A stretch of 64,000 bases of DNA, from contig WRAI01000003.1 in NCBI GenBank assembly GCA_009780275.1, positions 1 through 64,000 on the forward strand. Direction: 5' to 3'. The DNA is from Oscillospiraceae bacterium (GTDB lineage Bacteria > Bacillota > Clostridia > Oscillospirales > UBA929). How positions within the stretch are numbered: position 1 is the stretch's first letter; each line of letters begins with the position of its first letter. Of the stretch, positions 1-64,000 are shown piece by piece. The translations under genes were made by a program, and so were the position numbers. Under the pieces are notes generated by a model, which was not told where the DNA came from, did not search any database, and was given only the letters and a program-made list of their open reading frames with translations.

Positions 1-1035
1 ATCCAAATGTTGCATCGCGCGTTATCTGCAACACAAAAATCATTACAAAAAGAACAGGCAAAAGCTAACTACATCTTATCCAGCATGTCTGAAGGCTTCG
101 TACTGCTCGACAAGCAAAAAAACATCCTACTCTGCAACAACAGCGCGCAGGAATTTTTTGCTTGTCCCAATCAACCCGAAACCATTTATAACCTCACACG
201 GCATAAAAAGCTGCTCACTGCCATCGACAATGCCGGCAGTGGCGGACAATCAAGTATACTTGATGTCAAACTCACCCGCCACGCTAAAGTTTATGTGCGG
301 CCGTCACGTGCCGCCGGCAACACATCGGGCGTGACGATGCTGCTGGTCGATATGACCGCAGAAAAAGAGTTAGAGACAAAGAAGCGGGATTTCTTTACCA
401 ACGCCTCACATGAGTTGAAGACCCCGATCACCTCGATTATCGGTTTCTCCGAAATGCTCAATCAGAATCTCATCAAGGGCGAAGATGAAAAAAAAGCCGC
501 CATGCAGCGCATAGAAGCCGAAGCCAAGCGCATGTCGGGGCTGATTAATGATATTTTAACCATCTCGCGGCTGGAGTCAGACGGCAAACGCAACCTTGCG
601 CAGTTTGATTTCAGTGATGTTGCGCGCGAGGCCATCGACGCTCTTGCACCACAAGCCGTCGGCATTGAAATCAATGCCGATTTAACACCGCTTATCTGCC
701 GTGCTGATAAGCGACAGCTGTATGATTTATGCGTCAATCTCATTGAAAACGCCGTAAAATACAACAAGCCGAACGGAGACGTTTTTGTTTCTGCTGCAAA
801 AAAAGGCGGCAACCTTGTCTTTACTGTCAAAGACACCGGCATCGGCATTCCGGCAGAGTATCAAACCCGTATCTTCGAGCGTTTCTTCCGCGTCGACGAA
901 ATGCGTCAAATTGCCGGCACGGGGTTGGGATTGTCGATTGTCAAGCACATTGTCGGGAGTTACAACGGCAATATTTCGTTGCAGAGTTGTAACAACGCGG
1001 GAACTGAGATTGTGGTGATGTTGCCGTTGCTGTAA
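1..1035 (+). CDS. PhoR-like sensor histidine kinase, 5' end cut by the window
   Basis: Cytoplasmic half of a membrane sensor kinase. The frame is open to base 1, so the start and any membrane segments lie outside the window. Counting from the ATG at 7, a PAS-like domain spans about 25-115. The dimerisation/phosphoacceptor box follows with FFTNASHELKTPIT (His about 135), then the N box (NLIENAVKYN), the G1 box (DTGIGIP) and the G2 box (GTGLGLSIVKHIV), all of which bind ATP. PAS plus this kinase core is the arrangement of PhoR/WalK kinases, which phosphorylate an OmpR-type regulator; that regulator would lie upstream and is not visible. The kinase call is firm. PhoR identity is an inference. 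Confidence 0.9.
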   Translation: MQMLHRALSATQKSLQKEQAKANYILSSMSEGFVLLDKQKNILLCNNSAQEFFACPNQPETIYNLTRHKKLLTAIDNAGSGGQSSILDVKLTRHAKVYVRPSRAAGNTSGVTMLLVDMTAEKELETKKRDFFTNASHELKTPITSIIGFSEMLNQNLIKGEDEKKAAMQRIEAEAKRMSGLINDILTISRLESDGKRNLAQFDFSDVAREAIDALAPQAVGIEINADLTPLICRADKRQLYDLCVNLIENAVKYNKPNGDVFVSAAKKGGNLVFTVKDTGIGIPAEYQTRIFERFFRVDEMRQIAGTGLGLSIVKHIVGSYNGNISLQSCNNAGTEIVVMLPLL

Positions 1036-1077
1036 GCCAATGCTCATTTGGTGCGTGGCTTGATTTACGCATGCCTC

Positions 1078-1509
1078 CTACATCCCGCTCGCCCGTTCCT
1101 CACAATACACGCACCGATACAACCCCGCCTGCTCGTCACACAATGTAAACGTATGCACAACGCCTCGCTCCGCAGCAGTCACGCAACGGGGATTTTTGCA
1201 TTTGATGGCATTTTCTACTTTCTGTGGTAAACTCATGCGCTCTTTGTTGACAACGCGGCCGCCCTCGATGATATTGACCGTGGCGTTGGCGTCAATCAAT
1301 CCAATGACGGCATAATCAAGCGCGATATTATTCTGGATTTTTATGATGTCTTTGCGTCCGCAGCGATTGCTGGCGGCGTTGGTGACGATAGCAACCGTGA
1401 AATCGACATTATTTAGCCCCAAGTGATGGTATAGTTTAATGCCCAAGCCTTGCCTGATGTGGTCAATGACAATGCCTTTGTCAATGGGATTTACAAACTG
1501 CTTATCCAT
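1078..1509 (-). CDS. pyrI: Aspartate carbamoyltransferase regulatory subunit
   Basis: Regulatory chain of aspartate transcarbamoylase, which binds nucleotide effectors and joins catalytic trimers in pyrimidine synthesis. It is 143 residues, close to the usual 150. The N-terminal allosteric fold carries the family-like stretch GIVIDHI...GLGIKLYHHLGL. The C-terminal zinc domain has its four cysteines as CKNPRC and later C-x-x-C (YRCVYC). Its ATG overlaps the pyrB stop codon by one base (TAATG), so translation of the two subunits is probably coupled. A regulatory subunit in a Gram-positive context fits Clostridia rather than Bacillus, whose enzyme lacks one. Confidence 0.95.
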   Translation of the reverse strand: MDKQFVNPIDKGIVIDHIRQGLGIKLYHHLGLNNVDFTVAIVTNAASNRCGRKDIIKIQNNIALDYAVIGLIDANATVNIIEGGRVVNKERMSLPQKVENAIKCKNPRCVTAAERGVVHTFTLCDEQAGLYRCVYCEERASGM

Positions 1510-2435
1510 TAAAATTGCCTCCCCAGTATGCTCGCCAACAGTGCCATTCTGACATACATCCCGTTCTTGACTTGCTCAAAATACGCTGCACGCGGGTCGC
1601 TGTCGATGACGACGGCAATTTCATTGACACGCGGCAAAGGATGCAAGATTGCCATGTTTTCGCGCGCCGTTTTCAATTTGGCAATATCCAAAATATAGCG
1701 GTCTTTAAGCCGGATATACTCCTCTTCGTTGAAGAACCGTTCACGCTGCACCCGCGTCATGTATAAAATGTCCAATTCCGGCATGGACTGCACTAAGTCT
1801 GCTGTTTCAACGAATGGTATGCCGTTTTCTTGCAAGTAGTCGCGAAGGTACTGCGGCACAGTCAACTCATCGGGTGAAACGAAGACAAATTTCACGTTGG
1901 GATACCGCCCCAAATTTTTGACCAGTGAATGCACTGTGCGCCCAAATTTCAAATCGCCGCAACAGCCGATCGTTAAATTATCCAGTCGCCCCAAACGCTG
2001 CTGTATCGTCATCAAGTCGGTCAAAGTCTGCGTCGGGTGCTCACGTCCGCCGTCACCGGCATTGATAACCGGCACATCACTTACGCCCGCCGCCACCAAC
2101 GGTGCGCCTTCTTTGGGGCTTCGCATGACAATCACGTCAGCATACTGGCCGGCCATAATGATGGTATCCGACAGGCTCTCGCCCTTAGAGACGCTGGAGC
2201 TTGCCGCCTCAGAAAACCCAATCACAGACCCGCCCAGCCGTTGCATAGCAGCCTCGAAACTTAGCCGCGTACGCGTACTCGGCTCAAAAAACAAAGACGC
2301 CATCACCGTGGCGTCTAAGCAATGGGTATACCGCGACGAATCACACATCATGTCCGCCGCCATTGTCAACAATTGGGCTTGTTCGTCAAGCGACAAGTCC
2401 AAGGTATTGATGAGATTCCGTGCTTGTAAATTCAT
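1509..2435 (-). CDS. pyrB: Aspartate carbamoyltransferase catalytic subunit
   Basis: Catalyses carbamoyl phosphate plus aspartate to carbamoyl aspartate, the first committed pyrimidine step. Family motifs: [13 protein letters not shown] (carbamoyl-phosphate loop), the [11 protein letters not shown] loop, [14 protein letters not shown] and HPLPRVNEI. The start used is the ATG at 2435, with an AGAGGGG ribosome site 8-9 bases upstream, giving 308 residues, the usual length. An in-frame ATG at 2477 lies upstream but falls at the predicted transcription start and has no ribosome site. It is co-transcribed with pyrI from the promoter at 2464-2493; the leader of about 20 bases is too short for a PyrR attenuator. 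Confidence 0.97.
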
Positions 2436-2463
2436 GCCCTGTCCCCTCTCTTGTTTCGACGGT

Positions 2464-2493
2464 ATTTTATCATGCATTACACTCTGCTGTCAA
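2464..2493 (-). promoter_or_regulatory. pyrBI promoter
   Basis: On the minus strand TTGACA (2488-2493), an 18-base spacer, and TAAAAT (2464-2469) preceded by TG, an extended -10. The -35 box abuts the stop codon of the upstream lipoprotein gene. The predicted transcript starts near 2457. Confidence 0.7.
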
Positions 2494-3189
2494 CTATGCG
2501 AAATTCGTGTACTCGACCAGACGGAACTCGCGGACAGCAAGGGTACCCTGGCCGACCCACATGCTCAAGCCCACAAGGACAAAAGAAAAGTTTTCGTAAT
2601 ATTCATTTCCTAAAACGCCCCTTATGATTTCCGCGAGCGATGCACGCCCCCTATAGTGCCCTGTATACAAACCATACTCAGAATCACCTCTAATCGCCGC
2701 ATCTACCCAAATGACACTGCCGAATACATCTAGAAAATGAATATGTGCTTCATCAGCCACTTCAACGTCAAAATAAAGATACGTATTCGCCCAAGAATTC
2801 TGCAAAATAGCCAATGGCTCATTCAACACATAATCGATAGCTGCCCAGCCAGCCGTGCCTTGAGCCCTATTAAAAATATAAACGCTGTTTTCTTCTGTTA
2901 TCTCAATAATATCTTCTTCCCATATCCGGTCTATATCGTCTTCATTCACGGTATATATTTCATCAAACTCAACACCAATCGTATGGCTAGGGATATAAAA
3001 TGGCCATTCTGTCTCACTGCCATCTGTCCAGCCATCCGTCGGCAAATCAAAGATGTCAAAGATGACTCGAGGCTCTGTATCATCTTCAATCGACGGCAGT
3101 ATCGCCACATTGCCATCTCCCGCGCAACCCCAAAGACTCACCAGCATAACTAAAGCAGCAACCATTGCCAAAATTTGTTTCCGATTCAT
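2494..3189 (-). CDS. Lipoprotein with one 'GGWP-family' surface module
   Basis: Secreted lipoprotein of 231 residues. The start chosen is the ATG at 3189, which gives a clean signal peptide (MNRKQILAMVAALVMLVSLW) followed by the lipobox cysteine in WGCAGD. The mature part begins VIFDIFDLPTDGW and ends with GLSMWVGQGTLAVREFRLVEY. These match the start (VVFDIFDIPTIAW) and end (GLTIWAVGGDVTVREFRLID) of the first repeat in the divergent surface protein at 3479. So the two neighbours carry the same roughly 180-residue beta-rich module. Its function is unknown; carbohydrate or wall binding is a guess from its partner. The two genes are divergent with separate promoters. Confidence 0.75.
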   Translation of the reverse strand: MNRKQILAMVAALVMLVSLWGCAGDGNVAILPSIEDDTEPRVIFDIFDLPTDGWTDGSETEWPFYIPSHTIGVEFDEIYTVNEDDIDRIWEEDIIEITEENSVYIFNRAQGTAGWAAIDYVLNEPLAILQNSWANTYLYFDVEVADEAHIHFLDVFGSVIWVDAAIRGDSEYGLYTGHYRGRASLAEIIRGVLGNEYYENFSFVLVGLSMWVGQGTLAVREFRLVEYTNFA

Positions 3190-3320
3190 GCAGCACCGCC
3201 GAATTTTTTTTATTTTATCCGATATTTTTGCCTGTTGATGTGTGTTGTTAGTGCAAGGCAACTTCTACGCCTCTTGCCATATAACATATACGTTGACCAA
3301 AATGCTTTACAATTACCGAC

Positions 3321-3350
3321 AGTATAACATAAATGTGACACATTTTACAA
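3321..3350 (-). promoter_or_regulatory. Promoter for the lipoprotein gene
   Basis: Minus-strand TTGTAA (3345-3350), 18-base spacer, TATACT (3321-3326). It would give a leader of about 125 bases before the ATG at 3189. Confidence 0.45.
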
Positions 3351-3403
3351 CGCTTATCGCAGCCAACACACAACATACAGCAAACTTAGCGGTAAAAAAC
3401 CAC

Positions 3404-3433
3404 TTGCCAGATTGCCACGTTGTGTGATATAAT
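3404..3433 (+). promoter_or_regulatory. Promoter for the SLH/deacetylase gene
   Basis: TTGCCA (3404-3409), 18-base spacer, consensus TATAAT (3428-3433). The predicted transcript starts about 40 bases before the gene. The rest of the 3190-3478 divergent gap holds only the two promoters and the ribosome sites. Confidence 0.55.
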
Positions 3434-3478
3434 AGGTCAATTATATGTGCGCGCACCAACTTTTAAGGAGAACAAATG

Positions 3479-6400
3479 ATGAGAACAAAACGTATCTTGG
3501 CACTTTTAGTCTGCCTGTCCCTGTTTATGAGCATGTTCGGCATCGCTGCTGCTACGCCTATTGCGCCGACCAACGCGAATAATGGTGTCGTGTTTGATAT
3601 CTTCGACATACCCACTATCGCCTGGGGCAGAGCTCCGGGCGGCGATGGTACAATCGGCAATATCACCAACCAAAATGGTGCCTACACGTTCCACAACGTC
3701 GGCGGCGGCTGGCCAAATGCCACCGTTACTTTTGGCGAGGAAATCCCTTTCTCACCGGAAGATTTGCACTACATTCATTTTCATTTTGATATTGAGGTTG
3801 CATACAACGCCAGCGTTCACTTTATCGACATTGACTTCCCCCAAGGCGCCAGAGCAAACTGGACGATTCAAGCTTTTGGCAACGGACTCACCGACGTTGG
3901 CGACCTCTTGCCCGGTCGTTATATCGGCAGTGCCAGCTTAGCCAACGTCATTGACTATCATTTTGAGCTTGAGCCAAACTCCAGCGACGGCTTTGACTTT
4001 GTATTCGGTACATTTCCGTTTGATGACCTTCTCTTTTCGGGTCTGACCATTTGGGCGGTCGGTGGCGACGTCACTGTCCGCGAATTCCGTTTAATTGACA
4101 CGCGCATTGTCGATATGCGCCCGCTCCCAACCTCGGAGATAGACACGCCTAACAGTTGGGCACATACATACATGCGCGACGCGTTGCAGCATGGCATCGT
4201 CGGTGCACAATTGCCTTCGGGTGTTGCTTTCCGCCAAGGCGCGCCACGCTGGTACATCGCTGAGCTTTTGGCTAACTTTATGGTTGTGTACAGCAACGCG
4301 GCAAACCTTGATGCCGTCGTTGCCAACTGGCTTGCCGTTGATGGCAATGTGCCCGGAAACATTAACTTTCCGGATGTGCCTGCGACTCATCCTCAATATG
4401 CGCAAATTACGGCGTTGGCAACCATGGGCGTTATTACGGGCGGCACATTTGACGGCGTGTTTGGCTTTGGCCCCAATCACACGCTGACGCGCGCGCAAGC
4501 CGCTGTTGGTTTGGCAAATATGATGAGGGCTTTGGGCTACGACATTACAAATTACGATGATGCTTCTGTCTTTGCCGATTGGGGCATTCCCGTGGCAAAC
4601 GGCGGCATTCAGTCTTGGGCGCATATGCCGGTTTCTTTCTTGTATCATTACGACGTGATGGGCAACACGACAAGTGAAATCAATCTACTTCCTGACGGCT
4701 CAAACTACGTATTCAGCCCCAACATGGCATTTGATACCCAACAGCTGATCACTGCTATGGTGCGTATGTTGTTAGAGGTTGAATGGCCAAGCCCCACGCT
4801 TGTTTCTATGCTTGACTTCCTTGATGTTCCGCCAAGCGCGTGGCGCGCCCTGCGTGTGGCCGGCGAAGCTGCACAAATCGATATTGTCAACGGCAACCTC
4901 GCTGTGCGCAACCTTGTCGGCGGTTGGCCAAGCCGTGTGCTTGACCTGCGCGATGAAAACATCAGCATTCCCGAAAGCGATTGGGATTACATTTCGCTTA
5001 TCATTGACGTAGATGTAACTGTCGCAAACTTTAACGGCTACGCCAACATCATCCTTTCGACCGATGCAGGCGACCGAGAGATAGTCGGTGAAGTAACCAT
5101 AGCACCTATCTCCGCACCGCAGCTAAGGGCAGGCAATCATCGTTTAACATTGCCTTTGCGGAGCATTTTGCCGAATGGAACAAGCGGCAGCATTGACATT
5201 GAGGGCATGCTGATTCAAGTGGTGCAAGCCGGTACGGTTGTCACAGTAAATCAATTGATGTTGCACGATAGCCGTGATGGGTACGAGTTCATTGCGCCCG
5301 AACCACAACCTGATCCTGAAGATGAGGCAAATTTCCTTGTTTTCGACACGGCCACTATCGTTGCGGGCGGCTCCGGCACGGCAACTGTCAGAGGCGACGG
5401 CAACGGTGGGCGCGTCACGATTACCAACAGCGGCGGCGGCTGGCCACGCGCCACTTTGACCGTTGCCAACCCGGTCGGCATTCCGCGCGACGAATGGCAC
5501 AACTATGAATTTGTCTATGACTTCACGGCATCCAGCAGCGGCGAGGTTTCCATCGCGTTGGTTAGCGAAGTTGAAGCAAATGCGCCTCGACACTACGCCT
5601 CCTTGACCAACTACTTACGCATTATGGGCGCGCAACGCGGCGGCGATGACAACGATATTGTCGGCAGCCGGTATTCCGGCACGGTCAACTTGCGCACCCT
5701 GCTGACCAGCATGCAATTTGACGCTGATGTGTTCTATATGTACGGCTTGTACGTTTTTGCCATCGGCGATGGTACGGTGGTTCGCGTTGATGCGGCGCAT
5801 GTTGTTCCGATTGAAGAAGAAGACGTTGAGTTGTTCCCCGCTGATCAAGTGCCGGTCATTCTTTATCACATGGTACTGCCATGTGCCATTTATGAGGAAA
5901 ACGGTTGGCAAAATAACAGCGTTGTTTTACGTTTGCGGCATTTTTATGAGCAAATGCGCTACCTGTACGAAGAGGGCTTTACGCCTATCACGGCATTGCA
6001 ATTTGAGGAATGGTTTTTTGACAACTCCGTGTTGTTACCCAAAAATCCTGTACTGTTGCACTTTGACGACGGCTATATGAGCGACTATATGTTTGCCGCC
6101 CCTGTCCTGCGTCAGTTCGGTTTCGTGGCAACAAATTTCCGACATACGGTAACAATCTATCCGCAATACCAGTGGAACACAGGGCGCTATGATCTCGTTG
6201 GCCAAGGCACAAACCATATGGCGAGACGTCACATGATTCGTACCAAAGATGTCTTTGAACACGCCTCGCATTCGCATGATATGCACCAAGGCGGCTGGCA
6301 TCTCAGCAATTTGTACAATCAACTTGGACATGCCGGACTGGTCTCTCACCTTCGCAACGACTTCCGCACAAGCATTAATGCTGCGCCCATGACCCTGCGC

Positions 6401-6628
6401 CATGTTTTTGCTTATACTTATGGCGTTAACAACGCCGCATACCATGAGGCATTAGAGGCAGAGGGCGTGACACACGCGTTTGATGTAACTCCTCAGCCGG
6501 CACGGCGCACGGATAATCGCTGGACCATCTCTCGCTATATGATTGACTCAGCCGGTTCACGTTCAAATTACCCGATGTGGCTGTTCAGCGCAATTGCCAA
6601 CGGCACAGCAGCAGGCAACCACGGCTAA
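3479..6628 (+). CDS. S-layer-anchored polysaccharide deacetylase with three repeated modules
   Basis: Exported surface protein of 1049 residues. AAGGAG lies 8 bases before the second of two tandem ATGs (3476/3479), so 3479 is preferred. Counting from 3476: signal peptide 1-27; module A about 38-210; three SLH-like repeats about 222-275, 298-352 and 365-433; module B about 445-600; module C about 618-780; NodB-type deacetylase domain about 792-1050. NodB motifs are visible: LLHFDDGY (metal and catalytic Asp at 864-865) and SHSHDMH (metal His 932 and 937). Each module carries GGWP (77-80, 482-485, 654-657). SLH repeats bind pyruvylated wall polymer. The NodB domain would deacetylate peptidoglycan or another wall glycan. 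The module recurs in the divergent lipoprotein. Confidence 0.85.
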   Translation: MRTKRILALLVCLSLFMSMFGIAAATPIAPTNANNGVVFDIFDIPTIAWGRAPGGDGTIGNITNQNGAYTFHNVGGGWPNATVTFGEEIPFSPEDLHYIHFHFDIEVAYNASVHFIDIDFPQGARANWTIQAFGNGLTDVGDLLPGRYIGSASLANVIDYHFELEPNSSDGFDFVFGTFPFDDLLFSGLTIWAVGGDVTVREFRLIDTRIVDMRPLPTSEIDTPNSWAHTYMRDALQHGIVGAQLPSGVAFRQGAPRWYIAELLANFMVVYSNAANLDAVVANWLAVDGNVPGNINFPDVPATHPQYAQITALATMGVITGGTFDGVFGFGPNHTLTRAQAAVGLANMMRALGYDITNYDDASVFADWGIPVANGGIQSWAHMPVSFLYHYDVMGNTTSEINLLPDGSNYVFSPNMAFDTQQLITAMVRMLLEVEWPSPTLVSMLDFLDVPPSAWRALRVAGEAAQIDIVNGNLAVRNLVGGWPSRVLDLRDENISIPESDWDYISLIIDVDVTVANFNGYANIILSTDAGDREIVGEVTIAPISAPQLRAGNHRLTLPLRSILPNGTSGSIDIEGMLIQVVQAGTVVTVNQLMLHDSRDGYEFIAPEPQPDPEDEANFLVFDTATIVAGGSGTATVRGDGNGGRVTITNSGGGWPRATLTVANPVGIPRDEWHNYEFVYDFTASSSGEVSIALVSEVEANAPRHYASLTNYLRIMGAQRGGDDNDIVGSRYSGTVNLRTLLTSMQFDADVFYMYGLYVFAIGDGTVVRVDAAHVVPIEEEDVELFPADQVPVILYHMVLPCAIYEENGWQNNSVVLRLRHFYEQMRYLYEEGFTPITALQFEEWFFDNSVLLPKNPVLLHFDDGYMSDYMFAAPVLRQFGFVATNFRHTVTIYPQYQWNTGRYDLVGQGTNHMARRHMIRTKDVFEHASHSHDMHQGGWHLSNLYNQLGHAGLVSHLRNDFRTSINAAPMTLRHVFAYTYGVNNAAYHEALEAEGVTHAFDVTPQPARRTDNRWTISRYMIDSAGSRSNYPMWLFSAIANGTAAGNHG

Positions 6629-6657
6629 TCACATACCGCTAACATATACTCAAAACT

Positions 6658-6689
6658 AAAAAACGCCCTCACTGTGAGGGCGTTTTTTT
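6658..6689. terminator. Bidirectional terminator between the deacetylase gene and tRNA-Val
   Basis: The arms CGCCCTCAC and GTGAGGGCG are flanked by six A on the left and seven T on the right, so it can end both the plus-strand deacetylase transcript and the minus-strand tRNA. The T run ends at the tRNA CCA. Confidence 0.85.
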
Positions 6690-6764
6690 GGTGGACGATA
6701 ACAGATTCGAACTGCTGACCCTTCGCACGTCAAGCGAATGCTCTACCAACTGAGCTAATCGTCC
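6689..6764 (-). tRNA. tRNA-Val (GAC), CCA encoded
   Basis: The minus strand folds into a full cloverleaf. The acceptor stem is GGACGAT/ATCGTCC; the D arm contains AGCTCAGTTGGTAGAGC; the anticodon stem TTCGC/GCGAA holds the loop TTGACGT with anticodon GAC; the T arm contains GTTCGAATC. The discriminator base is A and CCA is encoded (6689-6691). GAC reads the valine codon GUC. Confidence 0.95.
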
Positions 6765-6787
6765 AAGCACCAGGCAACGTTAATTCA

Positions 6788-6815
6788 TTATACACAAAAT
6801 TTACGACTTGTCAAT
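6788..6815 (-). promoter_or_regulatory. tRNA-Val promoter
   Basis: Minus-strand TTGACA (6810-6815), 16-base spacer, TATAAT (6788-6793). Both boxes are consensus, as expected for a stable RNA gene. Confidence 0.75.
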
Positions 6816-6820
6816 AGCCC

Positions 6821-6835
6821 GACAAGCATTGTCGA
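6821..6835. repeat. Short inverted repeat in the tRNA-Val / 6940 gene divergent gap
   Basis: CGACAA-GCA-TTGTCG, a perfect 6-bp dyad with a 3-base centre, just upstream of the tRNA -35 box. It could be a protein site. No T run follows, so it is not a terminator. Confidence 0.4.
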
Positions 6836-6866
6836 ACAAAAATTTTAATTCTCACCTAAAAATGTG

Positions 6867-6895
6867 TTGACATAACCTTTCTAACATGTTAGAAT
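6867..6895 (+). promoter_or_regulatory. Promoter of the 6940 gene with operator-like palindrome
   Basis: TTGACA (6867-6872), 17-base spacer, TAGAAT (6890-6895). A perfect 16-bp palindrome, TTCTAACATGTTAGAA (6879-6894), covers the spacer and most of the -10 box, the usual place for a repressor operator. An ATG at 6886 lies inside the promoter and is not the gene start. Confidence 0.65.
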
Positions 6896-6939
6896 TAGGT
6901 CAAGTATGGCAATCTATATCAAAGGGGAGTCAATGTAAT

Positions 6940-7809
6940 ATGAACGTTCACAACGACAATAGTAGCGGTTTCGGCGACTGTGCCGGACACAATATGCCCG
7001 TGGGCGGCGGTCATCCCGATCCAAACGCCTATGGTCATGGCAATATGGACGGCATCAGCGGCATTCCCGCGCCCAATGCCGTGCCTTATCAACACGCACC
7101 GAATTACTATGAGCCCCACCCCGCTGCACCGCTCGATCATGGACAATCTCAATCTATTGGTACGGCATATCCGCCGCAAGCGACGCCCGCCGTGCCGACG
7201 GGCTATGTGCCGTACGACGCAAACACGTATCCAACTGAGCAACAGGCCTACTACACCGCGCCGCCCGCAGATAGCACTCATGTTGCCAGCGACGCTTTAC
7301 AAGACCAACTGGCACAACTGTCGAGTTTAGTTTATTACGACAGCGGCAGCATCAACGCCAACACCAATTTTTCGCTGTTTTATCACAACGCATTCACACA
7401 AAAACTGCGCTTTGAAATGGCAAATATGATGATTGTCGCTGACCACTACACCGCGGTGTTTGATACATTGCAATCGGTGGCACAACTGTTTTCCGAAAGC
7501 GGTTTTGCCGGACTTCCAACCGCTAAAAGCATGACAAACAGCCAATTTATGAAAAATTTGCTCACACTGATGGGTGATTCATGGCCTGAAAACGCCGAAC
7601 ATACACCATTCGCCCGTGCCATGTATTGGGTGTTGCCGACATTGTTATCGGGCGCGTCACGTGACCGTACATTCATTGAAAACACACTTTACTACGAAGG
7701 TTTACTGATGATTGCTTGCGGCAATTATACATATAACATGGTACAATTTCGGTTGTTAGGCCTATTGGGCATTCAGCTGTCACTGGAAGAGTGCTTGGCA
7801 CAGGACTGA
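6940..7809 (+). CDS. Unknown protein with Pro/Tyr/Gly/His-rich N-terminus
   Basis: I do not recognise this 289-residue protein. AAAGGGGAG lies 9-10 bases before the ATG at 6940. Residues 1 to about 120 are low complexity, rich in Pro, Tyr, Gly, His and Asn, with no signal peptide. The remaining roughly 170 residues look globular and mostly helical, with aromatic and Met-rich segments (EMANMMIVADHY, YYEGLLMIACGNYTYNMVQF). A disordered Pro/Tyr-rich head on a helical core resembles some spore-coat or scaffold proteins, but that is only an analogy. The strong promoter with an overlapping palindrome says the gene is regulated on its own. The O-methyltransferase follows 11 bases later and probably shares the transcript. 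Confidence 0.6.
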   Translation: MNVHNDNSSGFGDCAGHNMPVGGGHPDPNAYGHGNMDGISGIPAPNAVPYQHAPNYYEPHPAAPLDHGQSQSIGTAYPPQATPAVPTGYVPYDANTYPTEQQAYYTAPPADSTHVASDALQDQLAQLSSLVYYDSGSINANTNFSLFYHNAFTQKLRFEMANMMIVADHYTAVFDTLQSVAQLFSESGFAGLPTAKSMTNSQFMKNLLTLMGDSWPENAEHTPFARAMYWVLPTLLSGASRDRTFIENTLYYEGLLMIACGNYTYNMVQFRLLGLLGIQLSLEECLAQD

Positions 7810-7820
7810 TTTAAGAGTAC

Positions 7821-8480
7821 ATGGACGTTTGGGTCAGCAATGATTCTTTCATAAGCGAATTTCTTGTTGAAGAAGATGTCGCGCTAAAACAGGCCTTTGA
7901 GCGCAGCCGAGAACTCAATTTGCCTGATATGGAAATATCTCCTGCACAAGGAAAATTTTTGTACTTGTTGGCACGCATTAAAAACGCCAAACGCATCCTC
8001 GAAATCGGCACATTTTGCGGTTACAGCACAATTTGGTTGGCGAAAGCCGTTGCCGATGGCGGCATTGTGATCAGCCTCGAATGCGATGAAAGCTACGCCA
8101 ACATAGCGAAAAAAAATATAGACAGTGCCGGCCTTTCAAATCAAGCGACTGTCTTGACAGGCGATGCGATTAATTTATTGAACCAAATGATTGCCGCCAA
8201 AGAAGAGTATTTCGATATGATTTTTATCGATGCCGATAAACCCAACTATCCCCAATATTTGGAGTTATCTTTGCAACTTGCAAAAAATGGCACGATTATC
8301 TGTGGCGACAATGTCATCCGTAATGGTGAACTGGTTAATACCGACAATTTCGACCCCAAAGTACAAGGTGTCCGACGATTTGTAGAGATGTTGGGACATA
8401 TGAAAGCTCTCGAGTCAACCGCGCTACAAACTGTCGGTGTAAAAGGGTATGACGGCTTTACTGTAAGCATTGTCAAATAA
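7821..8480 (+). CDS. SAM-dependent O-methyltransferase (YrrM/CCoAMT-like)
   Basis: Class I methyltransferase of 219 residues, the usual length. The SAM-binding motif I is ILEIGTFCGYSTIWLA. An acidic motif II (VISLECDESYANIAKKN) follows, then the metal/catalytic segment FDMIFIDADKPNYPQYLE and later ICGDNVIRNG. These are the hallmarks of the catechol/caffeoyl-CoA O-methyltransferase fold, including Bacillus YrrM, a tRNA-modifying enzyme (TrmR). Which substrate it uses cannot be read here; a tRNA role is plausible given nearby tRNA-maturation genes. The ribosome site is weak and the gene sits 11 bases after the preceding one, so it is probably the second gene of that unit, ending at the terminator at 8500. 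Confidence 0.85.
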   Translation: MDVWVSNDSFISEFLVEEDVALKQAFERSRELNLPDMEISPAQGKFLYLLARIKNAKRILEIGTFCGYSTIWLAKAVADGGIVISLECDESYANIAKKNIDSAGLSNQATVLTGDAINLLNQMIAAKEEYFDMIFIDADKPNYPQYLELSLQLAKNGTIICGDNVIRNGELVNTDNFDPKVQGVRRFVEMLGHMKALESTALQTVGVKGYDGFTVSIVK

Positions 8481-8499
8481 CCACCTTACTTTCTCTAAG

Positions 8500-8531
8500 C
8501 AGGCGGCACGATTTGTGCCGCCTGTTTTTTT
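8500..8531 (+). terminator. Rho-independent terminator after the O-methyltransferase
   Basis: CAGGCGGCAC-GATTT-GTGCCGCCTG followed by seven T. A strong 10-bp stem. Its GGCGGCA/TGCCGCC core recurs in other terminators of this window. Confidence 0.9.
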
Positions 8532-8533
8532 GT

Positions 8534-8562
8534 TTGACATTCTTGCCACGCCACGGTATAAT
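8534..8562 (+). promoter_or_regulatory. cysE-cysS promoter
   Basis: TTGACA (8534-8539), 17-base spacer, TATAAT (8557-8562): a perfect sigma-A consensus promoter. The transcript should start near 8569. It sits right behind the terminator and likely drives the long cysE to tsaD run. Confidence 0.85.
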
Positions 8563-8610
8563 ACATATACTGAACGTAGGGCTGTGCTTTGCACACCCGC
8601 AACGCACAGC

Positions 8611-8624
8611 AGGAGGTGCCTCCT
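8611..8624 (+). promoter_or_regulatory. cysE ribosome site within a small inverted repeat
   Basis: AGGAGGTGCCTCCT: the Shine-Dalgarno site is followed directly by its own complement. A 5-bp stem (AGGAG/CTCCT) with a GTGC loop could mask the site and lower translation initiation. The hairpin is short, so any effect may be modest. Confidence 0.4.
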
Positions 8625-8626
8625 AT

Positions 8627-9274
8627 ATGTTCAAGCAATGGAAAGAAGACATCGCCGCCATTCGGACACGTGACCCGGCAGCGCGAAATAATTTTGAAGT
8701 ATTTTTCCTGTACGCCGGATTCAAGGCACTGCGGCGGCATCGCCGTGCCCATTGGTGGTACAATCGAAAACATTATTTCATCGCCCGCTGGATTTCCGAG
8801 CGCACGCGGCGCAAAACGGGCATTGAAATTCACCCTGCCGCCAAAATCGGAAAAGGGCTTTTTATCGACCACGGTTCCGGCGTTGTCATTGGCGAAACGG
8901 TCGAAATTGGCGACAATGTGACCATCTACCAAGGTGTGACGCTGGGCGGCACGGGCAAGGATAAAGGCAAACGCCACCCTAGCATTGGCAACAATGTGTT
9001 GATTGGCGCAGGTGCCGCAATATTGGGGCCGTTTACCGTGCATGACAATGCGCGGATTGCCAGCGGCGCGGTAGTGCTGAAAGAAGTGCCTGAAAACGCT
9101 ACGGCAGTGGGCGTTCCGGCGCGAATTGTCCGCATTGGCGACCAAAAAATATCGCCCCTTGACCACGTGAATACGCCCGACCCGGTCAACCAATGCATTT
9201 CACAGTTGCAGAAAGATGTTGACGAATTAAAGGCTAAGCTCGGCATACAGCGCGACACTAACGGCGCACTGTAG
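8627..9274 (+). CDS. cysE: Serine O-acetyltransferase
   Basis: Makes O-acetylserine from serine and acetyl-CoA, the first step of cysteine synthesis. It is 215 residues, the short Gram-positive form. The ATG at 8627 has AGGAGG 10 bases upstream. The left-handed beta-helix hexapeptide repeats are clear (GIEIHPAAKIGKGLFIDHG, VVIGETVEIGDNVTIYQGVTLGG). Active-site histidines occur in the DHGSG and KRHP contexts. The C-terminal tail has a Gln/Lys/Asp-rich predicted coiled coil. The cysE-cysS order is common in Firmicutes and links cysteine supply to its charging on tRNA. Confidence 0.95.
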   Translation: MFKQWKEDIAAIRTRDPAARNNFEVFFLYAGFKALRRHRRAHWWYNRKHYFIARWISERTRRKTGIEIHPAAKIGKGLFIDHGSGVVIGETVEIGDNVTIYQGVTLGGTGKDKGKRHPSIGNNVLIGAGAAILGPFTVHDNARIASGAVVLKEVPENATAVGVPARIVRIGDQKISPLDHVNTPDPVNQCISQLQKDVDELKAKLGIQRDTNGAL

Positions 9275-9314
9275 CGAATTGTGCGGACAAATACTGTTTG
9301 CTCACAAGTTGATA

Positions 9315-9332
9315 ATCTTACCAAGGTAAGAT
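9315..9332 (+). repeat. Inverted repeat between cysE and cysS
   Basis: ATCTTACC-AA-GGTAAGAT, 8-bp perfect arms, in the 83-base gap before cysS. In RNA it would make a tight hairpin about 25 bases before the start codon; as DNA it could be a dyad operator. No T run follows, so it is not a terminator, and the gap is too short for a T-box. Confidence 0.45.
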
Positions 9333-9357
9333 GTCATGCCCTACAACAGGAGGAACT

Positions 9358-10740
9358 ATGCTCAAATTTTACAATACACGCTCCCGCCAAAAAGAGGATT
9401 TCATGCCACTGGCCACCGATACCGTTTCCATTTATACCTGTGGCCCGACGGTTTATGCACAGGCGCATATCGGTAACTTGCGCGCTTATCTGTTCATGGA
9501 CAGTTTGCGTCGCATCTTGCGTCGCAATGGCTACACGCTTCGACACTGCATGAATATCACCGACGTAGGTCACTTAACTGATGACGGCGATGACGGCGAA
9601 GATAAAATGAGCGCTGCCGCAAAAAAACAAAGGCTGTCACCATGGGACATCGCTAAGCATTATACCGAACTTTTTATGCGCGATATGGAGGCATTGCACA
9701 TCGACTTGCCCGAAATCATCACACCCGCAACGGGTTATATTGACGATATGATTGATTTCGTACAAGCCTTACAAGATAAAGGTTACGCCTATGAAATTGA
9801 CGATGGCGTTTATTTTGATATATCTAAATTCCCTGAATACGGCCAGCTTGCCCGCTTGAATCTTGACGAACAAAAGGCAGGCGCGCGCGTTGAAGTCAAC
9901 AACCAAAAGCGCAACCCCTTTGACTTCGCGTTGTGGAAAAAGGCCGAACCGTCGCACATTATGCAGTGGCCGTCGCCGTGGGGACAGGGCTATCCCGGCT
10001 GGCATATCGAGTGTTCAGCCATTTCCCGCCACCATTTGGGCGATATGTTCGACATTCACACCGGTGGCGAGGATCATATCCCTGTCCATCACGAAAATGA
10101 AATCGCGCAATCCTGCGCCCTGCTGGGTCATGCGGGCGCGAAATTATGGATGCACAACGCCTTTTTACAAGTCGATGGCGGCAAAATGGGCAAAAGTTTG
10201 GGTAACGCTTACACGCTGGATGATTTGCGTGACAAGGGCTACGCGCCTGTACATTACCGCTACCTCTGCACTAACGCACACTATCGCAGCAAATGCAATT
10301 TCACTTGGGACGGCATCGCGGCCGCCAAGACGGCACAGCAACGTTACGCGGCCACCATTAAGGCACATCAAGGCAAAACGTCGCCTGATTTAGATATTGC
10401 ACAGCTTGAAGCTCATCGCACGGCCTTTGACGAGGCGCTCAATGATGATTTGAATCTGCCCAAAGCCTTAGGTATCGCGCATACAACAGCAAAATTACCC
10501 TTTGACGATCGTGTGTATCAAGCATTGTTGTCGTTTGACGAAGTGTTGCAACTGTTACATGACGCCCCAAATGATGAAATTAAGGACCTCCCCGCCGAAA
10601 TTACGACACTGTTGGAACAACGCGCTAATGCTCGCTCAGCAAAGGATTGGGCTCAGAGCGACAGCTTGCGTGACACCATCGCTGCCGCCGGATACACCGT
10701 TAAGGACACCGCCAACGGACAGGAGTGTGCAAAATCGTGA
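9358..10740 (+). CDS. cysS: Cysteinyl-tRNA synthetase
   Basis: Class I aminoacyl-tRNA synthetase of 460 residues. The start is the ATG at 9358, with AGGAGG 4 bases upstream. The HIGH signature is HIGN in VYAQAHIGNLRAY, and the KMSKS loop is KMGKS in GGKMGKSLGN. The zinc ligands that select cysteine are visible as TCGPTVY, WHIECSA and the HHENE stretch. The DALR anticodon-binding region fills the C-terminal third. Its TGA overlaps the GTG start of polA, so the two are translationally linked. Confidence 0.97.
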   Translation: MLKFYNTRSRQKEDFMPLATDTVSIYTCGPTVYAQAHIGNLRAYLFMDSLRRILRRNGYTLRHCMNITDVGHLTDDGDDGEDKMSAAAKKQRLSPWDIAKHYTELFMRDMEALHIDLPEIITPATGYIDDMIDFVQALQDKGYAYEIDDGVYFDISKFPEYGQLARLNLDEQKAGARVEVNNQKRNPFDFALWKKAEPSHIMQWPSPWGQGYPGWHIECSAISRHHLGDMFDIHTGGEDHIPVHHENEIAQSCALLGHAGAKLWMHNAFLQVDGGKMGKSLGNAYTLDDLRDKGYAPVHYRYLCTNAHYRSKCNFTWDGIAAAKTAQQRYAATIKAHQGKTSPDLDIAQLEAHRTAFDEALNDDLNLPKALGIAHTTAKLPFDDRVYQALLSFDEVLQLLHDAPNDEIKDLPAEITTLLEQRANARSAKDWAQSDSLRDTIAAAGYTVKDTANGQECAKS

Positions 10741-13340
10741 AATTGCTCGCCATCGACGGGAATAGCTTGCTCAACCGTGCCTATTACGGCATCCGCCCGC
10801 TCTCGACACGTGAGGGTGTGCCAACCAACGCCGTTTATGGCTTTATAACTATGCTCCAACGCCTGCAAAACGAGTACAGTCCCGATGCTATCTGCGTTTG
10901 CTTCGATGTCAAACAGCCAACATTTCGGCATAAACGCTACGACCAATACAAGGCGACACGCAAGCCGGCGGACGAGAATTTAACGGTACAATTCCCGCTC
11001 GTCAAAGACATTTTAGCTGCTATGAACATTCCCTATTACGAACTTGTCGGCTACGAGGCCGATGATTTATTGGGTACCATTGCCAAGAAGTGCATCGAAA
11101 GTGGCAACGATTGCTTGATTGCCACGGGCGACCGCGATGCTTGGCAATTGGTTGGCGACGGCGTGACGGTACTGCACATTCACAGCAGGCTGCAACAGTC
11201 GGGAACCGATTACGTCAATACTGCGTACATTCAGAATAAATACGGCCTTTCGCCGCAAGCACTCATCGACCTCAAGGCCCTAATGGGCGACAACAGCGAC
11301 AACATCCCGGGCGTGCCGGGACTTGGCGAAAAAACGGCATTGCCACTCATCCAATCAGCGCAAACGCTGGACGCGTTATATGCCGACCTCGATACACACG
11401 TGCCGCGCCAATCTGTACGGGACAAGCTCTCCGCTCACCGTGATTTAGCCTTTTTGAGCCGTGATTTAGTGACTATCGACATCGATGTGCCGTTGGAGTT
11501 TGATTTGAAAGACACGACAATCAAGCCGCCCAATGCTGACGCGCTATACAAGCTGTTTAAGAAACTTGAGTTCGGCAGTTTTATTAAGAAATGGCAGTTA
11601 AGTCCACCGGAAAGTGATGAGGCGATTGAGTCAAAATACACTCCCTGCCCTGTTACAGTCATCGACACACCGGAGGCGCTCAGCGCCCTCACGGCACAAC
11701 TGACAACGCACCACACACCCGCCGCACTCTGGCTGACCCCGCACGGCTTGCTCAACGCCTTGTGTGAGGGTGGAAAGACTTACGTTATCAAAGCTGATGT
11801 TCCAGATTTGTTGGCATTGGACTTCCCCAAAATCGTCTACAACGCCAAATCGCTGTATCGGCGGCACGATATCGCTACCGTACAGTTTGACGTGCTGCTT
11901 GCCGCCCATCTATGTGCGCCTGACCGCACTAAATTGGACTTACCGTCACTCGCCGCCGATGTGCTGGGCGTTGAATTGCCTGCACCACTGTTTGAAGAAG
12001 CTGAGGGTTGCGGCGTACTGTCAGACGGCGCGGCTGAAACGGCAATTTCTCAATGGGTCGACGCGCTCTTTTCCTTGAACAAACACTACGCCGAAGCCCT
12101 TGAACAACAGGGCTTGACGGCATTGTACAACGATATAGAATTGCCGCTATCTCGCGTACTTGCTGAGATGGAAGACATCGGCATTGCCATTGACCGCGAG
12201 GCGTTGCAGACATTCGGTTCATTGTTGCGCGAGAAAGTTACTGAGCAGGAAAGGTTGGCTGCAGAGTCGATTGCGCCGATTGAACCTATCAACTGGCATT
12301 CTCCCAAGCAGTTGAGCGTGTTGCTCTTTGAAACGCTGCAACTCCCCACTAAGCGCAAAACCAAGACCGGCTACTCGACCGATATTGACGTGTTGGAATC
12401 GCTGCGCGGCAAACATCCCATCGTTGAACATATGATCGAGCTGCGCACGTTAAGTAAACTGTCCAGCACTTACGCCGAAGGCTTACAACGCGCCATTGGC
12501 GACGATGGACGCATTCACACCACATTTCAAATGACGGCAACCGTCACCGGGCGACTGTCATCCACCGAACCGAATTTGCAAAATATCCCTATCCGCACTG
12601 AGCTTGGCGGCGAACTGCGCCGTATGTTTGTAGCAAGTCGCGAAGATTATTTACTTGTCGATGCCGATTATTCGCAAATCGAATTGCGTGTGCTGGCGCA
12701 TATCGCTAATGATGCCGTGATGAAAGAGGCGTTTAGCAAAGGCTTAGACATTCACACCATCACAGCTTGTGAAATTTTCGGCTGCGAACCGAGCGCCGTT
12801 ACGCCACTCATGCGACGACAAGCCAAGGCCATCAATTTCGGCATTGTCTACGGTATGGGCGAACACAGCCTTGCCGTTGATTTGGGCATCACGCACGCCG
12901 AGGCAAAGGCTTACCGCAACAGCTACTTCGCTCGCTTTTCCGGCGTGCACGAATATCAAAAAAATATTGTTGAAACGGCGAAACAACAAGGTTACGTCAG
13001 CACCATTCTAGGGCGGCGGCGACCCTTGCCCGAGCTGCAATCATCCAACCACAATATCCGCGCGTTCGGCGAACGTGCCGCGCTCAACGCGCCCATTCAA
13101 GGCAGCTCCGCCGACATCATCAAACTCGCCATGTTGACAGTGCATCAAGCCTTATCACAATCGGGCTTGCAGGCAAAATTACTGCTACAAGTGCATGACG
13201 AACTATTGCTGGAATGCCCCAAGGACGAAGCCAATGACGTTTGCGTACTAGTCAGACGATGTATGGAGAACGTGTACGCGCTGACGGTGCCACTGGTGGC
13301 AGACATAGCGGTAGGCAAGACTTGGCAGGAGGCGCATTAA
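10737..13340 (+). CDS. polA: DNA polymerase I
   Basis: Repair and Okazaki-fragment polymerase of 867 residues. The GTG at 10737 is chosen because AGGAG (10721-10725) is 11 bases upstream; an in-frame GTG at 10725 overlaps that site. The N-terminal 5'-nuclease domain (LLAIDGNSLLNRAYYG, YEADDLLGT, ATGDRDAWQL, GDNSDNIPGVPG) spans about 1-290. The middle region lacks obvious 3'-5' exonuclease acidic motifs, as in Bacillus polymerase I, so proofreading is probably absent. Polymerase motifs: A (LLVDADYSQIELRVLAHI), B (RRQAKAINFGIVYG) and C (LLLQVHDELLLE). GTGA overlap with cysS places it in the same operon. Confidence 0.97.
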   Translation: MKLLAIDGNSLLNRAYYGIRPLSTREGVPTNAVYGFITMLQRLQNEYSPDAICVCFDVKQPTFRHKRYDQYKATRKPADENLTVQFPLVKDILAAMNIPYYELVGYEADDLLGTIAKKCIESGNDCLIATGDRDAWQLVGDGVTVLHIHSRLQQSGTDYVNTAYIQNKYGLSPQALIDLKALMGDNSDNIPGVPGLGEKTALPLIQSAQTLDALYADLDTHVPRQSVRDKLSAHRDLAFLSRDLVTIDIDVPLEFDLKDTTIKPPNADALYKLFKKLEFGSFIKKWQLSPPESDEAIESKYTPCPVTVIDTPEALSALTAQLTTHHTPAALWLTPHGLLNALCEGGKTYVIKADVPDLLALDFPKIVYNAKSLYRRHDIATVQFDVLLAAHLCAPDRTKLDLPSLAADVLGVELPAPLFEEAEGCGVLSDGAAETAISQWVDALFSLNKHYAEALEQQGLTALYNDIELPLSRVLAEMEDIGIAIDREALQTFGSLLREKVTEQERLAAESIAPIEPINWHSPKQLSVLLFETLQLPTKRKTKTGYSTDIDVLESLRGKHPIVEHMIELRTLSKLSSTYAEGLQRAIGDDGRIHTTFQMTATVTGRLSSTEPNLQNIPIRTELGGELRRMFVASREDYLLVDADYSQIELRVLAHIANDAVMKEAFSKGLDIHTITACEIFGCEPSAVTPLMRRQAKAINFGIVYGMGEHSLAVDLGITHAEAKAYRNSYFARFSGVHEYQKNIVETAKQQGYVSTILGRRRPLPELQSSNHNIRAFGERAALNAPIQGSSADIIKLAMLTVHQALSQSGLQAKLLLQVHDELLLECPKDEANDVCVLVRRCMENVYALTVPLVADIAVGKTWQEAH

Positions 13341-13381
13341 ACATAAGAGCCGCCGTACACGAGGCGCAACAGGAGGCTAAC

Positions 13382-13807
13382 ATGACAATCTATTTCATCT
13401 GCACCGGCAACACGTGCCGAAGCCCTATGGCACAGGCCATTGCCGAACACCTTAATCATGAGTATGAACTCGGCCATAAAATATTTTCACGTGGCATTGC
13501 GGCCGATAAAGGCGCGGCGGCAGCGTTTAGCGCCATTGCAGCAGCAGAAAAACACGCCCTCGATTTATCCGCCCACATTGCGGCGCAACTCACCGATGCC
13601 GACATCGAGCGTGCCGACATGCTTTACACCATGACGGCGCAACAACGTGATGCTTTGACCGCATGTTTTCCCCATGCCGAGGGCAAGACGCAAACAATTG
13701 CAACGCAAGATATTGGCGACCCGTTTATGCAGAGCGATGAGGTGTATATGCACACATTTTCCACCTTGCAACGGGCGATTGCCGATGCCGAAGAGTTTAA
13801 GCCATGA
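13382..13807 (+). CDS. Low-molecular-weight protein phosphatase (YwlE-like)
   Basis: 141 residues with the N-terminal P-loop C-x5-R-S (FICTGNTCRSPMAQAIAE) and the distal acid motif DIGDPF that supplies the general acid Asp. These define the low-Mr protein tyrosine/arginine phosphatase fold. In Firmicutes this position is often YwlE, an arginine phosphatase; the residue after the first P-loop Cys is Thr (CTGNTC), as in YwlE, which favours arginine phosphatase over tyrosine phosphatase. The ATG at 13382 has an AGGAGG site 6 bases upstream. It ends in an ATGA overlap with rimI. Confidence 0.85.
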   Translation: MTIYFICTGNTCRSPMAQAIAEHLNHEYELGHKIFSRGIAADKGAAAAFSAIAAAEKHALDLSAHIAAQLTDADIERADMLYTMTAQQRDALTACFPHAEGKTQTIATQDIGDPFMQSDEVYMHTFSTLQRAIADAEEFKP

Positions 13808-14256
13808 TTATACCTATGGAGCTGTGTCACATCGACCGTATCGCCGTATTGGAGGTCGAGTGCTTTGCATTGCCGTTTTCAAAACCCTTGCTGCTGCAAG
13901 AACTGGAGAACCCTAACGCGCTCTATTTAGTCGATTGTTTAGATGATATCATTCGCGGCTACGTAGGACTGAACTTCGTGCTGGATGAAGGACACATCAC
14001 CACGCTGACAACCGCGCCGCTGTTTCGCCGCCAAGGGATTGCCTCTCGGTTACTCAAACGGCAGATAATACTCGCCAAAACACTGGGATTGCAGCAATTA
14101 CATCTCGAAGTACGCGATAGCAACATCGCCGCCCGCAAGCTCTATCTGCGCCATGACTTCGCCGAAGTTGGACGGCGCGCGGGATACTACACTGAGCCAA
14201 AAGAGGATGCCGTTTTGATGACTTTGGAGTTACATGATGATAATACTGGGCTTTGA
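13804..14256 (+). CDS. rimI: Ribosomal-protein-alanine N-acetyltransferase family
   Basis: GNAT acetyltransferase of 150 residues. The acetyl-CoA loop is FRRQGIASRLLKRQI, preceded by the strand ITTLTTAPLF. The C-terminal LEVRDSNIAARKLYLRHDF with GRRAGYYTEPKEDAVLM is the RimI signature. RimI acetylates the N-terminus of ribosomal protein S18 and is commonly next to tsaD/tsaB. It overlaps the phosphatase gene by 4 bases and tsaD by 23, consistent with coupled translation. Confidence 0.9.
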   Translation: MIIPMELCHIDRIAVLEVECFALPFSKPLLLQELENPNALYLVDCLDDIIRGYVGLNFVLDEGHITTLTTAPLFRRQGIASRLLKRQIILAKTLGLQQLHLEVRDSNIAARKLYLRHDFAEVGRRAGYYTEPKEDAVLMTLELHDDNTGL

Positions 14257-15256
14257 GAGTTCTTGCGACGAAACAAGCGTCGCCGTTGTGCGAGCCGATA
14301 CAACACTTGCCTCCGGATTTGAAATTCTCTCAAATATCGTTGCCACACAAATTGACCTGCATGCGCAGTACGGCGGTGTTGTACCGGAAATCGCCTCGCG
14401 AAACCATATGGCAGTCATCGCCAATTTAACAAGCGAGGCATTGCATCAAGCCGATTGTACAATGGCAGATATTGACGCCATTGCCGTCACCAACGCACCG
14501 GGGTTGATTGGTGCGCTGCTTGTCGGCGTAAACTTTGCCAAGACATTAGCATACAAACACGATAAGCGGCTGATTGCCGTCCACCACTTGCGCGGACATA
14601 TCGTTGCCGGACGTATGTGCAACCCCGCGTTGCAACCACCATTCTTAACACTGCTGGTCAGCGGCGGCAACACACTACTTGTCTCATGCAAGGGCGACAC
14701 GGAGTATCAAATATTGGGTGCGACTCGCGATGATGCCGTAGGCGAGGTCTTCGACAAAGTCGCCCGCATTTTAGGGCTTGGCTTTCCCGGCGGCCCTGCC
14801 ATTGAAAAGGCCGCAAAGCTGACAAATCCGGATACGCCTCCCCTACTCCTCCCTACGCCCAAGCTTGAAGGACTCGATATGTCATTCAGTGGCATCAAGA
14901 CAGCGTTTATCAATCATGTCCACAACCTCGTACAACAGGGGAAAGCGCCTAATGCAGCGGCGCTTTCGCGCGATTTTCAAACTCATATCGTCAAAGTTTT
15001 AACATCGCGCATGGTTGACGCATTCGAGCGTACAGGGTATAATAAATGGTTGCTGTGCGGCGGCGTTGCCGCAAACACCGCCTTACGCCAATCACTGCAA
15101 ACAGCCGCAAACGAACGCGAATGCACCCTGACCGTGCCGCCTATGTCACTCTGCGGTGACAATGCCGCCATGATTGCTGCGGCAGCATACTACGAAAAAA
15201 CTTCGCGCATCGGCTGGGATTTGAATGCGTGTGCAACATGGGAAATTGATATGTAG
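14234..15256 (+). CDS. tsaD: tRNA threonylcarbamoyladenosine transferase TsaD
   Basis: ASKHA-fold protein that transfers the threonylcarbamoyl group to A37 of ANN-decoding tRNAs. 340 residues. It opens ILGFESSCDETSVAVV. The metal-binding HLRGHIVAG is present (His-x3-His), and the nucleotide-binding LVSGGNTLLV and LCGGVAANTALRQ are intact. Two tandem ATGs (14234/14237) are possible; GGAG lies 4 or 7 bases upstream, so 14237 has the better spacing. tsaC, which makes the threonylcarbamoyl-AMP substrate, lies at 43060. tsaB and tsaE are not in the window. Confidence 0.96.
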   Translation: MMIILGFESSCDETSVAVVRADTTLASGFEILSNIVATQIDLHAQYGGVVPEIASRNHMAVIANLTSEALHQADCTMADIDAIAVTNAPGLIGALLVGVNFAKTLAYKHDKRLIAVHHLRGHIVAGRMCNPALQPPFLTLLVSGGNTLLVSCKGDTEYQILGATRDDAVGEVFDKVARILGLGFPGGPAIEKAAKLTNPDTPPLLLPTPKLEGLDMSFSGIKTAFINHVHNLVQQGKAPNAAALSRDFQTHIVKVLTSRMVDAFERTGYNKWLLCGGVAANTALRQSLQTAANERECTLTVPPMSLCGDNAAMIAAAAYYEKTSRIGWDLNACATWEIDM

Positions 15257-15383
15257 AGGTGGTATTCTACCGCCCTTGCAACTAAAAACATTATGTAAAC
15301 CACATGTTTGCCAAAAGGTTACTGAAAAATCACCCATTTCGGCCACAATCTTCGCAAATGCCCAGACGGCAAGCTGTACAAAT

Positions 15384-15404
15384 TGTGGATAACGCTGTGG
15401 ATAA
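15384..15404 (+). promoter_or_regulatory. Two tandem DnaA-box sequences
   Basis: TGTGGATAA occurs twice (15384-15392 and 15396-15404) with three bases between. Its complement TTATCCACA is the perfect DnaA-box consensus. Both face the same way in the 227-base gap between tsaD and the flavodoxin gene. The rest of that gap shows a hairpin after the tsaD stop and nothing else I can name. Confidence 0.6.
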
Positions 15405-15483
15405 CTTGTATAACTCGTTTTTGTCACGACGAACCAATCATGGCTGTTTACGGTAAATCCAAACAATCAAAGGAGCCGGCCTT

Positions 15484-15948
15484 ATGAAAACACTTGTTGT
15501 ATATTACTCTCGCACCGGGCACTGCAAGGCCCTTGCTACAACGCTTGCAGACGCTATGAACGCTGATTGTGAGCGTTTGCTGGACGTGCATCCTTTCCGC
15601 GGTCCATTCGGGTTCATACGCGGCATCGTTGTGGGCATACGTAAAAAACTCATCCACATCTGCCCGCCACAGTACCAACCTCGCGAATATGACCAAATCG
15701 TCATGGTTACGCCGGTTTGGGTTAACCATGCCGCTCCCGCCATTCGGAGTTATGTCGACCAATATGGTGATATGTGCCGTAAATTACAGCTCTTCACCAT
15801 CAGCAAGCAATGTGACAAAGTCAACCAAGTCAGCGAGGAGTTGCAAGCCACCTTTGGCCTGAACGTACAGAATACTGTTGGATTCACATCGGCGGAAATT
15901 AAAAAGGGCGATGTGTTGGAAAAGTTGAAAGCGATGGGTGGTTCGTAA
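15484..15948 (+). CDS. Flavodoxin-family protein
   Basis: 154 residues. It starts MKTLVVYYSRTGHCKALA, the FMN phosphate-binding loop (S-x-T-G-x-x-x-x-A) of flavodoxins. The second FMN contact region is VTPVWVNHAAPAIRSYVDQ, where long and short flavodoxins have the 'TPxW' loop. It therefore binds FMN and carries electrons or acts as a flavin reductase-like partner. AAAGGAG lies 8 bases before the ATG. It stands alone between two hairpin-bearing gaps, so it is probably monocistronic; its redox partner is not evident. Confidence 0.85.
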   Translation: MKTLVVYYSRTGHCKALATTLADAMNADCERLLDVHPFRGPFGFIRGIVVGIRKKLIHICPPQYQPREYDQIVMVTPVWVNHAAPAIRSYVDQYGDMCRKLQLFTISKQCDKVNQVSEELQATFGLNVQNTVGFTSAEIKKGDVLEKLKAMGGS

Positions 15949-16004
15949 GGAGCGCATCGAAGCATTTTGCTCCCTTAAAGAAACTTTATATTACACGAGC
16001 TTGT

Positions 16005-16036
16005 TCCGCCTTTCGGCATGACTATCGAAAGGCGGA
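16005..16036 (+). terminator. Hairpin after the flavodoxin gene
   Basis: TCCGCCTTTCG - 10-base loop - CGAAAGGCGGA, an 11-bp perfect stem. Only a weak TTATACTTT tract follows, so termination efficiency is uncertain. Confidence 0.55.
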
Positions 16037-16142
16037 TTATACTTTCTGCGCAATTCTTTGAAATTTCTTAATTTTTCGCAACCGTCAATTTTGATTTCTT
16101 GCGCTATACTGTTAACCATCACAAAAGATGGGAGAATACAAA

Positions 16143-17042
16143 ATGACACACAGAGCAAAGAGGTCAAGGAAAAGAAGATTCATAGGATTAATGTTGGCAG
16201 TCTTGCTAATCGTGGGAATTACAATATGGCTCAGCAACCGTGCGGGTCAATCCGACAGCGCAGCAGTTGTTACATTGCCGCCGAACTTCACGAGAATTGC
16301 ATCACATCCCCCCCCTGAATTTACAAACCAAATGTCTATCGCCGATATAACAGACACGCAGTATCTCAAATTGGTCAATCGCCAGCACGGCATTTCAACA
16401 CCTGTCCATCCCGCGCTGTTGGTATCGGCATGGCCTAATATAGCCGTGAGTACAACAGCTGTAACAGTCCACAGAACAGCTTTATACTCCCTGCAAGAAC
16501 TGTTCGCCGCGGCACGTGATGAAAACCTTAGGAGTTTATTTATCGCCAGCGGTTTTCGTACAGATGAAGAGCAACAAACACTCTACCAAAGCGCCGCCGA
16601 CAAACGCTATGTTATGCCACCCGGACATAGCGAACATCATCTGGGGTTGGGCGTTGACATTTTATTCTCCGGCAGTTATGCTGCCGGCGGCATATTAGGC
16701 ACGCCCGAGTCGGCATGGCTGGCACAAAACGCACCACAGTTCGGCTTGGTGTTGCGCTATCCGTATGACAAGCAAGACATCACCGAGGTCGCCTACGAGC
16801 CGTGGCATTTTCGGTATGTCGGGCGAGTACATGCACGGCTTATGGATCAATACAACTTTGTGTTGGAAGAGTACATAGAGTTTCTTCGTCAAAACATGGG
16901 CTATCAGACCACACTCGACGGTAAATATTACTACATCTTGCATCAACACCCGAAAAATGGTATGATACTTGTGCCAAACGGCATGGAGTTCAACGTATCA
17001 AGTACAAACACCGGGGGCTATATTGTTACGGCATGGAGGTAG
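16143..17042 (+). CDS. D-Ala-D-Ala carboxypeptidase, VanY type
   Basis: 299 residues, with an N-terminal membrane anchor or signal (RFIGLMLAVLLIVGITIWL). The start is the ATG at 16143, with GGGAG 8 bases upstream; an ATG at 16128 precedes that site. The M15B zinc peptidase motifs are complete: SEHHLGLGVDI (S-x-H-x-x-G-x-x-x-D ligands) and EPWHFRYVG (catalytic Glu and third His). The enzyme trims the terminal D-Ala of peptidoglycan stem peptides. The response regulator and kinase follow immediately, as in vanY-RS sets. No vanHAX-type ligase genes are present, so this is more likely a wall-remodelling unit than a resistance cassette. Confidence 0.88.
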   Translation: MTHRAKRSRKRRFIGLMLAVLLIVGITIWLSNRAGQSDSAAVVTLPPNFTRIASHPPPEFTNQMSIADITDTQYLKLVNRQHGISTPVHPALLVSAWPNIAVSTTAVTVHRTALYSLQELFAAARDENLRSLFIASGFRTDEEQQTLYQSAADKRYVMPPGHSEHHLGLGVDILFSGSYAAGGILGTPESAWLAQNAPQFGLVLRYPYDKQDITEVAYEPWHFRYVGRVHARLMDQYNFVLEEYIEFLRQNMGYQTTLDGKYYYILHQHPKNGMILVPNGMEFNVSSTNTGGYIVTAWR

Positions 17043-17045
17043 ACT

Positions 17046-17756
17046 TTGGAATACACTATACTCGTCTGCGAGGACGACGCTGATATTCGCAACGCCTTAG
17101 ATATTTATTTACGTCAAGAAGGCTATTGTATTTTGCACGCCGAAAATGGATTGCAAGCCGTTGAAATTATCGCAAAGGAGCAAATTCACTTAATTTTACT
17201 CGACGTTATGATGCCGAAATTGGACGGCATTGCGGCGGCGGTCAAAATTAGAGAAACCAATAATGTGCCAATTTTGTTTCTGTCGGCTAAAAGCGAAGAG
17301 ACTGACCGCATTTTGGGGCTCAATATGGGCGGTGATGACTACATAACAAAGCCGTTTAACCCCATAGAACTTATGGCACGAGTAAAGGCGGCACTGCGCC
17401 GCTATGCACGGCTAGGCGGATTAAATAAAGTTGAGCTTGCCTCACAGCAGGGTATTTACCAAACCGGCGGACTGGTTGTAGACGACAACAAAAAACAAGT
17501 TACCGTTGACGACAATAACGTAACGCTTACAGCCTTGGAATATAGACTTTTAGCGTTGCTCATCTCTAACCAAGACCAGGTGTTTTCCTCAAATCAGATA
17601 TATGAGGCGGTATGGGACGAACCGGCTTTCTATGTGTCGAAGACTGTGTCAGTGCATATTCGACACATCCGCGAGAAGATAGAGATTAACCCCAAAGATC
17701 CGCAATATCTCAAAGTGATTTACGGTTTAGGATACAAAGTGGTGCGACATGATTAA
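17046..17756 (+). CDS. OmpR-family response regulator (VanR-like)
   Basis: 236 residues. The receiver domain has the acidic pair in VCEDDADI, phosphoacceptor Asp in LILLDVMMPKLDG, the switch residue in LFLSAKSEE and conserved Lys in DDYITKPFNP. The C-terminal winged helix (about 135-236) contains TALEYRLLALLISN and VSVHIRHIREKIE. The start codon is TTG at 17046, with GGAGGT 5 bases upstream overlapping the end of the vanY-like gene. It shares an 8-base overlap with the kinase. Its targets are probably this operon itself. Confidence 0.93.
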   Translation: MEYTILVCEDDADIRNALDIYLRQEGYCILHAENGLQAVEIIAKEQIHLILLDVMMPKLDGIAAAVKIRETNNVPILFLSAKSEETDRILGLNMGGDDYITKPFNPIELMARVKAALRRYARLGGLNKVELASQQGIYQTGGLVVDDNKKQVTVDDNNVTLTALEYRLLALLISNQDQVFSSNQIYEAVWDEPAFYVSKTVSVHIRHIREKIEINPKDPQYLKVIYGLGYKVVRHD

Positions 17757-19185
17757 AATATTGCCTTCACCCATTACAAAAATCCTGCTCATATTGGTAG
17801 GCTATGTTTCACTGGTGTCTTACTTGTGGAATGAGAGCTTTTCTTTTCGTGTGTTGTTTCGGAATGTATTCGGCAATTGGATTCACGTTTGGTTTATTCC
17901 GCCCGGGTTATTGCTGTCGTTGTGTATATGTTTTTTAGTGCTATCGGTGACAATGACTAAAAACGACAGATTAACGCAAACTAAATTATTTGTCCTATGG
18001 CGCAACACTGACAGCTTTCTGCTGATTGTTTTTGCTGGCTGGATAGCATCTTCCTTGATTATGCAAGCATATACCGCTGCCGCACGGGGCGGCTCCGGCG
18101 CGACACTTCCATTTACCGCCGCCTATTTGATTGGCATTGCAGCAATTGCAGAACTCACAGCAAGGTTGCGTGATAAGAGTTTTCGCCGACATTTATATTG
18201 GATAACATTCTTTCAAAAGCATCGGATTTGGACACCTTTAGGCTTTACAACGGCACTGCTGTTGACGACAAATCTGTTATTTTTAATCTTTCTGTCACCC
18301 GCGACAGCGTTTTTGTTTAACTATCGCTTATCGTTTATAATAGGCTTTCATTTTACGCCGCCGTGGTCGTTTGTCAACTTTGATAGCTTTCTGCGAATAG
18401 TTGCGGCACTCACCATTGCCGGATTGACATATTTTATAACTTACTTAATAAATATTGCCACCCAATATGACAAAGCAAACGAGGAAAAGATTAAATCGGA
18501 ACGATTCAAGAGCGAGCTTATCACAAATGTGTCGCACGATATACGCACACCGCTTACCTCTATTATCAACTATGTTGATTTATTAAAATCCGAACCGTTA
18601 GCAGGGAAGCCGAAAGAGTATATAAGTATACTTGATAGAAAATCGGCACGACTAAAAGTATTGATTGACGACTTAATGAGCGCATCTAAGGCAAGCACGG
18701 GCAATGTTAGCGTAAACTTAGATACTGTAAACTTATCTGAGTTAGTCGGGCAAGTTTCCGGAGAAGTGGAAGAACAATTCACTCAACGCGACTTGACATT
18801 GGTGCTGCGTCAACCCGATGCGCCGATTTTTGTTCATACCGACAGCCGCCATCTGTGGCGTGTGTTGGAAAATCTATTTGTCAACGTGAGTAAGTACGCG
18901 CTTGCCGAAACTCGCGTGTTTGCTGAATTGGCGCAGCGCGAAGATGATGTAATATTCACATTAAAAAATATTTCCCAAACACCAATCGACATATCGGGTA
19001 ATGAATTGACGGAGCAATTTATTCGTGGCGATATGGCGCGTGAGAGCGAGGGAAGCGGCTTGGGTCTTTATATTGCTAAAAGCCTTGTTGAGTTGATGAA
19101 CGGGACGCTTGCAATCCGCACTTCGGGAGATTTGTTTGAAGTAGAGATATTATTTAGGAAGAGAGGATATTCTAAGGTACAGTAG
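17749..19185 (+). CDS. Membrane sensor histidine kinase (VanS-like)
   Basis: 478 residues. About five or six hydrophobic segments fill residues 1-240 (GWIASSLIMQA, FTTALLLTTNLLFLIFL, IVAALTIAGLTYFITYL are examples), with no large extracellular loop, so it may sense within the membrane. The H box is NVSHDIRTPLTSIINY. The N box is NLFVNVSKYAL, where Ser replaces the usual Ala. The G2 box is GSGLGLYIAKSLVE, while the classical G1 'DxGxG' is not clear. It partners the regulator just upstream. The end of the coding sequence forms one arm of the 17-bp inverted repeat at 19157. Confidence 0.9.
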   Translation: MIKILPSPITKILLILVGYVSLVSYLWNESFSFRVLFRNVFGNWIHVWFIPPGLLLSLCICFLVLSVTMTKNDRLTQTKLFVLWRNTDSFLLIVFAGWIASSLIMQAYTAAARGGSGATLPFTAAYLIGIAAIAELTARLRDKSFRRHLYWITFFQKHRIWTPLGFTTALLLTTNLLFLIFLSPATAFLFNYRLSFIIGFHFTPPWSFVNFDSFLRIVAALTIAGLTYFITYLINIATQYDKANEEKIKSERFKSELITNVSHDIRTPLTSIINYVDLLKSEPLAGKPKEYISILDRKSARLKVLIDDLMSASKASTGNVSVNLDTVNLSELVGQVSGEVEEQFTQRDLTLVLRQPDAPIFVHTDSRHLWRVLENLFVNVSKYALAETRVFAELAQREDDVIFTLKNISQTPIDISGNELTEQFIRGDMARESEGSGLGLYIAKSLVELMNGTLAIRTSGDLFEVEILFRKRGYSKVQ

Positions 19186-19200
19186 AATATCCTCTCTTCC
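19157..19200. terminator. 17-bp perfect inverted repeat between convergent genes
   Basis: GGAAGAGAGGATATTCT and its exact complement flank a 10-base loop. The kinase stop codon (19183-19185) lies at the loop/arm border. No good T run follows on either strand, so it may act as a transcript-stabilising hairpin or weak bidirectional terminator. Confidence 0.55.
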
Positions 19201-19214
19201 CCTTACACACTCTA

Positions 19215-20255
19215 TCACGGCTCGCCCAAAACATCGCATCTTACACGTTTTACCACCCACGCCAACCCAAGCAAATACACCGCCAGCCATAGTGTCCCTA
19301 CCCGAATGCCCGCATACATCGCCAAAATAAACCATAGCGGGTGCAGTGACAGGCTGTGCGCCATCCATTTATGCTCCAACACGTGCCGTATCGCACTAAT
19401 ACAAACCCAGCCGAGCAGCAATAACGCACCTTGCGCGATGTTGCCCCCAGCAATGGTGCTGACTGCCATCGGCATCAGCACCATTCCCGGCCCGATAACG
19501 GGAATGATATCGGCAAATGCCGCTAAACCACTCAACAACACGGCATACGGAACTCCAAGTGCCATCAGCAAAAATAACGTCAACACAAATGTGATGCACA
19601 TCAACGCAACATAAATGCGCACCGTGCGTGCCAGCATTGCTTTTGCCGCGCGCATGCCACTGTCGTAATGCTGTAATCCTTGTGGCGACAACCACTTGGC
19701 CGGAAATCCCTTGGCTGATTTATTGCCGGACTTACTAAAATAATACGTCCCTGTCATGATTAAAATAAATAGCGATAACCAGTGCGGCAACGCCGTCACC
19801 ACGGTCAACACAAGCTGAATCACACCGTTTAAAGCTCGCGAAACCGCTTTCCACAACGCATCAGCATTTAGATTGATGGGCAACCAATCGGGCAGCTGTG
19901 CTTGCCACTGCGTCCATAGCTCATGTAAGCGGTTGGTTTGCCGCACAGCATCAAGTTCATAAAGTAATCGCTTGCCCTCTTGGACAAAATGCGCCATGAT
20001 AAGCCATGCCAGCACGACAATTAGCACAAAGAATAACACCGTCGCAATCGCCGCCGCTAAGCGTTCGGATAAGCCAATTCTATGCAACCAATTTGACATT
20101 GGACGCGTTAGCCCGGCAAGCAGCCACGCCACAACCAGCGGCAAAACATAGCCTTTCAGCAAAAAAAACGCCGCAAACGCCGCCGTGTAAATCAAAACAA
20201 AAACAATTACCCGCCTTACCCGCAATAGCATATCGGGCTGAACAATTTGTGTCAT
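19215..20255 (-). CDS. AI-2E family / YtvI-like permease
   Basis: Multipass membrane protein of about 346 residues with the family layout. Paired N-terminal helices come first (IVFVLIYTAAFAAFFLLKGYV and VVAWLLAGLTRPMSNWL), then a cytoplasmic insert, then four or more C-terminal helices around the conserved GVPYAVLLSGLAAFADIIPVIGPG. That AFxDxIPxxGP motif defines the family. In Firmicutes the sporulation protein YtvI is the best known member. The start chosen is the ATG at 20255, because AAGGTG lies 6 bases upstream; a longer reading from 20273 is possible. It is divergent from the SRP RNA. Confidence 0.85.
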   Translation of the reverse strand: MTQIVQPDMLLRVRRVIVFVLIYTAAFAAFFLLKGYVLPLVVAWLLAGLTRPMSNWLHRIGLSERLAAAIATVLFFVLIVVLAWLIMAHFVQEGKRLLYELDAVRQTNRLHELWTQWQAQLPDWLPINLNADALWKAVSRALNGVIQLVLTVVTALPHWLSLFILIMTGTYYFSKSGNKSAKGFPAKWLSPQGLQHYDSGMRAAKAMLARTVRIYVALMCITFVLTLFLLMALGVPYAVLLSGLAAFADIIPVIGPGMVLMPMAVSTIAGGNIAQGALLLLGWVCISAIRHVLEHKWMAHSLSLHPLWFILAMYAGIRVGTLWLAVYLLGLAWVVKRVRCDVLGEP

Positions 20256-20284
20256 AAACATCACCTTGACCATGATATGACGGC

Positions 20285-20313
20285 TTGACTAAAAATAGAC
20301 AAAGGTGTATACT
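20285..20313 (+). promoter_or_regulatory. SRP RNA promoter
   Basis: TTGACT (20285-20290), 17-base spacer, TATACT (20308-20313). The transcript should begin near 20320, about 40 bases before the mature RNA, implying a processed precursor as in Bacillus scRNA. Confidence 0.8.
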
Positions 20314-20360
20314 ATGTAAGCGGGACGATTACCATCGCCCCCTACGAAAAATATTTTCAT

Positions 20361-20650
20361 CATTGCATCCACACGCGCTAACCGGGGAGCTGGCGGTGCC
20401 CTGTACCTGCAACCCGCCTTAGCAGGGGCGAATGCCGTCCTAGGAGCGTTGATGTGTTGTCGTGCCGAACACGTGGTGTTGATGAGTCGGTCTTGCGCAA
20501 CGGTGTCCCGTGAACCATGTCAGGCGGGGAACCGAGCAGCATTAAGCGGTGTACAGCGTGTGCCGCAAGGGTGCCGTCTCTGAGCCGGCGATTCGGTAAC
20601 GGGCATATCCGCGTCTTCGAAGAGGGCTGCGCGTGTGGATGGAGTGATGG
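20361..20650 (+). ncRNA. ffs: Signal recognition particle RNA, large Firmicutes type
   Basis: The RNA core of the signal recognition particle, which delivers nascent membrane proteins with Ffh. The Alu-domain sequence GGGGAGCTGGCGGTGCCCTG and CCTGCAACCCGCC at 20394-20425, and the domain IV core at 20515-20545 (ATGTCAGG...CGAGCAGCATTAAG), match the Bacillus scRNA pattern. The 5' segment CATCCACACGCGC pairs with the 3' segment GCGCGTGTGGATG, closing a long stem and setting the ends to within about 10 bases. The extended stem outside it is a likely RNase III site. dnaX-ebfC-recR downstream is the conserved neighbourhood. The 20274-20730 stretch holds nothing else. Confidence 0.93.
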
Positions 20651-20730
20651 AAATTTATATTTTACGCATTTAGATTAGCTGCGTCACAACGAAACTCGTT
20701 GAGGATAACCGAGAATATGGAGAGGCTAAG

Positions 20731-21246
20731 ATGGGGTATAGAATTACGACGTTAAAAAACTTGCCACGGGACTTGAATTGTTATATGTTTTTAGTTGGCG
20801 ATTATAGGATTAATGGTACGATTAATGATCTGTTTCGAGATGGCTTTAACATAATTGCTGATCGAATTGGAGCAGATAATGCTATTATTCAACAAGCGGA
20901 AAAAAGCCATATAGAATGGGAAATAATAAAAGCTCTCCACCAAAAAATGGAGGAAGAAACTGAATTAGCTAACTATCTTTCACAGTTTGAATCAAGGATT
21001 CCAGGTCTTATGATATTTTGGAAACACCCGACAGAATTGACAAAAGAAGATGCTATTATTCATATTCCATTTCAAGCAATAGAGAATGTATATTCAAGCT
21101 CAAACGATGTGCTAATAGATTTAATTGATTTTGCAAAGAAAAATAATAGCAATTTTATAGATAAGCTGAAAAAGAAAAACGATGTAATAAGAGGATTAAG
21201 CTTTTCGGTTAATCTTGGCATTTTTGCTATAAACTTTGAGCTGTAG
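20731..21246 (+). CDS. AT-rich unknown protein between SRP RNA and dnaX
   Basis: 171 residues, not recognised. The ribosome site GGAGAGG is about 8 bases before the ATG. It has no signal peptide or membrane segment. It is rich in Ile, Asn, Lys and Glu, unlike its neighbours, with AT-rich codons such as ATA and AAT. The C-terminal part has a Lys-rich helix (DFAKKNNSNFIDKLKKKND). Its codon use and its position inside the otherwise conserved ffs-dnaX block suggest recent acquisition. No function can be assigned. Confidence 0.6.
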   Translation: MGYRITTLKNLPRDLNCYMFLVGDYRINGTINDLFRDGFNIIADRIGADNAIIQQAEKSHIEWEIIKALHQKMEEETELANYLSQFESRIPGLMIFWKHPTELTKEDAIIHIPFQAIENVYSSSNDVLIDLIDFAKKNNSNFIDKLKKKNDVIRGLSFSVNLGIFAINFEL

Positions 21247-21342
21247 ATAAGCATATACTTTGTAACAGGCACACCCTTAAGAAATGAATATAGCACCTAA
21301 TAAGCATTAGCGACTACGACCACTCTCTAAGGAGTCCACCCT

Positions 21343-22875
21343 ATGCCCTACCAAGCCTTATATCGTAAATATCGCTCGCAAACTTTCGGCGATGTCGTGG
21401 GGCAGGATGCCATTACCAAGACATTGCGTAAACAAGTTGCGGCGGGCAATACCACCCATGCCTACCTGTTCACGGGAACACGAGGCACGGGCAAAACCAG
21501 TTGCGCCAAAATTTTGGCGCGAGCAGTCAATTGCGAAAATCAGCAAGACGGCGAGCCCTGCAATGTTTGCACCTCTTGCCAGGCCATATTGAGCGGCCAA
21601 GCCACCGATGTGCATGAATTCGATGCCGCCAGCCATTCGGGTGTTGACAACATCCGTGCCTTGCGTGACGAAACGGTGTACAGTCCTGCGGCCATGAAAA
21701 AGCGCGTGTATATCATTGACGAGGTGCACATGCTCAGCATTGGCGCGTTCAATGCGCTGTTGACGATTTTAGAAGAGCCGCCGTCGCACGTACTTTTTAT
21801 CCTGGCAACAACGGAAACACATAAAGTGCCGGCAACCATCTTATCGCGTTGCCAAAAATTCCACTTCAAACGCTTGGCAAACAACGTTATCGCCGCGCGC
21901 TTGCAATATGTAGCGCAAGCCGATGGCTTGACATTGCCTGATGACAGCGCAAACTTACTTGCTCAATGGGCGGACGGCTCAATGCGTGACGGGCTTTCGC
22001 TGCTCGAACGCTGTGTCAGCCTGCCCGAATGCACGCCCGAGACCATTGAACAGGCGTTGGGATTGGCGGGTCAGCACGACTGTACACAGTTAGCAACATA
22101 CATCGCCCAAGGCGATGCGGCAGACGCATTGACGTTGTTCGGCCAACTATATCAAGACGGCAAAGAGGCGGCTACATTGCTCGATGAACTACGCGGATTG
22201 TTGCACAATCTCTTAATGGTGCAAGTCTTGCGCGATGAGAGCAAAGCCTTATCAACTGAGCAGCAAGCATTGATTCCACAATTCTCACCACCCCGCCTAA
22301 CACAGGCATTGACGTTATTGCAAAAAACATTGGCGGCATTGCCACGCAGCGTGAATGTGCGGCTGGACGCGGAATTGTGTTTGCTGAAACTGACGGACGA
22401 GAGCTTAGCTGCAACACCCGCCGCAGGGGACGCACGTCCGGGCGTACTACCCACAGTGCAATCCGTACCAACACCCAAAACGCCCACATCACAAGAGTTT
22501 ACGCAACGGGACACTCAATCCCCTACACCGCCACAGTCGTCCACGGACACACCAAGTACACCCCTGCAACAATACAATAATTTCCAGGCCCTCATCGCGG
22601 CATTGCAAGGTGTCATGAAACCATCAGAGCTGGCACACTTGCGGCTATGCAAGGCGGCCATCAGCGACGATAGCCTTACCATCATGCCCGACAGCCCGTT
22701 GGCAAAAGCGTTGCTGAATAATTCCATTGTACTGGATAAAATCAGAAACGCCGCAAACTCTGTTGAGGGTCGCGCCATAACGGTGCGGATTGGTGACAAA
22801 CCCAAGCCTACACCTGTGATGAGCAATGACCCGTTGGATGCGCTGGCGGGATTGGAAAATGTGACGATTGTATAG
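21343..22875 (+). CDS. dnaX: DNA polymerase III subunits gamma/tau
   Basis: Clamp-loader ATPase of 510 residues. Walker A is GTRGTGKTSCAK. The zinc site is CENQQDGEPCNVCTSCQ. Walker B is YIIDEVHML, sensor 1 is LATTETHKVP, and the SRC motif is LSRCQKFHF. These lie in AAA+ domains I-II, with the collar domain III to about residue 360. A Pro/Thr-rich linker (about 365-415) and a C-terminal tau-like domain follow. I see no clear slippery A-run frameshift signal. AAGGAG precedes the ATG. It is followed, after an inserted gene, by ebfC and recR. Confidence 0.97.
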   Translation: MPYQALYRKYRSQTFGDVVGQDAITKTLRKQVAAGNTTHAYLFTGTRGTGKTSCAKILARAVNCENQQDGEPCNVCTSCQAILSGQATDVHEFDAASHSGVDNIRALRDETVYSPAAMKKRVYIIDEVHMLSIGAFNALLTILEEPPSHVLFILATTETHKVPATILSRCQKFHFKRLANNVIAARLQYVAQADGLTLPDDSANLLAQWADGSMRDGLSLLERCVSLPECTPETIEQALGLAGQHDCTQLATYIAQGDAADALTLFGQLYQDGKEAATLLDELRGLLHNLLMVQVLRDESKALSTEQQALIPQFSPPRLTQALTLLQKTLAALPRSVNVRLDAELCLLKLTDESLAATPAAGDARPGVLPTVQSVPTPKTPTSQEFTQRDTQSPTPPQSSTDTPSTPLQQYNNFQALIAALQGVMKPSELAHLRLCKAAISDDSLTIMPDSPLAKALLNNSIVLDKIRNAANSVEGRAITVRIGDKPKPTPVMSNDPLDALAGLENVTIV

Positions 22876-22918
22876 CGGCTGAGTCTAGGAATTTGTATTT
22901 TGTGCGGAGGTTAACTCT

Positions 22919-23704
22919 ATGAGCAATAATGGAATATGGATAGGTGAAAATGCGACGGTTGTCATTGTAGATGAATTTCGCATAGCTTTTTTGCGGATTG
23001 AAGAAAATTTGATAGCAAGCATATTGCATAACAATGTTCATGGAACTGTCGGTGTAGTATATGGACTTGGCAAAAACTTTGACGCACACTCTGTTGTTGC
23101 CGCAATAAATCCTGATTCAAAGGAACTGTTTGCTAGTTCTGCCAATGCGAAAGACTATATACCAAATCATTCAAACGATAGAGTTGAGGGCGTAGGTGGG
23201 AAGTTAACTTACACTACATTTGACGGTAAAGAGTTTGAGCTTGTATTGGCTGAAAAAATTAACATGGCGGACTTTGAAAAAATCAATGAAGTTGACAATT
23301 CACTATCAATCGCAAAGAAAATGGCGTTGTGGAATGTAAATAAATACTTTGAATTTGCCGACGGGTATTATAATGTTGGAATAGATACGGAAAAGTATTC
23401 GATATTATTTAGTTTTTCGTTGCCCGACGAAAGTTGGGTATATTGTCGAGTTGGGCAAAATGGTTATTGCGAAAAAGGTCGGGCAATGTTATCGACAATT
23501 TGTATACGGCAAAACGAAGTTCGCATGATTGAGAACAATTTGCAGTCAATCAATGAATATAGGCCGATTGAGGATTGCTTTGCAATCGATGGGTGTGCGT
23601 TTCCGCCTGATGGCGGTTGGTACTGGTCAGTCAAAGAGGTTACGAATGATGTTATTTATCTCTGCGGGTGCGGCGATCAAGTATACGAGATACATAGAAA
23701 ATAA
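22919..23704 (+). CDS. AT-rich unknown protein between dnaX and ebfC
   Basis: 261 residues, not recognised. GCGGAGG is about 9 bases before the ATG. It is soluble by appearance, with alternating hydrophobic residues suggesting beta-rich folds, and a C-terminal cluster of Cys, Gly and Trp ([20 protein letters not shown]). AT-rich codon use contrasts with dnaX and recR. Being wedged into the dnaX-ebfC-recR operon without disrupting strand or ribosome sites suggests insertion by transfer, with co-transcription kept. Single-gene immunity-type proteins often look like this, but I see no motif to support that. Confidence 0.6.
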
Positions 23705-23747
23705 GCATTTCTACCCCCCCATTAAAACAAAAAGGAGAACACATAAC

Positions 23748-24074
23748 ATGGCAAAGAAATTTGGAGGCATGCCCGGTGGCGGCAACATGATGAAGCAGAT
23801 CCAAAAAATGCAGGAGGATATGCTCCGCACGCAACAGGAAATGGAGTCAAAGGAATTCACCGCAACGGCAGGCGGCGGCGTTGTTACTGCAACTGTAACA
23901 GGTGCGCGTAAGCTGCTCAGCGTTGCGTTGACGACTGATGTGGTTGATCCCGATGATGTCGATATGCTGCAAGATTTGATTGTCGCTGCTGTTAACAGCG
24001 CATTAGACAACGCCGAAGCCGAAATGGCACAGGCTATGCAGAAATTCACCGGCGGTATGCCGGGGTTGTTCTAA
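23748..24074 (+). CDS. ebfC: YbaB/EbfC nucleoid-associated protein
   Basis: 108 residues, the standard size. The N-terminus [20 protein letters not shown] and the following amphipathic helix ([20 protein letters not shown]) fit the dimer-forming 'tweezer' fold. The body [19 protein letters not shown] and the [16 protein letters not shown] segment match the family. It binds DNA and coats the nucleoid; some members affect recombination with RecR. The ATG at 23748 has AAAGGAG about 10 bases upstream. It lies 3 bases before recR, the conserved order. Confidence 0.95.
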
Positions 24075-24077
24075 ACT

Positions 24078-24686
24078 ATGCACACACCAATTTTCCCCGC
24101 CGCAGTACAGCAACTTTGCGAACAATTTGCCAAACTGCCCGGCGTGGGACGCAAATCAGCGCAGCGCATGGCATTTGCCTTGCTCAACAGCCCGAACGGC
24201 GATGCCGAGGCGTTTGCACAAGCCATTTTAGACGCACGCACAACTGTCAAATGCTGTGTCTTATGTCAAAATATGACTGACGAAGAGCTCTGCCCTCTCT
24301 GCCGCGACACGCGGCGTGATACTTCGACTATCTGTGTTGTCGCCGAGGCACGGGACGTTGTGGCAATCGAACGCACGCGCGAATACCAAGGGCTATACCA
24401 CGTCTTACACGGTGTTATTTCGCCGCTCAACCATGTCGGCCCCGAAGACCTAACTGTCAAGGCGTTATTGCAACGCGTCAACCAACACGATGTGAAAGAA
24501 ATCATCATGGCAACCAACCCCGACACTGAGGGCGAGGCAACGGCATTATATTTAGCCAAGCTATTGCTGCCGTTCGGCGTAAAGTTGACACGGTTAGCAT
24601 ATGGCATTCCGATGGGCAGCCACTTGGAATTCACCGATGAAATCACGCTGTCACGAGCGTTGCACGGACGGACGAGCATGGGGTGA
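24078..24686 (+). CDS. recR: Recombination mediator RecR
   Basis: Loads RecA with RecO/RecF during gap repair. 202 residues. The helix-hairpin-helix is QLCEQFAKLPGVGRKSAQRMAF. The zinc finger is CVLCQNMTDEELCPLC (C4). The Toprim domain begins ICVVAEARDVVAIERT and continues with ATNPDTEGEATALYLAKLL. All core residues appear present. Confidence 0.97.
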   Translation: MHTPIFPAAVQQLCEQFAKLPGVGRKSAQRMAFALLNSPNGDAEAFAQAILDARTTVKCCVLCQNMTDEELCPLCRDTRRDTSTICVVAEARDVVAIERTREYQGLYHVLHGVISPLNHVGPEDLTVKALLQRVNQHDVKEIIMATNPDTEGEATALYLAKLLLPFGVKLTRLAYGIPMGSHLEFTDEITLSRALHGRTSMG

Positions 24687-24784
24687 ATACCATCTCAAAT
24701 GCCAGTTGAATTCTGCGAAACTTCAAATACACGGCTATTGCTTTTATTTTGCGTTTAGCGCATAATGGCGTTGAGGTGATTGTT

Positions 24785-25945
24785 ATGCGCAAAATTTTAG
24801 CCGGAAATATATCCCGTTATCGAAAAGAATTGGGCTTGGCGCAAGAATCGCTTGCCGATAAAATCGGCGTTACATTTCAAGCCGTAAGCAAATGGGAAAC
24901 GGCGCAAACGGTGCCCGATACGATGCTGTTGCCTTTATTGGCACAAGCGCTGAATGTCAGTTTAGACAAACTATTGGGCTATCCTGCGTGTCATTCTCGC
25001 CCCCCCTTTTATGAAGACGATTATCGTAAAGCCGAATATTTTTGGGGCATAGAGCCCAACACGGCATGTCTGAAAGTCATTGAGCTCATGCCGCCAACCA
25101 GGCCGTTGAAACTCCTTGATATTGGTTGCGGCGAAGGCAAAGATGCTGTGTTTTTTGCCCGTTGCGGCTATGATGTAAGTGCTTTTGATGTTTCAAAGGC
25201 AGGCTTAGAAAAAACTAAGCGGCTTGCCGAAAAGGCACGGGTTGATATCAAAACTTTTCGTGCCGATATATGGGATTATCGATTGGATGAACAATATGAC
25301 GTTCTGCATTCCAGCGGTGTGTTGCATTACATAAAAAAAGAGCTGCGCGATGAAATCATGACCAATTATAAATCCCATACTAATAAAGATGGTATTGTTG
25401 CTTTTCATGCATTTGTCGATAAGCCATTTATTCCGTCCGCGCCGGATGATGCCTATCATCATCTATGGAAATCGGGTGAGCTATTTACTTGTTTTCATGA
25501 TTGGCACATTGAAAATTGTGCCGAATATGTCTTTGACTGCAATTCGTCCGGCATACCACACCGACATGCGGCCAACCGGTTATATGCGCGAAAGGGACGT
25601 CAAAAGAGCGCGGACTATTCCGCGCTCTTTTCATTTGTTTCGTTTGAGTTCTCGGCTAATACTTCTGTTTCCTTTACCACCGTCACCGATGATATGCGCT
25701 TTTCCTGCACATTTTCGACTTTAAACGTCAACTGCTCAAACATCACTTCCGGCTGCTCGCCCTCGGCGGGAATGTTGCCCAATTCACCAATCAAAAACCC
25801 GCTCAATGTTTCGTATTCCTCGACGGGCAATTGCACACCCAAATGTTCTTGCACATCTTCCAGGTCTGCTGTCCCTTCTATGCGAAACGTGTTTTTATCC
25901 ACTTCTTCGATATCGGGGCGTTCGTCGGTGTCGTATTCATCTTGA
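24785..25945 (+). CDS. XRE HTH-methyltransferase fusion whose frame overruns the convergent gene
   Basis: The ATG at 24785 has GAGGTGA 8 bases upstream. Residues 1-65 are an XRE-type helix-turn-helix (ISRYRKELGLAQESLADKIG, FQAVSKWETAQTVPD). Residues about 85-260 are a class I methyltransferase with motif I LKLLDIGCGEGKDAVFFA and the TehB-like HSSGVLHYIKKELRDEI. The natural end of such proteins would be near NRLYARKG (about 25595). Here the frame stays open through the terminator hairpin at 25602 and 315 bases into the opposite CNNM gene, adding roughly 115 low-complexity Ser-rich residues. CAA at 25601-25603 is one change from TAA, so loss of a stop is likely. Confidence 0.75.
   Translation: MRKILAGNISRYRKELGLAQESLADKIGVTFQAVSKWETAQTVPDTMLLPLLAQALNVSLDKLLGYPACHSRPPFYEDDYRKAEYFWGIEPNTACLKVIELMPPTRPLKLLDIGCGEGKDAVFFARCGYDVSAFDVSKAGLEKTKRLAEKARVDIKTFRADIWDYRLDEQYDVLHSSGVLHYIKKELRDEIMTNYKSHTNKDGIVAFHAFVDKPFIPSAPDDAYHHLWKSGELFTCFHDWHIENCAEYVFDCNSSGIPHRHAANRLYARKGRQKSADYSALFSFVSFEFSANTSVSFTTVTDDMRFSCTFSTLNVNCSNITSGCSPSAGMLPNSPIKNPLNVSYSSTGNCTPKCSCTSSRSAVPSMRNVFLSTSSISGRSSVSYSS
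25602..25631. terminator. Bidirectional terminator
   Basis: 13-bp perfect arms AAAAGAGCGCGGA / TCCGCGCTCTTTT with a CTAT loop. It serves both the CNNM gene on the minus strand and the HTH-methyltransferase gene on the plus strand, although both coding frames run into it. Confidence 0.85.
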
Positions 25946-26979
25946 ATGTTTCCCACGATTTCCTCGACCAAGTCTTCCATTGTGATAATACCCAATGTTC
26001 CGCCGTACTCATCAATGACAATGGCTATATAGTGCCGTTTTTTACGCATTTCTTGGAACAGTTCGTCTGTTTTCTTAGAGTCAGGTACAAAATGCGGTTC
26101 ACGTATCAGTTTCTTCAAATTAAAAACCTTGCTGCTCTGCTTGGCCATGTAGTGCATAACATCCTTAGAGTGCAGAATGCCCAACACATTATCCAGGCTC
26201 TCTTCATATACCGGAATGCGCGAATAGTTTTCCTTGGTCAACACGTCCAACACAGCGGGCAAGTCGGCGTCAAGCGGCAATGCCACCACGTCCATGCGGT
26301 GCGTACAAACCTCGCCGGCGGTCAGTTTGTCAAACTCAAAGACGTTTTCTATCATCTCCTGCTCATCTTCTTGAATATGTCCCTGCTCACTGCCCGTTTC
26401 CACCATTAGGCGAATTTCTTCCTCGGTGCCGTCTTCCTTGCGGTCGATTTCTTTGATACGCAACAGCCTCAGCACCATCTTTGCCGAGAACGATAGAAAT
26501 TTGACAAACGGCAAAGCAATGACCGACAGTACACGCAACAACGGCAGAATGCGCAAGGCAAATGGAATGGGGTTTTGTATAGCAATGCGCTTTGGTACGA
26601 GTTCACCGAATACGAGCGCAAAAAATGTCAGCAAAACTGTAATAACAGCGAATACGATTGTTTCAATAACCCGCTCTGACAGCGGCAATCCACTCCATAA
26701 ATTCACCAACGAGTAAGTAAACGCACTCGCCGCATACGCGCCAGAGAAAAAGGCGATGAACGTCACATACAGCTGCACCGTCGCAAAATACAGGCTCGGC
26801 TCATCAATGGCATGGAGCAGCCGCTCCGCCTTTTTGTTGCCTGCGTCGACAAGTAGCTTAACCTTATTGCGGTTGGCAGCACTCAACGCGATTTCCATCG
26901 CCGACACAATGCCGCTGATGACAATCAACGCAAAAAGAATGGCTATACTACCGGCTATCAAAGCAAAATCACTCCTCAT
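25615..26979 (-). CDS. CNNM/CorC-type membrane protein (hemolysin family)
   Basis: 454 residues. An N-terminal DUF21 domain with about four membrane helices (ISGIVSAMEIALSAANRNKVK, FATVQLYVTFIAFFSGAYAA, VFAVITVLLTFFALVFGELVPKR) is followed by a CBS pair (VCTHRMDVVALPLD, YSRIPVYEES, HYIAIVIDEYGGTLGIITMED) and a CorC/HlyC domain to about residue 430. Such proteins are linked to Mg2+/Co2+ efflux. The start is uncertain: ATG at 26979 has only GGAAG 12 bases upstream, while AGGAG just inside the gene would suit an in-frame TTG at residue 7. Confidence 0.92.
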   Translation of the reverse strand: MRSDFALIAGSIAILFALIVISGIVSAMEIALSAANRNKVKLLVDAGNKKAERLLHAIDEPSLYFATVQLYVTFIAFFSGAYAASAFTYSLVNLWSGLPLSERVIETIVFAVITVLLTFFALVFGELVPKRIAIQNPIPFALRILPLLRVLSVIALPFVKFLSFSAKMVLRLLRIKEIDRKEDGTEEEIRLMVETGSEQGHIQEDEQEMIENVFEFDKLTAGEVCTHRMDVVALPLDADLPAVLDVLTKENYSRIPVYEESLDNVLGILHSKDVMHYMAKQSSKVFNLKKLIREPHFVPDSKKTDELFQEMRKKRHYIAIVIDEYGGTLGIITMEDLVEEIVGNIQDEYDTDERPDIEEVDKNTFRIEGTADLEDVQEHLGVQLPVEEYETLSGFLIGELGNIPAEGEQPEVMFEQLTFKVENVQEKRISSVTVVKETEVLAENSNETNEKSAE

Positions 26980-27037
26980 TATGTGTTATTCTTCCACAGT
27001 ATAGCACATGTTTCAGAAAAATGCTAGTCTAAAATGC

Positions 27038-27070
27038 AAACCCGGCGCGGAGAATTTCCGCGCCGGGTTT
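27038..27070. terminator. Terminator hairpin, both strands possible
   Basis: 14-bp perfect arms AAACCCGGCGCGGA / TCCGCGCCGGGTTT, loop GAATT. It lies just downstream of the broken minus-strand gene at 27083 and upstream of the CNNM gene. Confidence 0.85.
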
Positions 27071-27082
27071 TGCTTCACCTCA

Positions 27083-27459
27083 CTACCACGCTGCCTCCAT
27101 CTGATTGCCTGCCTCTAACCGTTGTTCCCTATCAGCATGTTCGGCTTGCCAGCTATTCCAATGCAACACCCAAGCCCCCGTCCCGAAGTGATTGAGGATG
27201 GCAGATATGCCGTTGATTTTCTCCTCAAATGGATTATCAAGGGCATAGATGGTTTGCCTGCCCAAGCTCTCTGCTATATAGAAGTCACCGCCTCGGTGAT
27301 GGCGCTCCACGGCCAACATGTGGCGTTCTCGAATAGGCCACCCCTACGTTGGGCGCAACAATAATGCCCGATGCCAACACCATACACAGCATGAGAGCAT
27401 TCGCCACCCATCTTTTAACAAAAACGGGTCTAGTTTTGGCTTTTTTCGTTCCCTATCAC
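27083..27459 (-). pseudogene. Broken gene for a small secreted protein
   Basis: AAAGGAG lies 5 bases before a GTG at 27459. The GTG frame stops after nine codons, but dropping one base from the A6 run near 27440 opens a good signal peptide (KTRPVFVKRWVANALMLCMV, LASGIIVAPNVG). A second one-base change, best in the GGGG run near 27365, joins this to a 78-residue frame (RGGDFYIAESLGRQTIYALD, LNHFGTGAWVLHWNSWQ) ending at 27083. Corrected, the product is about 124 residues, exported, family unknown. Either the gene is decayed or the assembly has two one-base insertions. Confidence 0.6.
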
Positions 27460-27520
27460 TCCGCTCCTTTCTCAGTAAGTTTACCGGTTGTATCCACTAT
27501 ATCATGGAAATATTTGGCTG

Positions 27521-28354
27521 TCAATAATTTTTTAGAAGCTTCCTGCACACGGCACTGCCCGCCCACAGCGCAATATTTGCCAACACAATCGCACTGCCTG
27601 CCGGAATGCGCGTGACCGCCGTGACAGCAAAGCCAATTACAAAGCACAACAACGACACGCCCGCGGCGAGCCATATCAGACGCGAGAAACGACTGACCCA
27701 CAGTCGCGCAGTGATGGCGGGGAAGATAATCAAACACGATATCAGCAACGCGCCCATCATGCGCATACCAATAGCAACAATCAAAGCGGCTAATATTGAA
27801 AATATGCCGTTGTACCAGCTAATAGCCAGCCCGCGTGTACGGGCGAAGTCAGTGTCATAAGCAATGGCGAAAAATCGCTGATAGCACAGCAAAAATGCTG
27901 CCAACACAAAAAGCGATACGCTGATTGTCAGTTCAAAAAATAAGCCGTCATTTATGGCAAACAGTGAGCCAAACAACAAGCTGAAAATTTGCCCGCTTCC
28001 CCCTTGCCATAATGCTGTCAGCATAATGCCCAACGCCAACGCACCGGTTGCCGTCATGCCGATGACAATATCGCCGCTGCCGTTTCGTTGACTCATCCAC
28101 ATGATACCAAATGCACCGACGATGACAACAAAAATCGGCACGACTGTGCCGAGAAGCGGATGTTGGCTCCATCCCAGCGCCAGCGTCAATGCTGCGCCAA
28201 AAAAACCTATATCACCCAAGGCATGTCCCAGCATCGACAGCCGCCGTAAGACTAAGATGACGCCTATCATTGCCGCAACAACAGACACCAATGCACCGGC
28301 AATCAAAGCTCGCTGTGCGAACGGCTCACGCAGTAAATCAAACAGTATGTTCAT
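27521..28354 (-). CDS. Metal ABC transporter permease (ZnuB-like)
   Basis: 277 residues with about eight hydrophobic segments, the size and pattern of the ABC-3 permease family. The N-terminus LREPFAQRALIAGALVSVVAAMIG, then LGHALGDIGFFGAALTLALG and the conserved GALLISCLIIFPAITARLW are typical. Together with the ATPase and binding lipoprotein upstream it imports Zn2+ or Mn2+. It overlaps the ATPase gene by 17 bases, so translation is coupled. Gene order binding protein-ATPase-permease is standard. Confidence 0.93.
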   Translation of the reverse strand: MNILFDLLREPFAQRALIAGALVSVVAAMIGVILVLRRLSMLGHALGDIGFFGAALTLALGWSQHPLLGTVVPIFVVIVGAFGIMWMSQRNGSGDIVIGMTATGALALGIMLTALWQGGSGQIFSLLFGSLFAINDGLFFELTISVSLFVLAAFLLCYQRFFAIAYDTDFARTRGLAISWYNGIFSILAALIVAIGMRMMGALLISCLIIFPAITARLWVSRFSRLIWLAAGVSLLCFVIGFAVTAVTRIPAGSAIVLANIALWAGSAVCRKLLKNY

Positions 28355-28982
28355 GCAGCATCCCGTCCTCTATCTTTATCACGCGCTTTGCTACGCGTGC
28401 CATGCCACTATGATCGTGCGTCGCCATGCAAATACTTACGTTCATTTCTTGGTTCCACTGCCGCAACAGGGCATACAATTGCGCTGATGTGTCAGCATCT
28501 AGCCCATCGGTCGGCTCGTCTAATACAAGCAACTTTGGCTGCGCACACAACGCCCGCGCCAGCCGTACACGCTGCATTTGCCCCCCCGACAAACGGCTTA
28601 TGGCACGGTGGCGGAGCTGCGCAATACCCAGCATTTCAAGCGATTGCTCGACAACCTCATGATCTTCGCGGCGACAAAATAACCGCCCCTTGCGCTGCCG
28701 CCCGCTATGCACCACTTCGTAAACGGTTGCGGGGAAATCGCGCGCGGCGGTGTTGAGTTGCGATAAATAGGAAATTTCAGTCTGTTGGCATTGTAGTTGT
28801 ATGCTGCCGCGGTACAACAACAAGCCTACCATGGCTTTGAGTAATGTGCTTTTGCCCGCGCCGTTGGCGCCGATAAAAGCAATCATGTTGCCGCAATTTA
28901 CGTCAAAAGATATACCGCGCAACACATCTTTGCCTTGGTATGCAACAGATACGTCACGCAAACTGCATAGCACGTTACTCAT
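28338..28982 (-). CDS. Metal ABC transporter ATPase (ZnuC-like)
   Basis: 214 residues. Walker A is FIGANGAGKSTLLKA, the signature LSGGQMQRVRLARAL is complete, Walker B is LLVLDEPTDGLD and the switch His lies in CMATHDHSG. It is slightly shorter than usual at the C-terminus. It overlaps the lipoprotein gene by 8 bases and the permease by 17, forming one operon. Confidence 0.94.
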   Translation of the reverse strand: MSNVLCSLRDVSVAYQGKDVLRGISFDVNCGNMIAFIGANGAGKSTLLKAMVGLLLYRGSIQLQCQQTEISYLSQLNTAARDFPATVYEVVHSGRQRKGRLFCRREDHEVVEQSLEMLGIAQLRHRAISRLSGGQMQRVRLARALCAQPKLLVLDEPTDGLDADTSAQLYALLRQWNQEMNVSICMATHDHSGMARVAKRVIKIEDGMLHEHTV

Positions 28983-29907
28983 TGTCGGTTAGAGCCTGTG
29001 ACACATGCTGCAAGTTCTGCCGCATAATATCGGCAAACGACATGCCACGCTCGTCAGCACTCACATTATGTGCCGCGTGAAAGACAAGCATCTGCGTATT
29101 CGTTTCGTCCGCCAACGTGTTGGCAACGTGGTTGGCATCGTTTTCTATACCAAATACAACAGTGTGTCCACCATCGCGGATAGCAGTCATGGCGGCAAAT
29201 ACCGTCTGTACACTTGGGTCAGCGTGGTCGTGACAGCTATCGAGTACCGTAACGGCATGCAAATCATACCGTGCGCTAAAATGCGCTGCAGCGTAACGAT
29301 TGCCAAATACAAGTGTATCGCGCGCACGCCGTTGCATAACACACTGAAATTGCGCGTCCAGTTCGAGCAATACATGCGTGTAGGCACGGCCATTTTCAAA
29401 ATACATCGCTTGATTGGATGGGTCGGCGACGCTCATTGCCTCAATCATCACTTCCACCATAGCAACGGCATAGGGCAGGTTGAGCCAAATGTGCGGGTCG
29501 ATTACGTCACCATCAGGCGCGTGCGCGACCAGCGAAATGTGCTCGGCAAGCGCAACAGCTTGAACATCACCACGCATCGATGTCAACATGGACTGCACCC
29601 ACGGTTCGCCAAAATGACTGGTATAGACGAACAAATCGGCGTTCTGAACCGCCAAAATATCACGCGGCGATGGGTCAAAGCCGTGACATTTTGTACCAGC
29701 CGGCAAAAGGAGCTGCACATCGGCTAAATCGCCCGCGACTTGCCGCGCAAAGTCATATGCCACAAAATTTCCGGCAATGACAGCAAGCCGCTCAGCGTTC
29801 CTGCTCATGGCAGGTGCGGCATTCTCTCCCGCCCCATAGCTTGGCGCACAGGCGGCAAAAGATAGCAAAGCAGCAAAAATAACGGCAAGTCGTTTGGCGT
29901 AACGCAT
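28975..29907 (-). CDS. Zinc/manganese-binding lipoprotein (ZnuA-like)
   Basis: Start chosen at the ATG at 29907, with GGAG 8 bases upstream. The signal peptide ends in the lipobox LLSFAAC (Cys becomes the lipid anchor). The A-I/cluster 9 fold is shown by LLPAGTKCHGFDPSPRDILA (metal His), DLFVYTSHFGEPWV, DGDVIDPHIWLNLPYAVAMV (second His) and a later HFSARYDL. No long His-rich loop is seen; short His/Asp stretches (SCHDHADPS) may scavenge metal. A Zur or MntR operator was not recognised near the promoter. Confidence 0.9.
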   Translation of the reverse strand: MRYAKRLAVIFAALLSFAACAPSYGAGENAAPAMSRNAERLAVIAGNFVAYDFARQVAGDLADVQLLLPAGTKCHGFDPSPRDILAVQNADLFVYTSHFGEPWVQSMLTSMRGDVQAVALAEHISLVAHAPDGDVIDPHIWLNLPYAVAMVEVMIEAMSVADPSNQAMYFENGRAYTHVLLELDAQFQCVMQRRARDTLVFGNRYAAAHFSARYDLHAVTVLDSCHDHADPSVQTVFAAMTAIRDGGHTVVFGIENDANHVANTLADETNTQMLVFHAAHNVSADERGMSFADIMRQNLQHVSQALTDNE

Positions 29908-29939
29908 AACGGTGTCTCCAATCATGTTAAGGTGCCTGT

Positions 29940-29968
29940 ATTATAACCATATGTTGAGCTGCTCTAAA
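29940..29968 (-). promoter_or_regulatory. Promoter of the metal transporter operon
   Basis: Minus-strand TTTAGA (29963-29968), 17-base spacer, TATAAT (29940-29945). The -10 is consensus and the -35 matches four of six. Confidence 0.55.
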
Positions 29969-29982
29969 CCCTTGGATAGCAC

Positions 29983-30196
29983 TTACCTTGTCAGATTCCT
30001 AATATTGTCTCTTCGTATCTCTATAAATTTTTCTATCATTTTAAATTGCGCCGCTGTTGGATTTTGAGATATGTAAATATGCCACGAGCAAGCACCATAT
30101 TTCTTTCCTATCACTTCAAATAATACTGTAAGCAGTTACTTTCTTCCCTTTATAACTGCATTTGTAGGCATTTTTAGAAAATCAATAGGGCTTCAT
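29983..30196 (-). pseudogene. Decayed AT-rich gene fragment
   Basis: The 310-base gap 29926-30235 is not empty. On the minus strand the last about 40 codons read as a coherent protein end (EVIGKKYGACSWHIYISQNP, then AQFKMIEKFIEIRRDNIRNL, stop at 29983). Just upstream a second frame gives FSKNAYKCSYKGKKVTAYS; the two join if one base is removed near 30122. Further upstream a TGA interrupts MKPY. The fragment is AT-rich, has no ribosome site I can see, and its family is unknown. Confidence 0.45.
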
Positions 30197-30235
30197 CTTT
30201 AAATCTCTTGAAAATTTAAACAAATCCGCCATGCC

Positions 30236-31084
30236 TTATACATCTTTCAAATCCTCCGCGCTGTCGCCCTTTACACCTTGGCACAACTCTTCATACATCA
30301 TGCACACGGCCACCGTCGAAACCGGCGCAAGCAGTGCTGTAACTGCCATTTGCAGTGGCAATCCGCCGGCAAAGAGCGCACCGAAGCTGGTTGCCGCAGC
30401 TTGCAACATGATGAGCCATAAGCCCATTGTAATCACCAAGCCCGGCCTACGCCTAAATAATTGCCACGTCCGCGGAATGGCGCGACGCCAGCCTTTTTCC
30501 TCGCATAGTACAATGGGGAAAAACATCGCGATTGCCGCATAGCCCACAATGGCGATAAACGCGACGGCAAAGACACCCAAACTCGCAAACGCCGGCAAAA
30601 ACAAGGCCAATATACCCACCGCTAGCGACGGCACAAAAACCAACACCAGTAATACCACATTTTGCAATAACGCCGTAACGTACCATTTCGGCGTGTACTT
30701 GATTTCACTGTAAATGGCTTGCGTCGGCTCTTGCAAATCTTTTTTATGCATGATAGTCATGGCTATGCGCGTTATACCGCCGACGACAAAGGCGTTCAGC
30801 AATAATCCAACTGTTGCCAAATACACCAACCACAGCAGCAACGAGGGCATGACATCTTGCATAAGCACACGCATAGCGCTAATAGCTTGGACCGAATTTT
30901 CACCGTTGACGTTCTGCCAAAACGCCGCCAATGGCGCGCGCATGGGCTGAAACAACAGCATTTGCCCTAACGTGGCAAACGTACTGAAAATCAGCGGAAA
31001 TATGAGTAGCCGCCAAAAATGATGCCTGTACAGCCGAAAGGCGGCAACAACAAGCATGCCGGCACTAACCCGCCGAAACATCAT
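30236..31084 (-). CDS. Multipass membrane protein, unknown
   Basis: 282 residues with about six long hydrophobic segments (WLVYLATVGLLLNAFVVGGI, VVLLVLVFVPSLAVGILALF, VFAVAFIAIVGYAAIAMFFP, and a C-terminal pair). The order of short loops and the motif RAIPRTWQLFRRRPG between helices resembles the DUF975/'glycerophosphodiesterase membrane domain' class, but I cannot assign it firmly. It overlaps the CofE-like gene by 4 bases (ATGA), so the two are co-translated and may act together. Confidence 0.7.
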   Translation of the reverse strand: MMFRRVSAGMLVVAAFRLYRHHFWRLLIFPLIFSTFATLGQMLLFQPMRAPLAAFWQNVNGENSVQAISAMRVLMQDVMPSLLLWLVYLATVGLLLNAFVVGGITRIAMTIMHKKDLQEPTQAIYSEIKYTPKWYVTALLQNVVLLVLVFVPSLAVGILALFLPAFASLGVFAVAFIAIVGYAAIAMFFPIVLCEEKGWRRAIPRTWQLFRRRPGLVITMGLWLIMLQAAATSFGALFAGGLPLQMAVTALLAPVSTVAVCMMYEELCQGVKGDSAEDLKDV

Positions 31085-31824
31085 GCTGCTTCACCGCACC
31101 GGATGAGAATCAACGGCGTTAGTTCATCATTTTGCCCGGCGGGATTATCCTTAATAATGGCACATAAGTCAGCGTCAGACAACGCCATAGACGGCGACTT
31201 ACCAAAAATGGTCACCGTCAAATCATTGGCGTCGACCAGCATCACAGGTACGCCCAATATTGCCTCGACCTCGGCACAAACTTTATCGGGCTCGCGCGGG
31301 TTCAGCAACGCCATTTCACGATAAGCAGCAAAATCCGACTGTGGATATAGGCCATCAATACCGTCAATGCCATGACCGGCAATTTTGTAAAACAATCCGC
31401 GCTTTCCAAACAATTTTCCAGCAGCTGAACAAATAGTCGCCCACAAAATGCGCGGCAATCCCGCCAAATCAATGGCGAGCTGCATCTTGGGCGGTTCACT
31501 CACGCCGGGGCCGTGTTTGTTGCTTGATGCAAAGCGTGCCAACAGCTTCGCCCAAAAACCGATTTTGATGTCTTTGCGCTCAACAACATTGTTCTGGCAC
31601 ATGGAGATAATCTTCTCTGAAATAGACAGCATATCACCATCCTGTAAAAGGGGTGCGATGTAGTGCTCGACCAACTCGATATATGACTCACCGCGCTCGA
31701 CAAAATGCGTCTGTACAGCAAGACGTTGATACGTCACACCGTCATGTACAACGTCACACCGCTCGTAATAGGCAATACCGTTTTCTTCTCGACGGCTCTC
31801 AGGATTGTTACGTGAATCTGACAT
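31081..31824 (-). CDS. CofE-like (F420-0:glutamate ligase family) protein
   Basis: 247 residues. The ATG at 31824 has GGAGG 8 bases upstream. Family-like features are YQRLAVQTHFVERGESYIEL at the N-terminus, SISEKIISMCQNN in the middle, the NPREPDKVCAEVEAILGVPV segment, LVDANDLTVTIFGKSPS and the late DNPAGQNDELTPLILIR. CofE adds glutamate to coenzyme F420-0, but F420 is not expected in this type of organism and no other F420 gene is present. A glutamyl or amino-acid ligase acting on another acidic substrate is more plausible. It is coupled to the membrane protein downstream. Confidence 0.7.
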   Translation of the reverse strand: MSDSRNNPESRREENGIAYYERCDVVHDGVTYQRLAVQTHFVERGESYIELVEHYIAPLLQDGDMLSISEKIISMCQNNVVERKDIKIGFWAKLLARFASSNKHGPGVSEPPKMQLAIDLAGLPRILWATICSAAGKLFGKRGLFYKIAGHGIDGIDGLYPQSDFAAYREMALLNPREPDKVCAEVEAILGVPVMLVDANDLTVTIFGKSPSMALSDADLCAIIKDNPAGQNDELTPLILIRCGEAA

Positions 31825-31893
31825 GGTAAATCCTCCATTTTTTCCATTATACCTCTCACGCACAAAAAAATCAAGGCAAAGTTGAGCTTACGG

Positions 31894-31922
31894 TTGTGAT
31901 GATGGTAAATTTGTGTTATACT
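31894..31922 (+). promoter_or_regulatory. ldh promoter
   Basis: TTGTGA (31894-31899), 17-base spacer, TATACT (31917-31922). The transcript would start near 31929, giving a leader of about 34 bases. Confidence 0.6.
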
Positions 31923-31929
31923 ATCACAA
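31911..31929 (+). promoter_or_regulatory. Possible Rex-type operator over the ldh -10 box
   Basis: TTGTGTTATACTATCACAA: TTGTG and CACAA half sites flank 9 bases and cover the -10. Rex consensus is TTGTGAANNNNTTCACAA with 8 between, so this is one base too long. ldh is a classical Rex target in Firmicutes. Confidence 0.35.
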
Positions 31930-31962
31930 AATAGCAAAAAGCATCAGATTGGAGATTTTGTT

Positions 31963-32901
31963 ATGAAAAAGCGTAAAATTGTTATGGTCGGCTGCGGCTA
32001 TGTCGGCGCTACATCAATCTTTTCCATGATGTCGAGCGGCGTATGCAACCACATTGCCGTTATTGACTACAACCGAGAAAAGGCAGAGGGCGATGTCATG
32101 GATATGAACGACGGCATCAGCTTTCTGCGTCCGACAACGCTGACAGTGAGCGATTACGCCGACTGCCGCGATACTGACATCATTGTCATCACCGCCGGTG
32201 CGGCGCAACAACAGGGGCAAACGCGCAATGACCTGCTTGCCGCCAACATTAAAATTTTTCGCTCCATTCTCGACCAAGTGATGCCCAATCTCGGCGACAA
32301 CACCGTCATTTTAGTCGTCACCAACCCCGTTGATGTGTTGACACACTTCACACGCCAATACACCGGCTTGCCTGCCAACCGTGTTCTTGGCTCCGGCACG
32401 GTGCTTGATACCGCGCGACTTAAATATGAAACTGCACAGCACACCGGCGTTGACGCGCGAGATGTTCACACTTTCGTCATCGGCGAACATGGCGATACAT
32501 CTGTTGCGGCATTTAGCTCCACTCATATCGCAGGGTTGAGTTTGCAGGAATATTGCAGCCAATGCCAAGCCTGCAACGTCAACTTAACCATCGGACTGGA
32601 AAATCACGTACGCAACGCAGCCTATGAAATTATTAACAAAAAAGGCGCGACCTTCTACGCCGTCGCGCTGACTGTCAACCGCATCGTCGAGGCAATTTTG
32701 AACGATCAAAAGGCCATTTTGACGGTGAGTACGCACCTTAACGGACAGTACAATTTGCATGATATCTGTTTGAGCTTACCGTGTGTAGTCGGCGCAAAAG
32801 GTGTAGAACGTGTACTGACGCCGCCGCTAAATGATGAAGAAACACAGGCGTTACACGCCAGTGCAAAAGCGATACGGGATAACTTAGAGGCTATCCAATA
32901 A
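31963..32901 (+). CDS. ldh: L-lactate dehydrogenase
   Basis: Reduces pyruvate to L-lactate with NADH. 312 residues. The Rossmann motif is VMVGCGYVGATS. The substrate-specificity position is Gln in AAQQQGQTR, which marks lactate rather than malate dehydrogenase (Arg). The proton-relay His lies in VIGEHGDTS, with catalytic Asp/Arg in TARLKYETA and NPVDVLTH. It allows fermentative NAD regeneration. The gene end overlaps the convergent DUF4364 gene by 18 bases. Confidence 0.94.
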   Translation: MKKRKIVMVGCGYVGATSIFSMMSSGVCNHIAVIDYNREKAEGDVMDMNDGISFLRPTTLTVSDYADCRDTDIIVITAGAAQQQGQTRNDLLAANIKIFRSILDQVMPNLGDNTVILVVTNPVDVLTHFTRQYTGLPANRVLGSGTVLDTARLKYETAQHTGVDARDVHTFVIGEHGDTSVAAFSSTHIAGLSLQEYCSQCQACNVNLTIGLENHVRNAAYEIINKKGATFYAVALTVNRIVEAILNDQKAILTVSTHLNGQYNLHDICLSLPCVVGAKGVERVLTPPLNDEETQALHASAKAIRDNLEAIQ

Positions 32902-33396
32902 CTCCAGCACCCGCTGATATACCCAACTGGCGTTGCCTTGAAATTTCTTAACAACGCGTTTTGCTTGCTTTAAGTCGCCAACAGCCATCGTCAAATCAAA
33001 CATCGGTATGTCGTTGTCATTCAGCCGCAAGGCCACCGAATATTTTCCGCCATGTTCGATAATTTTAACATCCAATGCCGCTTGCAATGTCCGCCGTTCA
33101 AGCAATTGCAATGCTACTCTGTCACATTCGTCACGCATAGCGGCAGGCAGCGTTTTCAGCATAGCACCGACGGCCTCACGGCCATGTTGTGTAATAGCAA
33201 ATCCGCCTTCAATTTCTTCCAGCTGTCCCGCATCAACAAGCTGCCCTGTTGCTGCGGCGAAGAGGAAATAATCAGTGTCTTCTTGAATGAATACAAGTTG
33301 TTGCAGATCATCAAGACTCGCGTTGTTGAGTTTGTCCAGTGCGTAGAGGATGAGTATTTTCATTGATAATTCATCGCCGGAAAAACCTAGTTGCAT
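32884..33396 (-). CDS. DUF4364 family protein
   Basis: 170 residues. The N-terminal part (KILILYALDKLNNASLDDLQ, FLFAAATGQLVDAGQLEEIE, FAITQHGREAVGAML) looks like a winged helix, and the C-terminal part is an alpha/beta domain. This combination is the DUF4364 family, found in Clostridia and of unknown function, possibly a regulator. It convergently overlaps ldh. Whether it acts on ldh is not known. Confidence 0.8.
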   Translation of the reverse strand: MQLGFSGDELSMKILILYALDKLNNASLDDLQQLVFIQEDTDYFLFAAATGQLVDAGQLEEIEGGFAITQHGREAVGAMLKTLPAAMRDECDRVALQLLERRTLQAALDVKIIEHGGKYSVALRLNDNDIPMFDLTMAVGDLKQAKRVVKKFQGNASWVYQRVLELLDSL

Positions 33397-33422
33397 AGTT
33401 TAAGCTCCTGTTTCTGGAATGC

Positions 33423-33806
33423 TTATTTTGCGCGATTGCACGGTCTTGTATTTTCCTGTTGTTTTAGCCAAAAACGTATACCTCTATTTGCGTAAGGTTC
33501 GTCCTTAAATCTCGGTATAATATGTAAATGAGCATATGAAACTGTCTGACCAGCAATTGGTCCAACATTCCAACCTAAATTATATCCGTCAGGTTTATAT
33601 TTTTTATCAAGATAGTGTTTGACCGTATCTATCATCTTTTTGGTAGCAAGCCATTCCTGCTCAGATAAATCAAAAGGTGTTTCTATGTGGGATTTTGGTA
33701 TAATAACATAAGAACCTACTAATACCTTGTCATACACATTGCCGTTATCGTCAGTTGAAGGAACGGCACAAACAAATTCGTTTTCAAACTTAATATTATC
33801 ATTCAT
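33423..33806 (-). CDS. HIT-family hydrolase
   Basis: 127 residues from the ATG at 33806; AAAGGTC lies 3-7 bases before it, with a further AGGAG at 18. The histidine triad is AHLHIIPR (H-x-H-x-x), preceded by the family's NVGPIAGQTVSYAH. It should hydrolyse nucleoside phosphoramidates or dinucleoside polyphosphates. The triad shows only two clear His plus the Ile-Pro in place of the usual third His position, as in some branched HIT proteins. The gene is AT-rich against its neighbours, suggesting transfer. Confidence 0.8.
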   Translation of the reverse strand: MNDNIKFENEFVCAVPSTDDNGNVYDKVLVGSYVIIPKSHIETPFDLSEQEWLATKKMIDTVKHYLDKKYKPDGYNLGWNVGPIAGQTVSYAHLHIIPRFKDEPYANRGIRFWLKQQENTRPCNRAK

Positions 33807-33845
33807 TTGACCTTTATCTCCTGTGCCCATGATATTATAAGTCCT

Positions 33846-35810
33846 CTACATCCCCGCTATCTCTTGAAATAAGCGCACATGTGAGCCGCGCGCATTATAA
33901 AACACCGGCGGCTGTCCCAGCGGTGCGCGCACTTCAATTTCACCGCCGTTGAACTCTTGCCCTGTCCAAATGTAAACCCAGTTTCCCTCGGGCAAAATCA
34001 GCCGGCGCTTAATGACTTTTGGCTCCATGACAGGCGCAACAAACAACTCACTCCCCAACATGTAAGCATCTTTATTTTTCATCAGCGCTTTATTATCAGG
34101 ATATGCCAAGGCAAGTGAGCGCATAATCGGCAAACCGTTTGCCGTATTTTCGCGAATGCAGTTGCGTAGGTACGGCGCCATTGCAGCATGTACACGTGTC
34201 AAACGCGCCATAATTTCGCCGGTTTCAGCATCGGTACCAAACTCCCAGTGCTCCCCTTCAATATGGCAGAACCGCATAACCGGCGTAAAGCAGGCAAATT
34301 CGCCCCAACGAATCATCAACTCTTTGGAACGCTTCGCCATCGTCGAGCGTGTGCCACCAATTGGCGCATGCGCCACGCCCATGCCCGACCACCCCAACGA
34401 CAATGCCGCCGTCAACGCCGACGGCAACCCGTCAACACGACCCCAACCCGTCGAATGTTCTCCCGTTTCCACCATAGGCGCACAACCACCTACACCCGCG
34501 CCGCCGGCATGGACATAGAAAACGGCTTCTGCCTCACGGCTGTACTCTCGCACCACTTCTTGGTTGAGTTTCGCCCATAGCAGCGGCCATTGGTTGTGCA
34601 CAGCAATGGGACTTTGGCGTGAATGCAATACTACATCAGGCGGGAAAAAGCCGCCTAAATCGGCAAAATAGCCGTCAAACCCGAGCGCGAGGACATTATT
34701 CTTAATGATATGTTTAAACCACTCGACGGCCTCGGGATTGGTCAAATCCAAATGTCCTGCCATAAAGCCGCCCATATCGTGGATGGCGACACCGCCTTCA
34801 GGCTTGCGCATGAGATAGCCTTTCATAGACGCCTCGGAAAACAACCGTCCTTCAATACTAAAATGCGGGTTAATATATGCCATTGTCTTGATGCCTTGCG
34901 AAGTGAATTGCTTGATGAGTTCGGGCAACAACGGGTACATTTCTTGATTCCATACCCAGTCATAAAAAGGTTGCTGCGTGTCGGTATCCTGCCGCAGCCC
35001 CGTCCAATCACGGATGCAAAGTGTACCAATAACGGCATTGGCGTTAACTGCCTTTTCGATTTGTGACAACATGCTTTGCAGTCCGCCACCGATATCCATC
35101 CATGCGCCGGTATAACACCACTGCGGCAACAGCGGCTGCCGCCCCGTGGTGCGTGTCAACGCTTTAAGCGCGTGTTGCGGCGACTCGGCCGCGCCGGTGA
35201 CAATTGCCGCAGGCGTACCCCATGTTTCCACGGTCAAATGTCGCGCACCGGTAAAATCAAACGCCGCATAACCTTTGGTGTCAATATGCACAAATACTGA
35301 ATCTTCAGTGACAAAAGTGCTTTGCGGGTAACTGCCTGTACCACGATCGCCCGGCACGCTGACTTCCGGTAGTTGTCCATGCGGCAAGCGCTCCTCACGC
35401 AGCCACAATGAAATAGCCTTGTTACGCAAATCTCCATGCTTGTATTGTGCGCCACCGCCATAAACAGCAATACCAGGGCGGCACGGGAAACGAAACCAAA
35501 ATTGATTATACCGATTGCCGGCGCGATGCGGACGCAAAACAACGCTATCATCCACCTCTTCAACGCTAAACGTGATAGAAAACTCGTTGTCGGCAAACCG
35601 AATGGTCTTTCGTGCTGCATCGTGCTGTGCATACGGCAAGCCTGTTTTGCCTTTAACCTTATTTTTAAGTTGCCAGCCATCGCTGTACCCCTTAATTTTC
35701 TGCGCGCCGGCTGCCGCTGTGATAAACGGATTATCGGGCGCATGGTCAATCACTACCCTGTCGTTGTGTAGGATACGCAAGATATTTCCGCGATTTTCGA
35801 TTGTCAGCAT
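33846..35810 (-). CDS. Glycoside hydrolase family 31
   Basis: 654 residues from the ATG at 35810 (GAGGTAA about 8 bases upstream). The N-terminal beta domain leads into the (beta/alpha)8 barrel. The nucleophile Asp 384 is in GFDGYFADLGGFFP, and the expected acid/base loop is ETGEHSTGW (Glu 451 where relatives have Asp). VDGLPSALTAALSLGWSGMG follows, which resembles the sulfoquinovosidase (YihQ) branch. From memory, residues that bind sulfonate in YihQ (Arg and Trp in the loop after RDWTG) are Gln 280 and Tyr 283 here. So it is a GH31 alpha-glycosidase of uncertain substrate. It has no signal peptide and is probably cytoplasmic. Confidence 0.88.
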   Translation of the reverse strand: MLTIENRGNILRILHNDRVVIDHAPDNPFITAAAGAQKIKGYSDGWQLKNKVKGKTGLPYAQHDAARKTIRFADNEFSITFSVEEVDDSVVLRPHRAGNRYNQFWFRFPCRPGIAVYGGGAQYKHGDLRNKAISLWLREERLPHGQLPEVSVPGDRGTGSYPQSTFVTEDSVFVHIDTKGYAAFDFTGARHLTVETWGTPAAIVTGAAESPQHALKALTRTTGRQPLLPQWCYTGAWMDIGGGLQSMLSQIEKAVNANAVIGTLCIRDWTGLRQDTDTQQPFYDWVWNQEMYPLLPELIKQFTSQGIKTMAYINPHFSIEGRLFSEASMKGYLMRKPEGGVAIHDMGGFMAGHLDLTNPEAVEWFKHIIKNNVLALGFDGYFADLGGFFPPDVVLHSRQSPIAVHNQWPLLWAKLNQEVVREYSREAEAVFYVHAGGAGVGGCAPMVETGEHSTGWGRVDGLPSALTAALSLGWSGMGVAHAPIGGTRSTMAKRSKELMIRWGEFACFTPVMRFCHIEGEHWEFGTDAETGEIMARLTRVHAAMAPYLRNCIRENTANGLPIMRSLALAYPDNKALMKNKDAYMLGSELFVAPVMEPKVIKRRLILPEGNWVYIWTGQEFNGGEIEVRAPLGQPPVFYNARGSHVRLFQEIAGM

Positions 35811-35909
35811 ATAAATTACCTCTATGTATCGTAAGCGTGATACCCTCATCACACCGTGTTCAGCACTAACTGTAAACTTTCCGCGCGATGAAACACCGCG
35901 CCCTGCCTA

Positions 35910-37247
35910 TCAAGACAACTGCAACAACACGCTCCGCACCGTTTCTGTTGCCAAATTGTCGGGCGTGATATAGCGCCTGGCTGTTTGCGCGTCCATCCCC
36001 GCCTCAACTGCCGTAGTGAGCAACCGCACCGCATGACATGCGCCGTCGCCCATTAAATGCGCACCGATGAGCCGGTTGGTGTTGCTATCCTTTATGATGG
36101 TGACATGCCCGTTACCGGCAAAGCGTTGCGAGTCGGCATACGACAACGGCAATGTTGCCAATCGCGGCTCAATGTCTTTTTTTACAGCCGTCTCCATGGT
36201 ATAGCCGACACTCGCCATCTCCCCCAGCGCCTCCATAAACGTTGGAATAGCGTGATAACGCACCTGTGCCGGCGTACCACACATATTGGCAACGGCAACT
36301 TCTGCTTCGCGATACGCCGTTTGTGCAGTATAGGTCTTGCCGTTGCAATCGCCTGCGGCATAAACAGCAGGCACACTGGTGCGCGCGCGCGCATCGGTCA
36401 CAATCGCACCCTCACTTCGGTGCAATCCAATGCTGGATAGTCCGATACCGCGCGTAACGGGCAATCTATACCGACAAAACAGCACGCGCTCACACTCATA
36501 ACGCACAGCACCGTCAGGCGTGTCAAAAAGCGCAAAGCCGAAACCGACATCGGTCAGCTTTGCTTGTGTGATAATAGTGACGCCCATAGCTTGTAAATGC
36601 CGCATTAAGTTCTCGGTCGTTGTTTGGTCCAATACATCAGCACACGTGATGCGACTGTCGAGCATGGTGACTTTACAACCACCCGCGCTGAGCAATGCCG
36701 CCCATTGCAACGACGGAATATTGGTGCCGACAATCAAAATTGAGGACGGCAGCGCGCCCTGTAACAACGGCTGACCGCTGGTCAGCAGCGTGCCGTATTC
36801 GATGGCATTCATTGCTGACGGCAAATGCGCAATGGCAGGCAATGAGCCTGTCGAAAGCAAAATACGTTTGGCACGCACAACATCACCCTCGCCGCGTAAA
36901 ACAAAACTCTCTTGCGTGGGCGTGTCAAATCCCGCTGACATGCCTCGAAGTTCAACACCTAAACGTTCAAGTGTTTTCTGCTGTTGATCGCGCATAAGGT
37001 CAATGTTCTGCCGTACGCGGTTCATCGCACCCGCCAAATCATACTGCTGCGCACGGTCGAGCGTACGCGCTTGAAACAATGTTAAATCGCGCAGCAACGC
37101 ACCCATCGGCACAGAACCAGCCCTGAAAGTATTGCCGCCTAACTGCGCCTTCTCCAACAAAATGGTAGACATGCCCGCCGACGCGGCCGCTTCCGCCGCT
37201 TTACAGCCGGCCGCGCCGCCGCCTACGATTGCTAAATCATAAACCAT
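35910..37247 (-). CDS. Lipoamide-dehydrogenase-like flavoprotein lacking the redox cysteines
   Basis: 445 residues. The FAD motif DLAIVGGGAAGCKAAEAAA and later YAAGDCNGKTYTAQTAYREA are intact, and an NAD Rossmann motif (ILIVGTNIPSLQWA) lies near 170. The two-cysteine disulfide normally found as GGTCLNxGCIPSK reads GGNTFRAGSVPMG here, with Thr 40 and Ser 45 in place of both Cys. The C-terminal catalytic HPT-x-x-E is also missing (RRYITPDNLATE). It therefore cannot do disulfide chemistry. Another NAD(P)H:flavin function, or a dead regulator, is likely. The start at 37247 has GGGAG 11 bases upstream; an ATG at 37265 overlaps that site. Confidence 0.85.
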   Translation of the reverse strand: MVYDLAIVGGGAAGCKAAEAAASAGMSTILLEKAQLGGNTFRAGSVPMGALLRDLTLFQARTLDRAQQYDLAGAMNRVRQNIDLMRDQQQKTLERLGVELRGMSAGFDTPTQESFVLRGEGDVVRAKRILLSTGSLPAIAHLPSAMNAIEYGTLLTSGQPLLQGALPSSILIVGTNIPSLQWAALLSAGGCKVTMLDSRITCADVLDQTTTENLMRHLQAMGVTIITQAKLTDVGFGFALFDTPDGAVRYECERVLFCRYRLPVTRGIGLSSIGLHRSEGAIVTDARARTSVPAVYAAGDCNGKTYTAQTAYREAEVAVANMCGTPAQVRYHAIPTFMEALGEMASVGYTMETAVKKDIEPRLATLPLSYADSQRFAGNGHVTIIKDSNTNRLIGAHLMGDGACHAVRLLTTAVEAGMDAQTARRYITPDNLATETVRSVLLQLS

Positions 37248-37249
37248 GC

Positions 37250-37278
37250 TTGAACACACTCCCATTTTGCTGTATACT
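37250..37278 (+). promoter_or_regulatory. Promoter of the epimerase gene
   Basis: TTGAAC (37250-37255), 17-base spacer, TATACT (37273-37278), 24 bases before the ATG at 37303. It overlaps the start region of the divergent flavoprotein gene. Confidence 0.6.
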
Positions 37279-37302
37279 TACCCTATCAAAGGGGGAATTA
37301 TC

Positions 37303-38250
37303 ATGAAAATTTTAATGATCGGCGGCACGGGCATCATCAGCACTGCTGTCACTGAATTGCTTGTGACACAAGGATATGATGTCACGCTTGTCCATCGCAA
37401 TGGCCGTGTGCCAAATGTGCGAAACATTCTATGCCCCGTCGAGCAATTGTCCGAACATCTCGGCAATGAAACATTTGACGTCGCTATCAATTGGATTTGC
37501 TATACGCCAGAAGACATGACGCGTGACCTTGCGCAGTTCACAGGCCGCGTGGCGCAATATATCTTTATCAGTTCAACGGTCGTGTATGACCGTCCGACAC
37601 AGCCGTTGCTCGTACGTGAAGATGCACCGCATGTGACAAGAGGCTGGCCATATGCTATGCAAAAATCCGCTTGTGAGCGCATGTTGCAAGAACAATGCTT
37701 GCTGCCGTACACCATCGTACGCCCATCACATACCTATGGACGCGGCAAACTCCCTGCACCTATGGCACAAACCAAACAATATTGGAGCATTGCTGACCGA
37801 TTGTTACGCCGAAAGCCTTTCATCGTGCCGGGCGACGGCACATCAGTATGGACATTAACGCACAGCACCGATTTCGCGCGCGGCTTGTTGCCATTGCTCG
37901 GCAACAAACAAGCACTTTGGCAAGACTATCATCTCACGTCATCCGAATGGTTAACATGGCGGCAAATTCTCGACATTACGGCCAAAGCATTGGGTGTCGA
38001 GGCAATCACTGTGCCGATGTGCAGCGTTGAAATTGAACAACAATTGCCGCAATACCAATACACATTGACCTGCGACAAAGCGTTCAGCGCACTCTTCGAC
38101 AACAGTAAGCGGTTGGCTCTTAATGCGTCAGCAGATGCAGTTATACCATTTGCTGAAGGGATACGCCGCGAACTGGCGTATTATGATGCACATCCTGAAT
38201 GCCGCACGGTCGACAATGCATACAATGCAGCATTGGACTCGCTCTTGTAG
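37303..38250 (+). CDS. NAD-dependent epimerase/dehydratase family protein
   Basis: 315 residues. The start at 37303 has GGGGG 9 bases upstream. The glycine-rich NAD motif is ILMIGGTGIIST. Catalytic Ser/Tyr/Lys of the extended SDR fold are seen as FISSTVVYD and YAMQKSACERML (Tyr-x3-Lys/Gln, where the motif reads YAMQK). TIVRPSHTYGRGKLPAP is the substrate-binding loop. It acts on a nucleotide-sugar or related carbonyl substrate; the exact one is unknown. It is divergent from the flavoprotein gene. Confidence 0.85.
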   Translation: MKILMIGGTGIISTAVTELLVTQGYDVTLVHRNGRVPNVRNILCPVEQLSEHLGNETFDVAINWICYTPEDMTRDLAQFTGRVAQYIFISSTVVYDRPTQPLLVREDAPHVTRGWPYAMQKSACERMLQEQCLLPYTIVRPSHTYGRGKLPAPMAQTKQYWSIADRLLRRKPFIVPGDGTSVWTLTHSTDFARGLLPLLGNKQALWQDYHLTSSEWLTWRQILDITAKALGVEAITVPMCSVEIEQQLPQYQYTLTCDKAFSALFDNSKRLALNASADAVIPFAEGIRRELAYYDAHPECRTVDNAYNAALDSLL

Positions 38251-38360
38251 AGGCGAATGATCTTGCCCGCCACCGTCCCCTACCGACCATTCTACACCAA
38301 TTAACATATTATGTAAAGGGCTAATACGCATATTCTCGACAAAAATTTGTATGCAATAAA

Positions 38361-38384
38361 AAAGCGGGCGACAAAATGCCGCCC
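38361..38384 (-). terminator. Terminator of the corrinoid-protein gene
   Basis: On the minus strand GGCGGC-ATTTT-GTCGCC followed by CGCTTTTTT. The stem is 6 bp with one G-T pair. Confidence 0.55.
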
Positions 38385-38392
38385 CTGAAAAC

Positions 38393-39028
38393 TTAGACTA
38401 AAACCGCCTCTTTCGCCCATACTGCCGCTGTTGCCGCGTCGTCGGCGTAACCATCTGCGCCGATTTCTTTACAAAATGCTTCATTGACCGGCGCACCACC
38501 TACCATGACTTTAACATTATTACGCAGGCCGCTGTTGCGCAATAGTTCCATCGCCTCAGTCATAGCAGGCATAGTCGTGGTCAACAGTGCCGACATACAC
38601 AACAAATTGGGTTTACGCTCACGCACGGCATCACAAAACGCCTGCGCCTCAACATCCACACCGAGATCAACGACTTCAAACCCCTTGCCTTCCAGCATAA
38701 TTTTTAAGATATTTTTACCAATGTCGTGCCTGTCACCGCGTACCGTACCGATAACGGCAACGCCCAGCGCGTTTGCCTCATCGTTGAGATAGGGTTTGAG
38801 CATTGCCGTCGCTGTATTCATCACCCGCGCTGCAAGCATGACTTCCGGAATATACATCTCATTGCGCGCGAATGCACCGGCAACCACATCCATGCCTTTG
38901 AGCAATCCGTTCTGCAAGATGTCTGATGCCGCAATACCCTCCGCCAGAGCTGTTTCAACCAACGGTGTGATGTCATTGCGTTTGCCGCTGATAACGCAGT
39001 CGGCGAGTTGTTGCAAGATGTTTTCCAT
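38393..39028 (-). CDS. Corrinoid protein of a methyltransferase system (MtbC/MtmC type)
   Basis: 211 residues. The N-terminal helical cap (MENILQQLADCVISGKRNDI ... VVAGAFARNEMYIPEVMLAA) precedes a cobalamin-binding Rossmann domain. That domain has the D-x-H-x-x-G motif in GTVRGDRHDIGKNI, then DLGVDV and VGGAPVNEAFCKEIGADGYA. The His is the lower cobalt ligand. It shuttles methyl groups between a substrate methyltransferase and an acceptor, but neither a cognate methyltransferase nor a reactivating ATPase gene is in the window, so it is an orphan here. AGAGGT is 8 bases before the ATG. Confidence 0.92.
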   Translation of the reverse strand: MENILQQLADCVISGKRNDITPLVETALAEGIAASDILQNGLLKGMDVVAGAFARNEMYIPEVMLAARVMNTATAMLKPYLNDEANALGVAVIGTVRGDRHDIGKNILKIMLEGKGFEVVDLGVDVEAQAFCDAVRERKPNLLCMSALLTTTMPAMTEAMELLRNSGLRNNVKVMVGGAPVNEAFCKEIGADGYADDAATAAVWAKEAVLV

Positions 39029-39104
39029 AGCTTTTTACCTCTTTTCGTATTGATGGTTTTTACTGTTTCAATAATTTCAAACATAATAGCTCCTGATATA
39101 AACA

Positions 39105-39117
39105 TTCAAAATATAAA
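39105..39117 (-). repeat. 13-bp repeat TTTATATTTTGAA, copy downstream of the cassette
   Basis: Minus-strand TTTATATTTTGAA. The same 13-mer lies at 39833-39845 (minus strand) and 46989-47001 (plus strand), each in the same orientation relative to the cysteine-rich genes. Here it is just before the corrinoid-gene leader. Confidence 0.6.
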
Positions 39118-39161
39118 ATTTGTTTGATATTGCTTGCCGAGCAGTTAGCACGTCGGCTTGC

Positions 39162-39299
39162 CTATTTTCGACTACTCTCTATTCGTGCTTTCTTCTCTAA
39201 CTCAATCATTTCAGAATTGCATTTCAACATTTCGGGAATTACATCCTCGATTTTCGGTTTGTGTTCCTTTTGATATGCCAAAGTCGTGATTTCAGACAT
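39162..39299 (-). CDS. 45-residue gene, apparent miniature of the cysteine-rich family
   Basis: AGGAGG is 8 bases before the ATG at 39299, a strong site. The 45-residue product contains HKPKIEDVIPEMLKC and ends IELEKKARIESSRK. The 188-residue protein at 47033 has SKPKIEDVISECFGG near its N-terminus and LDLEKNARKESKS near its C-terminus. So this gene looks like that family with the whole middle, including the cysteine motifs, removed. It sits 21 bases after the 39321 family member, in the same transcript. Function unknown. Confidence 0.6.
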   Translation of the reverse strand: MSEITTLAYQKEHKPKIEDVIPEMLKCNSEMIELEKKARIESSRK

Positions 39300-39320
39300 T
39301 CGAATTTCCTCCTGCAAACA

Positions 39321-39815
39321 CTATTCACCGCTGTCGATGGCGTGTTTTCTCATTTCCATCAACTTTTTCGCGCATTCCACCGCCTCGGCGTTTGGTCCGG
39401 TGAAACCTATTGGAGTTTGACAAAGATCATCGTACTCACGGTTGAATATTATTCTTTGACGAGAACATCCAGCATCTGTATTGTGTCTGGGGCAACATTC
39501 ATCGCAATTATGAGCGTTCGCCCAAGCAATTTTTTTCATTTGTTCGTCAATCGGAAAACCATCAATTTCCTTAGCGAACTCATCCGGCATCCAAACTGTC
39601 CACGGTTCAGGGTATCCGGCAGGATGACTACTGCTGCCGAAGTAGAAATAGCATACTGTCACGCCTTTATATGTAGCCTTACAATCGTTTATACTTCCTT
39701 CGATAGTCATACCGATTGAAGCCAAATACTGCACAAAGATGAGTGCGTTTTTCTGTGTATCGCCAGTGAAATTTTCATTGATGTAATCTATGAATTGAGT
39801 ATTATGTTCTGACAT
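39321..39815 (-). CDS. Small cysteine-rich protein, family member 1
   Basis: 164 residues, not a family I can name. It is related to the protein at 47033: compare QYLASIGMTIEGSINDCKAT and YKGVTVCYFYF with DYLRTNKMSPTVISITSWKS and CKGKVICYVNF. Both then have a cluster of cysteines: NAHNCDECCPRHNTDAGC here and RCEDCNYCMKKYPDC there. A C-terminal helix with Lys/Arg and Met follows. The CxxC clusters suggest metal (zinc) binding. AGGAGAAATGAA precedes the ATG. It is AT-rich compared with parE upstream. The 13-bp repeat TTTATATTTTGAA lies in its leader. Confidence 0.7.
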   Translation of the reverse strand: MSEHNTQFIDYINENFTGDTQKNALIFVQYLASIGMTIEGSINDCKATYKGVTVCYFYFGSSSHPAGYPEPWTVWMPDEFAKEIDGFPIDEQMKKIAWANAHNCDECCPRHNTDAGCSRQRIIFNREYDDLCQTPIGFTGPNAEAVECAKKLMEMRKHAIDSGE

Positions 39816-39832
39816 TTCATTTCTCCTCTATG

Positions 39833-39845
39833 TTCAAAATATAAA
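39833..39845 (-). repeat. 13-bp repeat TTTATATTTTGAA in the leader of the 39321 gene
   Basis: Minus-strand copy, 18 bases before the start codon and shared with the leader of the related gene at 47033. With the copy at 39105 it brackets the 39162-39815 pair as direct repeats. Confidence 0.6.
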
Positions 39846-39859
39846 TTCTCTACCTCGAT

Positions 39860-41851
39860 TTACGACACTTCAATCTCCGCCAAATACTGCCCCCCATATT
39901 GAGCGATATGCTCTTTCCGTCCCGCCAAATTCTTGCCCAATAATAAGTCAAACACATTCGCCATTGCCTCTGCCTCTTCCGGCATGACGCGAATCAATCG
40001 CCGTGTAGCAGGATTCATTGTCGTTAAATTCATCATGTCCGGCTCATTTTCGCCCAAACCTTTGGAGCGCTGAATCGTATACTTCTGGTTGCCGATATCT
40101 TTTAATATTTCGGTCAAGTCCTCATCACTGTATGCAAACAGCGTCTTGTCCTTGGTGTTAATTTCAAACAGCGGACTCAGTGCAATATAAACCAACCCCT
40201 CGTTAATCAGCGTCGGCACAAGGCGGTACAGCATGGCAAGCACCATCGTACGAATGTGGAATCCATCAACATCGGCATCGGTGCAGATAATCACTTTGCC
40301 CCACCGCAACGCACCCAAATCAAAGGTGGGCAGGTCTTTTTGCTTGCTTTTGATTTCGACACCGCAGCCCAATACTTTGAGCAGATCGGTAATAATCTCA
40401 CTCTTAAAAATTTTAGCATAGTCTTCTTTCAGACAGTTCAAAATCTTACCGCGAATGGGCATAATTGCTTGAAAGTCAGCATCACGCGCCATTTTACAAG
40501 CGCCCAATGCACTGTCACCCTCGACAATGTACAGCTCACGCTGCGACACATCCCGGCTACGACAATCGACAAATTTTTGCACACGGTTTTGAATATCCAG
40601 CCCGCCCGACAGTTTCTTTTTGATGCCCAGCCGTGTTTCTTCGGCACGCTCACGACTGCGTTTGTTAATCAGCACTTGGTCAGCGATACGTAATGCGTCC
40701 TGCTTGTTTTCCAGGCAGTAAATCTCCCAATTTTGTTTGAGGAAATCAGTCATCGCCTCTTGGATGAACTTATTGTTGATGGCCTTTTTGGTTTGGTTTT
40801 CGTAAGAAGTTGCCGTTGAAAAATTGTTACTGACGAAAACAAGGCAGTCGGCAACATCTTGGAAAGTGATTTTTGACTCATTTTTAGTGTATTTTCCCTC
40901 TTGCTTGCAAAATCCGTCTAACGCCGACACGAACGCCGAACGCAATGCCTTGTCGGGCGAACCGCCATGCGCCAGCCATGAAGAATTGTGGTAATGTTCG
41001 ATATGGCTAATGGTTTGCGAAAAGCAGAATGCACAGGAGAGTTTGACCTTGTATTCCGGCTTGTCGGCACGGTCACGGCCTTTGCGTTCAGTTTGCCAGA
41101 ACGAGATGGGATTGAGTTTTTCGCCCGGTTCTTCATCCGTTTGTCCCACCAGTTCAGCAATATAGTCAGCAATGCCGTTGGTGTAAATGAAATCGGTCGT
41201 TTCAAATTTGCCGCCTACTTGGTTGCGAAAGCGAAATGTCACGCCGCTGTTGACAACAGCTTGGCGTTTGAGCATATCAGCAAAATACTCAGCAGAGACG
41301 GCGATGTCGGTAAAGACGTCGAGATCGGGTTTCCAGCGGATTCGTGTGCCGGTTTTCTTGCGTTCCAGCGGCTTGCTTTGCAACCCGCCAACATTTTCGC
41401 CGCGTTCAAAACGCAACGTGTACTCCTGCATATCGCGCCAAACGGTAACATCCATATATTCCGACGCATACTGTGTAGCACAAGAGCCTAAACCGTTGAG
41501 TCCCAGCGAATATTCATAGCTGCCGCCCTCGGCATTGTGATACTTTCCCCCGGCGTAGAGTTCACAAAAGACAAGTTCCCAGTTATAACGCCCCTCTTTT
41601 TCATTGTAGTCGACAGGGCAACCACTACCGGCATCTTCAACCTCAATGGAGTGGTCTTCAAAGCGTGTAACAGCAATGACTTTGCCGCGACCCTCGCGTG
41701 CCTCGTCAATGGAGTTCGATAAAATCTCAAAAACGGCGTGCTGACAACCTTCCAGCCCATCTGAGCCGAAAATAACGCCGGGACGTTTGCGAACACGCTC
41801 GGCACCTTTGAGTGCCGATATGGCTTGATTGTCATAAGTTTGTTTGCTCAT
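39860..41851 (-). CDS. parE: Type IIA topoisomerase B subunit (ParE/GyrB family)
   Basis: 663 residues. GHKL ATPase motifs are EILSNSIDEAR, DAGSGCPVDYN and LGLNGLGSCATQY; the transducer domain has the conserved QTKKAINN loop. The Toprim domain is ELYIVEGDSALGACKMA (with catalytic Glu), PIRGKILNCLK and ICTDADVDGFHI; the C-terminal RSKGLGENEPDMM is the family tail. Together with an A subunit it would decatenate DNA. The usual neighbour parC/gyrA is not downstream: instead comes the cysteine-rich cassette. Its start overlaps the stop of the upstream membrane-protein frame by 3 bases, and AAGGAG precedes the ATG. Confidence 0.9.
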   Translation of the reverse strand: MSKQTYDNQAISALKGAERVRKRPGVIFGSDGLEGCQHAVFEILSNSIDEAREGRGKVIAVTRFEDHSIEVEDAGSGCPVDYNEKEGRYNWELVFCELYAGGKYHNAEGGSYEYSLGLNGLGSCATQYASEYMDVTVWRDMQEYTLRFERGENVGGLQSKPLERKKTGTRIRWKPDLDVFTDIAVSAEYFADMLKRQAVVNSGVTFRFRNQVGGKFETTDFIYTNGIADYIAELVGQTDEEPGEKLNPISFWQTERKGRDRADKPEYKVKLSCAFCFSQTISHIEHYHNSSWLAHGGSPDKALRSAFVSALDGFCKQEGKYTKNESKITFQDVADCLVFVSNNFSTATSYENQTKKAINNKFIQEAMTDFLKQNWEIYCLENKQDALRIADQVLINKRSRERAEETRLGIKKKLSGGLDIQNRVQKFVDCRSRDVSQRELYIVEGDSALGACKMARDADFQAIMPIRGKILNCLKEDYAKIFKSEIITDLLKVLGCGVEIKSKQKDLPTFDLGALRWGKVIICTDADVDGFHIRTMVLAMLYRLVPTLINEGLVYIALSPLFEINTKDKTLFAYSDEDLTEILKDIGNQKYTIQRSKGLGENEPDMMNLTTMNPATRRLIRVMPEEAEAMANVFDLLLGKNLAGRKEHIAQYGGQYLAEIEVS

Positions 41852-42357
41852 AGATAACTCCTTGTAAAGTGAACCGCAAGCGTTGCAACGACAACGGCGG
41901 CGGTAATAATGGGCAAAGTTTTGCCGAATGGTGCTTGAGGGTATTTATTGCGCCCGACGTACGCTACAATCAGTCCGCTAACAAGCGGCAAAGCCATGAG
42001 TATAAGCTTAAAAACCCCACCCCGCGCAAAAATCTACATAAAATCTACATCAGCAACAGCAATCCCGCGATTAAGTTCGATAAGGAAAAAAATTATCACA
42101 GGCACAGCAAAGGGGAACTGCCGCCAAAATGCGGACTCGGGGCGGGTGAACTTCCTGCCATAGAACATTGCAGTGAGAACGTGAAATGCAAGCATTAAAA
42201 GAATAAATATTATAGTCGCGCCGTACCACTCCAAGCCAAAACCAAAACCCAACGCAAGAGTAAGCATCCCTGCCGCAAAATAAAATGCAATCCCCAAAAC
42301 AAGTTGAACCGCCCAAATCGAAAGGGCGTAGCCGATATTCCATAACTTGAATTTCAT
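41848..42357 (-). pseudogene. Small membrane protein gene split by an in-frame stop
   Basis: From the ATG at 42357 (GGGAGGTG 7 bases upstream) a hydrophobic protein of 107 residues runs to TAG at 42034. The same frame continues without interruption for about 60 codons (KLILMALPLVSGLIVAYVG, then LPIITAAVVVATLAVHF), ending CTATGA overlapping the parE start. At the break ATG TAG ATT TTT looks like a 12-base near-tandem copy of the preceding GTAGATTTT; removing it restores VDFARGG. The original was probably a 164-residue four- or five-helix protein coupled to parE. The second half might still be made from an ATG at 41997. Confidence 0.6.
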
Positions 42358-42420
42358 GGCACACACCTCCCTATTATAGTGCCAGTATACCAAATCTCAC
42401 AGCAAAAGACAAGCCTTGTC

Positions 42421-42449
42421 TTGACATACATTTCTATCTCTTGTACAAT
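42421..42449 (+). promoter_or_regulatory. Promoter of the 42471 lipoprotein gene
   Basis: TTGACA (42421-42426), 17-base spacer, TACAAT (42444-42449), about 15 bases before the ribosome site. Confidence 0.75.
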
Positions 42450-42470
42450 GGTTATAAAAGAGGTGCTGGT

Positions 42471-43058
42471 ATGAAAAAAATGGCTTTATTTTTGGGTGTG
42501 CTGCTATTATTTTGTTTGGTCGTTGGGTGTTCGTCGAACGCGGGCGATGATGCAAATCTGCCGATACCCACGGAAACACCGCAAGAAACATCAAACGAAA
42601 TACTGTTACCCACGCCCTCGCCATCAATCGAACCTGAGCAAACACCTGAGCTGCCCCCACAAACACCGCATCCGATTACTTCAAGTGAAGGAACAGAGTC
42701 ACTTTTGCTGTCTTATGATTCATTTGTCGAATTTGCCGACCCCCGTGCAGATAGTGCACAACCAGATATAAATCCGACTGTCATCGCAACAAGTTCAACC
42801 GTCAGTATGTTTAGGTATATTGAAATTTTATTTACCCATGACGATTACGTTCGACTCTATGATGCCGGTACATTATATACACTCGATTACCTCACGCCCG
42901 AAACACCCTTTGTCGTCCATGGCATTCCGTGGAGCACAATCCCTCAAAGAGGAATTTCCTTTGTTGACGAGAGCGGCATTGCTCGATATTTTACTGTATC
43001 TTTGAGCGGTTACGACGGTGCCATTGTACTTGTTGAGTTTTGGAATCCCGAAGATTAA
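42471..43058 (+). CDS. Lipoprotein with Pro/Thr-rich linker
   Basis: 195 residues. GAGGTG lies 6-7 bases before the ATG at 42471. Signal peptide MKKMALFLGVLLLFCLVV and lipobox VVGCSS place it on the outer face of the membrane. Residues about 30-75 are a Pro/Thr/Glu/Ser linker (PTETPQE, TPSPSIEPEQ). The C-terminal 110 residues are globular, probably beta-rich (VSMFRYIEILFTHDDYVRLY, YFTVSLSGYDGAIVLVEFW). I do not recognise the domain. tsaC starts directly after its stop, so they share a transcript although their roles look unrelated. Confidence 0.75.
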   Translation: MKKMALFLGVLLLFCLVVGCSSNAGDDANLPIPTETPQETSNEILLPTPSPSIEPEQTPELPPQTPHPITSSEGTESLLLSYDSFVEFADPRADSAQPDINPTVIATSSTVSMFRYIEILFTHDDYVRLYDAGTLYTLDYLTPETPFVVHGIPWSTIPQRGISFVDESGIARYFTVSLSGYDGAIVLVEFWNPED

Positions 43059-43059
43059 C

Positions 43060-44022
43060 ATGAAACAGAATACTTTAAATATCACAATCCCGCAAGCAAC
43101 ACAACTCCTGCGCGCGCAACAAGTTGTCGCATTTCCGACCGAAACCGTCTACGGCTTAGGTGCTGATGCAACTTCCGACATTGCTGTCGGCAAAATTTTC
43201 GCCGCCAAGGGCAGACCCGGCGACAATCCGCTGATTGTGCATATCGCCGACGAATCGCAGCTGCCGACAGTTGCCGTGGCCATTCCCGACGTTGCGCGGC
43301 AATTGATGGCGGCATTTTGGCCGGGCGCGTTGACGATTATTTTGCCCAAGCACGATAGCTTGTCTTCGCTTGTAACAGCAGGTTTACAAACGGTTGGCGT
43401 GCGCATTCCATCACACCCTATCGCGCTTGAATTGCTGCGCGAAACGGGGTTGCCGCTTGCCGCGCCGAGTGCTAATATATCGGGCAAACCCAGCCCTACA
43501 ACGGCACAACACGTTGCTGATGATTTTGGTGATACCATTGCAGGCATTGTTGACGGCGGCAGTTGTCAAGTCGGGTTAGAATCTACTGTCATCGACTGCA
43601 CCGCAAGCGTTCCCACGATTCTGCGCCCCGGCGGCGTAACACGGGCGGCGATTGAGGCGGTAATTGGGCGCGTGGAAGTTTCCGGCGACACAGCAAATGT
43701 ACCAAAGTCGCCCGGCATGAAGTATAAACACTATGCACCACAAGCACCAATGACCATCGTGCAAGGTGATGTGGCGTTTTTTGAACGCATGGTTGCCAAC
43801 GCAAGGTGCGACGGCAAACGTGTCGGTTTATTACAAGCCAACGACTATGTTATCACCGAACTGGCGCAGAATTTATACGCAATTTTGCGTGCATTTGATG
43901 AGCAGGAATTAGACGCGATTTATTGCCAAAGTTTTTCACAAGACGATCTAGGTGAAGCGGTTATGAATCGGTTGCTGAAAGCAGCTGACGGGCGTATCAT
44001 CTATCAAGGTCTGGGCCAATGA
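43060..44022 (+). CDS. tsaC: Threonylcarbamoyl-AMP synthase (Sua5/YwlC type)
   Basis: 320 residues, the longer form with a C-terminal Sua5 domain. The YrdC domain has VVAFPTETVYGLGADA, KIFAAKGRPGDNPLIVHIA, FWPGALTIIL, VGVRIPSHPIA and LPLAAPSANISGKPSPT. The linker and ROSSMANN-like C-terminal domain follow the GMKYKHYAPQAP loop that is diagnostic of Sua5. It makes threonylcarbamoyl-AMP for TsaD (14234). The ribosome site is weak, and the start lies 1 base after the lipoprotein stop, so expression probably relies on translational coupling. Confidence 0.95.
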   Translation: MKQNTLNITIPQATQLLRAQQVVAFPTETVYGLGADATSDIAVGKIFAAKGRPGDNPLIVHIADESQLPTVAVAIPDVARQLMAAFWPGALTIILPKHDSLSSLVTAGLQTVGVRIPSHPIALELLRETGLPLAAPSANISGKPSPTTAQHVADDFGDTIAGIVDGGSCQVGLESTVIDCTASVPTILRPGGVTRAAIEAVIGRVEVSGDTANVPKSPGMKYKHYAPQAPMTIVQGDVAFFERMVANARCDGKRVGLLQANDYVITELAQNLYAILRAFDEQELDAIYCQSFSQDDLGEAVMNRLLKAADGRIIYQGLGQ

Positions 44023-44504
44023 AAACAATATTGACCGAACGATGTGCGTTGATTCCATTGAGTGAAGTTGATTTTGAAGAACTAACGCCCTTGGCAATAA
44101 GCCAAGACGCGCGGCAATATCTAGGCGGCGTTCGTCCCTTGGAAACAGCCCTAAACGGGTGGCGAAAGTCAATACAGGAGGCAAACGAATATCCGTTTAC
44201 TGTACGATTGCGAGAATCGAATACTGCCATTGGACTTGTGATGATTGCCCCACACCATAATCCAGCAGACATGGAAGTCTCATTCCTGTTTATGCCAGCG
44301 TACTGGGGACACGGTTACGCAAAGGAAACAGTAAAGTCATTGCTTGCATTTTGTGGGCAGGAATTGAGGCTAAATCGCGTTGTTTCGGAAACACAAACGG
44401 AAAATATGCGCTCACGACGGTTGCTTGAATCGCTAGGGTATGTTGTTGAAGATGAAATAGATCGGTTCGGCAAAAAACAAAACATATACTCAATAATCAT
44501 CTAA
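44019..44504 (+). CDS. GNAT acetyltransferase (RimJ/RimL-like)
   Basis: 161 residues. It begins TILTERCALIPLSEVDFEEL and has the acetyl-CoA loop FMPAYWGHGYAKETVKSLL, then LNRVVSETQTENMRSRRLLESLGY. This is the RimJ/RimL subgroup that acetylates N-termini or small amines. Its ATG overlaps the tsaC stop. Its end overlaps the convergent TtcA-like gene by 15 bases. Confidence 0.88.
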   Translation: MKTILTERCALIPLSEVDFEELTPLAISQDARQYLGGVRPLETALNGWRKSIQEANEYPFTVRLRESNTAIGLVMIAPHHNPADMEVSFLFMPAYWGHGYAKETVKSLLAFCGQELRLNRVVSETQTENMRSRRLLESLGYVVEDEIDRFGKKQNIYSIII

Positions 44505-45554
44505 AAAATGCACAACTTCGCCATCTTTCCTTTTATACGAAATAATCGACCCCAAATGCACATTTTCCACACTGTTAAAAATATTACACTCCACATCGGG
44601 GTTGGTTTTCTTTAATTCTTGAATCAACTGCTTAATTTCTGTGCGCTTGGAAAACATTGCGCCGTCAAGACTGCACGAGTCGGTCAATCGGCAAGCGCAC
44701 TGCAAAAAATGCAAATCGTGATAGCGCTGAAAGTGCTTGATATCGCGCTCGCGCACCAAATACATCGGGCGAATCAGCTCCATGTCCTCAAAATTTTTGC
44801 TTTTCAGCTTGGGCATCATAGTCTGCACCTGTGAGCCGTAGAGCATACCCATTAAGATGGTTTCAATCACATCGTCATAATGATGTCCCAGCGCGATTTT
44901 GTTGCAACCGCGATTTTGCGCCTCGGCGTACAAATGCCCGCGCCGCATCCGCGCACACAAATAGCACGGCGATTTTTCAACATTTGCTACACTATCGAAA
45001 ATATCGGTTTCAAACACTTCTATCGGCACGCCTAAATTGGCGGCATTGCGTTCAATCAAGGCGCGGTTTTCAGGCGCATAACCGGGATCCATGACTAAAA
45101 ACGTCAGCGAAAACGACACTTGGCGATGGCGTTGCAGCTCTTGCAGCAATTTCGCCATCAGCATGGAATCTTTGCCTCCCGAAATGCAGACGGCAATGTG
45201 GTCGCCCTCTTGCACAAGCTGATATGCCTTGATTGCCTTGGTGAACTTACTGAAAATCTGCTTATGAAATTTTTTGCGGATACTTTCCTCGATCTTGACA
45301 CGATTATCCACCTGTACACGCGATAACACCCATTGCGCATAGCCGCCCTCTAAATGCACGGCGTTGTAACCCTTTTCGCGCCACTCCTCGGCAATTTTTG
45401 CGCTAATTTCACCACGCCGACAATATAAAATGTAAGGGATGTTGTCGCCAACGTCCCGTTTCGGCGGCAAATCATCATGAATCTCTTTGACGTCAACCAT
45501 AATATAACCGTCACGCGGCAATGCGTTAAGCTGTTCGGCGGTGATAGTATCCAT
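44490..45554 (-). CDS. Rhodanese-TtcA-like fusion (tRNA thiolation family)
   Basis: 354 residues. Residues 1 to about 90 form a rhodanese-like domain with the persulfide Cys in YILYCRRGEIS and the helix GGYAQWVLSRV. Residues about 95-354 are a PP-loop ATPase: AVCISGGKDSMLMAKLL (SGGKDS), ERNAANLGVPIEVFET, CYLCARMRRGHLYAEA (CxxC) and LGHHYDDVIETILM. This is the TtcA/TtuA group that thiolates tRNA or activates sulfur. A built-in rhodanese would supply persulfide sulfur. A second set of cysteines (LQCACRLTDSC) may hold an iron-sulfur cluster. The exact substrate is not provable here. Confidence 0.88.
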   Translation of the reverse strand: MDTITAEQLNALPRDGYIMVDVKEIHDDLPPKRDVGDNIPYILYCRRGEISAKIAEEWREKGYNAVHLEGGYAQWVLSRVQVDNRVKIEESIRKKFHKQIFSKFTKAIKAYQLVQEGDHIAVCISGGKDSMLMAKLLQELQRHRQVSFSLTFLVMDPGYAPENRALIERNAANLGVPIEVFETDIFDSVANVEKSPCYLCARMRRGHLYAEAQNRGCNKIALGHHYDDVIETILMGMLYGSQVQTMMPKLKSKNFEDMELIRPMYLVRERDIKHFQRYHDLHFLQCACRLTDSCSLDGAMFSKRTEIKQLIQELKKTNPDVECNIFNSVENVHLGSIISYKRKDGEVVHFLDDY

Positions 45555-45571
45555 AATGCGCTCCTTTGAAC

Positions 45572-45598
45572 AAAAAAAGGGCGGCAGATTTGCCGCCC
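45572..45598 (-). terminator. Terminator of the rplM-rpsI operon
   Basis: Minus-strand GGGCGGCA-AATC-TGCCGCCC followed by seven T. Eight-base perfect stem. Confidence 0.9.
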
Positions 45599-45611
45599 AA
45601 TAGCGATAAAA

Positions 45612-46016
45612 TTAACGTTTGCTGAACTGCGGTGCGCGGCGTGCGGCTTTAAGACCGTACTTCTTGCGCTCTTTCATACGCGGGTCGCGGGTGAGGAAAC
45701 CGGCTTGTTTGAGAATGGCACGATACTCATCATTCACCAGCAACAGCGCACGGCTGACACCGTGGCGGATGGCACCTGCTTGACCCGTTACACCGCCGCC
45801 AACGACGGTAATACGCAAGTCAACGCGACCGACTGTGCTGGTAGCCAACAACGGTTGGCGCACAATCATTTTCAAGGTTTCTAAACCAAAATAATCGTCG
45901 ATATCACGACCGTTAATGGTAATTTCGCCCGTGCCGTTCGGGAATAAATGAACACGTGCGACCGACGACTTGCGTCGTCCCGTGCCGTAGAAATACGGTT
46001 TCTTGCTTTGATACAT
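45612..46016 (-). CDS. rpsI: Ribosomal protein S9
   Basis: 134 residues. Family motifs are [45 protein letters not shown] and the C-terminal [24 protein letters not shown] tail that reaches the P-site tRNA. Here the last residues read QFSKR, as in all S9. Its ATG overlaps the rplM stop by one base. Confidence 0.98.
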
Positions 46017-46453
46017 TATTTAGCACCTCCTGCGTAGAGTACGGGTTGTTGTGCTTCGTGGGTATGCGTTGCATCCGCGAAGATACGCAAGCGCGTTAAC
46101 GCCTTATGCGACAACGCATTGCGCGGCATCATGCCTTTGACGGCCAAACGCATTGCCAGCGGTGAATTTTTTTCCATCAGCAGACGATATTTCGTTGCTT
46201 TCAGACCGCCAACGTAACCGCTGTGACGGTAGTAGATTTTTTGCTCGGGCTTTTTGCCGGTCAAAACGGCTTGCGATGCGTTGATGATGATTACAAAATC
46301 GCCAACGTCTACGTGCGGGGTGTATTCCGGCTTATGTTTGCCGCGCAGCAGTGTTGCCGCTTTGGCCGCGGTGTGCCCCAGCGAAACGCCGGCCGCATCA
46401 AGAATCAGCCATTCACGCGTGACGTTCTCTTTTCTTGCCATGGTCGTGCTCAT
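46016..46453 (-). CDS. rplM: Ribosomal protein L13
   Basis: 145 residues. Motifs are [57 protein letters not shown] and [26 protein letters not shown] is about 8 bases before the ATG at 46453; an internal ATG at 46441 is less likely. rplM-rpsI is the universal L13-S9 operon, transcribed from the promoter at 46499. Confidence 0.98.
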
Positions 46454-46498
46454 TGCGAGAGCCTCCTCAATTTGTTTGTTATTTTTTTATGCTTGCGT

Positions 46499-46528
46499 AG
46501 CATATCACAAATGCCCTATGCTTGTCAA
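46499..46528 (-). promoter_or_regulatory. rplM-rpsI promoter
   Basis: Minus-strand TTGACA (46523-46528), 18-base spacer, TATGCT (46499-46504). The leader of about 40 bases is too short for the known L13 leader RNA. The remaining gap up to 46668 holds nothing I can assign. Confidence 0.7.
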
Positions 46529-46668
46529 GTGTTTTTGATATATCTTTTGCAAAGTCGTTTATGCTCGTTAAATCTCTTATATACTCTTGTTTTCGTTTGT
46601 GAAATTTTGCTTTTATCATTCAACATTCCGCCCCATTCAATTGTATTATAAGCAAGGGAGGTGATTCT

Positions 46669-46900
46669 TTGTTGTTTACCATGACCGTCAACGGCGAAGA
46701 GCGTGGTCTCCGCCTCAACGGCTGCAATTTGTTGTGTACAGACAAAGAGGCAATCTATCGTCGTCATGTACAGACCGTCTATCGCGTGTGTTTCACTTAT
46801 TATGAAGAATGCGCCGGATACGGAGGGCATGGTGTCGGAGACGTTTTGCAAAATGCTGCAATCGAGCGCAATATTCGAGAGCGAAACGCATGAGAAATCT
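46669..46900 (+). pseudogene. Decayed ECF sigma factor, region 2 only
   Basis: GGAGGTGA precedes a TTG start. The first frame reads DKEAIYRRHVQTVYRVCFTY, the start of sigma region 2. At 46800 an extra T (TTA TTATGAAG) shifts the frame; the next frame continues the same domain (MKNAPDTEGMVSETFCKMLQ, FESETHEKS) and then stops at about 46900. Region 2 is thus split and region 4 is missing altogether. The gene cannot make a working sigma factor. The promoter and cysteine-rich gene follow directly, as if they replaced its 3' half. Confidence 0.7.
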
Positions 46901-46928
46901 TGATTTTTGGGCGATTGCGTGGTATACT
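46900..46928 (+). promoter_or_regulatory. Promoter for the 47033 gene
   Basis: TTGATT (46900-46905), 17-base spacer, TATACT (46923-46928). GGTATA (46921) is repeated as TATACC 22 bases further, a loose dyad. The 13-bp repeat follows at 46989. Confidence 0.55.
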
Positions 46929-46988
46929 CATGGCGTGGATAGCGACATTAGCTATACCATGAACGGCTACACTAACGAATGTGCCAAG

Positions 46989-47001
46989 TTTATATTTTGA
47001 A
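46989..47001 (+). repeat. 13-bp repeat TTTATATTTTGAA in the leader of the 47033 gene
   Basis: Identical to 39833-39845 in the leader of the related gene at 39321, in the same orientation relative to the gene. A partial inverted match (GATATTCAAAATA) lies after the gene at 47611. Confidence 0.55.
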
Positions 47002-47032
47002 TATGAGGAAACCGAAAAAAGGAGAAACATAA

Positions 47033-47599
47033 ATGTCTGAAAAAAAGATTATGTCCATATCTAATAAGGACTTAAAAGAAATGAAAAGCAAGCCTAAAAT
47101 CGAGGATGTAATTTCCGAGTGTTTTGGCGGCGAAATGAAAGAAATAGCACTGGATTTTGTCGATTATTTACGGACGAATAAAATGTCACCAACAGTTATT
47201 TCAATAACTTCATGGAAATCCAGTTGTAAAGGCAAAGTTATTTGTTATGTGAATTTTGATAAAGGAAAATTACTTATAATTCCCCACTTGAATCATTTGA
47301 ACACATATAGAGAAACAGCTGAAAAAGAAGAATTGGGTAGCGTGCTTCAGAATAATCTTTTCCGTTGTGAGGATTGCAATTACTGCATGAAGAAATATCC
47401 CGATTGCGAACCGGGTAGAACCATAACGATACTTGGAAAACAATTCAATAATATATGCAATGGACGAGCGCCGGTGGGCATATACAATCCCTGTGAAGAA
47501 GATGTTGTTCATATAAAGAGGTTATTAGACTTAGAGAAGAACGCCCGAAAGGAAAGTAAATCACAATCCATTTACTTTGCGAACTATAACGATTCATAA
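47033..47599 (+). CDS. Small cysteine-rich protein, family member 2
   Basis: 188 residues. AAAGGAG lies about 9 bases before the ATG. It is soluble and Lys/Asn/Ile rich, unlike its neighbours, which suggests acquisition. The order of parts matches the 39321 protein: an N-terminal helical segment, a beta hairpin with two Cys (CKGKVICYVNF), the cluster RCEDCNYCMKKYPDCEPGR, a later NNICN, and a C-terminal helix (DVVHIKRLLDLEKNA). CxxC-x2-C-x6-C suggests a zinc or iron-sulfur site. No catalytic motif is seen. It sits in a decayed region between a broken sigma gene and an Ig-like remnant. Confidence 0.7.
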   Translation: MSEKKIMSISNKDLKEMKSKPKIEDVISECFGGEMKEIALDFVDYLRTNKMSPTVISITSWKSSCKGKVICYVNFDKGKLLIIPHLNHLNTYRETAEKEELGSVLQNNLFRCEDCNYCMKKYPDCEPGRTITILGKQFNNICNGRAPVGIYNPCEEDVVHIKRLLDLEKNARKESKSQSIYFANYNDS

Positions 47600-47686
47600 A
47601 ACCACAAATTGATATTCAAAATAAGCAGAAACTGCGCGACAAACTAACAACCAAATCAAGCCGTGAGTAGGCATATTTTCAACTAC

Positions 47687-47709
47687 AAGCCCTACCCTAT
47701 GGGGCTTTT
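47687..47709 (+). terminator. Weak terminator after the 47033 gene
   Basis: AAGCCC-9-base loop-GGGCTT followed by TTGCC. A 6-bp stem with a short T tract, so only a tentative call. Confidence 0.4.
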
Positions 47710-47757
47710 GCCATGCCTATAATACGAATATCGGGGAAATTGTAAAAATGCCCTTGA

Positions 47758-47982
47758 CAAATTGCTCATGGTTATGCCAGCCAAAATGTTGTGCTTTACG
47801 GTCAGCCCGAGGAGAGCCGAACCGGCATGTCTTTCACGTTGGAAAACCGCTCCGAGATTGATTTTGGATATGGCACCTTTTTTGATGTGGCACGTTATGA
47901 GGACGGGCGCGAAATGTGGATATTCATGCATTCCAGGTATCCCACTACGGAATATGTGATGATTGAGTTTGTGGTCGAGTAG
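47758..47982 (+). pseudogene. Remnant of an Ig-like (Big_14-type) lipoprotein domain
   Basis: After a TGA at 47755 the frame reads VVLYGQPEESRTGMSFTLEN then SEIDFGYGTFFDVARYEDGR and ends EFVVE at 47982. 'TLEN+S...YG..F.V..YEDG' is the core of the bacterial Ig-like domain often found at the end of Clostridial lipoproteins. There is no signal peptide or ribosome site, and the domain is short at both ends, so it is a fragment. The 47600-48162 interval therefore holds this remnant, a weak terminator and the galK promoter and leader. Confidence 0.5.
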
Positions 47983-48008
47983 AGCGGCTTCTTGTTTGAA
48001 CGGGCGGG

Positions 48009-48037
48009 TTGACCCCGTCCCTGTGCTGTGCTATACT
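48009..48037 (+). promoter_or_regulatory. galK promoter
   Basis: TTGACC (48009-48014), 17-base spacer, TATACT (48032-48037). The transcript would start near 48044, leaving a 119-base leader. Confidence 0.65.
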
Positions 48038-48043
48038 AATTTC

Positions 48044-48162
48044 ATTATATCGTCGCCGGAAGTCCGGCGTCAATTGCGGCAGGGTTGGCTTTGCCTCCCC
48101 GTCCGCCGATAAAATCAAAAAGGGGGCCCCGCAAAGCCTGCTTTGTGGGGAAATAGCATAGT
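48044..48162 (+). promoter_or_regulatory. Structured galK leader with two alternative stems
   Basis: Three elements can be seen. A hairpin CGCCGG-AAGT-CCGGCG lies near 48056-48071. GGCTTTGC (48087-48094) is exactly complementary to GCAAAGCC (48131-48138). CCCCGCAAAG (48127-48136) can instead pair with CTTTGTGGGG (48141-48150). The last two pairings share GCAAAG, so they exclude each other. In the second, GGGGA, the only ribosome-site-like sequence before the ATG, is hidden. This is the layout of a translational switch, though no ligand or known riboswitch class is recognised. Confidence 0.5.
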
Positions 48163-49443
48163 ATGGCAACTTTACGGGAATGGAAAAAAGCCTTCGAAAA
48201 CGGGCAGTTTGACAAAAAAATCCAGGCACTGTACGGCAACTTATCCGATGGACAGCGCGAGCGTTACATTGACGCGCTCGACCAATTCAAAGCGTTCTAC
48301 GGCGACCGTGATAACATCATCATTGTCACGGCACCAGGGCGCACCGAAATCGGGGGGAATCACACCGACCACAATCACGGCAAAGTGCTGACAGGTGCAG
48401 TCAATCTTGATGTGCTTGCTATCGTTTCGGCGCATGAACAGCCGCTGATTCGCATTCAATCAAAAGGCCATGCCGAAAATCGCGTTGACTTAGGCGATTT
48501 ATCGATACAGCAGAACGAATACGGCCACTCTACTGCTCTTATTCGCGGCATCGCATCTCGATTGCAGTCATTATGCCACAACATTGGCGGATTTGTGGCA
48601 TACACAACCAGTGACGTCACAAGCGGCTCTGGCTTATCGTCTTCCGCCGCATTTGAGGTCTTAGTTGGTTCGATCTTCAACACACTGTACAATGGCAATG
48701 CCATCGACAGCAAAACGCTGGCAAGAACCGGGCAATACGCTGAAAACGAGTATTTTGGTAAGCCGTGCGGACTGTTGGATCAGATGGGCAGCGTTTGCGG
48801 CGGCATTGTTGCCATTGATTTCAAAGACACACAATCTCCCATTGTTGAACAAATCAACTTTGACCTTGCAGCAGCAAACTACGCCATGTGCATCACCATG
48901 GCAGGCGGCTCACATGCTGAACTGACGGGGCATTATACTGCTATTCCAACCGAAATGAAATCTGTTGCCGCAGCATTGGGGAAATCTGTCTTGCGCGAAG
49001 TTTCACCGTGTGATTTTTACGCTAATATCGCTGCCGTCCGCAAGCAATGCGGCGACCGCGCCGTTCTGCGTGCTATACACTTCTTCGCCGATAACGAACG
49101 AGTTGATGGGCAGGTCGATGCCCTGAAAAGCGGCAATTTCGACAAGTTTTTGGCGTTGATTAACGAGTCGGGTTATTCATCCTATATGTACTTACAAAAT
49201 GTATCAACCTATGCTGATAGTGCCGACCAGGAAGTCGCGCTAGCATTGGCGTTGAGCGAGAGTTTGCTGCAAGGCCGCGGCGCAAGCCGTGTACACGGCG
49301 GTGGCTTCGCAGGCACCATTCAAGCATTTGTGCCCAATGATTTGGTGGATAGTTATATCACAGGCATGGACGCACTGCTGGGCGCGGGTAGTTGCAAAGC
49401 GTTGGCGATTCGTGGGGTCGGCCCTGTGGTTTGGAGGTTGTAA
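48163..49443 (+). CDS. galK: Galactokinase-family GHMP kinase
   Basis: 426 residues. Motif 1 GRTEIGGNHTDHNHGKVL (59-75) is the galactokinase signature that binds the sugar. Motif 2 TSGSGLSSSAAFEVL (about 153-167) is the ATP loop, and motif 3 RVHGGGFAGTIQAF closes the site. It phosphorylates galactose at C1. No galT or galE genes flank it. The N-terminus has an extra about 45 residues before motif 1, as in other Clostridial galactokinases. The leader upstream is structured and could control translation. Confidence 0.9.
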   Translation: MATLREWKKAFENGQFDKKIQALYGNLSDGQRERYIDALDQFKAFYGDRDNIIIVTAPGRTEIGGNHTDHNHGKVLTGAVNLDVLAIVSAHEQPLIRIQSKGHAENRVDLGDLSIQQNEYGHSTALIRGIASRLQSLCHNIGGFVAYTTSDVTSGSGLSSSAAFEVLVGSIFNTLYNGNAIDSKTLARTGQYAENEYFGKPCGLLDQMGSVCGGIVAIDFKDTQSPIVEQINFDLAAANYAMCITMAGGSHAELTGHYTAIPTEMKSVAAALGKSVLREVSPCDFYANIAAVRKQCGDRAVLRAIHFFADNERVDGQVDALKSGNFDKFLALINESGYSSYMYLQNVSTYADSADQEVALALALSESLLQGRGASRVHGGGFAGTIQAFVPNDLVDSYITGMDALLGAGSCKALAIRGVGPVVWRL

Positions 49444-49601
49444 CTGCACCAACCGGGTATAGCTTTATGAGGTTACTGGGTGGCAAATCATTTTCATATA
49501 CCACTTAGCGATGGAAAGCCCTCCACAACTTAGTTCTTGTCATTGCATTTTTCCTCCTTTCATTTAAGACACAGCTACTGTATCTTTGATGTTGACATTT
49601 G

Positions 49602-50133
49602 TCAAAATGCGCCCCACTGCGCCAGCAGGCTCCGCACCTCGCGCCTCGTTTTAACGCGCAAGAACGGTTTGTCTGAGTATTTCTTATGCAAAGCCATCAC
49701 TGTTTTTTTCTTTGTTTTTGGGTATTCCCATATCCATTTGCAGAATGTCAAAAACTCTTTGCTAAACACGCCCCGCTCTTTGAGGTACTCCGGCAAGTCG
49801 GAACGCTTTTTGCCAACTCTCTTCGCCACCGACAGCATACACACAAAGCGGTTTATATCTAAAAATATGACCACCTCTGCCGCCGCAAACCGCAATTCTA
49901 TTGTGCTGCCATAATTGCCATCAATAATCCACCGTTCGCCGCTGATAAGCTCTCGTTGATGCACAATCCATTCTGCTCCGGGCGTTTTCTCCCTCCCATC
50001 CGGGCTTCCAAAACTCGACGTCCAAATGGTGCAACGGATAGCCCGTCAATGCGGCAATTTTCTTAGAAAGCCAACTCTTGCCACTACCGGGACTGCCAAC
50101 AATGGCAATTTTCTTATAATCTTGTATGTTCAT
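49602..50133 (-). pseudogene. Adenylate-kinase-like P-loop protein gene with one frameshift
   Basis: The start at 50133 overlaps the amylase end by 20 bases. Frame 1 has the P loop in KIAIVGSPGSGKSWLSKKIA and runs PLHHLDVEFWKPGWE, the FlaR/'topology modulation' kinase pattern. It then loses the frame in the GGGAGGG run near 49990. The second frame continues exactly as this family does (PGAEWIVHQRELISGERWII, DGNYGSTIELR) to 49602. Deleting one G joins them into a protein of about 176 residues. Such proteins are uncharacterised small NTPases. Either a pseudogene or a one-base assembly error. Confidence 0.75.
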
Positions 50134-51904
50134 AAGAATACTCATATGTCCGATTATCCACCCGCACCGTCACGTGCTTGCTTCCCAACATCCGCGTAAA
50201 ACAAAGCACATTGTCGGTGCAGTCATGATACTCAATGCCGCCCTCTTGCAGTGCGGCATTTTTGTTGCGCAATTCGCCCAATTCGCGGTGCCATGCAATC
50301 AGCTCGTTATCCTCGCGACCCCACGGATATGTACGGCGATTGAGCGGATCTTCATAGCCCTCACTGCCGGCTTCGTCGCCGTAATACAAGCACGGCGAGC
50401 CCGGGAAACAATACAAGATTAATGTCGCAATTTTCAACCGTTTGATTGCCAATTCGCGTTGCTGCGGCGATAATTTCACATCAGCGCGTTCAGCTTTGGT
50501 TGCGTGATATGCTGTCGGGTCACTGCCCAGCACAGTCAGAATGCGTGGTGTATCATGTGTACCGAGTGCGTTCATGAGGTTATAGTAAGCAAAGCGCGGG
50601 TAATTTTCGCGCAAACATTCCATATCGGCAACAAAGTCATGCGCAGAGCCGCCCAGCACATAGGCAAGCAAGGCGTTGCGCAAGGGGTAGTTCATCACAC
50701 CGTCAAGTTCATCGCCCCAAAAGTAGCGGCGACGCACACTGTATGCGATTTTATTGCTTGCATCTTCCCAAACTTCGCCGATGACGACAGCATCTTTTTT
50801 CTCCGTCTGCGCTGAGCGGCGCAACTGTGCAACAAAGTCGTCCGGCACTTCGTCAACAACATCTAACCGCCAGCCTGATGCGCCTAAATTCAACCATTTT
50901 CGCACAACGGAATCTTTGCCATCAAGTAGAAATTTTCGTAGATCAGGGTTGTTGACATTGAGTTTGGGTAAAATCAAAATGCCCCACCAGCTGGCATATT
51001 CGTCCGGCCAGTTGTCAAAGTGAAACCAATCAAAATAACGCGAGTCTTTCGACTGATATGCGCCGACTTCGTCGTAATTGCTATAGCCGTTGAAGTAGCG
51101 GCTGTCATAGCCAGCGTGATTGAATACGCCGTCGAGCATGACGCGTATACCCCTTGTTTCGCAGACCTTACAGAGTTCTTGAAAGTCGTCCTCATCACCC
51201 AACAGAGGGTCTATTTTAAGATAATCGCCCGTGTCGTAGCGATGATTGGATGCCGCCTCAAAAATTGGACTGAGAAAAATAGTCTTCACACCCAGCGATT
51301 CGATATAGTCCAGTTTTTCCAAAATGCCGGCAAGATTGCCGCCAAAGAAATCATTGTTTAGCACAATGCCCTCTTCGGTAGGGGCGAATGTTGGGGTGGC
51401 GTTCCAGTTTGTATGGAGGGTGCGGGGAAAATCACCCGCCGGTGCGACGTTTCCTTGCGCAAACCTATCTGCGAAAATATGATATGTTAAGCCCTTGCCA
51501 TACCAATCCGGCATATATGCTTTGCCATCGTAAACCGTGAGCTGATAGCCAACCGGCAAATCTGACAAACAGCCCTCGCCGCCCTTGCAATGCGCTTGTT
51601 GCCCATAGAAAAGAGGAGGGTTTATCCCACGCTCAATGCGAAAATGATACCACACCAGCCCCAAAATGCCATTTGTAGACAGACTGCCGACATATACATC
51701 GCGGTCTCGTTTATGTTCCTGCCATTCGAGCTGAATTTCGAAAACTTCGCCACTTTCTTCAATTTCAGCAACAAGCATAACGCGCAACGCCCCCCAAATT
51801 CGCGGCGGCATAAAAGTAATATCCATCGCCGTGCCACGCGGCAATGCACCAAAGGGACGCCGATATCCGGCGTCCCTCGAATGAAAGATAGGTAGATCAA
51901 GCAT
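50114..51904 (-). CDS. Alpha-amylase-family glycosidase (GH13, neopullulanase-like)
   Basis: 596 residues. The start with IFHSRDAGYRRPFGALPRGT is typical of this Firmicute subgroup, followed by an N-terminal beta domain to about 130. The GH13 barrel has GVKTIFLSPIFEA, DGVFNHAG, GWRLDVVDEV (nucleophile Asp), VIGEVWED (acid/base Glu) and LGTHDTPR (third Asp). It has no signal peptide, so it should act on imported maltodextrins in the cytoplasm. Its ATG overlaps the metG stop by one base (TAATG). Its stop overlaps the broken kinase gene by 20 bases. Confidence 0.93.
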   Translation of the reverse strand: MLDLPIFHSRDAGYRRPFGALPRGTAMDITFMPPRIWGALRVMLVAEIEESGEVFEIQLEWQEHKRDRDVYVGSLSTNGILGLVWYHFRIERGINPPLFYGQQAHCKGGEGCLSDLPVGYQLTVYDGKAYMPDWYGKGLTYHIFADRFAQGNVAPAGDFPRTLHTNWNATPTFAPTEEGIVLNNDFFGGNLAGILEKLDYIESLGVKTIFLSPIFEAASNHRYDTGDYLKIDPLLGDEDDFQELCKVCETRGIRVMLDGVFNHAGYDSRYFNGYSNYDEVGAYQSKDSRYFDWFHFDNWPDEYASWWGILILPKLNVNNPDLRKFLLDGKDSVVRKWLNLGASGWRLDVVDEVPDDFVAQLRRSAQTEKKDAVVIGEVWEDASNKIAYSVRRRYFWGDELDGVMNYPLRNALLAYVLGGSAHDFVADMECLRENYPRFAYYNLMNALGTHDTPRILTVLGSDPTAYHATKAERADVKLSPQQRELAIKRLKIATLILYCFPGSPCLYYGDEAGSEGYEDPLNRRTYPWGREDNELIAWHRELGELRNKNAALQEGGIEYHDCTDNVLCFTRMLGSKHVTVRVDNRTYEYSYEHTRL

Positions 51905-53793
51905 TAACGAACTTCTCCGCCCGGCGGAATACTTGCGGGCGCTTCAACGAGTTTCACCTTATCGCCCTCCTCGGCACAGAGAATCATACCTTGCGACTCT
52001 ACCCCGCGCAGTTTGACAGCTTTGAGGTTTTTAACAACTATCACGCGCTTGCCGACAACTTCGTCGGGTTGATAATACGCCGCAATGCCCGACACAACTT
52101 GCCGCCGCTCGCCATTGCCCATATCCAGTTCCAAGCGCAACAGTCGGTCTGATTTTTTGACGGGTTCGCATACCAACACCTCGGCAACGCGTAGGTCGAT
52201 TTTAGCAAAATCGTCGATGGTGATTTCCGGCGAATCCTCGGTCGCCCGCGGAACATCGGGGACGATGTCCCCTACGGATGCAATAACCCCCAACGGCGAC
52301 ATATCGGTTGCCACATCAATGCGTGGGAATAACGCCTCGCCGGGCCGGACGATGAACTTTATTGGGCTTGTGTTACCAAAGGCAACCAACTCAATTTGTT
52401 CAAATATTTTTTTTGATGTTTTAGGCATAAAAGGCTCAATTCGAGAACCAACAACACATAAAGCCTCACACAACGATGCCAATACAACTGCCAACTCGTC
52501 TTTTTTACTCTCATCTTTGCCCAAAATCCAAGGTTGCGTTTCGTCAATGTACTTGTTCATGCGTCCGATCAATCTCCACACTTCCACCATAGCAGCGGGA
52601 ATGTTGAAGGCATCCATTTGCGAACAATATGCAATGTTGATTTCTTTGATAAATTCTGCAATTTCCGGATCAACTTGCCCAGCTACTTTGCCCCCCAAAT
52701 ACTTTACCGTCATCGCCACCGTGCGTGACAGCAAATTGCCCAAATCGTTTGCCAAATCACCGTTGTACCGCTCGACAAACCGTCTGTGCGAAAAGTCACC
52801 GTCCTGCCCGGCGGGAATTTCACGCAACAGAAAATAGCGCAAGGCATCAACGCCATATTTTTCGGTATACATACGCGGGTAAACAACATTGCCGAATGAT
52901 TTACTCATTTTTTGCCCCTCGGCCGTCCACCAGCCGTGACCGTAAACCTGCTTTGGCAATGGCAGGCCCAACGCCATCAATGTTGCCGGCCAAATCAGCG
53001 TATGAAAACGCACAATTTCCTTGCCAACAAGATGCACATCGGCCGGCCAATAACGTGTGTTATCCTCTTGCTCGTTAAAAAAACCCAGCCCCGAGATATA
53101 ATTGGGCAGTGCGTCAATCCAAACGTAAATGACGTGCGCGGGATCAAACGGCACTTTGACGCCCCAATCGAAAGCCGTGCGCGATACGCAGAGGTCTTCC
53201 AACCCCGGTTTGAGGAAGTTGTTGAGCATTTCATTGCGGCGACTTGCAGGTTGAATGAAGTCAGGATTTGCCTCGATATGATCGATGAGCCGTTGTGTAT
53301 ATTTGCTCATGCGGAAGAAATAATTTTCTTCGGTCGAGCGGGCAACACTGCGCTTGCAATCGGGGCAAGTGCTGTTGTCTAACTGTGAATCAGACCAAAA
53401 TGATTCGCAGGGCGTGCAGTACCAGCCTTCGTAAACGCCTTTATAGATGTCGCCCTGGTCATATAGTATCTGAAAAATCGCCTGCACGGTCTTCTCATGA
53501 TAGTCGTCGGTGGTGCGCACGAATTTGTCATAAGAAATGCCGAGCAGCGTCCATAAGTCCTTAGCATTATCAACAAGACCGTCAACAAACTGCTTGGGCG
53601 AAAGTCCGGCCTCTTGCGCCGCAATTTGGACTTTTTGGCCATGCTCATCCGTACCTGTTAAAAACATGACATCAAAGCCCTGCATACGTTTATAACGCGC
53701 CATGGCATCACAAATGAGTGAAGGATAGGCGTTGCCGATGTGAAATTCACCGGATGTGTAGTAGGCAGGCGTAGTGATATAGTAGGTTTTCAT
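51904..53793 (-). CDS. metG: Methionyl-tRNA synthetase with C-terminal tRNA-binding domain
   Basis: 629 residues from the ATG at 53793, with GGGGGG 7 bases upstream; a TTG two codons earlier is less likely. HIGH motif is FHIGNAYPS and KMSKS is GQKMSKSFGN. The zinc site is CTPCESFWSD ... CPDC. The anticodon-binding helical domain spans about 385-520. The EMAP/Trbp111-type domain at the end (FAKIDLRVAEVLVCEPVKKS, GIAAYYQPDEVVGKRVIVV, LRGVESQGMIL) gives tRNA affinity. The linker between them holds a GGGGACATCGTCCCC palindrome. Confidence 0.97.
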   Translation of the reverse strand: MKTYYITTPAYYTSGEFHIGNAYPSLICDAMARYKRMQGFDVMFLTGTDEHGQKVQIAAQEAGLSPKQFVDGLVDNAKDLWTLLGISYDKFVRTTDDYHEKTVQAIFQILYDQGDIYKGVYEGWYCTPCESFWSDSQLDNSTCPDCKRSVARSTEENYFFRMSKYTQRLIDHIEANPDFIQPASRRNEMLNNFLKPGLEDLCVSRTAFDWGVKVPFDPAHVIYVWIDALPNYISGLGFFNEQEDNTRYWPADVHLVGKEIVRFHTLIWPATLMALGLPLPKQVYGHGWWTAEGQKMSKSFGNVVYPRMYTEKYGVDALRYFLLREIPAGQDGDFSHRRFVERYNGDLANDLGNLLSRTVAMTVKYLGGKVAGQVDPEIAEFIKEINIAYCSQMDAFNIPAAMVEVWRLIGRMNKYIDETQPWILGKDESKKDELAVVLASLCEALCVVGSRIEPFMPKTSKKIFEQIELVAFGNTSPIKFIVRPGEALFPRIDVATDMSPLGVIASVGDIVPDVPRATEDSPEITIDDFAKIDLRVAEVLVCEPVKKSDRLLRLELDMGNGERRQVVSGIAAYYQPDEVVGKRVIVVKNLKAVKLRGVESQGMILCAEEGDKVKLVEAPASIPPGGEVR

Positions 53794-53821
53794 GGACAAC
53801 CCCCCGAAATTTTATATCTTA

Positions 53822-53851
53822 AGTCTACTACATTTAGCCTCATTTTGTCAA
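53822..53851 (-). promoter_or_regulatory. metG promoter
   Basis: Minus-strand TTGACA (53846-53851), 18-base spacer, TAGACT (53822-53827), about 20 bases before the ribosome site. It leaves no room for a T-box leader. Confidence 0.65.
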
Positions 53852-53861
53852 ACGAGGCGGA

Positions 53862-53891
53862 TTGACTAAACTCTCACTTCTATAATATAAC
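53862..53891 (+). promoter_or_regulatory. Promoter of the split sigma gene
   Basis: TTGACT (53862-53867), 18-base spacer, TATAAC (53886-53891). Divergent from the metG promoter; an overlapping TATAAT at 53881 is too close to the -35. Confidence 0.55.
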
Positions 53892-53937
53892 TATCATTGC
53901 ATAAGATGAACCTTTTGCCCGTGCAATTCGTTTATAC

Positions 53938-53957
53938 TTATGAAAACGTTTTCATAA
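53938..53957 (+). promoter_or_regulatory. 20-bp palindrome containing a cre-like (CcpA) site
   Basis: TTATGAAAACGTTTTCATAA is a perfect palindrome. Its core TGAAAACGTTTTCA fits the catabolite-responsive element consensus of Firmicutes. It lies about 40 bases past the predicted transcription start, where CcpA would block elongation, and 27 bases before the sigma gene start. Confidence 0.55.
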
Positions 53958-53983
53958 TAATCAATCAAGCAGGAGGTAAGGAT

Positions 53984-54283
53984 ATGGATGCCGCAACATT
54001 TGAGCGATTGTATGCCGAGTGTTTCAGTGCTTTGCAACGATTTTGCTATTTTAAGCTGCCGAGCAAAGCTGACGGCGACGATGTGTTACAAAATGTCGCG
54101 CTGGCAGCATGGTCGCACCGCGAAGCGGTATGGAGTCAAGAAGCATTCAAGCCATGGGTGCTAAAAATCGCAACAAATAAAATCCGCGATTTCTACCGTA
54201 AACATGCCAAGCAACTTGATTTTCCGTGGGACGAAGTGACGGAGCTGTCATTGAGCAGCTCGCAGTTTTGGCATGACCGTTAG
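53984..54283 (+). CDS. Sigma-70 family factor, N-terminal part (region 2)
   Basis: AGGAGGTAA is 5 bases before the ATG at 53984. The 99 residues hold sigma region 2: FERLYAECFSALQRFCYFKL, GDDVLQNVALAAWSHRE and AFKPWVLKIATNKIRDFYRK, which binds the -10 element and core polymerase. It stops at TAG 54281 before region 4. Removing one T of CGTT (54280) would join it in frame to the next gene, HDRRELVHETL, restoring a normal ECF length. So the gene is probably one unit with a one-base insertion; alternatively regions 2 and 4 are made as two chains from an 11-base overlap. Confidence 0.7.
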   Translation: MDAATFERLYAECFSALQRFCYFKLPSKADGDDVLQNVALAAWSHREAVWSQEAFKPWVLKIATNKIRDFYRKHAKQLDFPWDEVTELSLSSSQFWHDR

Positions 54284-55274
54284 AGAGTTAGTACACGAAA
54301 CACTCGACGGCCTCGTCAATACTGACAAACAAATGTTGACATTGTTTTATTTACATGGTCTGCCACAAATCGATATCGCACACAAGCTCGGTATACCACT
54401 CGGCACGGTCAAAAGCCGTTTGTATGCGGCGAAACAACGATTCAAGTCCTCTTATCCTTACCCGCCTGTATTAAAAGGAGAAAAAACAATGAGAAAACTA
54501 CCCAAAATGTTGCCCGAATACACAATTACGCCAACCGCCAAACCACCGTTTGAATGCAAATGGGAGGAAATGATGGGCTGGTTCCTCATACCACGCCTGG
54601 GCGAAAAACTCTCGTGGGCCATGTATGATTGGCCGGAGCGTGAGCGCACCGAAACATATACACTAGAAGTCACCGGCCGCGCAAGGGTGCATGGCGTTGA
54701 CGGTGTAGAAATTGTTGTCCATGAACAACGTGGCGGCGAACATGAAGGGCATGGTGAGAGCCGAGATATTATCAGAACATTTGTAACGCAGCTGACCGAT
54801 ACACATTGCCGTATTTTGGCGGCACGGCATCTCGACGGCGAAGTCAAACAATACTTCACGTTCTTAGACGGCGACGCGTTTCTAGGCAATTGGGGCTTTG
54901 GTGAAGACAATTGCGGCAATGAAATCAACCTAAAAGCCAAGGGTACCATCAGACGCAACGGCAATCAAATCACAACGGAAAAACAAGGCGACTTGCTGGA
55001 TGTTGCAGGTAGATATACCGTTACAATTGGCGGCAAAACATATGATTGTATTTGCGTTTTGGATGTGAATACTTATGTCATGGGTGGCTTAGCGGAATAT
55101 TTTATTGACGCAAACGGTCGCACAGTCTTATGGCGGCGATTTAACCGTAACGACTGGAAGCTTGAATACTATGGGCAGTTATGGAGCAAGAAATTGCCTG
55201 ATAACGAGCAGCTGACTGTCAATGGCGAAATATATGTGCATTGGTATGACTGTATTACAGACTATATTCTATAA
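54273..55274 (+). CDS. Sigma region 4 joined in frame to an unknown domain
   Basis: 333 residues. Residues 1-65 are sigma region 4 (VNTDKQMLTLFYLHGLPQID, HKLGIPLGTVKSRLYAAKQR), which contacts the -35 box. At 54489 an internal ATG has AAAAGGAG 8 bases upstream, so residues 73-333 may also be made as a separate 261-residue protein (MRKLPKMLPEYTI...). That part is cytoplasmic-looking and beta-rich (YTLEVTGRARVHGVDGVEIV, GGKTYDCICVLDVNTYVMGG, YFIDANGRTVLWRRFNRNDW) and of unknown function. Being fused in frame to a sigma factor suggests it senses a signal and controls the factor. Confidence 0.7.
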   Translation: MTVRELVHETLDGLVNTDKQMLTLFYLHGLPQIDIAHKLGIPLGTVKSRLYAAKQRFKSSYPYPPVLKGEKTMRKLPKMLPEYTITPTAKPPFECKWEEMMGWFLIPRLGEKLSWAMYDWPERERTETYTLEVTGRARVHGVDGVEIVVHEQRGGEHEGHGESRDIIRTFVTQLTDTHCRILAARHLDGEVKQYFTFLDGDAFLGNWGFGEDNCGNEINLKAKGTIRRNGNQITTEKQGDLLDVAGRYTVTIGGKTYDCICVLDVNTYVMGGLAEYFIDANGRTVLWRRFNRNDWKLEYYGQLWSKKLPDNEQLTVNGEIYVHWYDCITDYIL

Positions 55275-55282
55275 ACTACAAG

Positions 55283-55303
55283 GGGCGGCAAAATTGACCG
55301 CCC
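55283..55303. terminator. Hairpin between convergent genes
   Basis: GGGCGG-9 bases-CCGCCC between the sigma-fusion gene and the GNAT on the other strand. Short T tracts, so a moderate call. Its core resembles the other GGCGGCA-type terminators. Confidence 0.55.
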
Positions 55304-55819
55304 TTATGTACGCTTCAATCGCCAATGCGTATACCAATCGCGCCTATCCTCACGTACAAAGCCGCATCCTTGCAATACATTCTGGCTGTTGATATTGCGC
55401 CGTTTCGTTTGCGCCATAATAACGTCGATGCGAGGGTCATTGACAAAGGCATAGCGGCACAACGCCTTAACGGCTTCGCTCATGTAACCGTGACCTTGGT
55501 ACGTCACGCGCAAGGCGTAACCAATCTCTGCCATCCCCTCAATCGGCAGGCCTTTGAAACCGCACTCACCAATCAGCATACCATCGAGGCAGAGCTGCCA
55601 AGCCGTGCACAACAACCATTCTTCGGGATAAATATCCAGCAAATCGGCTTTAGCGTCGTAAATACCGCCTTTATTACGATAGTAGCGCAAATCGTCGTTG
55701 AGCGGCGTACATTTCCCCATAATTTGCGGCAGTTTTTTCGGCTTGCGGGCGGCGGCGCGGAGCTCCTCTGCCGTCGCCGCAATAAGCGTCAGGCGTTGGG
55801 TCGTGATGGTATGATGCAT
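55304..55819 (-). CDS. GNAT acetyltransferase (RimJ/RimL-like)
   Basis: 171 residues. Begins TITTQRLTLIAATAEELRAA, the RimJ/L opening. The acetyl-CoA binding region is IGYALRVTYQGHGYMSEAVK, followed by RRNINSQNVLQGCGFVRED. The acceptor is unknown. It lies 9 bases after a second GNAT gene in the same direction and is part of the hydF transcript. Confidence 0.88.
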   Translation of the reverse strand: MHHTITTQRLTLIAATAEELRAAARKPKKLPQIMGKCTPLNDDLRYYRNKGGIYDAKADLLDIYPEEWLLCTAWQLCLDGMLIGECGFKGLPIEGMAEIGYALRVTYQGHGYMSEAVKALCRYAFVNDPRIDVIMAQTKRRNINSQNVLQGCGFVREDRRDWYTHWRLKRT

Positions 55820-55828
55820 AGCACACCT

Positions 55829-56320
55829 CTATAAGTTTTTGGCGTAATACAGCACAAGTTCGCCATCTTCTTCGTAGTCCGTCCTCACAAGCGTATCATA
55901 GCCCCAGTACAAATAAATGGCGAGGGGGCGTGTATCCCTCGGCGCAACGCCGATTGTGATTTTCTTATACCCCAAGTCCGCCGCATGCTGTTCTATCAAC
56001 TTGACGAGCCTTGACATATGGCCTTTGCCCTCGTGGCGCTTATCCATGCGCAAGGCGTTGAGATTGACCACTATACTGCCATCGGCGAGGTCCGTCCGTC
56101 CTTGAATACACTCGGACAAAAGCAGCAGTGTCCCCTCGCCAATGGGCGTACCGCGATAGAGCGTGACAAAGGTTTTACTTTTGCCGTCAAGGTTACTTTG
56201 AATAAAATTGTCACGCCACGCAATCCAACGCTCGTCGCCGGGGTTGTCGGCGATATTTTTCGCCCATATCTGTTCAAGATCATCGGGCGTGGCGGGCCTG
56301 TGCGTGTAATCGTTTATCAT
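55829..56320 (-). CDS. GNAT acetyltransferase
   Basis: 163 residues. The fold is shown by YTHRPATPDDLEQIWAKN at the start, GEGTLLLLSECIQ, NLNALRMDKRHEGKGHMSRL (acetyl-CoA loop with a noncanonical GKGHM) and KKITIGVAPRDTRPLAIYLY with WGYDTLV. The substrate is unknown. It overlaps the hydF end by 4 bases and precedes another GNAT, so three genes are coupled. Confidence 0.85.
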   Translation of the reverse strand: MINDYTHRPATPDDLEQIWAKNIADNPGDERWIAWRDNFIQSNLDGKSKTFVTLYRGTPIGEGTLLLLSECIQGRTDLADGSIVVNLNALRMDKRHEGKGHMSRLVKLIEQHAADLGYKKITIGVAPRDTRPLAIYLYWGYDTLVRTDYEEDGELVLYYAKNL

Positions 56321-57489
56321 ATTACTGTATCCTCCAAAACGCCTTGCAACTTGGCAATAACAACGCCATAGTTGGTAACGGGTACGGCGGCGTTCTTTAT
56401 TTTTTCCAGCCTTGACAGCATGCTTTTCCTATTGAACATACAACCACCGCACTGCACGACCAACTTGTAGTCGCGCAAATTGCCCGGGAAATCGTTGCCT
56501 ACGGCAAAGTCGAATTGCAGTTCGCCACCAGCATGCTTGTTGAGCAGCTTGGGAATTTTCTCCCGCCCAATATCGCCATCTTGTACAACGTGAGTACAAG
56601 ATTCGGCAATCAGCACACGATCTCCCGGTCGCAAGCTATCGATAGCGTTTGCACCATCAATAAACAGCTCGATATCGCCCTTGGCTCGAGCGAAAAGCAT
56701 GGAGAATGATGTCAATGGCATACCCTGCGGCAAATCTTCCCGTACTTGGCGGAAAACTTGCGAATCGGTTATGACAAGCTTGGGCAGCGAAGTTAAATGA
56801 CGCAAAGCGTTTGATAGTTGTGCAGGCGTAGTTGATATGGCAGTACAGCCATTATCAAGCAGGTCGCGAATGACTTGCTGTTGCGGCAGAATCAGCCGTC
56901 CTTTGGGCGCTTGTTTATCCTGCGGCATCACAAGCAGCACGATATCGCCCGATTGTACCAAGTGCGCTGTTAACGGCGGTTCTAGTATTTGCGGCACAAG
57001 TGAGGCAATGGCTTCACACAATGACCCAATGCCTTCGCCTGTAAAGGCATTGACGGTGATAGCCGGGATAGATTCCTCTTCCATAGAGGAATGGCACAAC
57101 GCATCGGGGCGATCCTCCACATTCTTCACCAAAAGAAAAGGCGTACCGTGCTGTGCCAGTCTGGTTCGCAAAGCATCTGTCTGCGGCGACACGTCGCCGC
57201 GTATGACAATTAGCACGATGTCAGCCTTTTCAAGAGCTTGCAGCGTTTTTTCAATACGCGCCTTGCCAAGGTCGCTTTGATCGTCGTGCCCTGCCGTATC
57301 CATCAGCACAACCGGTCCAAGCGACAAGAACTCCACCGCTTTGGCCACCACATCTGTCGTCGTACCGGGAATAGCTGAAACAAGCGCGGCGTTTTGCGCC
57401 AACAGGGTGTTGAAAAGCGTTGATTTTCCGACATTGCAGTCGCCCACGATGGCAATGTGTAGGCGCGTAGCGTTGGGCGTATTGAGCAT
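56317..57489 (-). CDS. hydF: [FeFe]-hydrogenase maturation GTPase HydF
   Basis: Scaffold that assembles the 2Fe subcluster of FeFe-hydrogenase before handing it over. 390 residues. GTPase motifs are GDCNVGKSTLFN (P loop), MDTAGHD (G3) and the G4 region LLVKNVED, which lacks the classical NKxD. The C-terminal cluster-binding domain has AESCTH and QCGGCMFNR, the Cys and His ligands of its 4Fe-4S cluster. HydE and HydG are not in the window. AAAGGAG lies 7 bases before the ATG. Its presence implies hydrogen metabolism in the organism. Confidence 0.95.
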   Translation of the reverse strand: MLNTPNATRLHIAIVGDCNVGKSTLFNTLLAQNAALVSAIPGTTTDVVAKAVEFLSLGPVVLMDTAGHDDQSDLGKARIEKTLQALEKADIVLIVIRGDVSPQTDALRTRLAQHGTPFLLVKNVEDRPDALCHSSMEEESIPAITVNAFTGEGIGSLCEAIASLVPQILEPPLTAHLVQSGDIVLLVMPQDKQAPKGRLILPQQQVIRDLLDNGCTAISTTPAQLSNALRHLTSLPKLVITDSQVFRQVREDLPQGMPLTSFSMLFARAKGDIELFIDGANAIDSLRPGDRVLIAESCTHVVQDGDIGREKIPKLLNKHAGGELQFDFAVGNDFPGNLRDYKLVVQCGGCMFNRKSMLSRLEKIKNAAVPVTNYGVVIAKLQGVLEDTVI

Positions 57490-57511
57490 AGAGACGCTCC
57501 TTTTTGATTTT

Positions 57512-57540
57512 ATTATGCCACAAAATTACTCAGAGAGCAA
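57512..57540 (-). promoter_or_regulatory. hydF promoter
   Basis: Minus-strand TTGCTC (57535-57540), 17-base spacer, CATAAT (57512-57517). Confidence 0.55.
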
Positions 57541-57612
57541 GACCGCAATGCACCTTACGACAGTCTTTAAAACAGCTAATCAAAGATTTTGTCTGCAAAA
57601 CACAAAAAATAC

Positions 57613-57641
57613 TTGTCAAATTCGAACATTTGGTGTATAAT
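57613..57641 (+). promoter_or_regulatory. Promoter of the LexA-like gene with a dyad
   Basis: TTGTCA (57613-57618), 17-base spacer, TATAAT (57636-57641). A dyad CAAAT-TCGAAC-ATTTG (57617-57632) fills the spacer and is a candidate autoregulatory operator. A single CGAAC half site of the Firmicute LexA box lies in its centre. Confidence 0.65.
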
Positions 57642-57663
57642 GATGTCATATGGAGGTGGTTTC

Positions 57664-58464
57664 ATGACGAAAAAAGACATTGGGCAGCGGCTCAAACGCC
57701 TACGACGCGATTGCGATATGACCCAGAAAGAAGCCGCCGATTTAATCGGACGCAGCCAACAAAATATCGCGCATTGGGAGGGCGGAGTGTCACAACCCGG
57801 TGCTGAGACATTGTTTACTTTGATTCGGCTGTATGGAGTGACATCGCTGGATGAGTTTTATGATAAAAATGCAGAAAAGCCACCGGAACAACCTGTTGTG
57901 ATTCACAATGCCAAGCAAACGACAAATAGTATAATTGCATTTCCATCACAAGAAATAAAGCCTGCCGAAACACCAAATGCAGCGGCGGCAAAACGCGCCA
58001 ATGCCTTGATGCGTGTGTTTTTGATGTTGGATGATTTGGGGCGTACGACTGTTGAACAAGTCGCGCACGCTGAGCAACGACGCTGTGAAGCTGCATTGAC
58101 AGAACGTGAATTGCTCGTGTATGACACACCGGCAAGCGCGGGAGTTGGGCATTATTTGGACGGCGACGGGGCGCGGCGATTAACACTGCGCAACGTGCCG
58201 CGTGAAACCGATTTCGGTATACGTATCCAAGGCGACAGCATGGAACCGCGTTTACACGATGGCGACATTGCCTTTGTCAAAGCCACGCCTAGCCTACAAA
58301 ACGGAGACATTGGGCTGTTTGTGTTGAATAATGAAAGCTTTTGCAAGCGATTGAGTATTGACTATTCGGCACAAAAAGTGTATCTTGAATCATTGAACGC
58401 AAAGTATCTGCCGATTGAAGTAAAGAGTGAAGATGTTTTGCGTACCGTTGGGAGAATTTTATGA
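57664..58464 (+). CDS. LexA-like repressor (XRE HTH plus S24 peptidase)
   Basis: 266 residues. GGAGGTGG lies 6 bases before the ATG. The N-terminal HTH (MTQKEAADLIGRSQQNIAHW) differs from LexA's own winged helix and resembles phage repressors. The C-terminal S24 domain has the autocleavage pair ASAG-V (near 158), the nucleophile Ser in IQGDSMEPRLHDGDIAF and the general base Lys in NESFCKRLS. So it should self-cleave after RecA activation or an equivalent signal. It is not flanked by phage genes. Its stop overlaps the proB start by 4 bases (ATGA), so the two are coupled. Confidence 0.9.
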   Translation: MTKKDIGQRLKRLRRDCDMTQKEAADLIGRSQQNIAHWEGGVSQPGAETLFTLIRLYGVTSLDEFYDKNAEKPPEQPVVIHNAKQTTNSIIAFPSQEIKPAETPNAAAAKRANALMRVFLMLDDLGRTTVEQVAHAEQRRCEAALTERELLVYDTPASAGVGHYLDGDGARRLTLRNVPRETDFGIRIQGDSMEPRLHDGDIAFVKATPSLQNGDIGLFVLNNESFCKRLSIDYSAQKVYLESLNAKYLPIEVKSEDVLRTVGRIL

Positions 58465-59240
58465 TTACCGTGGTAAAAGTTGGCACTTCAACCGTCACGC
58501 ACGCGTCTGGCGACCCGAATATGCGCTTACTTGTCAAGCTGGCGCGAGTACTGAGCGACCTTGCTGCACGAGGACACTATATCGTGCTGGTCACAAGTGG
58601 CGCAATTGCTGTTGGTATTGCCAAGATGAACCTGTCCGAACGCCCCGCCGATTTGCCGGGCAAACAAGCTGCTGCTGCTGTCGGGCAATGCGCCTTGATG
58701 CACACCTATGACAGCGTTTTCAGCGATTATGGGCGCACGGTGGCGCAGATTTTGCTGTCCCGGCGCGACTTAGAGCATGAGCCGTCACGGCAGAACTTGC
58801 TCAACACTTTCAACACGCTGTTTGCCTTGCAATCCGTAGTAATTGTCAATGAAAATGACAGCGTAAGTGCCGAAGAAATCGAAGATTGCGGCATGATTTT
58901 TGGCGACAACGACAGGTTATCCGCCGAGGTGGCAGCATTGCTGAATGCTGATTTGCTTGTGTTGCTGTCTGACATTGATGCCGTATACGACGGCGATCCC
59001 CGTGAGAATGCAAACGCCAAGCCATTAGCAAAAATTCACGCCGTCGATGACGTGTTACGAGCTTGCGCACAAGGACCCGGCAGCGCGCGCGGCACAGGTG
59101 GCATGATGACCAAGCTGCAAGCGGCAGAGATATGTTTGACACACGGCATTGAGATGGTGATTGCGCACGGCGGCGAACCGGACGTGCTGTATGATATTAT
59201 TGATGGAAAAAATGTGGGAACACGATTTTTGGCCTTATAA
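58461..59240 (+). CDS. proB: Glutamate 5-kinase, form without PUA domain
   Basis: 259 residues. First step of proline synthesis (glutamate to glutamyl phosphate). Amino-acid kinase motifs are VVKVGTSTVTH, VTSGAIAVG, VVIVNENDSVSAEEI and FGDNDRLSAEVAALLNADLL, with SDIDAVYDGDPR and GTGGMMTKLQAAEIC. The C-terminal PUA domain of longer ProB is absent, as in many Gram-positives. proA is not adjacent. The coupling to a LexA-like repressor is unexpected. Confidence 0.94.
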   Translation: MITVVKVGTSTVTHASGDPNMRLLVKLARVLSDLAARGHYIVLVTSGAIAVGIAKMNLSERPADLPGKQAAAAVGQCALMHTYDSVFSDYGRTVAQILLSRRDLEHEPSRQNLLNTFNTLFALQSVVIVNENDSVSAEEIEDCGMIFGDNDRLSAEVAALLNADLLVLLSDIDAVYDGDPRENANAKPLAKIHAVDDVLRACAQGPGSARGTGGMMTKLQAAEICLTHGIEMVIAHGGEPDVLYDIIDGKNVGTRFLAL

Positions 59241-59257
59241 GGCATAAGGCATTTTTT
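59232..59257 (+). terminator. Terminator after proB
   Basis: GCCTTAT-AAGGC-ATAAGGC followed by ATTTTTT; the left arm includes the proB stop codon. Confidence 0.75.
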
Positions 59258-59386
59258 GTCTATCAGAACAATTAACAGCGTACATTTATTTTCTTGTTCG
59301 GTGTTTTGTTTATTACCAATCTTACTTTTTGCTTGCAACCAATGCGTCAGTTTATTGTCTATTTGTTTAGTAAGGAGGTATTTTGC

Positions 59387-59947
59387 TTGGAGGATAGCGC
59401 AATTGTTGCTTTATACTGGCAACGGCAGGAAACGGCTCTCTCAAAAACTCAGGAAAAATATGGGCGACGGCTCTATGGTACAGCACAAAATATTTTGCGT
59501 GATGACGAAGATTCTAAAGAGTGCGTCAATGATGCACTCTTTAAGGCCTGGCAAGCGATCCCGCCAAGCCGCCCGGAATTATTAGGCGCTTTTTTGGTGA
59601 AAATTACACGTAACTTAGCTATCAATCGCTGGAAAGCCAAGCGCGCCGATAAGCGCGGCGGCGATGAAGTTGATTTGCTGCTGAGTGAGTTGCAAGACTG
59701 CATCCCCGCGGCGGGCGGCGTGGAAGATATGTTAAACGCCGCAGCCGTTACAGAAATCATCAACGAATATTTGCAGTCATTGGAGCAAACTGCACGGGTA
59801 ATTTTTGTGCTGCGATATTTCCACGGCGAGAGTTTGGGTGATATCAGCAGACGATTTCAAATGAACGAAAACAATGTAAAGTCCATCTTATTTCGAGCGC
59901 GCAAGAAATTGAAGGCACAATTAGAGAAAGAAGAGGTGATTGTATGA
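59387..59947 (+). CDS. ECF sigma-70 factor
   Basis: 186 residues from the TTG at 59387, chosen because GGAGG is 8 bases upstream; an in-frame ATG at 59294 has no ribosome site. Region 2 is KYGRRLYGTAQNILRDDEDS and CVNDALFKAWQAIPPSRPE, with ITRNLAINRWKAKRADKRGG. Region 4 is ARVIFVLRYFHGESLGDISR and MNENNVKSILFRARKKLK. It is complete, unlike the two broken sigma genes of the window. The next gene overlaps its stop and probably encodes a membrane partner. Confidence 0.9.
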   Translation: MEDSAIVALYWQRQETALSKTQEKYGRRLYGTAQNILRDDEDSKECVNDALFKAWQAIPPSRPELLGAFLVKITRNLAINRWKAKRADKRGGDEVDLLLSELQDCIPAAGGVEDMLNAAAVTEIINEYLQSLEQTARVIFVLRYFHGESLGDISRRFQMNENNVKSILFRARKKLKAQLEKEEVIV

Positions 59948-60189
59948 CAAAGCAAAAAGCTGAGACATTGTGGGCAAGCATCGGTCAGGTCGCCGATACG
60001 TTTATCGAGGAAGCCGAAACGGTGAAAGTGTTGCCGTGGAAGAAGCGTCAGCGCAAACGCAAACAAGTCATTGCTTGTGGCGCAATTGCGGCGGGGGCAT
60101 CGGGCGCGGTGGCACTGACGGTGCTATTGCTACGGAAAAGAGGTGTGGCGGTCAGAGCTGTCAAGCCGATTTATATTTGCAGCAACTAA
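59944..60189 (+). CDS. Small single-helix membrane protein, putative anti-sigma partner
   Basis: 81 residues, starting in an ATGA overlap with the ECF sigma gene. A cytoplasmic N-terminal helix (LWASIGQVADTFIEEAETVK) leads to a basic stretch (PWKKRQRKRKQ), one membrane helix (VIACGAIAAGASGAVALTVL) and a short tail. This resembles the small membrane proteins encoded after ECF sigma genes, which hold the factor at the membrane. No zinc anti-sigma motif (H-x3-C-x2-C) is present, so an anti-sigma role is inferred only from position. Confidence 0.65.
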   Translation: MTKQKAETLWASIGQVADTFIEEAETVKVLPWKKRQRKRKQVIACGAIAAGASGAVALTVLLLRKRGVAVRAVKPIYICSN

Positions 60190-60241
60190 CATGTCAGTAT
60201 GCGTTTTTGCTAAGATAAAGTATACCCGACATGACCATATT

Positions 60242-60284
60242 CACGCCGCATTTCCCTGTTTCTTTCTAACAAGCGGCGTGTTTT
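60242..60284 (+). terminator. Hairpin after the sigma operon
   Basis: CACGCCGC-23-base loop-GCGGCGTG followed by TTTTGTG. An 8-bp perfect stem with a long loop; moderate strength. Confidence 0.5.
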
Positions 60285-60302
60285 GTGTGCTTTACACCAA
60301 AT

Positions 60303-60332
60303 TTGACGCGGCAGCGCCGAACATGTTATAAT
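60303..60332 (+). promoter_or_regulatory. Promoter of the XRE regulator
   Basis: TTGACG (60303-60308), 18-base spacer, TATAAT (60327-60332), about 35 bases before the start codon. Confidence 0.65.
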
Positions 60333-60367
60333 ACGCTGAGTTATCTTAGAACACAGGGGGGATTTCT

Positions 60368-61051
60368 ATGAAAATGGCGATTAATCGGCGACTGACGTTA
60401 CTACGGCAAGAGAAAAAAATTAGCCAGCGACAGGCTGCGCGGGACTTAGGCATTAGTCAGGCCTTGTTGTCACATTATGAAAACGGCGCACGCAAGCCGA
60501 GCTTGCAGTTTATCTGTGATGTCTGTGATTACTATGGTGTGACATCCGATTATCTGCTCGGGCGCAGTTTCTCGCGCGATGGTGCCGTCATTTTGGCCGA
60601 AGATGTGCCGTCGGCAGCTGGCGATAATGTGTTGCGCGGTCTGGCATCGGCTATGATGCAGAAAAAGATGATTATCAATGCTACAGGCATTCTCTTCGAT
60701 ATTCTCGGGCGTCCACGCAAAAACGAGCTTGTCAAGGCGGCGGCGCAGTATATCAGCTTGACGTATTACAAGCTGTTCCGACTGATGTACGCGTCCAACA
60801 AAGCCTTGCCAGACAACGCGTTTGCTGTTGACAGTTTAATTTATCAACAAGTCGCCGACTCGCAGCTAAAGACGGCGGAGGCCGAACTTGCAGTGCGATT
60901 GTCGGAACTCAGCGAACCGCTTAACGTCAGCTTTGAAACGCTTGCCGAGGAGTTTCCGCACTTTAACACGTCGTTGCTGTCGGTGCTGAATAACGCGGGG
61001 CGGGTGACACCTTCGGGTCAGCCGTTGCCTGCTGCAAAACGTACTAAATAG
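60368..61051 (+). CDS. XRE-family transcriptional regulator
   Basis: 227 residues. AGGGGGG precedes the ATG. The HTH is at 1-60 (NRRLTLLRQEKKISQRQAAR, LGISQALLSHYENGARKPS). The rest (about 75-227) is helical with several hydrophobic stretches and no known ligand domain (FDILGRPRKNELVKAAAQYI, YYKLFRLMYASNKALPDNAF). It stands alone, convergent with hemW. It may be a developmental or metabolic repressor; the targets cannot be read from the sequence. Confidence 0.8.
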   Translation: MKMAINRRLTLLRQEKKISQRQAARDLGISQALLSHYENGARKPSLQFICDVCDYYGVTSDYLLGRSFSRDGAVILAEDVPSAAGDNVLRGLASAMMQKKMIINATGILFDILGRPRKNELVKAAAQYISLTYYKLFRLMYASNKALPDNAFAVDSLIYQQVADSQLKTAEAELAVRLSELSEPLNVSFETLAEEFPHFNTSLLSVLNNAGRVTPSGQPLPAAKRTK

Positions 61052-61114
61052 GAAATTTGACCAAAACCGCAGTCGCGCTATACGAGGTTCAGCCGATGTG
61101 AGGTGTATTGCGCT

Positions 61115-62257
61115 CTATGTCAGTAGTTCGCCAATCAGTGTGTTGCTGATTAACATCCCTTGCGGTGTCAACCGCCAACGTTTGCAGCCACTACCCTTTA
61201 GGTTTACATAATCAGTTAACCCATGAGCTTGGTATGATGCTAGTTTTTGGAAAGGCGACCCCTGCGGACAGCCGATTGCCGCCCCCGCATCACGCGGCAA
61301 ATACTTCTCATATTCCTCGCGACAAACGCCGTGGGTGGTGCGGAGACCGAGCATGAGGTATTCTTCGGCGCGTTCTCGTTGTGTGACAGTCTGTTGCTGG
61401 GTGTAGATATTTCCGCCTGTTTGCATCGCGTGGATGTATGCTCGTATATCACACACAACGGCAGTGCGCAGGCCGTCGAAATCGCCGTGTGCTGACGCGC
61501 CGACACCGATATAGGGCTGTAATTGCCAATATTTCATATTGTGCCGCGCCTCATAACCGTTGCGCGCAAAGTTGGATATTTCATACTGCCCAAAGCCATG
61601 CACAGGCAGCAATTCCGTCATCAGGCAATATTGTTCGGCAAATTCGTCGTCGGTCGCTGTTTGTCCTGTTTTGTGCAGAGGCGTGTTAAGTTCGAGCTTC
61701 AGCCCGTAGCTTGAAATGTGTTGAATGGGCCATGTTGTAACACTTTCGAGTGTTTGCTGCCAATGTTTAATTGACTGCAACGGCAAACCGTAAAGCAGGT
61801 CGATGTTAATGTTGTCAAAGCCGGCTTGGCTCGCTTGCTGCACGGCTTGATAGGCTTGCTTTGCCGTGTGCATACGCCCTAACCATTGCAGCGCAGCCTC
61901 ATCAAGTGACTGCACACCGACGGACAGGCGGTTTATACCGGAATGCTTCCATGCAATCAAGGTTGATGGCGTGATGGATTCTGGATTAGCTTCGAGTGTG
62001 ATTTCGGCGTTTGGTGCAAGAATGAAATGATTGGCGATGACATCGAGCAAGACCGCAATTCGTGACGTACCAAAAAGCGACGGCGTTCCGCCGCCAAAGT
62101 AGACGGTGTCGATTGCTACCGGCGTTGTTTGCACGATTTGTTTTGTCAGCGCCCATAAGTAGTCATCGGCGTGTTGCGTGTCCATGGGCAGTGAATAAAA
62201 ATCACAATACTTGCATTTTCGCGCGCAAAACGGCAAATGTACGTACAGACCTGTCAA
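61115..62257 (-). CDS. hemW: HemW-like radical SAM protein
   Basis: 380 residues. The radical-SAM Cys cluster is LPFCARKCKYCDFYS (C-x3-C-x2-C). The family follows with VYFGGGTPSLF, TLEANPESITPSTL, GVQSLDEAALQWLGR and FDNINIDLLYGLPLQ. HemW is a heme chaperone, not the coproporphyrinogen oxidase it resembles. The C-terminal domain (RERAEEYLMLGLRTTHGV) is present. It overlaps the yihY end by 4 bases. Confidence 0.95.
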   Translation of the reverse strand: MTGLYVHLPFCARKCKYCDFYSLPMDTQHADDYLWALTKQIVQTTPVAIDTVYFGGGTPSLFGTSRIAVLLDVIANHFILAPNAEITLEANPESITPSTLIAWKHSGINRLSVGVQSLDEAALQWLGRMHTAKQAYQAVQQASQAGFDNINIDLLYGLPLQSIKHWQQTLESVTTWPIQHISSYGLKLELNTPLHKTGQTATDDEFAEQYCLMTELLPVHGFGQYEISNFARNGYEARHNMKYWQLQPYIGVGASAHGDFDGLRTAVVCDIRAYIHAMQTGGNIYTQQQTVTQRERAEEYLMLGLRTTHGVCREEYEKYLPRDAGAAIGCPQGSPFQKLASYQAHGLTDYVNLKGSGCKRWRLTPQGMLISNTLIGELLT

Positions 62258-63090
62258 AGAGACACCCCATTCTTACGTTGCTTGGCCGTCAGTTCGCGGC
62301 GATAGGCGTTGATTTCGGCGCCGGCCAGCACAATCAAGCAAAGGATAAAAACCCAGACCATCAGCCCCAAGAAAGCACCTATGCCACCGTAAATGCTCGA
62401 ATACGGGTCAAAGTTGTTCATGTAAGCCTCGTAGACAAATGCCGAAGCAATCCAAGCCATAGCGGCAATAAACGCGCCCAGGACGTGTGTGCGCAGTTTT
62501 CCGCCGACGCCGGGTGTGAAACGATAGAGTAAAGTTAAAAAGCCGCTCAACACACCCAGCATGACAAGTATGCGCACGCCAGGGGTCATGGCGAAATTTT
62601 CCGTGCCAAGCTGATTGCTGATAAACTGTGCCGCTTGCCGTCCGAAAATGAGGACAAACATGGAAATGACCATTACTATACCAAAAGCAAAGGTAAAAAT
62701 CAGCGCCAGAATGCGATAGCGCACAGGGCTAGCCATGCGTTTTTCGTGATAAGCGCGGTGGATGCCGCGCATCAATGCCCACACGCCCGTCGAAGCAGCC
62801 CATGTTGAGACAATGACGGCAAGGAGTGACCACTGACCGCCCAATCGACTGGCTTGTGTGATTTCTTCCACAATGTCGCTTGCTACGTCGCCGGGCAGTA
62901 CGATGTGCAGCGTATCATTTGTCAATTCATTGCCTGTTTGGTACATCAGCGACACGAAAAACAACAATAGCGGATAAACTGACAGCATGAGGAAAAACGT
63001 CGTCTGCGCCGCCAGCCCCCACATGTCTTGGCGGTGGATGCGCTGCACGAGCGCGACAATGGTTTGTAATATTTTTCGCAGTGCTTGCAT
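62254..63090 (-). CDS. YihY/BrkB-family membrane protein
   Basis: 278 residues. The start at 63090 has AAAGGTGAG 6 bases upstream. The family motif is DMWGLAAQTTFFLMLSVYPL at the first helix, with about six helices (LILVAVIV-type segments: LLAVIVSTWAASTGVWALM, FTFAFGIVMVISMFVLIFG, VLGAFIAAMAWIASAFVYEA) and the conserved YEAYMNNFDPYSSIYGGIGA and AEINAYRRE tail. Its function is uncertain (an old RNase BN assignment is wrong). It precedes hemW in one operon. Confidence 0.93.
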   Translation of the reverse strand: MQALRKILQTIVALVQRIHRQDMWGLAAQTTFFLMLSVYPLLLFFVSLMYQTGNELTNDTLHIVLPGDVASDIVEEITQASRLGGQWSLLAVIVSTWAASTGVWALMRGIHRAYHEKRMASPVRYRILALIFTFAFGIVMVISMFVLIFGRQAAQFISNQLGTENFAMTPGVRILVMLGVLSGFLTLLYRFTPGVGGKLRTHVLGAFIAAMAWIASAFVYEAYMNNFDPYSSIYGGIGAFLGLMVWVFILCLIVLAGAEINAYRRELTAKQRKNGVSL

Positions 63091-63129
63091 GGTTCTCACC
63101 TTTAATCTTTTACGTGGAGATAATGATTT

Positions 63130-64000
63130 ATGATTTACCAACGATGCCGTATCAATACCACAGTACAATCGCTCGACGACGTAATTGCCGCACTATCGGC
63201 GGCGGGCTTTGATCAAATTGAAGTTGAAAGTACCGCTGAATTTCAATACCAGCTCGAAAACCGCCACAATTGGGAACTGATTGACGATGATTTTGCAGAC
63301 AGTCTAACGCAAAATGCCGTGACGGTCTATACGCAGGACGACACACAAACGCAACGATTGCGTGAATGTGTCTGTCCCCTGCTCGACTGTCATTTGACCA
63401 TCACAAAAGTTGACGAGCAGGATTGGGCAGATGCTTGGCAGCAGTATTATCGGCCGATTGATATCGGGGAACGGCTGCGCATCCAACCGGCATGGCTGGA
63501 TTGTCAAGACATTGGCAACCGGCGCATCTTTTACAACAATCCCGGCATGAGTTTTGGCACCGGCACGCACGCTAGCACATTGCTTTGTCTCGAAATGCTC
63601 GAAAGCAATATCCAGGGCAGCGAGCGTGTGCTTGATATCGGTTGCGGCAGCGGAATTTTATTTATTTCGGCGCTGCTGCTAGGCGCAGGCGAAGCATTCG
63701 CCATCGACATTGACCCCATGGCATGCCAAATTGCCGAAGAAAATGCCGTTGCCAACAAAGCCACAAATTACAAAATCCAACAAGGCGATTTTACCGCAAA
63801 TCCAGAAATAATGCAAGCTATGTTCAACTTCAAGCCCGATATTATTTGTGCCAACTTGGTCGCCGACTTACTGGTAGATCTTGCACCATATATCAAACGG
63901 CTACTTGCGCCGGGCGGAAAGTTGATTGCGTCGGGAATTATTGACAAACACGCCAAGCGTGTAGAAGAGTCCTTAGGGCTGCAGATTACACAACGTTTAC
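63130..64000 (+). CDS. prmA: Ribosomal protein L11 methyltransferase, 3' end cut by the window
   Basis: Trimethylates L11. The frame from the ATG at 63130 is open to the window end (290 codons), so the C-terminus is missing by about 20 residues. The N-terminal substrate domain runs to about 100; the joint is DEQDWADAWQQYYRP. The SAM domain has PGMSFGTGTHASTLLCLEML, LDIGCGSGILFISALLLGA and DIDPMACQIAEENAV, then ICANLVADLL (the catalytic N-x-V/I segment). It is divergent from the yihY-hemW operon. GGAG lies 12 bases before the ATG, a rather long spacing. Confidence 0.93.
   Translation, partial: MIYQRCRINTTVQSLDDVIAALSAAGFDQIEVESTAEFQYQLENRHNWELIDDDFADSLTQNAVTVYTQDDTQTQRLRECVCPLLDCHLTITKVDEQDWADAWQQYYRPIDIGERLRIQPAWLDCQDIGNRRIFYNNPGMSFGTGTHASTLLCLEMLESNIQGSERVLDIGCGSGILFISALLLGAGEAFAIDIDPMACQIAEENAVANKATNYKIQQGDFTANPEIMQAMFNFKPDIICANLVADLLVDLAPYIKRLLAPGGKLIASGIIDKHAKRVEESLGLQITQRL

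Follow-up and report, generated by a model that had tools for sequence, protein, structure and literature searches.

A protein module of about 160-190 residues, carried once by a lipoprotein and three times by a polysaccharide deacetylase within the 64,000-nucleotide stretch of DNA analysed here (the window), is probably a non-catalytic CBM with a beta-sandwich (jelly-roll) fold. Judging from predicted structures, it lies nearest to CBM11 and CBM30, forms a sequence family of its own and would hold polysaccharide near the cell. The observation is far wider than the lipoprotein-deacetylase pair: profile searches of the source genome (2.09 Mb in 49 contigs, 97% complete with 2% contamination) revealed about 35 copies in 22 proteins, mostly surface proteins, on 14 contigs.

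The divergent gene pair and its four module copies

The two genes named in the first-pass annotation were found in place, transcribed divergently with their starts 286 bp apart. Translation of the lipoprotein likely begins at the ATG at position 3189, which yields 231 residues with the lipobox LWGC, rather than at the TTG at 3261. The features of the pair are as follows.

2494..3189, minus strand: lipoprotein gene, an ORF of 231 aa with signal peptide, lipobox (LWGC, Cys22) and one module; lipobox and tail were read
2506..3069, minus strand: module copy A, lipoprotein residues 41-228 (profile i-E 2e-37; BLASTP to B1 9e-12)
3190..3475, no strand: intergenic region of 286 bp that separates the lipoprotein gene from the divergently transcribed deacetylase gene
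3476..6628, plus strand: deacetylase gene, 1050 aa, with signal peptide, B1, three SLH-like repeats, B2, B3 and NodB-type catalytic domain
3584..4105, plus strand: module copy B1, residues 37-210 (profile i-E 2e-54; AlphaFold2 pLDDT 80.4, pTM 0.76; Foldseek top match CBM11)
4148..4786, plus strand: SLH-like region of three repeats; Pfam recognises the middle repeat alone (4367-4504; PF00395, 3.6e-9)
4802..5275, plus strand: module copy B2, residues 443-600 (profile i-E 1.2e-33; in a clade with the second copy of the C10 NAGPA protein, 95/91)
5324..5815, plus strand: module copy B3, residues 617-780 (profile i-E 1.9e-35; groups with the C24 GH26-like protein, 82/80)
5831..6595, plus strand: NodB-type polysaccharide deacetylase domain of the PgaB/IcaB branch (TIGR03938 1e-13, TIGR03933 7e-9; PDB 3vus/4wcj/4f9d)

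The Pfam match to the catalytic domain of the deacetylase was weak, and the motifs FDDGY, HSHDMH and HVFAYTYG (NodB types FDDG, HxxxH and FxYxYG) are all present. The enzyme has its catalytic domain and its metal and catalytic motifs in common with the PgaB/IcaB N-deacetylases (3vus, 4wcj), whereas, unlike them, it is SLH-anchored, carries three accessory modules and scores below the NCBIfam equivalog cut-offs (50.5 bits against 321.9, and 35.5 against 248.35). The three SLH repeats described in the first-pass annotation are SLH-like by a pattern recurring in eight paralogues, but Pfam scores only one of them (PF00395, residues 298-343, 36.9 bits against a gathering cut-off of 20.8), and a piecewise Pfam test likewise returned the middle repeat only. 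Nor do the repeats split each module copy from the next, as had been described; B2 and B3 both follow the SLH region, which separates them from B1.

BLASTP, with a database of 100,000 letters, connected B1 with A (9e-12), B2 (3e-6) and B3 (1e-5), and hhalign concurred. The homology of A to B2 and B3 was undetectable pairwise; these copies are linked via B1 and via the profile of 20-68 relatives. All four were far over threshold against the genome-trained profile (i-E 2e-33 to 2e-54), which was trained iteratively on the genome's own copies and had the window copies in its training set. The proposed homology of the four copies was thus borne out by BLASTP, hhalign and the profile, and neither different folds nor non-homology emerged.

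The most conserved positions among 68 family members are W14 (in 60) and the W43 (53) and P44 (63) of GGWP, followed by D69 (58), G111 (59) and an aromatic residue at position 113. The GGWP motif was confirmed in B1, B2 and B3, but copy A, which also has an acidic insertion of about 25 residues after its N-terminal part, lacks the P and has GW-A instead; the VREFRL ending, reported for the module as a whole, is present in A and B1 and confined to these two.

In the tree, A and B1 belong to a supported five-member clade (98/96). The deacetylase copies B1, B2 and B3 each have their place in a different clade, which led to the rejection of an origin by tandem duplication of a single module within this protein. 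For the same reason B1, B2 and B3 need not share a ligand, and the suggestion that the lipoprotein and the enzyme hold the same ligand is plausible only for A and B1, but not for B2 and B3, which are in other subfamilies.

Predicted fold and known CBM families

Searches of the module against Pfam, NCBIfam and PDB sequences gave nothing significant, in agreement with its first-pass description as uncharacterised. No Pfam model, CBM_11 included, matched any of 20 copies at E <= 1, and PF03425 (CBM11) found nothing in the genome. A match of the lipoprotein to CHU_C/T9SS (E 0.03-0.07) was set aside as chance, the organism not being a Bacteroidete. An earlier description of such a module was not found in a literature search of incomplete coverage.

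AlphaFold2 predicted a beta-sandwich both for B1 (pLDDT 80.4, pTM 0.76) and for L078, a copy from another family of the order, f19 (pLDDT 91.3, pTM 0.86); the two models share alignment rows and are therefore not fully independent. Foldseek against the PDB ranked CBM11 first for both models (E 2e-4 and 4e-5, TM about 0.52-0.55), with entries that included CBM70, 30, 27, 22, 29, 4 and 61 ranked below it. Some non-sugar beta-sandwiches, from Eph receptor, Cry and FlaA1 domains, scored too. A TM of about 0.55 with an rmsd above 5 A indicates a common fold class, not close kinship. The profile and structure searches proposed at first thus point to one family, with CBM11, CBM70, CBM30 and CBM22 foremost among the structural matches. 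The module has the architecture of a CBM, that of a discrete, independently folding and non-catalytic domain attached to carbohydrate-active enzymes, in that its isolated fold is predicted confidently and it is fused to NodB, GH26, NAGPA or SGNH domains or stands alone on an anchor.

Like CBM11 of Clostridium thermocellum Lic26A-Cel5E (PDB 1v0a, 6r31), the module is predicted to be a beta-sandwich of about 170 residues and is appended to modular surface enzymes. It differs from CBM11 in its low identity (about 11%), the lack of a Pfam CBM_11 match and the weak profile similarity, and the pattern of W14, GGWP, D69 and GxYxG is its own and not that of CBM11. The ligand of CBM11 is beta-1,3-1,4-glucan, bound in a cleft lined by tyrosines. 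The hhalign comparison with CBM11 sequences was weak (probability 12%, P 0.002), though colinear over 142 columns; the CBM11 profile score of 24.2 exceeded those of all 60 column shuffles (maximum 16.2) and of the reversed profile, with the probability still at 12%. Kinship at the profile level is accordingly suggestive, not proof. The module could, though less probably, be a divergent CBM11/CIA30 subfamily missed by curated models, a matter of classification only and compatible with a CBM. The first rank of CBM11 in both fold searches and a colinear profile comparison scoring above the shuffles would fit this, whereas the 20 copies free of Pfam matches, the empty PF03425 search of the genome and the profile probability of only 12% argue against it.

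Copies, anchors and relatives

Within the source genome, 32 copies lie in the window and twelve further stretches that were read, and three more in C24, C13 and C29. Contamination was rejected as their source, given the 14 contigs, large ones included, and the low contamination of the genome. Pfam identified NAGPA (two proteins), PHP (two), subtilase, SGNH/GDSL and metallophosphatase domains as partners, as well as CotH with dockerin and RCC1 in one carrier; GH26 was found in one protein by Pfam and in one paralogue by similarity. The partners that act on glycans or on glycan-linked phosphates or esters are NodB, two NAGPA, GH26, two PHP, SGNH and metallophosphatase, while the subtilase fusion places the module outside glycan enzymes as well. 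Some carriers are SLH proteins without an enzyme domain, and the SLH protein of C18 has at least nine copies.

About ten module proteins are anchored by SLH, the SGNH protein by a TM segment, and the window lipoprotein and one protein of a gene array on contig C4 by a lipobox; a lipobox in the C11 protein was noted by eye only. The other five array proteins end in NP(K/P)T(S/A)D-TM-Lys tails or in a plain TM-Lys tail; the tails may be sortase signals, and the genome has six sortases and one CsaB-like pyruvyl transferase. The first-pass proposal of a wall- or glycan-binding domain stands insofar as the copies form one uncharacterised family with a predicted fold of glycan-binding type, but its supposed help in S-layer placement does not: the SLH repeats are the evident anchor, and such a role is unnecessary because the module occurs just as well in lipobox-, TM- or sortase-tailed proteins without SLH.

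The array on C4 consists of six single-module genes in tandem (L031:2608-7750), located directly after genes for four CUT1-like sugar-type ABC permeases, a DUF5696 protein and a Yip1 protein, with an FAD oxidoreductase downstream. The product of the next gene (L031:9456-10961) is unnamed; its relatives (blastp 2e-46, 3e-8, 8e-9) occur as fusions with the module in C11 and beside the module in a genome from a different family of the order. In the tree, array members are the nearest relatives of different enzyme-borne copies (100/99, 100/100, 100/100 and 84/82), as would be expected if stand-alone and enzyme-borne copies bind the same, matched ligands.

Roughly 790 genomes were sampled overall for the module. 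With the first profile it was absent from 17 other genomes of the same family, detected in 25 of 394 genomes of the order (the source genome and 24 members of f19), and found only in the source genome among 391 sampled evenly across the class. With a broader profile, three additional genomes of the order were recovered, including one from a third family (f23). Named f19 records are Clostridia/Oscillospiraceae MAGs from the ruminant gut, and profile comparison joined the f19 copies and those of the source genome into one family (99.8%, E 1.6e-27). This patchy, restricted pattern fits a lineage-specific expansion after transfer or loss, in either direction. Scans of viral contigs, plasmids and phages did not find the module and thus gave no support to a phage or plasmid origin; a single-sequence genome-contig scan with a copy from the source genome returned no named relative.

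The usual form in f19 is a signal peptide, the module, an acidic or Ser-rich linker, a TM segment and a Lys tail. At six loci (L076-L080 and L085) a gene of this form, encoding one module and a membrane anchor, neighbours a GH3 gene or is transcribed divergently from it, and at L086 the module gene adjoins GH36; one GH3 (L077) and the GH36 were assigned with Pfam, the remaining GH3 genes by eye. Other f19 forms combine the module with SGNH, F5/8C or dockerin domains (Pfam). Parts resembling CBM9 and cohesin were seen in f19 forms by eye only. The SGNH-module-TM architecture is present in both lineages, and its module copies group together at a fork that is not strongly supported (89/90).

These data also bear on a distinctly unlikely alternative, in which the module serves protein-protein contacts or the assembly of the S-layer, as a jelly-roll adhesin or spacer of the Firmicutes surface with no sugar ligand. 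The very high copy number and the subtilase carrier are compatible with it, and the subtype pairing of array and enzyme copies could equally mean docking partners. However, the top structural neighbours are CBMs, the gene context is one of carbohydrate genes, and f19 genomes usually have one to five copies, with no SLH seen in those read, so that no obvious docking network is apparent.

Surface polysaccharide holding as the proposed role

Besides the fold, the association with carbohydrate genes in relatives is the main functional evidence for the proposed CBM, and suggests that its role is to hold polysaccharide at the cell surface. In enzymes such as the window deacetylase, the module would keep the substrate near the SLH-anchored catalytic domain, the polymer being gripped by three module types while NodB acts; the lipoprotein, with its module of the B1 clade, may hold a similar polymer closer to the membrane. 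Since the family is split into subtypes, a multi-copy enzyme such as the one bearing B1, B2 and B3 probably makes contact with more than one glycan feature. Stand-alone copies with lipobox, TM or sortase tails could capture glycans at the surface beside glycosidases and sugar ABC importers, thereby serving uptake.

A serious rival, though on balance an unlikely one, is that the module binds the cell's own wall glycopolymer (a secondary wall polymer, teichoic-type or PNAG-like) and organises remodelling enzymes, for wall positioning and not nutrient capture. It is to be taken seriously because the enzymes fused to the module lean strongly towards deacetylase and phosphoesterase chemistry: they are of wall type (PgaB/IcaB-like deacetylase, NAGPA, PHP, metallo-phosphoesterases) and not classic plant-fibre hydrolases, many carriers are SLH proteins, and the CsaB-like pyruvyl transferase is encoded. 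On the other hand, most carriers are already anchored by SLH, lipobox or TM tails, which would make a second wall ligand redundant, and the stand-alone copies beside sugar importers and GH3/GH36 indicate nutrient glycans.

Modules of similar organisation have been described in Bacteroidota. CBM112, a recently founded family of this other phylum with proven binding of beta-mannan, is like the present module in being part of enzymes (GH26, esterase) as well as of stand-alone proteins, the latter encoded in sugar-utilisation loci and putatively binding glycans at the surface (PMC13357471); the likeness is one of organisation only, drawn from its description (PMC13357471). The C-terminal domain of BT2081 is a galactose-binding-domain-like jelly roll with CBM11 among the most similar sites, for which carbohydrate binding was deduced from fold and context (PMC2954218); this Bacteroides family, too, was likened in organisation only, by description rather than sequence (PMC2954218).

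In summary, the best reading is a sequence family that is new but belongs to a known kind of domain, the CBM-like beta-sandwiches, with predicted glycan binding and an unusual expansion within one genome. A bolder and tentative proposal, which we regard as possible rather than probable, is that amplification of one new glycan-binding family in a single Clostridia genus gave rise to genome-wide subtypes, the array of six anchored stand-alone copies being an operon that acts as a Gram-positive counterpart of the SGBP/SusE-F-like surface glycan-binding proteins of Bacteroidetes and the subtype-matched SLH enzymes forming a network for surface capture and processing without cellulosome-type scaffolding. 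Confirmation of the best reading would establish a CBM-type family new to science in gut Clostridia that are uncultured, and would account for the way in which they keep polymers at their surface without cellulosomes. It would also provide one tag for the surface glycan machinery of the lineage, covering in a single 2.1-Mb genome about 35 domains that otherwise lack annotation.

Module array and multi-copy SLH protein

Two loci of the same genome (G000) carry the putative glycan-binding module in several copies:
L031 (stretch G000:C4:11000-22000), 2608-7750: six single-module genes in tandem
L039 (stretch of contig C18), 4415-10588: SLH protein, 2058 aa

The C4 array, which is immediately preceded by sugar-type ABC permeases and DUF5696, encodes one lipoprotein, four proteins with an NPxTxD-TM-Lys tail and a sixth protein whose TM-Lys tail is plain. 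In the C18 protein the module occurs nine or more times, in several subtypes, and there is also a Big_2 domain.

Neighboring genes

The following accompany module genes or the window deacetylase:
L031:9456-10961, L040:695-3040 and L110 (+ strand neighbor): an unnamed protein family with members of roughly 390-500 aa
L092:5227-8001 and L094:4325-8278: large surface proteins of pilin/adhesin-like type
Window 6886-7809, flanked by the deacetylase gene and an O-methyltransferase-like gene: 307-aa protein

The unnamed family adjoins the module in the C4 array, as it does in a genome of a different taxonomic family, and one member is fused to it. Module genes adjoin both pilin/adhesin-like proteins, with a sortase (C24:34211) near one. 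The 307-aa protein had no Pfam match, and its N-terminal half is rich in Gly/Pro/His.

Candidate GH3 pairing

In several species of f19, another family of the same order, a GH3 gene lies near, or divergent from, membrane-anchored single-module genes (stretches L076-L080 and L085). The two genes are a candidate conserved pair sharing a control region.

Follow-up and report, generated by a model that had tools for sequence, protein, structure and literature searches.

A possible split, hairpin-interrupted ribosome-binding site ahead of galK, one of a family of related leaders in an Oscillospiraceae genome

How does translation of galK begin in this Oscillospiraceae bacterium, and what does the structured RNA ahead of its start codon contribute? 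In the 64,000-nt stretch of DNA analyzed here (contig WRAI01000003.1, positions 1 to 64,000; hereafter the window), a promoter-like site would place the start of the galK mRNA near 48044, and the 5' leader that follows, which very likely acts on galK translation initiation, was originally predicted to be a translational riboswitch with two mutually exclusive stems. The features of the locus on which the analysis turns are as follows.

48009..48037, plus strand: promoter-like TTGACC-17-TATACT with TG, from a consensus scan only (10/12 matches)
48044..48162, plus strand: putative galK 5' leader, from the promoter-like site to the ATG
48049..48074, plus strand: 5' leader hairpin GTCGCCGG-AAG-TCCGGCG, an inverted repeat
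48078..48095, plus strand: local hairpin GGCAGGG/CTTTGCC, including GGCTTTGC, in the predicted leader fold
48108..48115, plus strand: conserved GATAAAAT box 5' of the Shine-Dalgarno (SD) site, from the comparison of 13 copies
48119..48126, plus strand: distal extended SD AAAGGGGG, from its pairing with the 16S rRNA 3' end
48127..48150, plus strand: 10-bp hairpin with a CCTG loop in the SD-AUG interval, with covariation in 8 and 13 paralogues
48147..48151, plus strand: weak proximal SD-like GGGGA, within and beside the 3' arm of the hairpin (-3.2 kcal/mol, aligned spacing 9)
48163..49443, plus strand: galactokinase galK, 426 aa (Pfam PF10509 and PF00288)

Both pairings of the original prediction are present in the sequence, where they share GCAAAG. 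CCCCGCAAAG (48127-48136) pairs with CTTTGTGGGG (48141-48150) around the CCTG loop, and GGCTTTGC at 48087-48094 is a perfect 8-nt complement of GCAAAGCC at 48131-48138. The hairpin at 48127-48150 appears in the predicted minimum-energy fold of the leader, with a probability of 0.95-0.98, and thereby keeps GGGG (48147-48150) paired; the competing pairing has a probability of 0.016 and costs 2.1 kcal/mol in the folding model. In the 118 nt upstream of the 12 other copies of the hairpin described below, the longest complement to the hairpin is 4-5 nt, so that the competition is not a shared feature. Thus, of the proposed mutual exclusion, the complement is real, but the antagonist is weak and confined to galK, and with two conserved exclusive structures not found, we reject the riboswitch as a class. 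The further claim that no known class is matched agrees with Rfam 15, which at the gathering threshold gave no family match over the leader; a permissive scan gave a single chance-level match near it (E 6.8, minus strand). Elsewhere in the window, at 20373-20634, lies a bacterial large SRP RNA (RF01854, 179.6 bits). The local hairpin at 48078..48095 is as a rule without a counterpart in the other copies, and another pairing is preferred there when a slightly different fragment is folded.

A different picture emerges from the pairing of the leader with the ribosome. The 3' end of the 16S rRNA of the same genome reads GGATCACCTCCTTTCTAAGGA, and AAAGGGGG, directly 5' of the hairpin and hence outside it, pairs with this end at -9.5 kcal/mol; for GGGGA, which had been taken for the only ribosome-site-like stretch before galK, the figure is -3.2 kcal/mol. 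One conformation does hide GGGGA, as proposed, in that its four G residues are paired in the hairpin, but the strongest predicted site lies 5' of the hairpin. Among the 54 window ORFs of at least 150 aa, the SD spacing of ordinary genes has its mode at 6-8, and a distal SD of -9 kcal/mol or lower occurs only before galK. The window ORF listed at 37245-38250 has the letters of AAAGGGGG too, as its ordinary proximal SD at spacing 7. All of these start codons are predicted, and the scripts used for the window and for galK, parB and yebC favored starts that have a good SD close by.

The galK leader is one member of a family. A search of its own genome (2,093,019 bases, or 2.09 Mb, in 49 contigs) with the leader DNA found five other similar places, and a pattern search gave ten matches, of which eight were leaders and two were dropped, one as a terminator (L041) and one as coding sequence (L044). 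A covariance model was trained on eight copies, those before galK, thiC, a Clp ATPase gene, dapB, parB, an ArsC/Spx-like gene, the gene at C38:4800 and yebC. Run against the same genome, the model returned 25 rows, with 12 places at E<=1.1e-5, four of them outside the training set (aspS, a small unknown gene at C5:15488, gyrA and a MinD/ParA-family gene), and a 13th copy, C25, that was accepted by eye at E 0.15 and stands before an ORF of no known identity with a TTG start. From the other 12 rows, the tRNA-flanked L065 and L066-L068 were read, and two more were places rejected earlier. All 13 copies end 5-12 nt ahead of the predicted start of a same-strand ORF longer than 80 aa, a position test that is not wholly independent of the model, whose last columns cover bases beside the start codon. 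Most copies are intercistronic: nine of the 13 have a same-strand ORF ending no more than 120 nt upstream of the core, and the thiC copy reaches into the 3' end of a thiD-like ORF. The thiD-like/thiC pair also has a TPP riboswitch upstream (RF00059, L002 2385-2479), the second gene of the pair being the one that carries the cassette.

Read 5' to 3', the cassette consists of a conserved GAUAAAAU box, an extended SD, which is AGAAAGGGG or AAAGGGGG, a hairpin, an A-rich spacer and the start codon. The hairpin is as a rule 24 nt, 10 bp with a 4-nt loop, although that of the gyrA copy exceeds this by about 40 nt while its basal arms are similar. The extended SD is present in 12/13 copies, with AGAAAGGGG replacing the AAAGGGGG of galK in several, and in the GATAAAAT box seven of the eight positions are identical in 11-12 of the 13 copies and the remaining one in ten. 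The genes that carry the cassette are largely housekeeping genes without an evident common function. A promoter reading of GATAAAAT was set aside, as the scan had no promoter-like match there and no shared -35 was seen by eye. We also rejected an antisense terminator, which the scan placed at 48138-48125 on the minus strand, the next plausible minus-strand ORF ending at 49602, beyond galK, and an in-frame GTG/ATG start inside the 3' arm, which occurs at chance level, in only three of the 13 copies (the C38 gene, yebC and aspS).

Comparison of the copies speaks for the hairpin more strongly than the folding of any single sequence. Against shuffles, the whole leader folds only slightly better (z -1.29, 22 of 200) and its 65-nt core somewhat more so (z -1.97, 7 of 200), and over the copies single-sequence folding is unremarkable, with z from -2.70 to +0.43. 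In the alignment of the eight copies, 88.8% of the stem cells are paired against 79.1% in shuffles, there are 10 double changes against 3.1, and the covariation score of 0.511 (0.299 shuffled) was reached by 0/500 shuffles; sliding the stem partners lowers the pairing to 44-59%. With all 13 copies the stem pairing is 90.6% against 82.8% and the score 0.463 against 0.301, in an alignment that was fitted to the model and hence leans towards it. The covariation check called for at the outset thus bears out the hairpin, across paralogous copies (8 and 13 rows). The gyrA and minD copies have minimum-energy folds unlike the 10-bp model.

The same comparison brings out the spacing of the SD sites. 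In 12/13 copies, the distal SD pairs with the 16S end at -6.2 to -14.1 kcal/mol, against -3.2 to -6.1 for the usable site in the 3' arm of the same copies. The raw aligned spacing of the distal SD to the start is 31-36 in 12/13 copies (75 in gyrA), and with the hairpin excised the spacing becomes 7-12 nt in 12/13 copies, the C25 copy being the one that fails. A simple balance of initiation for each copy, made up of the pairing, a spacing penalty and the opening cost, favors distal over proximal initiation in 12/13 copies by 4-18 kcal/mol. The exception is again C25, where a good distal SD is lacking and the proximal one is strong (-10.9).

The galK leader has the order SD, hairpin and AUG in common with T4 genes 25 and 38, and on that ground we read it as a split, hairpin-interrupted ribosome-binding site, an interpretation to which we give somewhat better than even credence. 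The 30S subunit would pair with the extended SD, AAAGGGGG or AGAAAGGGG, on the 5' side of the hairpin, and the 24-nt hairpin would stay folded, bringing an SD-AUG distance of ~31-36 nt down to an effective 7-12 nt; the galK leader would then be one copy of a cassette of GAUAAAAU box, extended SD and hairpin that serves ~13 genes. Several features of the family fit such a site: a strong SD at a linear distance that would not function (12/13), a stable and covarying hairpin between SD and AUG, for which the case is weaker in gyrA and minD, and a normal spacing in 12/13 copies once the hairpin is taken out. The genome has 13 copies in a common position and orientation before starts, with an extended SD in 12/13 and a covarying stem, and the relatives have plain SDs; our inference is that ribosomes start from the distal SD while the hairpin stays folded, and that no regulator has the hairpin as its target. 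Two features run against this interpretation. A loop-out mechanism would have no need of the weak proximal SD that the 3' arm always supplies near normal spacing. The distal SD, moreover, is predicted to be more accessible in some copies than in others: folded with its flanks, its G-run is largely paired in thiC, aspS, gyrA and minD and open in clpC and parB. The conservation among copies could also reflect recent common descent. As to the GAUAAAAU box, our guesses are an A/U-rich landing stretch or the site of a factor.

The main rival of the split site combines standby with sequestration: the distal AAAGGGGG would hold the 30S subunit while the hairpin acts as a brake, hiding GGGGA, GGAG or GAGGA until it breathes or opens. 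This would account for the SD-like stretch that each of the 13 copies has in its 3' arm at an aligned spacing of 5-9, and for the strong proximal SD of C25, and standby initiation on structured ribosome-binding sites is established in E. coli, according to the sections of PMC3936740 that deal with it. The energetics are less favorable, as opening the hairpin in the other 12 copies would cost 5-13 kcal/mol against the 3-6 regained by proximal pairing, and a 9-bp SD helix exceeds the strength that a standby site needs; we consider this explanation unlikely. A protein or sRNA partner for the galK leader, which the original prediction allowed for, is possible. In its wider form, a trans-acting regulator would bind the hairpin or the GAUAAAAU box, and the ~13 genes would be its regulon. 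The box is conserved to roughly the same degree as the SD without an evident role, and the cassette is limited to a defined set of largely housekeeping genes, as a regulon would be, but the loop and upper stem are variable, the target genes have no evident function in common and no candidate regulator was identified, which makes such a regulon distinctly improbable.

It could also be argued that the cassette is a dispersed, perhaps mobile short repeat that contributes an SD and is otherwise functionless. Further upstream sequence (TCGCCGG...) is common to copies, one upstream piece (L005) sits between convergent ORFs, and the absence of the family from the 17 same-family relatives searched is what recent spread would give. 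An inert repeat, however, would be expected elsewhere too, and all 13 core copies lie in one orientation, 5-12 nt before a start, so that we give this view little credence. The least credible reading, and one we hardly entertain, is the original one of a galactose-metabolite riboswitch with two exclusive stems. It has in its favor the 8-nt complement and an alternative only 2.1 kcal/mol dearer in the model. Against it stand the low probability of that alternative (0.016) and its absence from the other 12 copies, the lack of an aptamer-like conserved core and of any Rfam match, and the genes downstream of the copies (gyrA, parB, aspS, thiC and others), which are unrelated to galactose and so argue against a galactose ligand. 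The galK start is thus probably a case of unusual initiation and not of switching by a sugar-sensing RNA.

The relatives bear on where the cassette arose. At 29 galK loci from the order, six of them from the same family, a proximal SD is present in 29/29 and a distal one at or below -9 in 2/29; the galK of one same-family genome (G004) has TAGAAAGGG at spacing 7, a similar SD without the hairpin. Plain proximal SDs precede parB in 14/14 relatives and yebC in 15/15, with a distal SD at or below -9 in 0/14 and 0/15. These plain SDs suggest that the cassette was derived in its own lineage. A profile (R1) run on 18 family genomes did not find the cassette in the 17 others, its three weak matches being judged unrelated; L078 was rejected as a copy because it reads as coding sequence, and L077 and L079 because they are other hairpins. 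A second profile (R2), run on 295 order genomes at E<=0.001, matched the own genome 13 times and ten others 11 times in total. Nine of these 11 outside loci were read, and 0/9 lie directly before an ATG-started ORF of at least 90 aa. As a leader family, the cassette was found in no other of the 295 order genomes searched, among which the window's own species was the only one of its genus. When one mismatch is allowed, the hairpin pattern occurs in 6/394 order genomes, including the own, with the outside cases in other settings, and the exact pattern occurs once in viral contigs, in another setting. A plasmid or phage origin was rejected, there being no plasmid match and a single phage match of 26 nt at E 0.3.

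Some of the similar hairpins elsewhere deserve description in their own right. At four loci of order genomes (L168, L171, L172 and L177), a near-identical galK-type hairpin, GGGGTCCCCGCAAAGCCTGCTTTGTGGGG and variants, separates a MobC-like ORF from a relaxase-like ORF; after it come more short palindromes and a conserved GTGTGATGTGACGTGGC-like stretch. With the ORF labels read from translations, this looks like an oriT region. Other genomes carry the hairpin GG(C/T)TCCCGCAAAGCC(T/C)GCTTTGTGGGAAAGAGGAG and its variants at L176, L178, L170, L181 and L186, and a viral contig (L187, 8933-8954) has the hairpin upstream of an ORF resembling a large terminase. The 5' leader hairpin at 48049-48074, CGTCGCCGGAAGTCCGGCG(T)CAATTG, resembles a CGTC-tagged palindrome. 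It recurs in the own genome at L005 1501-1533, in a convergent-ORF interval on contig C7, with 91% similarity over 33 nt, and shorter pieces of it are found upstream of some copies.

It is tempting to picture a dispersing, genome-specific initiation cassette that replaced the ordinary SD of ~13 largely housekeeping genes and left one lineage with shared, possibly co-regulated, hairpin-interrupted starts; we offer this scenario tentatively, and doubt it more than we believe it. An SD parted from its AUG by a hairpin is known from two phage T4 genes (PMC3014915, in the part that treats them), and we found no report of a paralogous family of split sites in a bacterial genome in the open PubMed Central literature. 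If the split-site reading is true, a bacterium routinely uses hairpin-parted SDs before gyrA, parB, aspS and other housekeeping genes, its 13 natural variants could serve to test how a hairpin fits on the 30S platform, and rules based on SD distance would misjudge initiation strength at such genes. Should a common factor read the hairpin or the upstream box, a new translational regulon would be at hand.

Each of the known systems that can be compared with the cassette has some of its elements. Like REP-type repeats, as characterized in the pertinent section of PMC3733652, the family involves short dispersed palindromes, and its upstream piece begins with CGTC before a palindrome, reading CGTCGCCGGAAGTCCGGCG, with one further clear copy in the own-genome searches; unlike them, it has few copies and a core confined to start codons. 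The pairing beyond the core GGAGG recalls the extended SD motifs of Staphylococcus aureus, although there, in the account of these motifs in PMC13009471, a directly adjacent extension lies towards the start codon, while here the extension (AGAAAGG) lies towards the 5' end and the hairpin comes after. In E. coli thrS, a hairpin (-14 to -48) lies between a start-proximal site and an upstream single-stranded region and takes part in autoregulation (Sacerdot et al. 1998, as summarized in PMC3936740). In both cases, going by that summary, the region where the ribosome lands is broken by a hairpin that can be, or in our case would be, accommodated without unfolding, but the thrS hairpin is upstream of the start-proximal site, whereas the one described here is between the strong SD and the AUG. 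T4 genes 25 and 38 are the closest parallel, as far as the passages on them in PMC3014915 go. They are single phage genes, while the predicted cassette comes in ~13 related chromosomal copies with an upstream box and an extended SD. In both systems, however, the SD is parted from the AUG by a hairpin that shortens, or would shorten, the distance, from 22 to 5 nt in gene 38 and from 27 to 11 nt in gene 25, and gene 25, like most of the copies here, has its site at an intercistronic junction. Destabilization of the hairpin lowers initiation in both T4 genes, which makes them a tested precedent for a ribosome-binding site of this kind.
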